From Pigmentiphaga sp. (GTDB taxonomy: Bacteria > Pseudomonadota > Gammaproteobacteria > Burkholderiales > Burkholderiaceae_B), in NCBI RefSeq assembly GCF_019689535.1, contig NZ_JADGHH010000005.1, positions 1 to 40,266 of the forward strand: a stretch of DNA of 40,266 bases, read 5' to 3'. Made by a program: the position numbers and the translations under genes. Of this stretch, positions 1 through 40,266 are shown piece by piece (within the stretch, counting starts at the first letter, position 1; each line of letters begins with the position of its first letter). A model generated the notes under the pieces. It searched no databases and was not told the DNA's origin. It saw only the letters and a program-made list of their open reading frames with translations.

Positions 1-1
1 G

Positions 2-547
2 CTGGACGTACTCGACGTCCCGCTGCATATCGCGTTGCAGACCATCAAGTTCGAGGCAGGCCCACCCTACGGCCTCCCCTCCCACATTCCGGACGTGGCC
101 TACGCGCCGGGCATGGTTCCGGTCACCGATTCGCCTGAAAAGGCATCGACGCAATACCGTTATCCGTACGCCTGGGCATCGGCAGCCCTGCCTCATTGCC
201 CGGTCAATGCCGTCGGCTTGCGCGAGCTGCGATACGTGACCCCGGAAACCGGTGACGACGCCTTGCATACACTGTCGTGCTCGCTCCAGCAGCTCGAGCA
301 GGATACCGCCGTCGCGAAACACTGCCTGTACGAGGATAGGCTGTGCTGCGTGGTGGAAGGCGAGGGGTATAGCGAAATTGGCGACATGCGAATCGACTGG
401 CGCAGCAAAGACGTATTCACCATCCCGCGAGGGCAGTGGGCCCGCCACGTTTCGCTCAGCAAGCGGTCCCGGCTGTTCGTCGTCAGCAATGCCCCATTGA
501 TGCGGTGGCTGGGGTGCTACGAAGCGAAGATCGAACCTACTTGCTAG
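2..547 (+). CDS. Cupin-domain protein, C-terminal part (gentisate 1,2-dioxygenase-like); truncated by the window start
   Basis: Reading frame is open from base 2 (LDVLDVPLHIALQTIKFEAGPPYG...) to the stop at 547; cupin-like C-terminal segment (VVEGEGYSEIGDMRIDWRSKDVFTIPRGQWARHV); followed by an FAH-family gene. Confidence 0.7.
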   Translation: MDVLDVPLHIALQTIKFEAGPPYGLPSHIPDVAYAPGMVPVTDSPEKASTQYRYPYAWASAALPHCPVNAVGLRELRYVTPETGDDALHTLSCSLQQLEQDTAVAKHCLYEDRLCCVVEGEGYSEIGDMRIDWRSKDVFTIPRGQWARHVSLSKRSRLFVVSNAPLMRWLGCYEAKIEPTC

Positions 548-560
548 ACCGAGGAGCCCA

Positions 561-1424
561 ATGAAACTGGGATGGATTCATGGCGGCACACTCGCCGCCA
601 GCCTGGACGGCGACACATGGCGCGACGTCACCGCGATCCTCGCGGAACTTCCGGCGCCGAGCATCGATGATGGCCACGTGGATTGGCTGATTTCTCACCT
701 GCCGCGCGTTCGGGAGGCGGTGGCCAGGGCCATCGACGGCGCGCCCAAGCTAACCGTGAACGACGCCACTGCGTGGCTGAGCCCCGTGCGGCGCCCGGGA
801 AAAATCGTGGGCATTCCTGTCAACTACCAGGACCACGTCGATGAAGTCGAGCAGGCCCGCCAAACCTTCACCAACCGCTACACCGGATCGATCCGGCAGC
901 AAGGATTTTTCTTGAAGGCATCCAGTTCCCTCGTTGGCCCATCCGAAGGAATTGCAATCCGGTTTCCCGAGCGGGAGACGCATCACGAACTCGAACTTGC
1001 CGTCGTCATTGGGCGACGTGCCGATCGCGTCCGGCCCGAAGACGCTGCCGGATACATCGCTGGCTACTGCATCGGCCTCGATATGGTCGTACGCGGCCCT
1101 GAAGACCGTTCGATGCGCAAATCGCTCGACAGTTACTCCGTGCTGGGCCCCTGGCTGACGACTGCCGACCAGATTGCGGATCCCGGGTCGCTTTTCATGT
1201 GGCTGGACGTCAACGGCTCGCGGCGGCAATCGTGTTACCCGCGGGACATGATCATGGGGATTGCGGAACAAATCGCCTGGATCAGCGAATACTGCACCCT
1301 GTGGCCGGGAGACGTGATCATGACGGGCACATCGTCGGGCGTCAGCCGCGTGGTTCCGGGAGATCGCATCCTTTGCTCCATTGAAGGATTGGGATCGATG
1401 CAGGTGGACGTGCGAGCGGCTTGA
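561..1424 (+). CDS. Fumarylacetoacetate hydrolase (FAH) family protein
   Basis: 287 aa; FAH motifs (GIPVNYQDHVDE, HHELELAVVIGRRADRV, GDVIMTGTSSGV). Confidence 0.9.
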   Translation: MKLGWIHGGTLAASLDGDTWRDVTAILAELPAPSIDDGHVDWLISHLPRVREAVARAIDGAPKLTVNDATAWLSPVRRPGKIVGIPVNYQDHVDEVEQARQTFTNRYTGSIRQQGFFLKASSSLVGPSEGIAIRFPERETHHELELAVVIGRRADRVRPEDAAGYIAGYCIGLDMVVRGPEDRSMRKSLDSYSVLGPWLTTADQIADPGSLFMWLDVNGSRRQSCYPRDMIMGIAEQIAWISEYCTLWPGDVIMTGTSSGVSRVVPGDRILCSIEGLGSMQVDVRAA

Positions 1425-1455
1425 TGCCCTTGCTCGTGGCCGGCGCCGCCCGCCG

Positions 1456-2223
1456 CTACACCACCAGTCGCCCGCCCGAATCGATCTGGATCAGTTCTCC
1501 CGTCAGTGCCGCGGGTCCGTGCGCGAGCCACCATACCGCTTCGGCGATGTCCTCCGGTGTCTGCACGGATTTCAACGGATTCTTCGCGATGAGGGCGGCA
1601 CGCAGCGCATCGTAGCGCTCCTGGCCCACGCCTTTGATCATCCAATCGCCTTCGATGAAGCCCGGCAACAAGGCGTTGACCCGCACCTCCGGTGCCAGGA
1701 CGCGCGCGAGGGAGAAGGTCATGGCGTTGAGCGCGCTCTTGGAAGCGGCATACGCCATGCTCGAGCCCGTCCCCCGCAAGCCACCGACCGATGAAATGTT
1801 GATGACTGATGCGCCTCCCGTACCGCGCAGCAAGGTGGCAACCGCGCGGGTGACGACATACACGCCCGAGACGTTCACGGCGAAGACGCGCTGGAAGTCT
1901 TCGAAGGAGAGGCCGTCGAGGTTCTTGTGATCATTGAACGTGGTCACGGCCGCGTTGTTGACGAGGAGATCCAGCCGGCCCCACCGCTGCTCGATCTCGG
2001 CCGCCATGGCGCGACAAGCCTCATCGCTGGTGACATCGGCCTTGGCTACGAGGACGTCGGCCGCGCCCAGCTTGCGGCACTCCTCGGCGACCTCTTCGGC
2101 CGCCGCCGTGTCGCGCGAATAGTGGACGACGACGCGCCACCCCTGCTTGGCAAAATACTTGATCGTGGCCGAACCGGCCGCGTTTCTGCCGGTCGAGCCG
2201 GTCACCAGGCAAACCTTTTCCAT
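1456..2223 (-). CDS. SDR family NAD(P)-dependent oxidoreductase
   Basis: 255 aa; N-terminal TGSTGRNAAG, NNAA, catalytic S/YAASK. Confidence 0.93.
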   Translation of the reverse strand: MEKVCLVTGSTGRNAAGSATIKYFAKQGWRVVVHYSRDTAAAEEVAEECRKLGAADVLVAKADVTSDEACRAMAAEIEQRWGRLDLLVNNAAVTTFNDHKNLDGLSFEDFQRVFAVNVSGVYVVTRAVATLLRGTGGASVINISSVGGLRGTGSSMAYAASKSALNAMTFSLARVLAPEVRVNALLPGFIEGDWMIKGVGQERYDALRAALIAKNPLKSVQTPEDIAEAVWWLAHGPAALTGELIQIDSGGRLVV

Positions 2224-2236
2224 TTCGTCCCCTCGT

Positions 2237-3829
2237 TCATTTCTTCCAATACGGTTCGCGCAGCTCCCGCTTGAGCAGCTTGCCCAGCGCCGATCGCGGC
2301 AGCTCGTCCCGGAACTCTACCGCGGAGAGCCGCTGCGTGCGGCCGACCCGGGCATTGACCCATTCCCGCAACGTCTCGGCATCGACCGTGCCGCCGGGCT
2401 TGCGCACCACCAGCGCCAAGGGTGTCTCGCCCCACTGTTCGCTGGGAATGCCGATCACGGCGACGTCTGCCACGTCCGGGTGAGACGCCGTCACGGACTC
2501 GAGGTCGGTGGCATAGATGTTGAAGCCGCCCGAGATGATGAGGTCTTTCTTGCGGTCGAGCAGGACCAGGAAGCCGTCCTCATCGAAACGGCCGATGTCG
2601 CCGCTACGATGAAAGGCCACGCCCGTCTCGTCGCGCCAATAGAAGGCCTCCGTGGCTTCGGGCTGCTTGTAGTAGCCAGCCATCATGTAGGGCGACCAGC
2701 CGACGATTTCGCCAACCTCGCCCTGTGGCAAGACGCGGCCATCCTCGTCGATGATGCGCATGTCATGGTCGGCGGCGGGCTTGCCCACGGTGCCGAGCTT
2801 GTGCGGATACTCATGGGCATCGAGTACGCAGCTGCATCCGCCCTCCGTCATGCCATAGATCTCGCGCAGGCCACCGGGCCATTGCTCGAGGATAAGCGCC
2901 TTGAGGCGCGCATCGAGCGGCGCGCCCGTGCACTGCTTGAGGACGAACGACGATAGATCGGTCCGCCCGAAGTTCTCGTGCGCGAGCAGGCGTTGGTACT
3001 GTACCGGCACCAGCATCGTATGCGTGACCTTATGCTCGGCGCACAGGTCCAGGTAGCCCCCGGCGTCGAATTTACGCATCAATAAGGTCAGGCCGCCGGC
3101 CGCAACCGTAGCAAGCATCGGCTGCAAGGTCGTATTCGAATAAAGCGGCGTGGACAAGAGCATGACGCTGCCCGGCCCCAAGCCGAAATTGCGCCGCATC
3201 GCCTGGCGCGCCCGCATGCCGTGGTGGTGGAGGATTCCCTTGGGATGGCCGGTGGTTCCCGAGCTGTAGATGATGTTGAAGGGTTGGTCCGCACCGTACT
3301 CGATAGTGCCGACGGGCAGGCTTCTTGCCAGCCAAGCCTCCCATTCGGCCCAGCCCGAGGTGGCGCCATCGAGCGCGACCAGGCGGCCGGCGAACGCGTC
3401 GCGCAGCGCCGGTTCCACGGTCCGCAGCAGCTCGCATCCGGCCGCATCCGCCACCAGCAACCGTGCGTCGGAATCGCGCAGCATGCCGAGCAGCGCCTCG
3501 GCCGTCGCCGAGGTCGCCAGAGGGACGATGCAGCATCCCGCGCGCACCGCGCCGAAGAATGTCTCGATTGCCCGCAAGCAAGGCGCAGAAAGCAGCGCTA
3601 CCTTGTCCCCGGCAACCAGGCCCGAAGCCAGGCACGCACCGGCCACGCGGTCCATTTGGCGGACGAGATCGGCCCAACCCAGCTCCTCCGCCCCGCATCG
3701 GAAAGCCGGTGCCTGCGGGCGCTCCTTGGCGTGACGTGCGATCAACGCCGGAAAATCGACGAAGGGCTGCTGCCCGAGTCTTGCTCGAATGTCGTGGACG
3801 GTCTCCGCCATGGCCGCCTCATTCGTCAT
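2237..3829 (-). CDS. AMP-binding acyl-CoA synthetase/ligase
   Basis: 530 aa; YSSGTTGHPKG, YGMTEGG, RSGDIGRFDEDGFLVLLDRKKDLIISGGFNIYATDLE. Start could be the internal Met at about 3811. Confidence 0.95.
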   Translation of the reverse strand: MTNEAAMAETVHDIRARLGQQPFVDFPALIARHAKERPQAPAFRCGAEELGWADLVRQMDRVAGACLASGLVAGDKVALLSAPCLRAIETFFGAVRAGCCIVPLATSATAEALLGMLRDSDARLLVADAAGCELLRTVEPALRDAFAGRLVALDGATSGWAEWEAWLARSLPVGTIEYGADQPFNIIYSSGTTGHPKGILHHHGMRARQAMRRNFGLGPGSVMLLSTPLYSNTTLQPMLATVAAGGLTLLMRKFDAGGYLDLCAEHKVTHTMLVPVQYQRLLAHENFGRTDLSSFVLKQCTGAPLDARLKALILEQWPGGLREIYGMTEGGCSCVLDAHEYPHKLGTVGKPAADHDMRIIDEDGRVLPQGEVGEIVGWSPYMMAGYYKQPEATEAFYWRDETGVAFHRSGDIGRFDEDGFLVLLDRKKDLIISGGFNIYATDLESVTASHPDVADVAVIGIPSEQWGETPLALVVRKPGGTVDAETLREWVNARVGRTQRLSAVEFRDELPRSALGKLLKRELREPYWKK

Positions 3830-4292
3830 AGATCAGCACCAAGAACTCCGCGACCACGGCCGGACGCGCCTTGCCCTCGATTTCTATCGTGCATTCCGAG
3901 GTCACGCGCGTCGCGCCTTCCTGGCCTCCGCCTTCGCCACGCTCCACCGCCTTGATCCGCTGGCGCAGCCGGACGCGATCACCGACCTGCACTGGGTTGA
4001 TGAAGCGGACCCGGTTGGTGCCGTAGTTGAGCCCGCGGCCACGATGCTTGATGGTGTAGATGGAGCGCGCAAGATAAGGAATCAGGGACAGCGTCATGAA
4101 ACCGTGCGCGATCGTCTTGCCGCCAGGCATCTCCCGGCGAGCGCGTTCCACGTCTACGTGAATCCAATGGTCGTCCCCGGTAAGCCGGGCGAAATCGTCG
4201 ATGCGGGATTGATCGATGGCCAGCCATTCGCTGACACCGATCTCTTTGCCTACCCAGGCCTGCAGGTCGGCAGGGCGGTCCAGGACTACCAT
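3819..4292 (-). CDS. MaoC-type (R)-specific enoyl-CoA hydratase/dehydratase
   Basis: Hot-dog fold motif DDHWIHVDVERAR...GKTIAHGFMTLSL; start taken at MVVLDRPADL rather than the longer ORF. Confidence 0.88.
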   Translation of the reverse strand: MVVLDRPADLQAWVGKEIGVSEWLAIDQSRIDDFARLTGDDHWIHVDVERARREMPGGKTIAHGFMTLSLIPYLARSIYTIKHRGRGLNYGTNRVRFINPVQVGDRVRLRQRIKAVERGEGGGQEGATRVTSECTIEIEGKARPAVVAEFLVLIYDE

Positions 4293-4370
4293 GTCACCTC
4301 CTATTCTGTATTCTGTTTGCATCGCCGCCCGCGGCCGAACCGGGCCACGCCGGAAGCCGGGCGGCAGCGC

Positions 4371-4829
4371 TCATCGGGCGGGCACGCGCCCCAGCGAGAT
4401 CATCGACATGACGACGTCGCCATGCTGATTGCGCACCTGGACCCGCGTGCGTATCGTGCCGACGTCGGGCCGGCTCTTGGAACGGATCGTCTCGATGATT
4501 TCCCGCTCCACCACCAGCGTATCGCCGGCACGGACCGGCTTGAGCCAGCGCAACTCGTCCACGCCCATGCCTATCATCGGCGTCTTGCCGTAACCGCCTG
4601 CCCGGAGAAACGCACGCATCGCCAGCGCGGCGATCTGCCAGCCGCTGGCTATCAGCCCCCCGAACGGTCCGGCCTGCGCGGCAGCGGGATCGGTATGCAT
4701 GGGCTGCGGATCGTTCTCCCGCGCGAACGCCATGATTTCCTCGGCGGTGATCGTGAACGGTTCACTCGTCCACCGCTCGCCCACCCGGAAGTCCTCGAAA
4801 CGGCGGCCTTGTTCCACGCTGGCGCTCAT
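4371..4829 (-). CDS. MaoC-like dehydratase
   Basis: MSASVEQGRRFEDFRVGERWTSEPFTITAEEIMAFARENDPQPMHTDPAAAQAGPFGGLIASGW; start trimmed from 5096. Confidence 0.88.
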   Translation of the reverse strand: MSASVEQGRRFEDFRVGERWTSEPFTITAEEIMAFARENDPQPMHTDPAAAQAGPFGGLIASGWQIAALAMRAFLRAGGYGKTPMIGMGVDELRWLKPVRAGDTLVVEREIIETIRSKSRPDVGTIRTRVQVRNQHGDVVMSMISLGRVPAR

Positions 4830-5050
4830 CGGCTCGCTACCCTCCGGTACTGGCAAGGCGCCTGCCGCGGGCAAGCGGCGCGGCGCAGTGGTATCCCGTA
4901 CTCCATGAATCGTCTCCTCGATGTGTCGGTCGCGGCCAGCGGGAACGCACGGCCCCACGCGCGACCCTTCCTCCCCGGTCGTGTGCCGGGCCCCAACGAA
5001 GAAGCGAGCATGCTCCGGCCGCCGAGGCCCGCTCAAGTCATTTTTGGATA

Positions 5051-5105
5051 GTTTTCGGAGAGCGAAAACCTCTGGGCGACACCCGCGTGCCGGCACGCCC
5101 AGAGG
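5051..5105 (-). terminator. Inverted repeats likely forming a rho-independent terminator downstream of the alpha/beta hydrolase
   Basis: Perfect 10-bp IR CCTCTGGGCG(5069-5078)/CGCCCAGAGG(5096-5105), followed on the minus strand by TTTT; adjacent GTTTTCG-GAGAG-CGAAAAC hairpin (5051-5069). Confidence 0.6.
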
Positions 5106-5136
5106 CCAGTCAGGGCGAAAAGCCGCTCGAGGCCTA

Positions 5137-6018
5137 TTACCGGGAAACCCCGATCATCTTCAGCGTCGCCTGCGTGAGCGGGCTGTCGGCCTTGGCCAAT
5201 TCGCAAAGCAGGTTGAAGTGATTGCAGTGCGGGGCATCGACCCGCCGGACGTCCAGGCCCGCCTCGCGGCACGCGGCCTCGTAGGCGGCGGTCTGGTTCT
5301 TGAACCCTTGCGTCTCCAGGCCCCCGACCGAGACGATCATGGGCAGCCCGGGCCGCGGCAGGTGAAAGAGCGGGCTCAGCCGCTCGGCCTGGTCGGGATA
5401 CAGCCGGAGCCACTCGTTGACGTTGATGTCGCATAGGGGCCGTATGTCGTACAGGCCGCTCAAGGCCACCACGCCCTTGATGACGTCATCCGGCACGCGG
5501 TACCTGTCTTGCCACCCGGCAGCGGCCAGCATCCCCGCCAAGTGGCCGCCCGCCGAGCTCCCACCCACGTAAATGCGGTTCCGGTCAAGGCCGTACTGTT
5601 CGGCATGATGGTAGATCCAGGCGATGGCAGACCGGACCTCGCGCACCGTTTCGCCCAAGGTGCCCTCGGGCAGCAGGGTGTATTCCACCGGCACCACCGC
5701 CACGCCCGCGGCGTTGAACACCGGCGCCATGATCGGGGCGTCTTCCTTGGTCTGCGAACGCCAATAACCGCCGTGGATGAAAACGAAGACCGGCGCCGGC
5801 CGGCAATCGGCCCGCGGCAGGAAAATGTCAAGCCGCTCGGCCGCGCCCATGCCGTAGTAGAGATCGGGCACAGCAGCGCAGCGACTGCGGGCCACCGCGG
5901 CCAGTTCGGCATACTCGCGCACACAGGCGTCGAAATCGGGTACGGAGGCGCGCGCGTTGTATTGGACCGCGCGCTCGGCAAGATCGGAAAACAGCAGGTC
6001 AGGCATCCTGGGGTTCAT
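5137..6018 (-). CDS. Alpha/beta hydrolase (carboxylesterase/kynurenine formamidase-like)
   Basis: FIHGGYWRS oxyanion motif, VGGSSAGGHLA nucleophile elbow, C-terminal H (HCNHFNLL). Start ambiguous (6033, 6018 or 6006). Confidence 0.9.
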   Translation of the reverse strand: MNPRMPDLLFSDLAERAVQYNARASVPDFDACVREYAELAAVARSRCAAVPDLYYGMGAAERLDIFLPRADCRPAPVFVFIHGGYWRSQTKEDAPIMAPVFNAAGVAVVPVEYTLLPEGTLGETVREVRSAIAWIYHHAEQYGLDRNRIYVGGSSAGGHLAGMLAAAGWQDRYRVPDDVIKGVVALSGLYDIRPLCDINVNEWLRLYPDQAERLSPLFHLPRPGLPMIVSVGGLETQGFKNQTAAYEAACREAGLDVRRVDAPHCNHFNLLCELAKADSPLTQATLKMIGVSR

Positions 6019-6796
6019 GCGAAGGCTCGTCATTGAAAGAAGCGAAGCGTTCGATCAGCGCTACCGTAGTCCGATAGTGTTCCGCCAGCAAACGCACTGC
6101 TCGCTCGCTGTCGCGAGCGAGCGCCGCGTCCATCAACTCTTGGTGCTCACGGCCCACGTCGCGATCGATGTCGCCCCATCCGGAGCGGCCACGCAGCGTG
6201 GGGCGGCGATACCGCTCGGTCTGCGTATACATTTGCATCGACAGCTCCGTCAGCCAGCGCGACCCACATGCCCCGATCAGGGCCTGATGGAAGTCGAGGT
6301 GACGCTGCTCTAGAAGCTCGCTCGCCTCGGCGTCCGGCTCGGGCATGCCCTGCACGCGCTTGGCCGCCAGGTTCAACGCGTGATAAGCAGCCACCAACCG
6401 GGTCTCCCAGGCATCGTCGCCGTTCTTGAGCGAGCGGCGCATGGCCTCGCAATCGATGAGGATGCGGGTCTCGGCGGCATCCCACATCTCTTCGCGCGAG
6501 AACGGCGCGACCCGGAAGCCGCGCGAGGCGGTAGAGACCACCATGCGTTCGCTCTGCAAGCGGTTCAGGGCCTCGCGTATGGGCGAAAAACTAATGCCGT
6601 AGCGCTGTTTGAGGAATTCCAGGCGCAACGACTGTCCTGGCTCGATTTCTCCGGAGATCAAATCGCGCCGAAGCGCGCGATAGACCTGTTCGGCCAAGGT
6701 GATCTCCTCGACCCCGCCGCCGAGGGCATCGTAAGACCGTTCGGGGCTCTGCCGGGTGGCCTTGACTCTTGGTTTCAAGCATCGTCTCCTGGGCAA
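5999..6796 (-). CDS. GntR family transcriptional regulator (FCD-type)
   Basis: N-terminal wHTH (LAEQVYRALRRDLISGEIEPGQSLRLEFLKQRYGISFSPIREALNRLQSERMV) plus FCD-like helical C-terminus. Confidence 0.93.
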   Translation of the reverse strand: MPRRRCLKPRVKATRQSPERSYDALGGGVEEITLAEQVYRALRRDLISGEIEPGQSLRLEFLKQRYGISFSPIREALNRLQSERMVVSTASRGFRVAPFSREEMWDAAETRILIDCEAMRRSLKNGDDAWETRLVAAYHALNLAAKRVQGMPEPDAEASELLEQRHLDFHQALIGACGSRWLTELSMQMYTQTERYRRPTLRGRSGWGDIDRDVGREHQELMDAALARDSERAVRLLAEHYRTTVALIERFASFNDEPSHEPQDA

Positions 6797-6821
6797 GCTC
6801 CGCCCCTTGGGGAGCGGTGAT

Positions 6822-7598
6822 TCAATACTTCCCAGATAATAATTCGCCGCAACCCGGAACGTTGGTGGACAGGCCCAGTTTTCGCATCATTTGCCAGGAA
6901 GTCGCCACCGCGGCGGAAACCGTGGGAATGCCCGATTCATCCTGTACTGCCTGGATGGACGGCAGGGATTGCATCTGGACGCAGGCCGACAGCACCAGGG
7001 CGTCAATGTTGCCGCGATCGAGGCGCTTGTAGATCTCGAGCAGGCGCGCCGGGTCTTGCGCCGCCACCTGCAGGTTATCCGGGATCTCGAGCGCGACGTA
7101 GTCCTTGACTTCGATGCCTTCGCTTTCGATGTATTCCACGACGAGGCGCGTCAGCGGCTTCATGTACGGGCAGACCACCGACACCCGCTTGGCGCCCAAG
7201 GCATGCAACCCCTCGACCAGGGCGCCTGCGCTGGTGACCACGGGCGCAGGGGCACCGTTCTCGGCCGTGCGCTGGTGCAGGCGCGCCTCGGACACGCGGT
7301 GATAGCCCTTGCCCATGCTCATGATGGCCACCAGGCAGGCGTAACCCAGCACATCCACGCGCGCATCGGACAGCTCGATCGCACAGCGGTCGCTGTCGCG
7401 ATCCATGGCTTCGAGTTCCTCCTTGACCACTTTCTTCATGCGCATGCGGCTGGAGTGGAAGGTGAAGCGCTCGGGTGCCACGGCCTCGCGCATGCGGAAC
7501 ATGGCCGGAATCTCGGTTTCCATCGTCGTATTGGACGACGGAACGATCTGGCCAATCTTGATGGGCGCGCCGGGGGCGCGGCTTGGCACGGGAATCAT
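6822..7598 (-). CDS. Maleate isomerase/Asp-Glu racemase superfamily protein
   Basis: IGQIVPSSNTTMETEIP; two conserved cysteines (GYACLVAIMSMG, LSACVQMQSLPSI). Start trimmed to MIPVPS. Confidence 0.85.
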   Translation of the reverse strand: MIPVPSRAPGAPIKIGQIVPSSNTTMETEIPAMFRMREAVAPERFTFHSSRMRMKKVVKEELEAMDRDSDRCAIELSDARVDVLGYACLVAIMSMGKGYHRVSEARLHQRTAENGAPAPVVTSAGALVEGLHALGAKRVSVVCPYMKPLTRLVVEYIESEGIEVKDYVALEIPDNLQVAAQDPARLLEIYKRLDRGNIDALVLSACVQMQSLPSIQAVQDESGIPTVSAAVATSWQMMRKLGLSTNVPGCGELLSGKY

Positions 7599-7602
7599 GG
7601 AT

Positions 7603-8631
7603 TCATACCTCGGTAGATGTCGGATGAGGCACCGCGGGCGCCTCCGGGAACTCATCGCGCAACGCGTCGTCGTCCAAGAATTGCGCCGGCTGCTGCGAGC
7701 GGCGATTCACGCGCAGGTCAAACACATCGAAGCGGTTGTAGTGGCCAATGATGTCGTGCATCTGGCGGGGCTGGATGCAGCGGGCAAGATCGATATCGGC
7801 ATAGACGATGCCCTCGCGGTCAATCAGCGGCTCGCCGATCACGCGCCCGTCCGGGCCGAGCACGCCTGAGAACGCGCTATTGGAACGACGCAGCAAATCG
7901 CGGGTGTGAGGATGGGTAGCCGCCATTGCCTCGACGATTTCCTCGGAAATGGTCGAGCACGACACGATGGTGAAGACCTTGCCTTCGAAGCTGTGGGCCG
8001 CGGCGCGCACCTTGATGGCTTCGGCCATGTCGTAGTCGGCGGGGGCAACCGGCAGGGAGATGTAACTCGCAACGTGCACCAGCTCGCCCTGGGCGAGGAG
8101 CGCGAAACGCGCGAGGGTATTGGTGTTCTCGCCGCATGCGAGCGCCCCCAGCTTGCCAATGGCGGTATCGTGCACGCGCAGCGACGATCCGTCGCCATTT
8201 GCCCACGTCAACTTTTCGGCCCAGGTGGGAACCAGCTTGCGGTGGCGGCCCAGCAATTTGCCGTCGGGGCCTATCGTCACCAGCGTGTTGTAGATCGTGG
8301 CGACCCCGTGTGCGGCGCGCTCGTTCACGCCGATCACCACGTGCACCCCGCATGCCTGGGCGGCGGCGGCGATGCGGCGGATCTCCGGGCCGGGAACCTC
8401 GATTGCGCAGCGGCACAGTTTCTCGAACCATGGGCTGCCCTCGATAGGCGTCATGATCCAGTTCCAGTACGGATAACCCGCCACGAATACTTCAGGGAAA
8501 GCGACGAGCGAGGCGCCGTTGCCTGCCGCCTCCTCGATAAGCGCGCAGACTTTCTCGACGGTGGCGTCGGTGTCCAGGTAAACCGGGGCGGCCTGCACCG
8601 CGGCGGCCTTGAAGCGGGGGAGCGTCAGCAT
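7603..8631 (-). CDS. Nitrilase/carbon-nitrogen hydrolase
   Basis: Catalytic E (FPEVFVAGYPYW), K (HRKLVPTWAEKLTW), C (GALACGENTNTLARF). Start at MLTLPRFKAAAVQAAP. Confidence 0.93.
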   Translation of the reverse strand: MLTLPRFKAAAVQAAPVYLDTDATVEKVCALIEEAAGNGASLVAFPEVFVAGYPYWNWIMTPIEGSPWFEKLCRCAIEVPGPEIRRIAAAAQACGVHVVIGVNERAAHGVATIYNTLVTIGPDGKLLGRHRKLVPTWAEKLTWANGDGSSLRVHDTAIGKLGALACGENTNTLARFALLAQGELVHVASYISLPVAPADYDMAEAIKVRAAAHSFEGKVFTIVSCSTISEEIVEAMAATHPHTRDLLRRSNSAFSGVLGPDGRVIGEPLIDREGIVYADIDLARCIQPRQMHDIIGHYNRFDVFDLRVNRRSQQPAQFLDDDALRDEFPEAPAVPHPTSTEV

Positions 8632-8648
8632 GTTCAGTCCTTGTGAAA

Positions 8649-9347
8649 TCAAAGGCCGAGATAGCGTTGAGCCAGCTCGGGCTGGGCAGACAGTTCGCCG
8701 GGGCTGCCGGCCCACACTACCTTGCCTTTCTCGACGATGTGATGCCGGTCTACCAGATCCTGCATCTCGGCCAGGTTCTTGTCGATCACGACAATGGTGA
8801 GACCTTCTCGCTTGAGGACGGCCAAGCAGCGCCAGATCTCTTGCCGGATAATGGGCGCCAGGCCCTCGGTGGCCTCATCGAGCACGAGCAAGAGCGGATT
8901 AGTCATCAGCGCCCGGCCTATGGCCAGCATTTGCTGCTCGCCGCCCGACAACGTGCGCGACGACTGCCGCCGCCGCTCGCCCAACCGCGGAAAAAGCTGG
9001 TAAATGCGCGGAAGATCCCATTCGACCTTGCCTCGTCCGGCGCGGCGCGTAGCCACCAGGTTTTCTTCGACTGTCAGCGACCCGAACACGCGCCTCCCCT
9101 CCGGCACCAGACCGACCCCCAGCCGCGCCACGGCATGGGGTGGCCGGTTGACCACCGGCTGCCCGTCGATCACGATGTTGCCAGCACGCACCGGTAGCAT
9201 GCCCATCAGCGTGCGAACGGTGGTGGTCTTGCCCATGCCGTTGCGGCCAATGAGCGACACGACTTCTCCTCGGGCCGCCTCGAACGACATGCCGAACAGC
9301 ACCTCGCTCGACCCGTATCCCGCCCGCACGTCTTCCGCGCTCAACAT
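8649..9347 (-). CDS. Branched-chain amino acid-type ABC transporter ATPase (LivF-type)
   Basis: Walker A GRNGMGKTT, LSGGEQQML signature, Walker B LLLVLDEATEGL. Confidence 0.95.
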   Translation of the reverse strand: MLSAEDVRAGYGSSEVLFGMSFEAARGEVVSLIGRNGMGKTTTVRTLMGMLPVRAGNIVIDGQPVVNRPPHAVARLGVGLVPEGRRVFGSLTVEENLVATRRAGRGKVEWDLPRIYQLFPRLGERRRQSSRTLSGGEQQMLAIGRALMTNPLLLVLDEATEGLAPIIRQEIWRCLAVLKREGLTIVVIDKNLAEMQDLVDRHHIVEKGKVVWAGSPGELSAQPELAQRYLGL

Positions 9348-10114
9348 ACTGTGTCCCCCAGATAAGCGCTGCGCACTTCTGGATGCCTGCGCACTTCCTC
9401 GCACGTCCCCGTGAAAATGAGCTTGCCGTAGACCAGCACGCTAATTCGGTCCGCCAGCGCAAATACGGCGTCCATATCGTGCTCCACGAGCAAGATCCCG
9501 TAACGTTCACGCATGCTCGCCAGGAGGCGTGTCATCCGCGCCGACTCCTCGGGCCCCATTCCTGCCATGGGTTCGTCCAGTAACAGCAGGCGTGGCTCGC
9601 GCGCGAGCGCGACGGCCAGCTCCAGCTGCCGCCGCTCTCCATGCGCCAGGTCGGCTACGGGAACGTCTGCGCGATGTGCCAACCCGACCTCGTCCAGCCA
9701 GCCGAGTGCGCGCTCGATCAGCCCCGCATCGCGCCGAGGGTCGGACCAGACGGAAAAAATCGTGCGCGGCCCGACCGTGAGGGACAGCATCACGTTCTCG
9801 AGTGCGGTGTATTCCTGGCAAAGTTGTGTGATCTGGAACGAGCGGCCGAGCCCTAGCCTGGCGCGCTCGTACGGCTGCATTGCGGTCACGCTGCGTCCGG
9901 CGAGGCGAATCTCCCCGGCATCAGGACGGATCTCTCCGCAAATTTGCGCAATCAACGTCGATTTGCCGGCTCCGTTGGGCCCGATCAGGGCATGGATCTC
10001 GCCTGCGCGGACATCCAGGTGTACGTCCTGGGTAGCGGCCACTGCGCCGAACGATTTACGCAACCCTCGCACGTCGAGCAGGATTTCGCCCGCGCTATTG
10101 TCTTGCTTGCCCAT
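9341..10114 (-). CDS. ABC transporter ATPase (LivG-type)
   Basis: Walker A GPNGAGKST, LAHGERRQLELA, Walker B LLLLDEPMAGM. Confidence 0.95.
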   Translation of the reverse strand: MGKQDNSAGEILLDVRGLRKSFGAVAATQDVHLDVRAGEIHALIGPNGAGKSTLIAQICGEIRPDAGEIRLAGRSVTAMQPYERARLGLGRSFQITQLCQEYTALENVMLSLTVGPRTIFSVWSDPRRDAGLIERALGWLDEVGLAHRADVPVADLAHGERRQLELAVALAREPRLLLLDEPMAGMGPEESARMTRLLASMRERYGILLVEHDMDAVFALADRISVLVYGKLIFTGTCEEVRRHPEVRSAYLGDTVC

Positions 10115-11147
10115 TGCGCTTTCTCAGCCATTGACCAAACAGGCCGTTCCTGCCGGCGAGCACCACCAGCACCAGGACCGGCCCCATAATGAACATCCAG
10201 TGTTCGGTCCAGGCCGACAGCGCCTGCTCCAGACCGAGGAATACCGCTGCGCCGGCGATGGGCCCAAGCAGCGTGCCCACTCCTCCAAGGATGACGATGG
10301 CCATTAACTCGCCCGATTTGGTCCACGATGCCATGTCGGGAGTGACCAGTTCGGCGTAATTGGCCCACAAAATGCCAGCCATGCCAGTACCCACGGCTGA
10401 GATCACAAACGCGGTGAGCCGATAGGGAATGGGGGCGGCCCCGAGGTTTACCGCGCGGCGCTCGCTTTGGCGCAAAGCCTGGAGCACCATGCCGAAACGC
10501 GAGTCGACCAGCCTGATGCAAAAGAACGTCCATGCTGCCAACAGCACGAGGCATAGGTAATAGAAACTGACCGGCTCATTCAGGTCTATGCCGGGCAGCT
10601 CGCTTCGCCGAGACAGCATCAGGCCATCGTCCCCGCCATATACCTGCAACGAGACAAGTATGAAGTACACCATCTGGCTAAAAGCCAAGGTGATCATGAT
10701 GAACTGCACGCCGCTGGTGCGAAGAGCCAGGTATCCCACGACCACCCCCAGCAAGGCGCAGCACGCCAGCGCAAGCGGCCACAGCACCAAGGCCGAGGTT
10801 GTGCCCGGCCAGCCGAACAGCGGACCCGCCTCCACCGCGTGGAAAGTGACAATGGCTACCACGTAGCCGCCCAGGCCAAAGAACATGGCATGCCCGAAAC
10901 TGACCAAGGCGCCATAGCCCAGCACCAAATCCAGGCTCACTGCTGCCAGGCCGTATATGACGAACCGGGTCATGGCGCTGACTAGGTAAGGAGTGTCCGT
11001 GACATGGGAGGCCACCGGCACCAAGGCCAGGAGGAACAAGCCCATCCAGCCGAACAGCGTACGGCGGCTCCACTGCGTGAACACTCTCTCCAAACCGGGT
11101 CCGGAACGGCCCGAGTCCGGCGTTGCGATATCGATCGTTCGATTCAT
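10095..11147 (-). CDS. Branched-chain amino acid-type ABC transporter permease (LivM-type)
   Basis: Multi-span hydrophobic protein, GYGALVSFGHAMFFGLGGYVVAI, ANYAELVTPDMASWTKSGELMAIVILGGVGTLLGPIAGA. Start at MNRTIDIATPD. Confidence 0.93.
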   Translation of the reverse strand: MNRTIDIATPDSGRSGPGLERVFTQWSRRTLFGWMGLFLLALVPVASHVTDTPYLVSAMTRFVIYGLAAVSLDLVLGYGALVSFGHAMFFGLGGYVVAIVTFHAVEAGPLFGWPGTTSALVLWPLALACCALLGVVVGYLALRTSGVQFIMITLAFSQMVYFILVSLQVYGGDDGLMLSRRSELPGIDLNEPVSFYYLCLVLLAAWTFFCIRLVDSRFGMVLQALRQSERRAVNLGAAPIPYRLTAFVISAVGTGMAGILWANYAELVTPDMASWTKSGELMAIVILGGVGTLLGPIAGAAVFLGLEQALSAWTEHWMFIMGPVLVLVVLAGRNGLFGQWLRKRNGQARQ

Positions 11148-12049
11148 CCCAAGAGCCCCCTCGGCCGAAAAATCAAGACCATCGCCATCAGCACATAGAC
11201 GCTGGCAGACACCAATCCTGCCGCCAGCATGTCGGCAACTTCCGGCGGCAGCATGGCTTGCAGGATTTGCGGAAAATAAGCTCGTCCCAGGCTGTCTACC
11301 ATCCCCACCAGCAGCGCGCCCGCCAGCGCACCACGCACTGAACCGACGCCACCGATCACGATCACCACGAAGGTCGTGATCAGCACGCGCTCGCCCATGC
11401 CTATCTCCACCGCCAGGAGCGGCGCTGCCATGACGCCCGCCAGGCCGCAAAGCAGCGCCCCGAGGCTGAACACCACGGTGTAAAGCCGCTGGATGTCGAC
11501 GCCGAGTGCAGCCACCATCTCGCGATCGTCCGCTCCCGCGCGCACCAGCATGCCGACCCGGGTCCGATTGATGAGAAACCACAGCCCGAGCGCCACGAGC
11601 GCGCCAACCGCGATGAATGCCAGGCGCATGATCGGATACTCGAATCCTGGCCCGAGCGTCACGGTTCCTTGGAGAAAGGCAGGGATCTCCACCATCGGGG
11701 GCTGCCGCCCGAACACCATGCTGACCGCTTCGTTGGTGAACAGAATGAGGCCGAACGTCGCGAGCACCTGGTATAGGTGATCTCGCTGGTAGAGACGCCG
11801 GATCACGGCGAATTCGACCAACAGTCCGTAGAGCGCCGCGCCGGCCAACGCAGCCGCAGCGGCGGCCCCGAACGAGTTGGTCTGGCCGAGCGCGAAAGCG
11901 CCGCAGTAGGCCCCCACCATGTAGAACGACCCATGCGTGAGGTTGATGACCCCCATGATGCCAAAGATGAGGGTCAGCCCCGACGCCAGCATGAAAAGCA
12001 TGGCGCCGTACTGCAGGCCGTTAAGCAGCTGTTCGATGAGCAGCGCCAT
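11144..12049 (-). CDS. Branched-chain amino acid-type ABC transporter permease (LivH-type)
   Basis: LLNGLQYGAMLFMLASGLTLIFGIMGVINLTHGSFYMVGAY. Start at MALLIEQ or upstream GTG at 12064. Confidence 0.95.
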   Translation of the reverse strand: MALLIEQLLNGLQYGAMLFMLASGLTLIFGIMGVINLTHGSFYMVGAYCGAFALGQTNSFGAAAAAALAGAALYGLLVEFAVIRRLYQRDHLYQVLATFGLILFTNEAVSMVFGRQPPMVEIPAFLQGTVTLGPGFEYPIMRLAFIAVGALVALGLWFLINRTRVGMLVRAGADDREMVAALGVDIQRLYTVVFSLGALLCGLAGVMAAPLLAVEIGMGERVLITTFVVIVIGGVGSVRGALAGALLVGMVDSLGRAYFPQILQAMLPPEVADMLAAGLVSASVYVLMAMVLIFRPRGLLG

Positions 12050-12051
12050 GA

Positions 12052-13218
12052 TCAGAGCTTGCACTGATCGGCGTAAGCGTCTTTGTCGTCGCTCACCACC
12101 TTGCGGACGACCTTGGGCACGAACTCATTGCCGCTGCGCTCGACCCGCATGAGGTAGTAGTCCTGGATCGGATGTTGGTTGTGGTTGAAGCGGAACTTGC
12201 CTCGCAGCGTCGGGAACTCCGCCTTGAGCATCGCAGCGCGGAATGCTTCCCCCTGGGACAGGTCACCGCCGACTGCCTTCAATGCCGAAGCAATCAGCAA
12301 GGCTGTGTCGTAAGCCTGCATCGCATAGTCGGTGGGCTTGCGGCCGAAGGTCTCGGTAAACGCTTTTACGAAGGCGCGGCTCTGCAGATTGTCCATTTCG
12401 GTCGACCACATGCCCACGATGTAAAAGCCTTCAGCGGAGGGGCCGGTTGCCGCCAGCATGCGTCCATCCATGGAGAAGGCAGGCATCAGCATCGGAACGA
12501 CCTTGTTCAGCCCCGAGTTGGCGTACTGCTTCGCGAAATTGATGCCCGAACCGCCCGGGTGGAACTGGTAGACGGCATCCGGCGCGAGTGAGCGGACGCG
12601 TGCCATCTCCACCGAGAAATCCGATTGGTCGAGCTTGGTATAGATTTCGGCGATGACTTCGCCCTTGTAGGTGCGCTTGAATCCGGCCATGGCATCGCGC
12701 CCCGCCTGGTAATTGGGCGCCAGCAGGACGACGCGCTTGTACCCGAGCTCGTTCGCGGCATGGCCGCCGGCGGAGTGATATGCATCGTTCTGGTAAGACG
12801 CGACGAAGTAATTCTTGTCGCATTTTTCCCCGGCAAACGTAGACGGCCCGGGATTCAAGCTCACGTAGAAAGCGCCTTCGCGCAACACGCCCGGCGCCAC
12901 GGCGGCCAGCACGTTCGAGAAGTTCACGCCCGTAAAGAGCTTGATTCCCGATTGCAACATGCGGTCCGCGGCCTGCTTCGCATTGGCAGGCTTGAGAGCG
13001 TCGTCCTCGATCACCAGCTCCACGGGCACGCCGCCCAACTTACCGCCGCCTTGCCTGATCGCGAGGCTAAAGCCGTCGCGTTCGTCCTCCCCGATATAGC
13101 CTGCTGGCGTAGAGAGGGTCGTGATGAATCCTATCTTGACCGGCGCTTGAGCCTGAGCGACGCCGGTACCTGCAACGAGAAGCGCGCAGAGCACGCCCCG
13201 GATCCTAGTCGAGATCAT
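12052..13218 (-). CDS. ABC transporter substrate-binding protein (LivJ/Peripla_BP_6 type)
   Basis: Signal peptide MISTRIRGVLCALLVAGTGVAQAQA, then VKIGFITTLSTPAGYIGEDERDGFSLAI. Confidence 0.93.
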   Translation of the reverse strand: MISTRIRGVLCALLVAGTGVAQAQAPVKIGFITTLSTPAGYIGEDERDGFSLAIRQGGGKLGGVPVELVIEDDALKPANAKQAADRMLQSGIKLFTGVNFSNVLAAVAPGVLREGAFYVSLNPGPSTFAGEKCDKNYFVASYQNDAYHSAGGHAANELGYKRVVLLAPNYQAGRDAMAGFKRTYKGEVIAEIYTKLDQSDFSVEMARVRSLAPDAVYQFHPGGSGINFAKQYANSGLNKVVPMLMPAFSMDGRMLAATGPSAEGFYIVGMWSTEMDNLQSRAFVKAFTETFGRKPTDYAMQAYDTALLIASALKAVGGDLSQGEAFRAAMLKAEFPTLRGKFRFNHNQHPIQDYYLMRVERSGNEFVPKVVRKVVSDDKDAYADQCKL

Positions 13219-13318
13219 ATGGTCGTTCCCCAAGGATGTACCGCAACTACTGGAAAGCCCGCAACGAGGCGGAATCGAGCCGACATGCAGTACGCGCCGG
13301 CCCGGCGTGAAAGCCCGG

Positions 13319-14230
13319 CTAGACGGCTACCACCGGATGACGCAGGGTGCCGATCTTCTCCACCGTGGCCTCGACTACGTCGCCCGGCCACAGCCACTCT
13401 TGCGGGTTGCGGCCGGCGCCCACTCCCTCGGGCGTACCCGTCGCAATGATGTCGCCGGCTTCGAGTGTCATCGCCGCGCTGATATCCGCGATGAGATGCG
13501 GCACCTTGAACAGCATGTGGCGAGTGTTCGAGCTCTGCTTGGTCACGCCATTGACCGTGAGCGAGAGGTCGAGGACGTGCGGATCGGGAATTTCGTCGGC
13601 TGTGACGATGCAGGGGCCGAACGGTCCGTAGGTGTCCTGCCCTTTCGAATAGATCCACTGCCCGGCGCGTCGGCAGTCGCGCGCACTGATGTCAATCATG
13701 ACGCTATAGCCAAAGACGTAATTGAGTGCGTCCGCCTCAGCCACGCGCTGCGCGCGCCGGCCCATGATCACGGCGAGCTCGACCTCCCAATCCAATTGCT
13801 GGGTGATCTTGGCGTTGTGCTCGATGGCCTCGCCCGGCCCGATCACGCTGGTGGGCGGCTTGGAAAAAATGACCGGCTTGGTGGGAAGATCTTTTGAGGT
13901 GTCGAGCGAACGGCTGGACTCTTCCACGTGCTCGACGTAATTGAGGCCGATGCCGAATATGTTCTTGCGGGGACGCGGAATCGGCGCCAGCAGGCGAACG
14001 TTTTCGAGCGGGATCGAGGTCCCGACCGGCCACTTGCCCTCGTACGACTTCAACAGCCCGGTGGCCGCATTCACCGCATCGGGCCCGAGATCGATGAAGG
14101 CCAGCATGTCGCCAGGCAGCGGCACGCCGGCTGCCGAACCCAAGCGTTCCAGGTCGATCACGCGATCGCCCACCACGGCACCTAATTTGGCTGCTTCGGC
14201 AACGGCGGTGCGATAAGTCACAAGACGCAT
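13319..14230 (-). CDS. FAH family hydrolase (candidate maleyl-/fumarylpyruvate hydrolase)
   Basis: MRLVTYRT...; NIFGIGLNYVEHVEE, DWEVELAVIMGRRAQRV, GDIIATGTPEGVG. Start trimmed from 14440. Confidence 0.92.
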   Translation of the reverse strand: MRLVTYRTAVAEAAKLGAVVGDRVIDLERLGSAAGVPLPGDMLAFIDLGPDAVNAATGLLKSYEGKWPVGTSIPLENVRLLAPIPRPRKNIFGIGLNYVEHVEESSRSLDTSKDLPTKPVIFSKPPTSVIGPGEAIEHNAKITQQLDWEVELAVIMGRRAQRVAEADALNYVFGYSVMIDISARDCRRAGQWIYSKGQDTYGPFGPCIVTADEIPDPHVLDLSLTVNGVTKQSSNTRHMLFKVPHLIADISAAMTLEAGDIIATGTPEGVGAGRNPQEWLWPGDVVEATVEKIGTLRHPVVAV

Positions 14231-14337
14231 TTTTTCTACTCCGTAGGTCGCACGAGGCGACAAGAATCCCTGCGGACCGAAGCCCGCGATATACGACATG
14301 CGGTTGAAAGAAAGCGGGCCGCGCCCGCGAGGAAAGA

Positions 14338-15471
14338 CTAGGCGACTATCGGTTGATGGCCGTCGTTGTCGACCAGGGCCTCTTCCCAATAAAGCCGGAG
14401 CGCGTGCATGACCGGCAAATCGTTGAAACAGAACAGGCACGCATCCTCGCTTTCGGACGCATTGGCATGCTCATGGAAGGCCCAGGAGGGCACGCAGAAG
14501 ATGTCCCGCTCTTCCCAGTCGAAGCGCCGCCCGTTGATGACGGAGTACCCCTTGCCCTTGGCAACCTGGTAGATGAAGCTGCCGGTATGGCGATGAGCCT
14601 TGGTTTTCTCGCCCGGCCGCAACATTTGCATGCTGGCGCCGATGGTGGACATGACCGGTCCGCCCGTGGCGGGATTCACGTAGTTCATGATCACCCCGTC
14701 GTACGGGCTGCCTGCCGTGGTGGCCGCGTAGCGGCGCAAGGCCTCGTAGGTAGGCTCCCACTCGTACTTGAACAGCGGCGAATACGGCTTGCTCCAGCTG
14801 TCGCCATAGGGACGGAGCCCGGCACCGCCCCACGACGCCGTGGAATCGTTCACCGGGAAAGTCACGGCCTGGTGCAGATCGGGATGGACGGCGTAAAAGC
14901 CCGCCTCCAGGGCATTGACGAGGGGAATGTCCAGGCCGTCTTGCCAGATGCAGGGCGTACCGTCTTCGCTGACCCCGTGTTCATGCCAGGTGCCGTTAGG
15001 CGTCAATACGAAATCGTTGGCGCCCAGGGTCATCTTGTGGCCATCGACGATGGTGTAGGCGCCGCGGCCTTCCATGATGAACCGCAGGGCACTGGAGGAA
15101 TGGCGATGCGCCGTCGCGACCTCCCCGGGATGCATGACCTGCAGGCCAGAATAGAGCCAGCCGACCGCCGCCGACACTTCGCGGCGTCCCGGATTATTCA
15201 AGTAGATCACGCGCCGCCCGGCCTGCTCGGGCTTGACGAGGTCCACCGAACGCAGGACGTGCTCCCTCAGGTCTTTATATCGCCAGAGCACCGGCACCGA
15301 ATCCGATTGCGGCTGCCACGGCTCGATTTTGTTCGCGACCGTCCAAAGCGCGCCGGTTTCGAACTTGGCCAGTTCCTCGTAGTACGACACCAGCTCCGGC
15401 GTGTCGCTCACATTCGCTCGGCCGAGCACCTCTTCTCGATAGGCATCGTAGCGAGCCATGCTCCACTCCAT
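14338..15471 (-). CDS. Bicupin gentisate 1,2-dioxygenase-like protein
   Basis: Two cupin domains, each with metal-binding His pattern (HRHSSSALRFIMEGRGAYTIVDG; HRHTGSFIYQVAKGKGYSVINGRRFDWEERDIFCVPSWAFHEH). Confidence 0.88.
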   Translation of the reverse strand: MEWSMARYDAYREEVLGRANVSDTPELVSYYEELAKFETGALWTVANKIEPWQPQSDSVPVLWRYKDLREHVLRSVDLVKPEQAGRRVIYLNNPGRREVSAAVGWLYSGLQVMHPGEVATAHRHSSSALRFIMEGRGAYTIVDGHKMTLGANDFVLTPNGTWHEHGVSEDGTPCIWQDGLDIPLVNALEAGFYAVHPDLHQAVTFPVNDSTASWGGAGLRPYGDSWSKPYSPLFKYEWEPTYEALRRYAATTAGSPYDGVIMNYVNPATGGPVMSTIGASMQMLRPGEKTKAHRHTGSFIYQVAKGKGYSVINGRRFDWEERDIFCVPSWAFHEHANASESEDACLFCFNDLPVMHALRLYWEEALVDNDGHQPIVA

Positions 15472-15678
15472 CTTTTATAAAACATATTATCTTTTCGAAA
15501 TACTATCGCCGGCCCGGATCGTCCACAAGCAGTTTTGACCTAGGGTTTACCAGGGGCCATGCTCGCTTCCCCATTCAGTTGTTTCTCATCGGGAAATAAC
15601 AAGTTTGCGCCCCGAGGATGTCCAAATGGCCCGCCGCTGCCTACCATTTCGCCATCGAACAGGCAGACAGGAATCATC

Positions 15679-16596
15679 ATGCTGGATATCGTTCCCACCG
15701 GAAAAATACTTGGCGCAGACGTACTCGGGCTGGACCTCTCCCGCCCGTTGTCCGACGAAGACTTCGCAGCGCTGCTGGAAGCGCTCGGCCGGCACGGCGT
15801 GCTGCGCTTCCCGCGGCAATCCATCACGCCGGCGCACTTGCGGGATTTCTCGGCGCGTTTCGGCGGCCTCCAGCGCACCGTCTCGGATGCGAACGAGCCG
15901 GGCATCCCTGAAGTGAGCATTCTTTCCAATATCGTCGAGAACGGGAAACCGATAGGCATTGCCGACGCCGGGCAGGACTGGCATACCGACATGTCGTACA
16001 ACGCGACCGTCGGCTTCGTGAACGTCTTGTACGCGATCAAGGTGCCGCGCCGGGACGGCCGCGCGCTGGGATCCACTAGCTTCGCGAACATGCACGCCGC
16101 CTACGACGACCTGCCCGAAGACCTCAAGCAGCTGCTCGCCAACGCCACCGCCACCCACGACTTCAACAAGTTCTGGGAGAACATGCGTTCGCGCCCGGGC
16201 AGCACGCGGCCGCCCCTCACCCCTGAGCAACGCGCCAAGCGCCCGCCCTCCACGCATCCGGTGTTCCTGGACCACCCCATTACCGGCCGCAAGGTCTTGT
16301 ACTGCAATCCGGGCTACGCCATCCGCATCAACGAACTCGACGCGCAGCAAAGCGACGAAGTGCTCGAACGGCTGTTCGCCCACCAGTTGCAGCCCAAGTA
16401 CCAATACACGCACGAGTGGACCGAAGGCGATGTATTGATGTGGGACCACATCGGCACGCTGCACGCTGCCTGGCCCGACTACTTGCCGCACGAACATCGC
16501 CTGATCAAGCGCTGCCAGGTGCTGGCTGACCGCATTTGCGATCCGTCATTCCTGCCGGCTGCACTCCGACCGGCGCGCGACGCTGCCCAACACTGA
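15679..16596 (+). CDS. TauD/TfdA family Fe(II)/2-oxoglutarate-dependent dioxygenase
   Basis: Metal motif WHTDMSYN; LWDHIGTLHAA-type C-terminal His (VLMWDHIGTLHAAWPDY). Start trimmed to MLDIVPTGKILGADV. Confidence 0.93.
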   Translation: MLDIVPTGKILGADVLGLDLSRPLSDEDFAALLEALGRHGVLRFPRQSITPAHLRDFSARFGGLQRTVSDANEPGIPEVSILSNIVENGKPIGIADAGQDWHTDMSYNATVGFVNVLYAIKVPRRDGRALGSTSFANMHAAYDDLPEDLKQLLANATATHDFNKFWENMRSRPGSTRPPLTPEQRAKRPPSTHPVFLDHPITGRKVLYCNPGYAIRINELDAQQSDEVLERLFAHQLQPKYQYTHEWTEGDVLMWDHIGTLHAAWPDYLPHEHRLIKRCQVLADRICDPSFLPAALRPARDAAQH

Positions 16597-16603
16597 GCGC
16601 GCC

Positions 16604-17782
16604 ATGGGTTTCTTCGACCGGAACATCGCCCGCGCCCAATCCATCGATGACCTGCGCGAGGCGGCGCGCCGCCGCCTGCCCCGGCTGGTCTTCGATTTCT
16701 TCGACGGCGGCGCGGAGAACGAGCTCACCCTGAACGACAATCGCCGTGCCTTCGAGCGCGTGCGATTGTTGCCGCGCACCCTGGTGAACGTCGCCGAGGT
16801 CCAGACCCGGTGCACCGCCTTGGGGGCGCCGGCCGGCTTTCCGCTGGCCATCGCGCCCACCGGGGGCGTAGGCTACGGACGGCACGGCGGCGACCTGGCC
16901 ATTGCCAAGGCAGCGGCACAGTTCGGCATCCCCTATACGCTCTCGACCAGCGCCACCGCTTCCATCGAAGAAGTGGCGCGCATCGCGCCCGGCCGCCTCT
17001 GGTTCCAGGCCTATGTGCTGAAGAACCAGGACTTTTTCCATTCGCTGATCGAGCGGGCGCGCGCCGCCGATTACGAAGCCCTGGTCATCACCGTCGACCT
17101 GCCCGTTGGCGGCAAACGCGAACGCGACGTTCGCAACGGATTCCGCACGCCGTTCCGGCTTACCTACCGCAGCTTCGGCGACGTTGCAATGCATCCTCGC
17201 TGGGCGTTTTCGCTGCTGCGGCACGGCATGCCGGTAAACAAGAACCTGATCGGCCTGCAGCGCGACGTCACGACAGTCGCTGGCCTGGCCTCGGCCGTGG
17301 GCCGCAACTACGACCCGTCGTTCGATTGGGACCGCCTGGCCCAGGTTCGCGACCGATGGCCACGCAAGCTCATCGTCAAGGGCGTGCTGCGGCCGGACGA
17401 CGCCGAGAAGCTGGTGCAGCTCGGCGCCGATGCCGTGGTGGTCTCCAACCATGGCGGGCGCCAGCTGGATGGCGCATGCGCCACGCTCGATGCGCTGCCC
17501 GGCGTCGTCCGGGCAGTGGCAGGCCGCATCCCGGTGTGGCTCGATGGCGGCGTGCGGCGCGGCGTGGACATTCTCAAGGCCCGGGCACTGGGTGCCGAGG
17601 GGGTATTGGTCGGCCGGGCCACGCTATACGGCGCGGTGGCCGGCGGTGACGCCGGCGCGCACCGGGCCTTGCAGATACTGACCGAGGAACTGGTGCGCGC
17701 CATGAAATTGTGCGGGGCCCGGCGCATCGAGGATATCGACGCGAGCCTGTTGGCGCCGCCGCACTTTTCGACGCAGCCGTAA
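16604..17782 (+). CDS. FMN-dependent alpha-hydroxy acid dehydrogenase (lactate/mandelate dehydrogenase family)
   Basis: FDFFDGGAENE, LAIAPTGGVGYGRHGG, VVVSNHGGRQLDGA. Confidence 0.95.
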   Translation: MGFFDRNIARAQSIDDLREAARRRLPRLVFDFFDGGAENELTLNDNRRAFERVRLLPRTLVNVAEVQTRCTALGAPAGFPLAIAPTGGVGYGRHGGDLAIAKAAAQFGIPYTLSTSATASIEEVARIAPGRLWFQAYVLKNQDFFHSLIERARAADYEALVITVDLPVGGKRERDVRNGFRTPFRLTYRSFGDVAMHPRWAFSLLRHGMPVNKNLIGLQRDVTTVAGLASAVGRNYDPSFDWDRLAQVRDRWPRKLIVKGVLRPDDAEKLVQLGADAVVVSNHGGRQLDGACATLDALPGVVRAVAGRIPVWLDGGVRRGVDILKARALGAEGVLVGRATLYGAVAGGDAGAHRALQILTEELVRAMKLCGARRIEDIDASLLAPPHFSTQP

Positions 17783-17809
17783 CGACAAAACCCATCAAGA
17801 GAACCCTCC

Positions 17810-18586
17810 ATGCGCTGGATAAGATTCACCGATAGCCAAGGCACCCATTACGGCCTCGTCGAAGACGACCGGGTCAACCGGGTCGAAGGCTCCCCCTTCG
17901 ACGGATACGTCCGCACGGACGAATGGGTCGATTTCCAAAGCGTGCGACTGGAAGTGCCGGTCATCCCGCGCACCTTCTACTGTGCCGGCCTCAACTACGC
18001 CGAGCATGCCATCGAGGCGGCCCGCAAGCGGGGCGAGGAACCGCAGCTGCCCAAGCAGGCAGACATCGGCTACCGCGCCAATAACGCATTGGTACCGCAC
18101 GGGCACGAGGTGGTCATACCGCCCGACGCGCGGACGATCCACTATGAAGGCGAGCTGGTGGTCGTGATCGGCAAACAAGCCCGGCACCTGACGCCCGACA
18201 ATGCCATGGACTGCGTGCTGGGCTACACCATCGGCAACGACGTGAGCGAACGCAATTGGCAACGCTCGGACCGCACGTTCTGGCGCGCCAAGAATGCCGA
18301 TACGTTCAAGCCCATGGGGCCCTGGATAGAAACCGAGTTCGACCTGCGTGCCGCCCGGACCTGCGTGCGTGTAAACGGCAGGTGCACCACGGAATTCGCG
18401 ACGGCCGCGATGATCTTCGACATCCCGACTTTCCTGTGCGCCATGACGAAGTACCTGACGCTCTACCCAGGGGACGTCGTATGGATGGGCACCGACGGCC
18501 AATCGCCCGACCTGCGGGCGGGCGACGTGGTGGAGGTCGAGATCACGGGACTGGGTACCCTGCGCAACCCCTTCGTCCAAGGATGA
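17810..18586 (+). CDS. FAH family hydrolase
   Basis: FYCAGLNYAEHAIEA, HYEGELVVVIGKQARHL, GDVVWMGTDGQSPDL. Confidence 0.92.
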   Translation: MRWIRFTDSQGTHYGLVEDDRVNRVEGSPFDGYVRTDEWVDFQSVRLEVPVIPRTFYCAGLNYAEHAIEAARKRGEEPQLPKQADIGYRANNALVPHGHEVVIPPDARTIHYEGELVVVIGKQARHLTPDNAMDCVLGYTIGNDVSERNWQRSDRTFWRAKNADTFKPMGPWIETEFDLRAARTCVRVNGRCTTEFATAAMIFDIPTFLCAMTKYLTLYPGDVVWMGTDGQSPDLRAGDVVEVEITGLGTLRNPFVQG

Positions 18587-19017
18587 CCATGACCGATCTC
18601 GAACGCTGGGCCGCCGTGACCGGCTGCCAACAAGCCATCCACGGCTTCTACCTCGCCCTGGACGGCGGCGATTTCGACGCCGTCGCGGCCTGCATGGCCG
18701 AACGAGGCGTCTGGCATCGCCAGGGCCGGGCCCTGCAGGGGCCGGCCGAAGTTCGCCAGGCATTGGCGGATCGCCCTGCCGGGCGCACCACGGCCCATCT
18801 GGTGCAGAACCTCGTCATTGACGTCGAGGCGCCGGACCGTGCCTGTGCGCGCTACATGACGCTGGTCTATCGGGTCGATGCGCCGGCCGCGCCGACTGGC
18901 CCCGTGCCCCTGCCACCGCCCCTGTCCATCACGTTTTATCGCGAACGCCTCTCCCGGGCAGCAGACGGACGCTGGCTGGTGGAAGAAAAGCGTGGACAGC
19001 GCCGCTTCGGAAACTAA
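18583..19017 (+). CDS. Nuclear transport factor 2/SnoaL-like family protein
   Basis: MTMTDLERWAAVTGCQQAIHGFYLALDGGDFDAVAACMAERGVWHRQG; ATGA overlap with the preceding FAH gene. Confidence 0.8.
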   Translation: MTMTDLERWAAVTGCQQAIHGFYLALDGGDFDAVAACMAERGVWHRQGRALQGPAEVRQALADRPAGRTTAHLVQNLVIDVEAPDRACARYMTLVYRVDAPAAPTGPVPLPPPLSITFYRERLSRAADGRWLVEEKRGQRRFGN

Positions 19018-19023
19018 ATAAAA

Positions 19024-19056
19024 AAACTCGTCTTGCCGCACGGGCAAGACGAGTTT
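19024..19056. terminator. Bidirectional intrinsic terminator
   Basis: Perfect 14-bp stem AAACTCGTCTTGCC/GGCAAGACGAGTTT with 5-nt loop, between convergent genes and flanked by A/T runs. Confidence 0.92.
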
Positions 19057-19074
19057 CTGGCAATCACCCCTGCG

Positions 19075-20070
19075 TTATTGCAGCGTGTTCTTGGTCTGCT
19101 GCAGCAACGCCTTGTATTGCGTAGTGTCGCGCACGAGCAGTTGACGCAGTTCCTCGGCGGACGTGGTGCGCACTTCCATTCCCTGCGCAGCCAGCGTCTG
19201 GATGATCTTCGGCGACTTGCCGGCCTTGACCAAGGCTTCGTTCAAGCGCTGGACCACCGGCCCAGGCGTGCCGGCGGGAGCAAGGATAGCCTGCCAGGTT
19301 TCGGCCTGGAAGCCCTTGAGCCCGCTTTCGTCCACGGTCGGCACATTGGGCGTGGCGGGCGAACGGCTCAAGCCCGTCGTCGCGATCAGCACCAGCCTGC
19401 CTTCGGCAACATGTTCCATGTTGCCGACCAGCGAGCTGAACATGACGTCGACCCGCCCGGCCAGCAGGTCCGCCATGGCGGGACCCGTGCCCTTGTACGG
19501 GACATGCACCATCTTGATTCCGGCGGCCTTGGCAAAGGCCTCGCCGGCCAAGTGCTGGGCGGAGCCGTTGCCCGACGAGGCGAAATTGATCTTGCCCGGA
19601 TTGGCCTTGGCGTACTCAATGAACTCCTTGACCGTGCGAAGCTTGAGGCCGGGCGTCACGAGAATGCCCAGCGATTGCACAGTTGCCTGGCCGATGGGCT
19701 GGAAGTCCACCACCGGGTCGTAAGTCTTGGTGTCGTGCAGCAACGGCGTGATCACGAAGGCATTGGTGCCGAACAACAGCGTGTAGCCGTCCGGCGCGGA
19801 ACGCCGGACCGACTCGGTGCCCACCAACGTGCCGCCGCCGGCCCGGTTCTCGAGCACGACGGACTGCCCCAGGATTTCGGACATTTCTTGGGCGAACATG
19901 CGACCAACGATGTCGGTCGCGCCGCCCGGGGCATAGGCCACGACCATGCGCAGGGGATGGGTCGGGAAATTCTGCGCGGCCGCGGGCGCGGCCACGGTTC
20001 CAGCCGCGGCGAACGCGAACGCCAGGGCGGCGAATCGACGGCGGGCGAAGGAGGAGGGAGGTTGGAACAT
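19075..20070 (-). CDS. Bug/TctC-family tripartite tricarboxylate transporter substrate-binding protein
   Basis: Signal peptide, FPTHPLRMVVAYAPGGATDIVGRMFAQEM; VPYKGTGPAMADLLAGRVDVMF. Confidence 0.94.
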   Translation of the reverse strand: MFQPPSSFARRRFAALAFAFAAAGTVAAPAAAQNFPTHPLRMVVAYAPGGATDIVGRMFAQEMSEILGQSVVLENRAGGGTLVGTESVRRSAPDGYTLLFGTNAFVITPLLHDTKTYDPVVDFQPIGQATVQSLGILVTPGLKLRTVKEFIEYAKANPGKINFASSGNGSAQHLAGEAFAKAAGIKMVHVPYKGTGPAMADLLAGRVDVMFSSLVGNMEHVAEGRLVLIATTGLSRSPATPNVPTVDESGLKGFQAETWQAILAPAGTPGPVVQRLNEALVKAGKSPKIIQTLAAQGMEVRTTSAEELRQLLVRDTTQYKALLQQTKNTLQ

Positions 20071-20250
20071 GACGAGTCTCCGGATATATAGGACGGACGC
20101 CCTGTGCTCAGCAACGGCATGGCGCCGGAATAGGGGTGATGTCGGTTTCGAAACAATGAACGAGGGGATTATTCGTGCGCAGGCGCTGATCAACAAGGCA
20201 GCGGTGCTAAATTTGAAATTTCCCAAGAAGAAACGATCAAGGACGCGGGC

Positions 20251-21174
20251 TTGGATCAACTCAGCTGCCTACGCATGTTCGTCGAAGTGGCCCGGCGCAA
20301 TAGCTTCGCCGGCGCCGCCCAACATTTCGGCGTATCCCGGGCCACCTGCACGAAACAGGTCGCGTGGCTGGAACGGTCGCTGGGCGTCAAGCTGCTCAAC
20401 CGCACCACGAAGCAGCTCGGACTGACGCCGGCGGGACTGCAAGTCCTGGAGAACGGGCTGGAGCTCCTCAAGCGCTACGACGACCTGCGCGAATCCGTGC
20501 TCGATCTGTCGCGCGACGTCTCCGGCGTCGTGAGGGTGGGCGTGCCTCCCGCCTTCGGCACGCAGCGCCTGCTGCCCGTCATCTATGAATTCCACGAGCG
20601 CTACCCTGACGTCCAGATCGCACTCAGCCTGCTCACGGTCCGTAAACAGGAAACCTTCGTCGAGCAAGGCCTGGACGTGGGCATCATCATCGTGCCCGTC
20701 CTGAAGGACGCGAGCTTCATCGCCATTCCGCTCGCCCAAGCCCCCCAAGCGCTGGTCGCCTCCCCGGCCTATCTCGCCAAGACCGGCCCGCTGGCACATC
20801 CCAGCGATCTCCAGCATTGCAAATGCTTGGTCAACTGGAACAAATCGCCTACCGCCACCTGGAACTTCAAGGGGCCGGAAGGGCCGGTCTCCGTCCGCGT
20901 CCAAGGCCCGCTGCGCTCGGACTTCGGCGATGCGCTGAAGGAAGCGGCGCTGGCCGGCATGGGCATTTCCATGCATCCGTACTACATGGTGGCAGAAGAA
21001 ATCGAACGAGGCGAACTGCAGGTCGTCCTTCCCGATTATGTTCCTTCGGGCCTGGACGTCTACGCCATTTACTCTTCGCGCAAGAATCTGCCCATGCGGG
21101 TCCAGGTTTTCCTCGAATTCCTCAAGGAATGGGCCAAGACCCCGAAGTCATGGAGCAAGGGCCTGGCGGACTGA
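20251..21174 (+). CDS. LysR family transcriptional regulator
   Basis: MDQLSCLRMFVEVARRNSFAGAAQHFGVSRATCTKQVAWLERSLGVKLLNRTTKQLGLT; TTG start. Confidence 0.94.
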   Translation: MDQLSCLRMFVEVARRNSFAGAAQHFGVSRATCTKQVAWLERSLGVKLLNRTTKQLGLTPAGLQVLENGLELLKRYDDLRESVLDLSRDVSGVVRVGVPPAFGTQRLLPVIYEFHERYPDVQIALSLLTVRKQETFVEQGLDVGIIIVPVLKDASFIAIPLAQAPQALVASPAYLAKTGPLAHPSDLQHCKCLVNWNKSPTATWNFKGPEGPVSVRVQGPLRSDFGDALKEAALAGMGISMHPYYMVAEEIERGELQVVLPDYVPSGLDVYAIYSSRKNLPMRVQVFLEFLKEWAKTPKSWSKGLAD

Positions 21175-21224
21175 CGCCGTTCTGCTGCATTGGCGCCACT
21201 TGACTTTTCGCGCGCCGGAGAGCG

Positions 21225-21248
21225 TAATACATAGCTAGCTATGTATTA
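21225..21248. promoter_or_regulatory. Perfect 24-bp palindrome, candidate operator
   Basis: TAATACATAGCTAGCTATGTATTA equals its own reverse complement; 17 bp upstream of the FMN reductase start; TTGACT at 21200-21205 upstream. Confidence 0.75.
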
Positions 21249-21264
21249 AACGACGGAGACAGGC

Positions 21265-21873
21265 ATGAACCCCTCCCCGCTACGCGTGGTGGCCCTGGGC
21301 GGCACCACCCGTCCCGACTCGTCCACCGAACGCGCCCTGCGCCATGCGCTCGACGCGGTCGCCGAAGCGGGCGCACAAGTCGTCCTGCTCACGGGCGACG
21401 ATCTGGTCCTGCCGATGTATGCACCGCACGACCCGAGCCGCACGCCGGCCGCACTGCGCCTCGTCGCCGAGCTGCGGCGCGCCGACGGTGTCATCATCGC
21501 TTCGCCTGGCTACCACGGCAGCCTGTCCGGTCTCATCAAGAACGCGCTGGACTATGTCGAAGACCTGCGCAACGACGCCCGCCCCTACCTGAGCGGGCGC
21601 GCCGTGGGTTGCATCGCGAACGCGGCTGGCTGGCAAGGCGCCGTCACCACGCTGGGCGCGCTGCGCGACATCGTACATGCGCTGCGCGGCTGGCCCACGC
21701 CCCTCGGCGTCTGCATCGGCGGCACCGAGCCGGCGTTCGCGCCAGACGGTCGGTGCATCGACGCCCGCGTTGACGAACAACTGCGCACGCTGGGCCGTGA
21801 GGTCTTCGAATTCGCCCATCGCATGCGCGCCCACCAGGCTTGCAACCCTAGCGCGGTACGCGCTGCCGCCTGA
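21265..21873 (+). CDS. NADPH-dependent FMN reductase
   Basis: VVALGGTTRPDSSTERAL; SPGYHGSLSGLIKNALDYVEDL flavodoxin-like motif. Confidence 0.9.
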   Translation: MNPSPLRVVALGGTTRPDSSTERALRHALDAVAEAGAQVVLLTGDDLVLPMYAPHDPSRTPAALRLVAELRRADGVIIASPGYHGSLSGLIKNALDYVEDLRNDARPYLSGRAVGCIANAAGWQGAVTTLGALRDIVHALRGWPTPLGVCIGGTEPAFAPDGRCIDARVDEQLRTLGREVFEFAHRMRAHQACNPSAVRAAA

Positions 21874-21911
21874 AGCGGCGCTGCCGACACCGTTCCATCG
21901 AGGAGACATCC

Positions 21912-22703
21912 ATGACCGCAATGGACGCGTCAACCTTGCGCGTGCGCGATACTGCGCTGCGCATTTCGCGCGCCGGCCGAGGCCAGCCGCTATTGTTCCT
22001 GCACGGGCCGGCCGGGCTGGCCGAATCGCAGCCCTTGGTCGAGGCGCTCGCCGCGCACTACGATTGCCATGCGCCCGAACACCCCGGCTACGGCGGCAGC
22101 CCCGTGCCCCCGTGGCTGGACAACGTCCGGGATCTCGCGAACTTTTATCTCGACTACCTCGACCAGCAGAAGCTGAGCGGGGTGCACTTGGTCGGATACG
22201 ACCTGGGCGGCTGGATCGCGGCGGAACTGGCCGTGCGCAACGGCCATGCGCTGGCCTCGCTCACCCTGATCTCGGCCCAGGGCATCCACGTGCCGGGCGT
22301 GCCCACGATCGACGTATTCCTGCGCACGGACGAAGAGCTGGTGCGCGACACCTATCACGACCCGGCCCTGGCCGAGAAGGTGCTGGAGCGCAAGCCGACC
22401 GAAGAAGAGCTGGACCTGGCCGTGCGCAATAAGGAGATCACGGCACGCCTGACGTGGCAGCCCCGTGGCCACGACCCGGACCTCGCCAAATGGCTGCACC
22501 GCATCACCGTTCCGACGCTCGTCCTTTGGGGTGCGAATGACCGCATCCTCCCCGCTGAATACGGCCGCTCCTGGCGCGACCGCATCGCCCGCGCCAACCT
22601 GGTCGAACTCGGCGAGTGCGGCCATGCACCGCATCTCGAACGCACGGCCGAGACCGTGGCCGCGCTGACACGATTCACCGCCTCGATCGGGAGCCCCGCA
22701 TGA
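21912..22703 (+). CDS. Alpha/beta hydrolase
   Basis: LFLHGPAG, VGYDLGGWIAAELA nucleophile elbow (D in place of S), C-terminal GHAPHLER. Confidence 0.88.
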   Translation: MTAMDASTLRVRDTALRISRAGRGQPLLFLHGPAGLAESQPLVEALAAHYDCHAPEHPGYGGSPVPPWLDNVRDLANFYLDYLDQQKLSGVHLVGYDLGGWIAAELAVRNGHALASLTLISAQGIHVPGVPTIDVFLRTDEELVRDTYHDPALAEKVLERKPTEEELDLAVRNKEITARLTWQPRGHDPDLAKWLHRITVPTLVLWGANDRILPAEYGRSWRDRIARANLVELGECGHAPHLERTAETVAALTRFTASIGSPA

Positions 22704-23836
22704 AGTTCTTCAATTTCCACCTGATGCCCTATCGCCATGCGGACCTGGAAGCGATCCAGAAAAACGGTTCGGCGTGGGTGACGTTCTCTAATAGCCACTA
22801 CGATCCGAAGCTGGGTGCAGAGCTCTACCACGAGTATCTGGACCAGATGGAATTCGCGGATCGCCTCGGCTTCGACGGGGTGTGCCTGAACGAGCACCAC
22901 CAAACCGCCTACGGCATGATGCCGATCCCGGGCGTGCTGGCCGGCGCACTGGCCCGCAGCGTGAAACGGGCGCAGATCGCCGTGTTGGGCCGCGCATTGC
23001 CGCTACTGAACAATCCGCTGATGGTGGCCGAAGAATTCGCCATCCTGGACAACCTGACGCGGGGCCGCTTCATCGCGGGTTTCGTACGCGGCATCGGCGC
23101 CGAATACCACGCGATGGGCATCAACCCGGCCGAATCGCAGGCGCGCTTTCTCGAAGCACACGACCTCATCGTGCGGGGATGGACCGAACCTGGACCGTTC
23201 TCCTACACGGGCAAGTACTACCAATTCCAGTACGTGAACCCGTGGCCCCGGCCCTACCAGGCCCCCCATCCGCCAATCTGGGTGCCTTCGCAGGGATCGA
23301 GCAGCACGATCCGCTGGGCCGCGGAACGCCGGTATACCTATTGCCAGACCCTGAGCCCCATCCTCACGGTCAAGAAATTCTTCGACATGTACCGGGAGGA
23401 AGCGCGCAAGGCCGGCTATGAGGCAAGCCAGGACCAACTCGCGTGGTCGAACTGCATCTACGTGGCCGAAACCGATGCACGCGCGATGGCCGAAGCCAAG
23501 CCGCACCTGGAAGCACTCATGACGCGCCTGCTGAAGATGCCTATGGAAATGCTGCTGCCGCCGGGCTACACCAACATCGAAGCCATGAAGCGCATCAAGT
23601 CGACGCGCGCAGTGGGTTCCAAGCCGCAGTCGGCGGAAGACCTGGTGAAATCTGGCTTGGTCATCATCGGCAGCCCGGCCACCGTACGCGAGAAACTGGC
23701 CGAGTACCAGGAACTGGCGGGCTTTGGCACGACGCTGACCAAGACCCAGTTCGGCACCATGCCCGACGACATGGTGCGCGCCAACATGCAGGCCATCGCA
23801 GAGGAGGTCATCCCCCACTTCAGAGACGCAGCCTGA
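22700..23836 (+). CDS. LLM-class (luciferase-like) flavin-dependent monooxygenase
   Basis: MKFFNFHLMPYRHADL...LGFDGVCLNEHHQTAYGMMPIPGVLAGALA; ATGA overlap with the upstream hydrolase. Confidence 0.93.
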   Translation: MKFFNFHLMPYRHADLEAIQKNGSAWVTFSNSHYDPKLGAELYHEYLDQMEFADRLGFDGVCLNEHHQTAYGMMPIPGVLAGALARSVKRAQIAVLGRALPLLNNPLMVAEEFAILDNLTRGRFIAGFVRGIGAEYHAMGINPAESQARFLEAHDLIVRGWTEPGPFSYTGKYYQFQYVNPWPRPYQAPHPPIWVPSQGSSSTIRWAAERRYTYCQTLSPILTVKKFFDMYREEARKAGYEASQDQLAWSNCIYVAETDARAMAEAKPHLEALMTRLLKMPMEMLLPPGYTNIEAMKRIKSTRAVGSKPQSAEDLVKSGLVIIGSPATVREKLAEYQELAGFGTTLTKTQFGTMPDDMVRANMQAIAEEVIPHFRDAA

Positions 23837-23850
23837 TCACGTTCACGTCC

Positions 23851-23911
23851 GCTTGCGCCGCGGCGCGTCCCCTGCACGAGGGCGCGCGCCGCGGCGCAGG
23901 CGCATCTTTTT
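23851..23911 (+). terminator. Strong rho-independent terminator downstream of the LLM monooxygenase
   Basis: 17-bp stem (one G.U) GCTTGCGCCGCGGCGCG(23851-23867)/CGCGCCGCGGCGCAGGC(23885-23901) followed by TTTTT (23907-23911). Confidence 0.88.
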
Positions 23912-23947
23912 GAGCAGTCGTAGCCACGAAATAACGAGGAGACAACT

Positions 23948-24934
23948 ATGACTTTCATCGCTGCGCGCGGCTTCGCATCATGCCTGGCCATTGCTGGCGT
24001 ACTGCTGGCGCCCGCCGCTTACGCGGATCCGGCCGCCAACTACCCCGACCGTCCGGTCAAGCTGGCACTGCCTTTCCCACCCGGCGGCTCGGCCGACACC
24101 ATTACTCGCGCCATGGCCGAAAGGTTGCAGGCCCAGCTGAATCAGCCTTTCCTGATCGAGAACCGTCCCGGCGCGGCCGGCAACGTCGCCACGCGCTACG
24201 TCGCCAAGGCTCCTGCCGACGGCTACAACCTGCTGGTCGGGGTCACGGGAGCGCTGGTGATCAACCCCAATCTCTACAAACTGGACTACGATCCTGCGAA
24301 AGACTTCGTCGGCATCTCCATGGTCGCGCGGGCACCTGTCGCCGTCGTCGCCGACCCCCAGGCCGGGATCCATAGCATCAAGGACCTCATCGAGCGGGCC
24401 AAGGCGCAGCCCGGTGCACTGACCTACGCCACCAACGGCGTAGGCACGAGTCATCACCTGGCAGCCGAACTGTTCCGCCAAGCTACCGGCCTCGACATGC
24501 GCAACGTTCCCTACAAAGGCACGCCCGAGGCGCTGCAAGACATCATCGGCGGTCGCGTGCCCATCGGGTTCATGGACCTGACCGCATCCATTCCGCTCGT
24601 CAACTCGGGCAAGCTCAAGGCCCTGGCCACGACCGGCACCCGCCGCTCGCCGGCCCTGCCGGACGTTCCCACCGTGGCTGAAGCAGGCGTGCCAGGATTC
24701 TCGGCCGATACCTGGGTGGGCATCTTCGCACCCAAGGGGACGCCCCAACCCATCGTCGACAAGCTGAGCGCCGAGATCCGGACGGCGCTGGCCCTGCCCG
24801 AGCTCCGGGCCCGGGCGCAAACGCAAGGGCTGGAAGTCGCCGGCAGCACCCCTGGGGAGCTCCACCGCTTCGTGCAGGAAGAAACGGTGAAATGGAAGAA
24901 GGTGGTGGCCGAGGCGGGCATCAAGCTGCAATGA
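23948..24934 (+). CDS. Bug/TctC-family substrate-binding protein
   Basis: Signal peptide; YPDRPVKLALPFPPGGSADTITRAMAERL; VPYKGTPEALQDIIGGRV. Confidence 0.94.
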   Translation: MTFIAARGFASCLAIAGVLLAPAAYADPAANYPDRPVKLALPFPPGGSADTITRAMAERLQAQLNQPFLIENRPGAAGNVATRYVAKAPADGYNLLVGVTGALVINPNLYKLDYDPAKDFVGISMVARAPVAVVADPQAGIHSIKDLIERAKAQPGALTYATNGVGTSHHLAAELFRQATGLDMRNVPYKGTPEALQDIIGGRVPIGFMDLTASIPLVNSGKLKALATTGTRRSPALPDVPTVAEAGVPGFSADTWVGIFAPKGTPQPIVDKLSAEIRTALALPELRARAQTQGLEVAGSTPGELHRFVQEETVKWKKVVAEAGIKLQ

Positions 24935-25199
24935 CGCCTTGCGGCCTTACCACCCTGGCGTGAATGGTCGGTCGGGCAGGGCATTCGCGCCTACCGGCCG
25001 CTTTTCGTCATGTCATGAACCCACGTCATGGCCCCCTGCACCAGGGGTTCCATGACGATCAACTTATCGCGCACGAACAGCACACTATCGCCATCCACCG
25101 TCTGCCTAGAATAGCCCAGGCCCTGGACCGTCCAGGCAGGACATCCACGAGCCAGGCCGCTATTCACTCACGACACAAACACATAAATCGGAGACGGTG

Positions 25200-26168
25200 A
25201 TGGCCCTGAATGCCCGTACAGCGATACTTGGCGTCGCAGTCTTGCTGGGCGCTCCCCTCGCGGCGCTCGCGCAACCCTATCCAAGCAAACCCATCAAGTT
25301 CATTACCGCATCGACCGGCAGCCCGCAGGACGTCATAGGCCGAATCTTCGCCCAGAAGATCACCGAGAGCTCCGGTCACGCCGTGGTCGTCGAAAGCCGC
25401 GCGGGCGCCGGTGCCCTGATTTCGATCCAGGCCGCAGCCAAGTCACCGGCGGATGGCTATACGGTCCTCGTCAGCTCCACCGCGTTTGCGGTCACCCCCT
25501 ACCTCTACAAGGACACGGGCTACGATTCGGAGCGGGACCTCATCCCGGTGGCACTGCTCGCCACGGCACCCAATATCCTGGTGACCAGCCCCACGAGCGG
25601 AATCCGCACGCTGAGGAATGCCGTGGAGCGGGCCCGCGCGACCAAGGACCTGAACTACGGATCACCGGGATACGGAACGACACCTCAGATGTCGGCCGAA
25701 TACCTGTTCAAGATCCTCGCCAAGGTTCCCGTCACGCACGTACCGTACAAGGGCATCCCGGCCACGATGCAGGCCACCATGGCGAACGAAGTTGCGCTTT
25801 CCGCCACGGCCCTGCCCCCTGCCGTGCCATTGATCAAGTCCGACCGGCTCGTCGGTTTGGCCGTGACGAGCAAGAAGCGCAGTCCCGCCGTGCCGAACGT
25901 GCCCACCATCGGGGAAGCCGGCTTCACCGACTTCGAGGACGAATCTTGGGTCGGCGCCTGGGTCCCTGCCGGCACGCCAGCCCCGGTCATAGAGAAGATT
26001 CGCAGTGAACTGTCGGCTGCGGCCAGGGCCGAAGACGTGCGCGCCAAGCTCGCCAACGTCGGCTTTGAAACGTCCGACATCTCGCAAGAAGCGTTTGCCG
26101 CAATGGTGAAGAAGGAGATGCAGAAGTGGGAGCGCGTCGTTCGCGAAACGGGAACCAAGATCGAATGA
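25200..26168 (+). CDS. Bug/TctC-family substrate-binding protein
   Basis: Signal peptide; YPSKPIKFITASTGSPQDVIGRIFAQKI; VPYKGIPATMQATMANEV. Confidence 0.93.
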   Translation: MALNARTAILGVAVLLGAPLAALAQPYPSKPIKFITASTGSPQDVIGRIFAQKITESSGHAVVVESRAGAGALISIQAAAKSPADGYTVLVSSTAFAVTPYLYKDTGYDSERDLIPVALLATAPNILVTSPTSGIRTLRNAVERARATKDLNYGSPGYGTTPQMSAEYLFKILAKVPVTHVPYKGIPATMQATMANEVALSATALPPAVPLIKSDRLVGLAVTSKKRSPAVPNVPTIGEAGFTDFEDESWVGAWVPAGTPAPVIEKIRSELSAAARAEDVRAKLANVGFETSDISQEAFAAMVKKEMQKWERVVRETGTKIE

Positions 26169-26230
26169 GCCTGGCGTCCTGAATGGCCATGTGCCTCCCG
26201 CGGGGAAGCCGGCGGCACATGGCCCGGTCG

Positions 26231-27355
26231 TCAGATCGGCTCTGCCAGGACGGCCAGCGACTCCTCGACGAGGGCAGCCTGGGCTTCAATGGGTGCCCTC
26301 TGCTGCTCCAGGCGCCCGATCTGCAACGAGTTCTCCACCACCAGGCGGCAGCGCGCATACCGGCGCTCCATGAACCGCTCGAGCGCCCGCGGCACCTCGC
26401 CCTGGCGGGCCAGTTCCTCACTCAACACCAGCGCATCCTCGATCGCCATGCCGGCACCTGACGCCAACTGTGGCGTGGTCGGATGCGCGGCGTCGCCGAT
26501 CAGCACGACCCGGCCGCTGAACCACGGCGCAGGCAGCAGGAACCCCTCCAGGGGGCGCCGGACGATGCGGGAAGACTCGTTGAGCTGCTCCCGAATGGTG
26601 GCCAGCACGCCTCCATACCCCTGCATCAGTTCTGCCAGCCTGAGATGCAGGTCGGCATCCTCAATACGGTTCGGCGCCGGCAAGGCCTCGAGGAGAAACA
26701 TGTACATTTCGGAGGCCGAGACCGGGTTCAGCCCCACCTTGACCGGCCCGCCAAGGAAGAAATGCCGGCGATCGATGCCGGGTGCGCGCGGGATCACGAG
26801 GCGCCACGCGCACTGGCCCGTGAATTCGGGCCCTGGAGCGTCCGGAAAGATCAGCGTGCGCGTCCGGGAAAAGATGCCATCGGCACCGATGACAAGGTCA
26901 TACCGATCTTCCATGCCATCGGAAAACCGCACGGTCACATCGCCCTCGTTCTGGGCGAGGCTGTCCACGGTCACGCCCAGCCTCACGTGGGTACCACTGT
27001 CCAGCGTCCTGCGTGCAAGGATCGCATGCAGCACGGGACGCAGTACTCCGCCGCTCCCGGGCAGGTCCGGGTCACCGACGACCGGCGTTGGGACGACCTT
27101 CAGGCGGTCGCCCGCCATGTTGCAGACCTGGATGCCGTGGCCGGTATATGCCTGGGACGCCAGTTCGTCGAAGACCCCCAGGGCACGGAAGGCGCGCAGC
27201 GTGGGACCGGTCAGCGTGATGCCCGCCCCGTACACTCGCCACTCGGGATCCAGGTCGATCAGGTGCACCTCGACATCGCTCCTGCGCAAACAGATGGCTG
27301 CAGACATGCCGCCGATGCCCCCCCCCACCACGAGTACCTTTCCGATGCTGCTCAT
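26231..27355 (-). CDS. FAD-dependent monooxygenase (group A aromatic hydroxylase-like)
   Basis: VLVVGGGIGGMSAAICL, DLVIGADGIFSRTR, GRVVLIGDAAHPTTPQLASGAGMAIEDALVL. Confidence 0.94.
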   Translation of the reverse strand: MSSIGKVLVVGGGIGGMSAAICLRRSDVEVHLIDLDPEWRVYGAGITLTGPTLRAFRALGVFDELASQAYTGHGIQVCNMAGDRLKVVPTPVVGDPDLPGSGGVLRPVLHAILARRTLDSGTHVRLGVTVDSLAQNEGDVTVRFSDGMEDRYDLVIGADGIFSRTRTLIFPDAPGPEFTGQCAWRLVIPRAPGIDRRHFFLGGPVKVGLNPVSASEMYMFLLEALPAPNRIEDADLHLRLAELMQGYGGVLATIREQLNESSRIVRRPLEGFLLPAPWFSGRVVLIGDAAHPTTPQLASGAGMAIEDALVLSEELARQGEVPRALERFMERRYARCRLVVENSLQIGRLEQQRAPIEAQAALVEESLAVLAEPI

Positions 27356-27633
27356 TCTTGCCTGCTCCATCTATGGTGACCGGCGCCACCGGCCCCGTCA
27401 CGCATGAGTCGCGGCAATTACGCAAGAGGGAGCGGCGCCCGTCAACGCCTGGGCCGCAGTGACCGACTCCCACTCAAGCTTCAGCGCACGTCCAGACAAC
27501 TTCGCATCAACCTTCACGACCGATCAACTTCCTGTGCACGCCGGGCCAAGTCAAGCATGACGCCGCCTGCGAACATCATGGGATCCGATCGAGACGATGC
27601 ATTCGTTTCAACATCGAATCCTGGAGAACGACC

Positions 27634-28797
27634 GTGACCGTGCAGTCCACCAGCGCCACCGTAGACGCCGATGTCTCTGGCCGCCCCAAGACCCTTGCCG
27701 AAGCCAAGGCCTGGATGATCAAACGCTGGAAGGCACGCGTCCACCCCATGAATGCGTTGCCCCCCGACGAGGGCGCGGCGTGGATCGAGGGGGTGACCGG
27801 CCTGGACGGGGAGTCCTGGGGCACCTACTGGGGAAAGATCGGCGATGGGCTGGAGGCACAGGCGCGCCAGGCACACCGGGACGGCGATACCGCCCGCGCC
27901 GCGGAGCTGTACCAGCGTGCCAGCGGCGCCTACTTCATGGGCCGTTTTCCCTGCCCCAACCATCCCGCCAAGCAATACTGCGCCATCCGTGAACGCGAGA
28001 CCTACCTTGCCACGTCCTCGTACTGGGACATCCCCATCGAGCGCATCGTCGTCCCCTTCGATGGCCGCGACGGCGAAGGCAAGACGGTGCCGGTCCTGCT
28101 TCGGCGTCCGCGCGGCGTCGAACGGCCGCGGGTGGTCCTGATGTGGGGCGGCGTGGACGCCTGCAAGGAACAGATGACCGCCGCCAGTGACCTGGTGCTT
28201 GCACATGGCATCGCAACGGTCGCCATGGACAACGCCGGCACCGGCGAATCCCCGGTCCACGGTGTCGTGGATGCGGAACGGCAGTTCATCACTGTTCTCG
28301 ATTGGCTGCGCACCCGCAATGACCTGGACGCCGAGCGCGTGGCCTGCCTCGGCCGCTCGTTCGGAGGCTACTGGGCAACCAAACTCGCTCATCTCCTTCC
28401 GGATCGCCTGGCAGGTGCCGTCAACTGGGGAGGAGGCGCGCATTTCATGTTCCAGCCCGACTGGGTCACTGCATCGCGCTATCCGGACAGCTACCTCATG
28501 GAACTGGTCGAAACCCGCAAGCGCATGCTGGGCGTGGAAACGGACGAGGACTACGTCGCCGCGTTCAAGCGATTGTCACTCCTCGACCAGGGCCTGCTGG
28601 ACCGCCCCTGCGCACCACTGCTGCTGGTGAACGGCAAGGAGGATCGCCAGTGTCCCGTGGCTGACATCCATTTGCTGCTTGAGCATGGTGATCCGAAAAC
28701 AGTCCGGTTCTTCCCTGGCGGACACATGGGACTGACACCGCAAACCCTTCCCACCATCGTCAACTGGCTGGCCAGGCAGCTGAAAGGAGGCCATTGA
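27634..28797 (+). CDS. Alpha/beta hydrolase resembling C-C hydrolases of the 2,6-dihydroxypseudooxynicotine hydrolase type
   Basis: LMWGGVDACKEQM, DNAGTGESP, CLGRSFGGYWATKLAH nucleophile elbow; GTG start with GGAG upstream. Confidence 0.8.
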   Translation: MTVQSTSATVDADVSGRPKTLAEAKAWMIKRWKARVHPMNALPPDEGAAWIEGVTGLDGESWGTYWGKIGDGLEAQARQAHRDGDTARAAELYQRASGAYFMGRFPCPNHPAKQYCAIRERETYLATSSYWDIPIERIVVPFDGRDGEGKTVPVLLRRPRGVERPRVVLMWGGVDACKEQMTAASDLVLAHGIATVAMDNAGTGESPVHGVVDAERQFITVLDWLRTRNDLDAERVACLGRSFGGYWATKLAHLLPDRLAGAVNWGGGAHFMFQPDWVTASRYPDSYLMELVETRKRMLGVETDEDYVAAFKRLSLLDQGLLDRPCAPLLLVNGKEDRQCPVADIHLLLEHGDPKTVRFFPGGHMGLTPQTLPTIVNWLARQLKGGH

Positions 28798-29099
28798 TGC
28801 CGAGCAACTGGCGGCAGCTCATCCCAACGGCCGACGCTTACTGGATGAATCGCATCCTGTTCGACATCCACCACCGAGAGGACCATCTGGAGCGCTACAA
28901 GCAGGACCCCGACGCCTACATGGCAGGCATCCCGCTCGCAGCCGAACTCAAGCGAGCCATCCGGGACAACGACATCGGCGCGATGTATCTCGCGGGGGTC
29001 AATCCGTACCTGTTGCGGGCCCATTGCCTCGGCTTGCACATACCGGAGCCCGTGTTCGTGCAAGCCATGCGGGAAGCGGGCAAGCAGGAGGAGGCATAA
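28797..29099 (+). CDS. LigA-like alpha subunit of class III extradiol dioxygenase
   Basis: Small protein with LigA-type motif DIGAMYLAGVNPYLLRAHCLGLHIP; ATG overlaps upstream stop; directly upstream of a LigB gene. Confidence 0.85.
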   Translation: MPSNWRQLIPTADAYWMNRILFDIHHREDHLERYKQDPDAYMAGIPLAAELKRAIRDNDIGAMYLAGVNPYLLRAHCLGLHIPEPVFVQAMREAGKQEEA

Positions 29100-29100
29100 C

Positions 29101-29925
29101 GTGGCCCGCATAGTCAGCGTGCATGCCGTCAGCCATACGCCGGTCATGCTCAATTTTCCCGATGCCATTCCCGATACGGACCGGGAAGCGATCTTCGCGG
29201 CCTTCCTGCAGGTGGGACAGGCCATACGCAGGGCCGATCCGGACGTGATCGTGGTCGTATCCGACGATCACCTGCACAACTTCTTCCTCGATAACCTTCC
29301 CGCATTCTGCATCGGCGCGGCGACGTCGTACCCGACCCCTGTGGAACATTGGCTGAAAGTGGACCGGCAGGTGCTCCCAGGACACCAGGAACTCGGCGCC
29401 CATCTCGTCGGAGAGGCCTTGCAAGCTGGTTTCGACCCCGCCCTCTCCATGGACCTGACCCTGGATCACGGCGTGATCACTCCCTTGCACCTGGCTGGCA
29501 TTGCAGGCGAGGTTCCCGTGGTGCCTGTGCTCGTCAACTGCGTCCAGCCACCGCTTCCGACGATGGACAGGGCCTATGCCTGGGGCACGATGATCGGCGA
29601 TGCACTGCGGCGGTTCAACGGAGCCGAAAGGGTTGCCGTGCTCGCGACGGGTGGGCTCAGCCACGACATCGCAACACCTCGCATGGGCTTGCTGAACGAG
29701 GACTTCGACCGGCGCTTCCTGGCGCTACTTGCAGCAAACGACCCCGAAGCCCTCCTCCGCCATGCCACCGACCATGTGCACGAGGCGGGAAACGGCGCGG
29801 AAGAAATCCGCACTTGGCTGGTCGCGCACGGTGTCGCGGGATCAGCCCCCTTCCGTTGCCTTTACTACAAGGCCGTGTCCAACTGGTACACCGGCATAGG
29901 CCTGGGCGGCTGGGACGTGGATTGA
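29101..29925 (+). CDS. LigB-like catalytic subunit of class III extradiol ring-cleavage dioxygenase
   Basis: SVHAVSHTPVM, VVVSDDHLHNFFLDNLPAFCIG, LDHGVITPLHL, ATGGLSHDI; GTG start. Confidence 0.92.
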   Translation: MARIVSVHAVSHTPVMLNFPDAIPDTDREAIFAAFLQVGQAIRRADPDVIVVVSDDHLHNFFLDNLPAFCIGAATSYPTPVEHWLKVDRQVLPGHQELGAHLVGEALQAGFDPALSMDLTLDHGVITPLHLAGIAGEVPVVPVLVNCVQPPLPTMDRAYAWGTMIGDALRRFNGAERVAVLATGGLSHDIATPRMGLLNEDFDRRFLALLAANDPEALLRHATDHVHEAGNGAEEIRTWLVAHGVAGSAPFRCLYYKAVSNWYTGIGLGGWDVD

Positions 29926-30108
29926 TCTCTCCTGCGCGACGCGCGGACTGGCGCGCCGCCGTTGCCCAGGGCCGCGCCATCTGCTCGTTGCGTTGGCGCC
30001 CCCATTCCCGGACGGCTACGGAAAAGGTCCAATTGACGCGGCCGGCAACACCAACCGAAACTCCATGGGTTTCTTTGTCCACTCATAGGGCAGGGAGGTT
30101 AACGTTCC

Positions 30109-31071
30109 ATGGCCGCCTTTCAGTTCATCATCGATGGTGAAAAGCAGCGCGCAGGCACCGCACTCTTCCGCAAGCAGATGGAAGAGGCGTTCGCCGTTGG
30201 CCTGTCCGTGAAAGGCAACGCCTATCACCCTTTCAGCACGCAGGTCAAAGGGTACAGTGGCCAACGCCTGCGCTTCGCGGCGCTCCGGTTCACGCCCCAT
30301 ACGACGTGTTCACCGCACGGCATGGGGCAGCGCTCGCGCCTTGTCATATCGCTGCACCGCGAGGGAGTCGCCATCGTCCACCAGAACGGTCGCGAGACCC
30401 GCATCGAACCGGACGACCTGTTCATCATCGATCCTGCCCAGCCGTTCTTCATCGAAGCGGGAAACGTGCTGGCCCATTCCCTCTACATCGAGCACGGCGC
30501 GCTGCGCGCCATCATGCCGGAAATCGAACTGCACACAGCGCGCCGCATATGCACCACGGACGGCGCAGGCGCAGTGCTGCGCCACACCATGGACCAATTG
30601 GTCGTGCAGGCCGATCGCCTGTCGGACATGGAAGCGGACCGCCTGGCCGATGCACTGCCGTTCCTGGTCGTCGCGTGCCTGGCCGGCTCAGAATCGGGAA
30701 CCAGCGTCCCCCCATCGCGCCTGCGCGCACTGCACAAACAACGCATCAAGGATTACGTCCGGGACCACCTGCAGGACCACGAAATGAATGCGTCGCGCAT
30801 CGCCGCCGCGGTCAACCTGTCGACGCGCTACGTGTATGAACTCTTTGAAGACGAAGAAGTGCCGCTCATGAAGTGGATCTGGCAGACACGCCTGGAACGC
30901 TGCCGCGCCGATCTGGCCAGCCCCTCGCTGCGTGCGCGCTCCATCGGGGAGATCGCCTACTTCTGGGGGTTCAACGACATCACCCATTTCAGCCGGACGT
31001 TCCGGCAACGGTATGGGACTTCACCGCGTGCATTCAGAAAGGCCGCCTTCCCGGCGGACCAGGCCCATTGA
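30109..31071 (+). CDS. AraC family transcriptional regulator
   Basis: C-terminal double HTH: NASRIAAAVNLSTRYVYELFEDEEVPLMKWIWQTRLERCRADL...IGEIAYFWGFNDITHFSRTFRQRYGTSPRAFRK. Confidence 0.95.
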   Translation: MAAFQFIIDGEKQRAGTALFRKQMEEAFAVGLSVKGNAYHPFSTQVKGYSGQRLRFAALRFTPHTTCSPHGMGQRSRLVISLHREGVAIVHQNGRETRIEPDDLFIIDPAQPFFIEAGNVLAHSLYIEHGALRAIMPEIELHTARRICTTDGAGAVLRHTMDQLVVQADRLSDMEADRLADALPFLVVACLAGSESGTSVPPSRLRALHKQRIKDYVRDHLQDHEMNASRIAAAVNLSTRYVYELFEDEEVPLMKWIWQTRLERCRADLASPSLRARSIGEIAYFWGFNDITHFSRTFRQRYGTSPRAFRKAAFPADQAH

Positions 31072-31206
31072 ATCGGTCTGGCGCGACACCTCTCGCCAGC
31101 GTCCACCCCGCGCACATTCGGTTCCAGACACACGCACGCCAGGCATCAACGAGCCGCAGCCCGACCCGGTGACTCCCACCCAAGGTTGCCCCCGGGGCAG
31201 GGAAAG

Positions 31207-31638
31207 TCATTTTTCGTCCTGCAGGTTCTCGATCATCTTCGCGCCTATCCGCAGGAATTCCGCGACTTCGGCCTCGGTCAGGCCGACACAGGCGTCTTTG
31301 TAGACCTCGACGGCCGACTCGGTCATCACGGCCAGCATCTGCTTTCCGCGCTCGGTCAACGATACGAGGCGGCGCCGGGCGTCCTGCTCATCCGACACGC
31401 GCTCGATCAGCCCGTTTTTCTCCATGCGCGAAAGCGTCGCCGCCATCGACGGCTGTTCGACGCCCACCATGCGGGCCAGCTCCATTTGCGTCGAAACCTT
31501 CACGTCCCGGAGGCACCGCAGCACCGGAAATTGGCCCGGCATGACGCCGTGCGGAGCGGTCAGTTGCGCCAGGCGCCAAACGATGCGGCGATTGAGCGTA
31601 CCAACGACGAAACCCAGGCTTTGCGTGCGTATGTTCAT
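31207..31638 (-). CDS. MarR family transcriptional regulator
   Basis: VSTQMELARMVGVEQPSMAATLSRMEKNGLIERVSDEQDARRRLVSLTERGKQML; start at MNIRTQ. Confidence 0.94.
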   Translation of the reverse strand: MNIRTQSLGFVVGTLNRRIVWRLAQLTAPHGVMPGQFPVLRCLRDVKVSTQMELARMVGVEQPSMAATLSRMEKNGLIERVSDEQDARRRLVSLTERGKQMLAVMTESAVEVYKDACVGLTEAEVAEFLRIGAKMIENLQDEK

Positions 31639-31746
31639 GTATGCGGAAGACGGCGGCAGAGCCGAAAAATTAGCACAACTCTGCGCCCGCACTACGCCTA
31701 ATCTTCGGCGTGCGGCCAAGCCGACGGGCCGCCCCCGGCGGCTGCG

Positions 31747-32814
31747 TCAAGCCGACTGCAGCGCCCCCTCCGCATGCGCAACCCCGGCGCCTGCCTGCTG
31801 CTCCGCGTCCAACAACCGCTTGACGATACGGCGGGCCCGGACCGCCGCCGTGTCGATGGGCAGCAGAATAGGCTTCAAACTCATCAGGTCGGTGGTCCCC
31901 ATGGCCCGCTGCACGGCCTCGAGCATGGGCTTGTCTTGTTCGCCGAAGCCCACGCGCTGCCAATGCGCAATCGCTTCGTCCATCTCCGCATCGTCGGTGC
32001 GAAAGTTTCTGCTGTGCGCAAAAAAGTAGTGCGTCGTGGTCTCGGTCTCAGGCGTCAGGATGTGCGCGGTAAAGCTCTGCCCGCCCTCTTCCCGCGGACG
32101 ACCAGCCGGCGTGATGCCAGTGTCCAGGCGCAGCACGCAAGGCGGATCCCAACGCATGTCCATCCATTGGTCGACCGGAGACCGGCCATCGTAGCCAGGA
32201 ATGCGTTTCGCGAACCAAGGAGACGGCGCGCCATTGGGACACCACAAGTTGCTGTGTACCGTGTTCCCGCTTTGCACGACTTCGTGCTTGCCCTTCAGTA
32301 TCGCCTCGCTGAAGTGGAAGTTGGCGTGGACGAATTGCGTGTGGCTGAGGTCGAGCAAATTGTCTGTCTCGAGCTGGTAGTTGGCTTGGACGTGAAGATA
32401 GCCGTCCACGCGGCGCCGTGCAGGATCTTCCAAGAAAGAAAAATCCGGAATCTGGGAGGCATCCGCCCGCGAGGGTTCGCCCAGCCATATCCACAGCAGC
32501 GTGTACTTCTCGACCACGGGGAACGTCCGTACCTGGGCCGCCTGGGGAATCTTGCCGTCGCCATGCGGATTGCCTACGCATTTACCAGTGCCGTCGAACC
32601 GCAGGCCGTGATAACCGCATTCGATGGCATCCCCCGTGACCCGACCAAGGCTGAGCGGCGCAAAGCGGTGCGGACAGCGGTCATGCAAGGCAACCGGCGT
32701 GCCGTCCCCCCGCCTATAGAGGACGACCGGCGTATCGGCAATGCGCCGGGCCAGCATGCCGGCGTCGATTTCGCCCGCCCATCCCGCCATGTACCAAGTG
32801 TTGCGCAAGAACAT
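31747..32814 (-). CDS. Rieske 2Fe-2S aromatic ring-hydroxylating oxygenase, alpha subunit (vanillate O-demethylase-like)
   Basis: Rieske motif DRCPHRFAPLSLGRV...CGYHGLRFDGTGKC; mononuclear iron motif DLSHTQFVH. Confidence 0.95.
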   Translation of the reverse strand: MFLRNTWYMAGWAGEIDAGMLARRIADTPVVLYRRGDGTPVALHDRCPHRFAPLSLGRVTGDAIECGYHGLRFDGTGKCVGNPHGDGKIPQAAQVRTFPVVEKYTLLWIWLGEPSRADASQIPDFSFLEDPARRRVDGYLHVQANYQLETDNLLDLSHTQFVHANFHFSEAILKGKHEVVQSGNTVHSNLWCPNGAPSPWFAKRIPGYDGRSPVDQWMDMRWDPPCVLRLDTGITPAGRPREEGGQSFTAHILTPETETTTHYFFAHSRNFRTDDAEMDEAIAHWQRVGFGEQDKPMLEAVQRAMGTTDLMSLKPILLPIDTAAVRARRIVKRLLDAEQQAGAGVAHAEGALQSA

Positions 32815-32826
32815 GTGTACCTCCGC

Positions 32827-33807
32827 TCAGTCGATCTTGATCCCGAGTCTCCTCACTATCGTTCCGTAGTCTTCGTATTGGGACGCGAAAAACCGCAGGA
32901 AGGCCGGCCTGTCCAGGGACCCCGGCTCCACGCCCAGCTGGGCGATCCGCCGCTGGGTATCCGGATCAGCCAGTGCGGCCTCGGCCGCGGTGACCAACTT
33001 CGCCACCACGCCTTCCGGTGTCTGGGCCGGGGCAAAGAGGCCATACCATTGCGTCATCCGCACTGAGCCATATCCAGCTTCGGCCGTGGTCGGCAGCTCC
33101 GGCAGTAGATTCGTGCGCTTGTCAGAGGTGACCGCCAACGCCTTGAGCTTGCCCGATCGGATGTAGGACAGCGTCGAAGAAATGGGCAGCACCGAGAAGT
33201 CGAGCCGGCCCGCGACCAGGTCATTGATGATGATGGTCTCGCCCTTATAGGCAATCTCGGTCATGGGCAGCGACGCCTCGCGGCCGAAAAGCTGGGACAC
33301 GATGTTCGTGGTCGCGCCGGGACCGAGCGAGCCATAGTTGACGGGGCGTCCGGCCTTGCCGACCATCCCGACGAACTCGCGCAGGTCGGCAACCTCGCTC
33401 TGGGCGGATACCAGAAATACGTTCGGCGAAGACGCCACGAATGCCAGGCCGACGAAATCCTTCCTGGCATCGTAGGGAACACTCGCATACACGTGCGGGT
33501 TAATGGCCATTACACCCGAACTTCCCAGCATGACCGTGTACCCGTCGGGCTCGGCTTGCGCCGTGGCCCGTGCGGCAATCAACCCGCCTACGCCCGGACG
33601 GTTTTCAACGATGACGTTCTTGCCCAAGCGGGAACTCATGCCTTGCGCCAGGATCCTGGCGAGCAAGTCCGCCTGACTGCCTGGCGCGTTGGCCACGTAG
33701 ATCGACACCGTTCGCGTCGGAAACTCATCGGCGCCGTATGCCGCGCCGCCATGCGCGGCCAGACAGACGGCCGCAATCGCCATATAGACCCAGCCTCGCA
33801 TCCCCAT
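32827..33807 (-). CDS. Bug/TctC-family substrate-binding protein
   Basis: Signal peptide; FPTRTVSIYVANAPGSQADLLARILAQGM; IAYKGETIIINDLVAGRLDFSVLP. Confidence 0.93.
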   Translation of the reverse strand: MGMRGWVYMAIAAVCLAAHGGAAYGADEFPTRTVSIYVANAPGSQADLLARILAQGMSSRLGKNVIVENRPGVGGLIAARATAQAEPDGYTVMLGSSGVMAINPHVYASVPYDARKDFVGLAFVASSPNVFLVSAQSEVADLREFVGMVGKAGRPVNYGSLGPGATTNIVSQLFGREASLPMTEIAYKGETIIINDLVAGRLDFSVLPISSTLSYIRSGKLKALAVTSDKRTNLLPELPTTAEAGYGSVRMTQWYGLFAPAQTPEGVVAKLVTAAEAALADPDTQRRIAQLGVEPGSLDRPAFLRFFASQYEDYGTIVRRLGIKID

Positions 33808-33866
33808 GTCTCCTATCTTTTGTCGAGTACTTCTAACGGGTGAGAAAACATGCTATTGGTGCCATG

Positions 33867-33887
33867 AGAATTACTCAAACAAATTCT
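33867..33887. promoter_or_regulatory. Candidate LysR-type regulator box
   Basis: AGAATT-N9-AATTCT, containing ATT-N9-AAT (T-N11-A), in the divergent Bug/LysR intergenic region. Confidence 0.5.
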
Positions 33888-33891
33888 GATC

Positions 33892-34830
33892 ATGGCCACT
33901 ATTGACGATATAGATGTAATGGCGAGCCGGCTCGATCTGAACTTGCTGCGGGTTTTCATGGCCGTCATGCAGGAACGCAGCATCACCTTAGCCGGCTCGC
34001 GTCTGGGCCTGACGCAGTCGGCCACCAGCGCCGCACTCAACCGCCTGCGCCAACAGCTGAATGACCCGCTCTTCGTCCGGACCCGGCAAGGCATGGAACC
34101 GACGAGCCTGGCGACCGCCCTCGCCCAGCCCGTAGGCAACGCATTAGGACTCATCCGCAGCGCGCTGGAGGAGGCGCGCGATTTCGATGCAAGATCGGCA
34201 GAACGAGAATTTCGGCTGCTCATGACCGATGTCGGCGAGCTGATGTTCCTGCCCAAGCTCACCGCGTGGCTGCACGAACGGGCACCGGGCGTGCGATTGA
34301 GCTGCCGCCAGGCGCCGCGCGATCAATACGGAACTGAACTCGAGACTGGGCGCGCGGACCTGGCGCTGGGCATGCTGCCGCTGGGCGACCGTGATTTCGT
34401 GCAGCAAAGGCTAGAAGACGATGTCCTGGTGTGCCTGGCCTCCGTGCGCAACCCGGTCGTGCGCCAAGGACTCACCGTGGAAGGATTTCTATCCGCACCG
34501 CATGTGGTCGTCCGCGCGCCCGCGATGGGAGACCGGTTCATCGTCAAGGCGCTGGGCAAATTGGCCAGCCGGCGCCGGGTCGCAGCGGAAGTCCAGCACT
34601 ATCTGTCGGTGCCCATGATCCTGCGCGACAGCCCGTTCCTTGCCGTGACATCCGCTTCGGTCGCCGCTGCGCTCGCAGCGCCCAACGAGCTCGCCGCCCT
34701 GCCGCTGCCTTTCAAGATTGCGCCGCTGACCATCCGGCAGTTCTGGCATAAGCGGTGGAACAACGATCCCGGCCACCGCTGGCTGAGGACCTGCATCGCA
34801 TCGCTGTTCGGGAAAGGCGCGCGCGCATAG
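33892..34830 (+). CDS. LysR family transcriptional regulator
   Basis: LDLNLLRVFMAVMQERSITLAGSRLGLTQSATSAALNRLRQQLNDPLFVRTRQGMEPT. Start may instead be ATG 33919. Confidence 0.95.
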   Translation: MATIDDIDVMASRLDLNLLRVFMAVMQERSITLAGSRLGLTQSATSAALNRLRQQLNDPLFVRTRQGMEPTSLATALAQPVGNALGLIRSALEEARDFDARSAEREFRLLMTDVGELMFLPKLTAWLHERAPGVRLSCRQAPRDQYGTELETGRADLALGMLPLGDRDFVQQRLEDDVLVCLASVRNPVVRQGLTVEGFLSAPHVVVRAPAMGDRFIVKALGKLASRRRVAAEVQHYLSVPMILRDSPFLAVTSASVAAALAAPNELAALPLPFKIAPLTIRQFWHKRWNNDPGHRWLRTCIASLFGKGARA

Positions 34831-34937
34831 CCAACTACCCCAAGCCGCACCTTCCCGCCCATGACGCCGGCACGGACGACGGCGGCGCAGACCAAGACTC
34901 GCACTTGCCTGCCCCGCCGCAACCGCACTTCACCGCC

Positions 34938-36557
34938 TCACTCGATCCGCGCCTTCACCTGGCTTGCCACCTTCTGGCATGAGAAGCTGGACGCCTGGTT
35001 GGGATCGCCTACGCCGTCATAGACCGCCTCGAGCGGGTACGGGCATTGCGGCCGGGTCGACCCGTCTGACGGCCGCGTCCCCACGATCGCTTCCGGCGCC
35101 TTGCCTTCCTCCACCCAGGCCGAGAGCGCCGTCATCCAATCAATGGCGTTGTGTCCCTGTCCCCCACGGCAATGACCCAGCGCCGGGACCATGTAGAGTT
35201 TGTAGAACTCGTCGACTTTTTCCGCATTCCCGAACACGGCCTCGACGTTCTGCCGATATTGGAGCGTTCCGCGTGGGTTCACGCCAGGATCGCCCCAGCC
35301 GTGATACATGATTATTTTCTTGCCAGCGGCCGCGAATGCCCGCAGATCCGCGTCGGTAGCGTTGTACGTCTGCTTGGCCTTGTCCATCAGCAACGGGTCC
35401 TTCGACCAATCCAGATCGCGTAGATAGTCGAATTCGGGCCGATCAGGCTCGAAAAGCAGGTATTGGAAAGCGTCGGCCATGATGGTGTGCAGCTGGGGTA
35501 CGCCTGCCCCGCTGGCGATGAACCACGTGCCCCAGCCGCCATCGGTAAACTCCGTTCCCGGAGGCAACGGCAGGACGTTCACGTCCGGACGGCCTGCGTA
35601 CACCCCCTGGATCGCTGCCAGCTCGCCCGGGGTAAAGCACGCGTCGCCGTCGTCGCCATCGGCGCAGCGTGGCAAATGGCGCTCAGGATCGAAGGTGCAC
35701 GCAAGAGGATTCCGGATGATGCCGTCTTCGAGGCCGTCGATGGCGTCGCATCCCTCGAAGTCCTCGCCATTGCCCTGGTAGACGATGTCGTTGAGCAGCT
35801 TGAGCTTGCCATAGGGCAGCTCCGAAGGGCCGGGTATGCCGCTCTTGTACAAATGCTGGAGAAGCGCGGGCGCGGACAGCTGCTGCCGCGTGTAGTCATA
35901 GACCGGCGCGCCGACCAGATAGCCGTCGAAATCGTCCGGATAGCGCTGCGCCTCCATCATGCCTTGCCGGCCGCCCGTGGAGCATCCGTTCCAGTAGGAA
36001 TAGGCAATCTCGCGTCCATAATGTGCCGCGACGATTTCCTTCGACACCACTGCCGTCAAGTGAACGGCACGGTACCCGAAGTCGATTTCCATCTCATCAC
36101 CAAACTCCTGGTCGAATCCGAACCGGGCTCCCGACTGCGCCGGCATGCTCGCATCATGCCCCGTATCGGTGGACGCCGACGCATACCCGGCCTTCATGGC
36201 TGTTTCCATGTCGGCAAGGGAAATGCTCCCGGCCTTGCCGCCGTTGCCCACCATCTGGAATCTTCCGTTCCAATCGCGCGGCAGGTAGACGGCAAACTTG
36301 ACGTTCCCTTTTATTGTTCCCCGAACGTCGCAGTAGGCCGGCTTGTCGCCCTGCGCGGGCACCTCCGTGGCCGAGGCGATCTCGACACGCTCGGTCTGTC
36401 CGGAAACAAAGCGTGCGGGCAGCTCAGCGCATGCGATGGACCCGGACGGTGAACTGCCCGGCCCATCGACGCTGCCGTCTCCGCATCCCGTGGTCGCAAG
36501 GGCACACACGATAGACGCCGCCAGTGTCGTCCTGCGCGGCAATGGAATCTTCTTCAT
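34938..36557 (-). CDS. Tannase/feruloyl esterase family protein, probable lipoprotein
   Basis: Lipobox-like signal (SIVCALATTGC); SYWNGCSTGGRQGMMEAQRYP nucleophile elbow; GHCRGGQGHNAIDWM. Confidence 0.92.
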   Translation of the reverse strand: MKKIPLPRRTTLAASIVCALATTGCGDGSVDGPGSSPSGSIACAELPARFVSGQTERVEIASATEVPAQGDKPAYCDVRGTIKGNVKFAVYLPRDWNGRFQMVGNGGKAGSISLADMETAMKAGYASASTDTGHDASMPAQSGARFGFDQEFGDEMEIDFGYRAVHLTAVVSKEIVAAHYGREIAYSYWNGCSTGGRQGMMEAQRYPDDFDGYLVGAPVYDYTRQQLSAPALLQHLYKSGIPGPSELPYGKLKLLNDIVYQGNGEDFEGCDAIDGLEDGIIRNPLACTFDPERHLPRCADGDDGDACFTPGELAAIQGVYAGRPDVNVLPLPPGTEFTDGGWGTWFIASGAGVPQLHTIMADAFQYLLFEPDRPEFDYLRDLDWSKDPLLMDKAKQTYNATDADLRAFAAAGKKIIMYHGWGDPGVNPRGTLQYRQNVEAVFGNAEKVDEFYKLYMVPALGHCRGGQGHNAIDWMTALSAWVEEGKAPEAIVGTRPSDGSTRPQCPYPLEAVYDGVGDPNQASSFSCQKVASQVKARIE

Positions 36558-36679
36558 GGGGTCTCCTCCAAGGCGTAAAGCCTTGGGCATTAAACCCCTG
36601 GCCTGCTCCAGATTTGTGATTCGGATTTGTGATTTGAGTTACCAACTAAACTGAACGACCGGCGGCCACCGCTTCAGCT

Positions 36680-37333
36680 TCAGGCCGCCAGGTGCCCCAA
36701 CACCGCCGATCGCAGCACCGGTAGCTTGCCCGAGAAAAAATGGTCCGCATCCGGAATCACCACCACCGGCTGCCCTTGGGGCCGCGCCCAATCGAAAATG
36801 GCAGAAAGCGGCACGCGCTCATCCCGTTCGCCATGTACCACCAGCGCATCGGGAATCTGCATCGGCGGCTCGTAGGGCCCTCGCCCATGGATCTTTCCGT
36901 AAGGCATGCCCGCCAGGCACGTACGCCACGCCGGCTCGCCGCGATCGGCCAGCGTGCGCGCCGCCTTGGCAAGCACGAACGCACCGAAGGAAAACCCCAC
37001 CAGGGCCAGGCGCTTGCCCGGATAGGCCGCGCGCAGCATCGCGCACAACGCGAGCATGTCGTCCGTTTCGCCACGCCCTTCGTCGTGTGCGCCCTCGCTA
37101 TTGCCGACGCCGCGAAAATTGGGGCGTGCCGCGACCCAGCCCGCCTCGCGCAACGCACGCGCCAAAAAGTGCGGGATCTTGTGTCGAGCGCTGCCACCCA
37201 ACAAGGGCTGCGGATGGGCTACGACGGCAATGCCCTCGGCCTCCCCGTCGGGAAGGTCGAATATGACTTCCATTTTTCCGGCGGGCCCCTCCAGGAGCCG
37301 GGCTCCGCTTTCGTGCAAATCAAGTGTGGTCAT
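36680..37333 (-). CDS. Alpha/beta hydrolase (YbgC/PhaC-adjacent 'alpha/beta fold' serine hydrolase, function unknown)
   Basis: VVAHPQPLLGGSARHKIPHFLARAL, PNFRGVGNSEGAHDEGRGE, LVGFSFGAFVL. Start at MTTLDLHESG. Confidence 0.88.
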   Translation of the reverse strand: MTTLDLHESGARLLEGPAGKMEVIFDLPDGEAEGIAVVAHPQPLLGGSARHKIPHFLARALREAGWVAARPNFRGVGNSEGAHDEGRGETDDMLALCAMLRAAYPGKRLALVGFSFGAFVLAKAARTLADRGEPAWRTCLAGMPYGKIHGRGPYEPPMQIPDALVVHGERDERVPLSAIFDWARPQGQPVVVIPDADHFFSGKLPVLRSAVLGHLAA

Positions 37334-37422
37334 GATGGCCACAATCATAAGAGATAAGCGGCGCGGCACCCCGGCGCGGATCAAACGGTCCTAGCTGCCC
37401 TTGGGACCAGCCGGCTTTAGCC

Positions 37423-37490
37423 GGGATACTGCAGGCATTTCACCGCACCACCGCCATGACTCTCGCCGTCCTCGCCAGTTGCGCGCTCAC
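37423..37490 (+). repeat. Left direct repeat: comM 5' region copy A (upstream bases plus the first 12 codons, truncated)
   Basis: 66/68 identity to 38581-38648; further upstream sequence also alignable but diverged; homology to comM stops after ...GCGCTCAC. Confidence 0.95.
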
Positions 37491-37491
37491 C
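37456..37491 (+). pseudogene. comM 5' stub (MTLAVLASCALT)
   Basis: Identical peptide to the intact comM N-terminus at 38614 before abrupt divergence. Confidence 0.85.
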
Positions 37492-37506
37492 CCCCATGCT
37501 ACGCCT

Positions 37507-37685
37507 GGGTATACGACGAAAGGCAGGGCTTGCTCATTTACAGAGCCCTGTCAACTTGTTAGCATTACCCGCCTGGATCCCCCCAGCAGCTTCGGCCGCT
37601 GGGCGCGGGAGCCGCAAGGCTCCCAGCATCCCTATCCCCCCTGCTGTTTCGACAGCAGGGTGCGAGGCCCCCGCATGGGGGCCTC
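37507..37685 (+). ncRNA. Candidate structured RNA: five consecutive hairpins upstream of the NYN gene
   Basis: H1 GGCAGGGCT(37522-37530)/AGCCCTGTC(37544-37552), possibly enclosed by GGGTA/TACCC; H2 CCCAGCAGC-TTCG-GCCGCTGGG (37582-37603, one mismatch); H3 GGGAGCC-GCAA-GGCTCCC (37607-37624); H4 CCCTGCTGT-TTCG-ACAGCAGGG (37639-37660); H5 GAGGCCCCC-GCAT-GGGGGCCTC (37664-37685). Confidence 0.6.
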
Positions 37686-37703
37686 TGCTTTTGCGGGGTG
37701 CCC

Positions 37704-38351
37704 ATGACGGACGCAAGACTACGAACAAGCGTCTACGTCGATGCGTTCAACCTCTACTACGGCACGATGAAAGGCCGCGGCCCTGGCTACAAATGGTTGG
37801 ACCTTGAACTTCTTTGCCGACGCTACCTTCCCCGCAACGACATCACCGCCATCAAGTATTTCACGGCCCTTGTATCGGCGCGTCCCAACGATCCTCAACA
37901 ACCCGCTCGCCAGCAGGCTTACCTCCGAGCATTGGCAACGCTTCCAACCGTCCAGGTCACTTACGGGCATTATCTTTCGCACGCAGTCATGGCTCGCCTC
38001 GCCAATCCGCAGCGAGGCGCGAATCCCTGGGTAAGAGTCCTCAGAACTGAAGAGAAGGGCTCGGACGTCAACCTGGCGAGTCACCTGCTGCACGATGCCC
38101 ATCTGGATCGGTATGACGTCGCCGTTGTCATCTCAAACGACTCCGACCTCGTTGAACCGATCAAGTTGGTGCGGGCAGAGCCGGGTAAGCGCGTTGGCAT
38201 CCTGAATCCCCAGAAGTACCCAAGCGTTCACCTTCGTGATCATTGCGACTTTCTCAAGCAAATTCGTCCCGGCGTGGTGCAAGCAAGCCAGTTGCCGGAG
38301 ATAGTCACTGACAACAATGGGGCGCACATCCAGAAGCCTGCTACCTGGTGA
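37704..38351 (+). CDS. NYN domain (PIN-like nuclease) protein
   Basis: SVYVDAFNLYYG, EEKGSDVNLASHLLHDAHLDRYDVAVVISNDSDLVEPIKLVRAEPGKRVGIL: NYN-type acidic residues preserved; lower GC than flanks. Alternative GTG start at 37698. Confidence 0.9.
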   Translation: MTDARLRTSVYVDAFNLYYGTMKGRGPGYKWLDLELLCRRYLPRNDITAIKYFTALVSARPNDPQQPARQQAYLRALATLPTVQVTYGHYLSHAVMARLANPQRGANPWVRVLRTEEKGSDVNLASHLLHDAHLDRYDVAVVISNDSDLVEPIKLVRAEPGKRVGILNPQKYPSVHLRDHCDFLKQIRPGVVQASQLPEIVTDNNGAHIQKPATW

Positions 38352-38580
38352 CCAAGAGGCCAGGATGCCCCTGAACCCGACACACGACGACCGGCTTCGG
38401 CACGCACGCTGCAAGTTTTCATGGCGGCCTGTTCACGCCGGCGTGGGTTTCGCCATCAAGAGCCTGGCCGCATCGCGCCACGCCTGTCGCGATACCGCTA
38501 GTCCATCCTTCAGCGTCGCGTTCTTCGGTACGCCGAGGGTCAAATGATCCTAGTCGCCCTTTGGCCATGCGGGGTTTGCA

Positions 38581-38648
38581 GGGATACTGCAGGCATTTCA
38601 CCGCACCATCGCCATGACTCTCGCCGTCCTCGCCAGTTGCGCACTCAC
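38581..38648 (+). repeat. Right direct repeat: comM 5' region copy B (continues into intact comM)
   Basis: 66/68 identity to 37423-37490, offset 1158 bp. Confidence 0.95.
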
Positions 38649-40152
38649 AGGCATCGACGCACCGCCGGTCCGCGTCGAGGTCCATCTCGCGCCCGGGCTG
38701 CCTTCGTTCACCATGGTCGGCCTGGCCGATACCGAAGTCCGGGAAAGCCGGGAACGCGTGCGGGCGGCGCTGCTTAGTTCGGGCTATGAGTTCCCGGCGG
38801 GCCGGGTCACGGTCAATCTCGCTCCCGCCGACCTGCCCAAGGAGTCTGGTCGTTTCGATCTGCCGATCGCAATAGGCGTGTTGCTCGCCTCCGGCCAGAT
38901 CGCCATGCCGGCGCTGGCGCGCCGCAAGAGCGGCAACGGCATGCCACCGCTTGCGCGTTGGGTGCTGGCGGGCGAACTCTCGCTCAGCGGGGCCTTGGTT
39001 CCCGTCGCTGGGGCATTGGCCATCGCGTTGTCTGTATCGCGCCGCCAGCCGGGCGCCGAGCTCATGCTTCCCGCCGCAAGCGCGCGCCTGGCGGCACGCG
39101 TGCCCGGATTGAACATCTACGGCGCCGCCACGCTGCAAGATGTCGTCGCGCAACTGGAGGAAAAAGCCGACCTGAAAGTCGCCGCGACCCCGGATGACGC
39201 GCCCGTCCCGGCACCGCTCTGCTTGTCTGACGTGCGCGGGCAATACAGCGCCCGCCGGGCACTGGAAGTGGCCGCGGGGGGCGGACACAACTTGCTGATG
39301 CTGGGCCCGCCCGGCTCGGGCAAGAGCATGCTCGCCCAGCGCCTCCCTGGGCTGCTTCCGCCGCTGCGCGATGACGAAGCGCTCGAAGCCGCGGCCATCG
39401 CCAGCCTGAGGACGGGGCCGCCCCCGCCTTTCGGGCAGCGGCCTTTCCGCGCCCCGCATCACTCCATCTCGGCGCCCGCGCTGGTAGGCGGCGGAACGCG
39501 GCCGCGGCCGGGCGAAATCACGTTCGCGCACCTGGGCGTTCTTTTCCTGGACGAACTGCCCGAGTTCGGCCGGCACGTGCTCGAGACCCTGCGCGAGCCC
39601 TTGGAAACCGGGCGGGTTTCCATCGCGCGCACGCTGCATCGCACCGACTACCCCGCCCGCTTCCAGCTGGTTGCCGCCATGAACCCGTGCCGCTGCGGAT
39701 GGTACGGCAGCAACCTGCGCGCCTGCCGTTGCACGCCTGACCAGGTCGCCGCCTACCGCGCACGCCTCTCCGGCCCCTTGCTCGACCGCATCGACCTGCA
39801 AGTGGAAGTCCCCGCCCCCGCCGACGATTGGGCCGACCTGCCGCCGGGAGAACCATCCGAGGCCGTGCGGCGGCGCGTCCAAGCCGCGCTCGACATCCAG
39901 TACCGGCGCCAAGGCTGCACCAATGCCGCCCTGGCGCCGGGGCAGGTGGAAACGCATTGCCGTCCCGATCGAGCCGCAAGCACCTTATGGAAACAGGCGA
40001 TGAAACAGTTCGCCTGGTCGGCACGCACGGCGCACCGCGTATTGAAGGTCGCGCGCACGCTGGCCGACCTCGCCGGCTCGACGGCGATCGAGAGCGCGCA
40101 CATGGCCGAGGCAGTGCAATTCCGGCGCCCCTTGCAGGAGCTGCAAGGGTAA
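38614..40152 (+). CDS. comM: ComM/YifB family Mg-chelatase-like AAA+ ATPase
   Basis: APPVRVEVHLAPGLPSFTMVGLADTEVRESRERVRAAL, NLAPADLPKESGRFDLPIAIGVL, GPPGSGKSMLA, HHSISAPALVGGG, LFLDELPEF, AAMNPCRCGWYG. Confidence 0.97.
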   Translation: MTLAVLASCALTGIDAPPVRVEVHLAPGLPSFTMVGLADTEVRESRERVRAALLSSGYEFPAGRVTVNLAPADLPKESGRFDLPIAIGVLLASGQIAMPALARRKSGNGMPPLARWVLAGELSLSGALVPVAGALAIALSVSRRQPGAELMLPAASARLAARVPGLNIYGAATLQDVVAQLEEKADLKVAATPDDAPVPAPLCLSDVRGQYSARRALEVAAGGGHNLLMLGPPGSGKSMLAQRLPGLLPPLRDDEALEAAAIASLRTGPPPPFGQRPFRAPHHSISAPALVGGGTRPRPGEITFAHLGVLFLDELPEFGRHVLETLREPLETGRVSIARTLHRTDYPARFQLVAAMNPCRCGWYGSNLRACRCTPDQVAAYRARLSGPLLDRIDLQVEVPAPADDWADLPPGEPSEAVRRRVQAALDIQYRRQGCTNAALAPGQVETHCRPDRAASTLWKQAMKQFAWSARTAHRVLKVARTLADLAGSTAIESAHMAEAVQFRRPLQELQG

Positions 40153-40266
40153 GTGGTGCCAGGCGGTCCGCTGCAAGTGCGCTCGCAAGGCCGCCACTGA
40201 GCCGGAACGGCAGGCGCTGCACCTAACGCAATCGCTCGGGATCCAGGTGCGCAGGCGCCTTCCGAT

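Follow-up and report, generated by a model that had tools for sequence, protein, structure and literature searches.

In the AbiF-RCd22 system of C. difficile, a toxic RNase is neutralised by a promoter-driven and terminator-ended RNA, which has two motifs and binds the enzyme directly (PMC12373285). The antitoxin RNAs of type III toxin-antitoxin systems are built from repeats of 34–50 nt, usually present in two or more copies (PMC12373285). The CRISPR-associated NYN ribonuclease of B. fragilis functions in the trimming of crRNA in a type III-B system, and its RNase activity is abolished by the D13A substitution (PMC11346440).

Here, we describe a cassette of structured RNA units and an NYN-domain gene at the end of the window, as we call the whole 40,266-nt stretch of DNA that was analysed. 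The RNA and its pairing with the NYN gene appear new, and the protein is already a defence candidate: its family, HEC-09, is reportedly a Hma-embedded candidate from the Payne 2024 preprint. No paper that pairs an NYN nuclease with an RNA partner of its own was found in the literature searched, outside of which lay the HEC-09 preprint and a 2017 survey of structured RNAs, which could mention the RNA.

Organization of the cassette at the start of comM

The chromosomal order at the end of the window is an alpha/beta hydrolase gene on the minus strand, a comM stub, the cassette, and full-length comM on the plus strand. The cassette itself consists of a promoter-like site, two tandem two-stem RNA units, and the NYN gene. 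The features are listed below; homologous loci are numbered with the prefix L.

37372–37490, plus strand: left repeat, comprising the region upstream of comM and the initial 12 codons of the gene (stub); 86% identity over 119 bp, core 66/68
37537–37565, plus strand: sigma-70-type promoter predicted for the RNA, TTTACA-N17-TAGCAT; 9/12 match
37577–37631, plus strand: RNA unit, copy 1, without a U-run at its end; 47.8 bits, E = 1e-10, with model R1, whose seed alignment did not contain this copy
37634–37692, plus strand: RNA unit, copy 2, in which stem 2 and the U-run resemble an intrinsic terminator; 80.6 bits with model R1, whose seed alignment contained this copy; covariation
37704–38351, plus strand: gene for an NYN-domain nuclease of 215 aa, with a GTG start possible at 37698; PF01936, E = 2e-11
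38531–38648, plus strand: right repeat, with the region upstream of comM and the initial codons of the gene; BLAST and repeat match
38614–40152, plus strand: full-length comM (Mg-chelatase/ComM), intact despite the duplication; ORF reading

The original prediction described a comM stub of 12 codons, followed by a second comM 5′ region leading into the full-length gene, and this arrangement was confirmed. The 68-bp direct repeats that it reported (37423–37490 and 38581–38648) are indeed identical at 66 of 68 positions, with two mismatches, and lie 1158 bp apart. They form the core of an 84-nt repeat with 90% identity and the same spacing (37407–37490 and 38565–38648), and BLAST widens the duplication of the comM start to 119 bp with 86% identity (37372–37490 and 38531–38648). 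The insert is lower in GC, as had been noted, with 57–62% compared to 67–74% in comM. Ten open reading frames scanned from 23.9 to 40.2 kb contained no recognisable integrase or transposase, in agreement with the first reading of the sequence, and no tRNA was found within the window.

The start of comM is uninterrupted in the congeners searched, which provides the empty site anticipated in relatives; in congener G003, the gap between the hydrolase gene and comM is about 105 bp. The NYN gene of the cassette was found in none of ten congeners. Among 61 genomes, five, including that of the window, contain any match, and these matches are mostly weak. Because congeners have an uninterrupted comM and no such NYN gene, the arrangement at comM represents an insertion and not ancestral synteny. 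Judged by this sequence comparison with ten congeners that do not carry it, the RNA-NYN cassette is a horizontal acquisition.

Predicted structure of the NYN protein

The NYN-domain gene that had been recognised in the insert was verified by the match of its product to PF01936. The protein also matches the PADLOC model HEC-09 (PDLC04163) over residues 7–215 of 215 (E = 1e-47) and phrog_7929 (E = 7e-71), and, according to these full-length profile matches, it is a member of the HEC-09 / PHROG 7929 family. Searches of PDB sequences and NCBIfam gave no match, and no Abi_2 domain was detected in the protein. The AlphaFold2 model of the protein (pLDDT of 93) matches the NYN folds of VPA0982 and MARF1, with an E-value of 1e-8 for the fold match to 2qip. 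Residues D13, D121, and D146 are invariant in 52 proteins and have counterparts, by position and spacing, in D13, D118, and D143 of the NYN ribonuclease of B. fragilis. The predicted fold and the catalytic aspartates are those of NYN ribonucleases, and the protein is a candidate RNase.

Structured RNA units

A tract of five hairpins had been predicted upstream of the NYN gene. The tract is structured, with a folding energy of −113.5 kcal/mol (z = −4.9 relative to shuffles), and four of the hairpins form two tandem copies of one two-stem unit (37577–37631 and 37634–37692), but the first hairpin (about 37519–37551) shares sequence with the predicted promoter and lies outside the conserved RNA. 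This strong inverted repeat may be an operator or may have arisen by chance.

The RNA unit emerged from a comparison of the sequences that precede 80 NYN homologues, and a covariance model was then built. The unit is approximately 59 nt long and is composed, in the 5′ to 3′ direction, of AUCCCCCC, a stem 1 usually capped by UUCG, a GGGYGCG junction, and a stem 2 with a one-base bulge, which ends in GC and is followed by a U-run. In 80 distinct RNA sequences, 96% of the cells are paired, 18 of the 20 pairs have changed on both sides, and none of 500 shuffles reaches any of the five measures, although these counts favour the RNA model because the alignment was fitted to model R1. When the partners are slid by one base, pairing falls to about 50%. 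Rfam 15 contains no match to the unit, at gathering or relaxed thresholds, for the window and 13 homologous loci.

Tandem units are present in the window, in L002 from Lautropia dentalis, in L006 and L145, and probably in L123, and most other loci contain a single unit. The first units of the tandems keep the fold and lack the U-run. Another RNA subtype is distinguished by an internal loop in stem 1 (GUAGC-UUCG-GCGAA) and occurs in L035, L027, L043, L030, L060, L042, and the L016/L049 Chloroflexi clade. Only two protein clades have the UAGC...GCGAA stem variant, so that the RNA subtype tracks the protein clade, and divergence of the RNA correlates with that of the protein (Mantel rho of 0.29, reached in 0 of 2000 permutations).

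Sites matching the sigma-70 consensus at 9 or more of 12 positions lie within 55 nt upstream of 34 of 47 homologous RNA units, compared to about four expected from shuffles. The promoter-like sites are more mixed in loci with the convergent layout described below, several of which have sites of their own.

Association of the RNA with NYN genes

According to a covariance-model search, the RNA unit adjoins an NYN gene in 80 of 81 loci, across about 16 phyla; the remaining locus, L053, is truncated where its contig ends. As had been expected, the two therefore co-occur, with sharp edges, at loci unrelated to one another. The RNA is located upstream on the same strand in 70 of the 80 loci, downstream and convergent in nine, and upstream and divergent in one; L224 and L146 have the divergent layout as well. 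In the nine convergent loci, mainly from Actinobacteria, the RNA is positioned just 3′ of the NYN gene on the opposite strand, and the same layout was found in a mycobacterial prophage and an Actinobacterial plasmid. Since the RNA is downstream and convergent in nine loci, we regard it as more than a leader, namely a unit in its own right.

All 25 closest viral relatives have the RNA beside the NYN gene. A model search of 321 genomes of the class identified the RNA in six; in five of them it adjoins an NYN gene, one of which is frameshifted, and the sixth is a weak match without an NYN gene. Nine cassette-carrying genomes contain one or two RNA copies each, the second copies being placed beside a second NYN gene or forming part of a tandem. 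Throughout the whole genomes sampled, the RNA copies adjoin an intact or decayed NYN gene, apart from one weak match. NYN proteins below about 40% identity have a weak RNA match or none, and the RNA therefore appears to belong to this NYN subfamily. Homologues come from about 16 phyla, whose labels are interspersed on the tree, and most of the related loci derive from metagenome bins. They are also found in prophages and on 434 plasmid records, a count that takes in more distant NYN proteins.

Extra strong copies of the RNA without an intact adjacent NYN gene are present in L034 (669–726), L039 (3253–3321), and L065 (1629–1694), each of which also contains a full cassette. The extra copies in L039 and L065 are followed by NYN remnants of 17–18 codons and lie upstream of the complete cassette. 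In L004 (722–1351), L105 (855–1439), and L111 (1501–2118), the NYN gene is broken by stop codons or frameshifts and the RNA is kept.

Possible function of the RNA

We consider it somewhat probable, on balance, that the cassette is a horizontally acquired two-component system in which the RNA controls a nuclease by restraining the NYN protein, by analogy with type III toxin-antitoxin systems and AbiF-RCd22. The RNA would be produced in surplus, as a small transcript of its own, and would bind the NYN protein and curb its ribonuclease activity in the manner of type III antitoxins and RCd22. When a phage takes over transcription, or when the cassette is lost, the RNA level would fall and the NYN nuclease would be free to cut RNA, resulting in defence or addiction. 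Where the genes are co-directional, read-through past the terminator-like stem would provide a low amount of NYN mRNA. We infer the separate transcription, RNA–protein binding, inhibition, toxicity, and defence from the likeness to these systems; among the roles originally put forward, an RNA-antitoxin-like or defence role is our best guess. In favour of this reading are the pairing with the NYN gene in 80 of 81 loci and in all 25 viral relatives, the covariation, the promoter-like sites, the conserved aspartates, the status of HEC-09 as a defence candidate, neighbours such as hsdR, DUF1156 methylase, TIR, and DUF1016 genes (named by eye), the homologues on plasmids and in prophages, the correlated divergence of RNA and protein, and the layout shared with AbiF-RCd22, a proven RNA-neutralised toxin. 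The pattern of an NYN gene broken or lost with the RNA kept (L004, L105, L111, L034, L039, L065) fits an antitoxin, and it is also expected by chance from the tenfold larger size of the gene. The single RNA unit of most loci, unlike the usual repeats of type III systems, counts against the antitoxin reading, as do the many neighbouring genes unrelated to defence.

Alternatively, the RNA may be a guide, scaffold, or activator, forming a ribonucleoprotein that positions or switches on the NYN nuclease as an antiviral effector. The obligate pairing of RNA and NYN gene and the strong structural constraint agree with such a role, and the unpaired 5′ C-rich tract and the GGGYGCG junction, both conserved, could be read by the protein or a target. 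However, both stems are free to vary by compensatory change, no variable guide segment was seen, and the RNA begins at the C-rich tract just past the −10 site. The 5′ tract pairs with the NYN ribosome-binding site over 3.3 nt, compared to 3.1 nt for those of other genes; antisense pairing at this site, being hardly above that of other genes, was rejected. We regard a guide or activator as unlikely.

The position of the RNA directly upstream on the same strand in 70 of 80 loci, together with its terminator-like stem and U-run, is what a cis-acting leader or attenuator of NYN transcription or translation would display, perhaps one cleaved by the NYN protein in autoregulation. Nevertheless, the RNA lies downstream on the opposite strand in nine loci and is divergent in one, as well as in L224 and L146, several of these loci have their own promoter-like sites, and the first copies of tandems keep their structure without the U-run. 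The convergent loci rule out a pure leader as the whole story, and we find a cis-acting function quite unlikely.

Gene-end duplications and mobility

Direct repeats of 26–213 bp flank 19 of the 76 testable chromosomal cassettes, which correspond to fewer than 19 independent events because some repeat-flanked loci share an event (e.g., L052, L054, and L061). In the controls, one of 258 shifted positions and none of 23 Abi_2 loci were flanked by repeats. Of 27 plasmid or viral copies of the cassette, none had such repeats. Where the genes could be assigned, the repeats leave intact the 5′ end of a downstream gene, such as comM, a DUF1156 methylase gene, or hsdR (the latter two named by eye), or elsewhere the 3′ end of an upstream gene, for example an hsdM-like gene in L059 (by eye). 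Such long gene-end duplications show how cassettes of this kind can slip beside genes without breaking them. In the case of comM, the cassette would have arrived by recombination that also copied the end of comM, because of which the gene would have stayed intact.

The neighbours of the cassette, named by eye, include hsdR, DUF1156 methylase, TIR, DUF1016, and housekeeping genes, and many are unrelated to defence. Given this diversity of insertion sites, comM was ruled out as a preferred target of the cassette. Genomes in the genus of L062 differ at the hsdR junction: L225 and L226 have the RNA-NYN cassette there, and L228 and L230 have no insert. In L229 (535–702 and 1450–3753), a DUF3800-like gene, a different nuclease-like cargo, is enclosed by two hsdR 5′ ends, one of them a 116-bp stub; in L228 and L230, the same upstream gene as in L229 directly abuts hsdR and marks the empty site. 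Since L227 and L231 (1–1490) have a Fic-like gene (by eye) at the same junction, the spot exchanges cargo. No Rfam family was matched by the hsdR/DUF3800 loci, at gathering or relaxed thresholds.

The excess of flanking repeats at chromosomal cassettes over both control sets, and the sharp edges of the cassette at its promoter and stop codon, could indicate a self-mobile element, the RNA and/or protein of which would cut the target, drive insertion, and create the long duplications. However, the DUF3800 gene at hsdR in L229, next to the empty sites of L228 and L230, has the same kind of duplication, which is therefore not specific to the RNA-NYN cassette. Because the duplication also flanks this unrelated gene, the cassette is probably not self-moving. 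The repeats vary greatly in length and are missing from the plasmid and viral copies, and neither conserved DNA ends beyond the cassette's own promoter and stop codon nor multiple dispersed copies per genome were found. At the right end, third codon positions vary and the conservation is that of the protein, in a C-terminal tail whose last residues are KPxxW, which rules out the DNA ends as recognition sites. RNA-assisted mobility, initially suggested as a role, is not supported and is very improbable. We give hardly any credence to an RNA-NYN ribonucleoprotein that itself cleaves the target and drives insertion, as a sub-kilobase transposase-free element generating duplications of 26–213 bp. 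The cassette does not classify as an autonomous transposon, having no transposase, integrase, or conserved terminal DNA.

NYN/PIN-like RNases are common and the second stem is terminator-like, but it is extremely unlikely that the gene encodes a normal housekeeping RNase and that its terminator-like 5′ region is unremarkable, in view of the covariation together with the conservation of stem 1 and the junction, the patchy distribution, and the location on plasmids and in prophages.

Comparison with known systems

The cassette NYN protein belongs to the same family as HEC-09, and the cassette adjoins DUF1156 methylase genes in several loci. PADLOC lists HEC-09 as a single protein model, in which no RNA partner is apparent. 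The present RNA, small and conserved but not represented in Rfam 15, is tied to this widespread defence-candidate nuclease in about 16 phyla, and assays or clones of the HEC-09 protein alone may miss half of the system. The B. fragilis NYN ribonuclease shares the fold and three catalytic aspartates with the cassette protein; however, no dedicated structured RNA partner has been described for it.

Type III toxin-antitoxin systems (ToxIN, CptIN, and TenpIN) resemble the cassette in the succession of promoter, structured RNA, terminator, and RNase gene and in being mobile and plasmid-borne. The cassette has this layout, a structured RNA beside an RNase gene with a predicted promoter and terminator, at the sequence level only. 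An NYN/PIN-like protein replaces the ToxN/CptN/TenpN fold, and the RNA unit has 59 nt in one or two copies, in contrast to the shorter type III repeats.

AbiF-RCd22 likewise combines a single nuclease gene with a short structured non-coding RNA directly upstream that has its own promoter, a terminator-like stem between RNA and gene, two tandem motifs, and prophage or defence settings. Unlike the HEPN (Abi_2) toxin of that system, the cassette protein is NYN/PIN-like, and the cassette RNA differs in structure from the AbiF RNA and can lie downstream and convergent. By the abiF RNA motif/Abi_2 criterion, the cassette falls outside AbiF-RNA systems. With its different toxin fold and RNA, the cassette belongs to neither the type III nor the AbiF-RCd22 group. 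Restraint of the enzyme by the RNA, if real, would add the NYN/PIN-like superfamily to the RNA-neutralised toxins, as a third nuclease fold next to ToxN and HEPN/AbiF, and would bear on a possible origin of RNA-guided nucleases from toxins bound by RNA.
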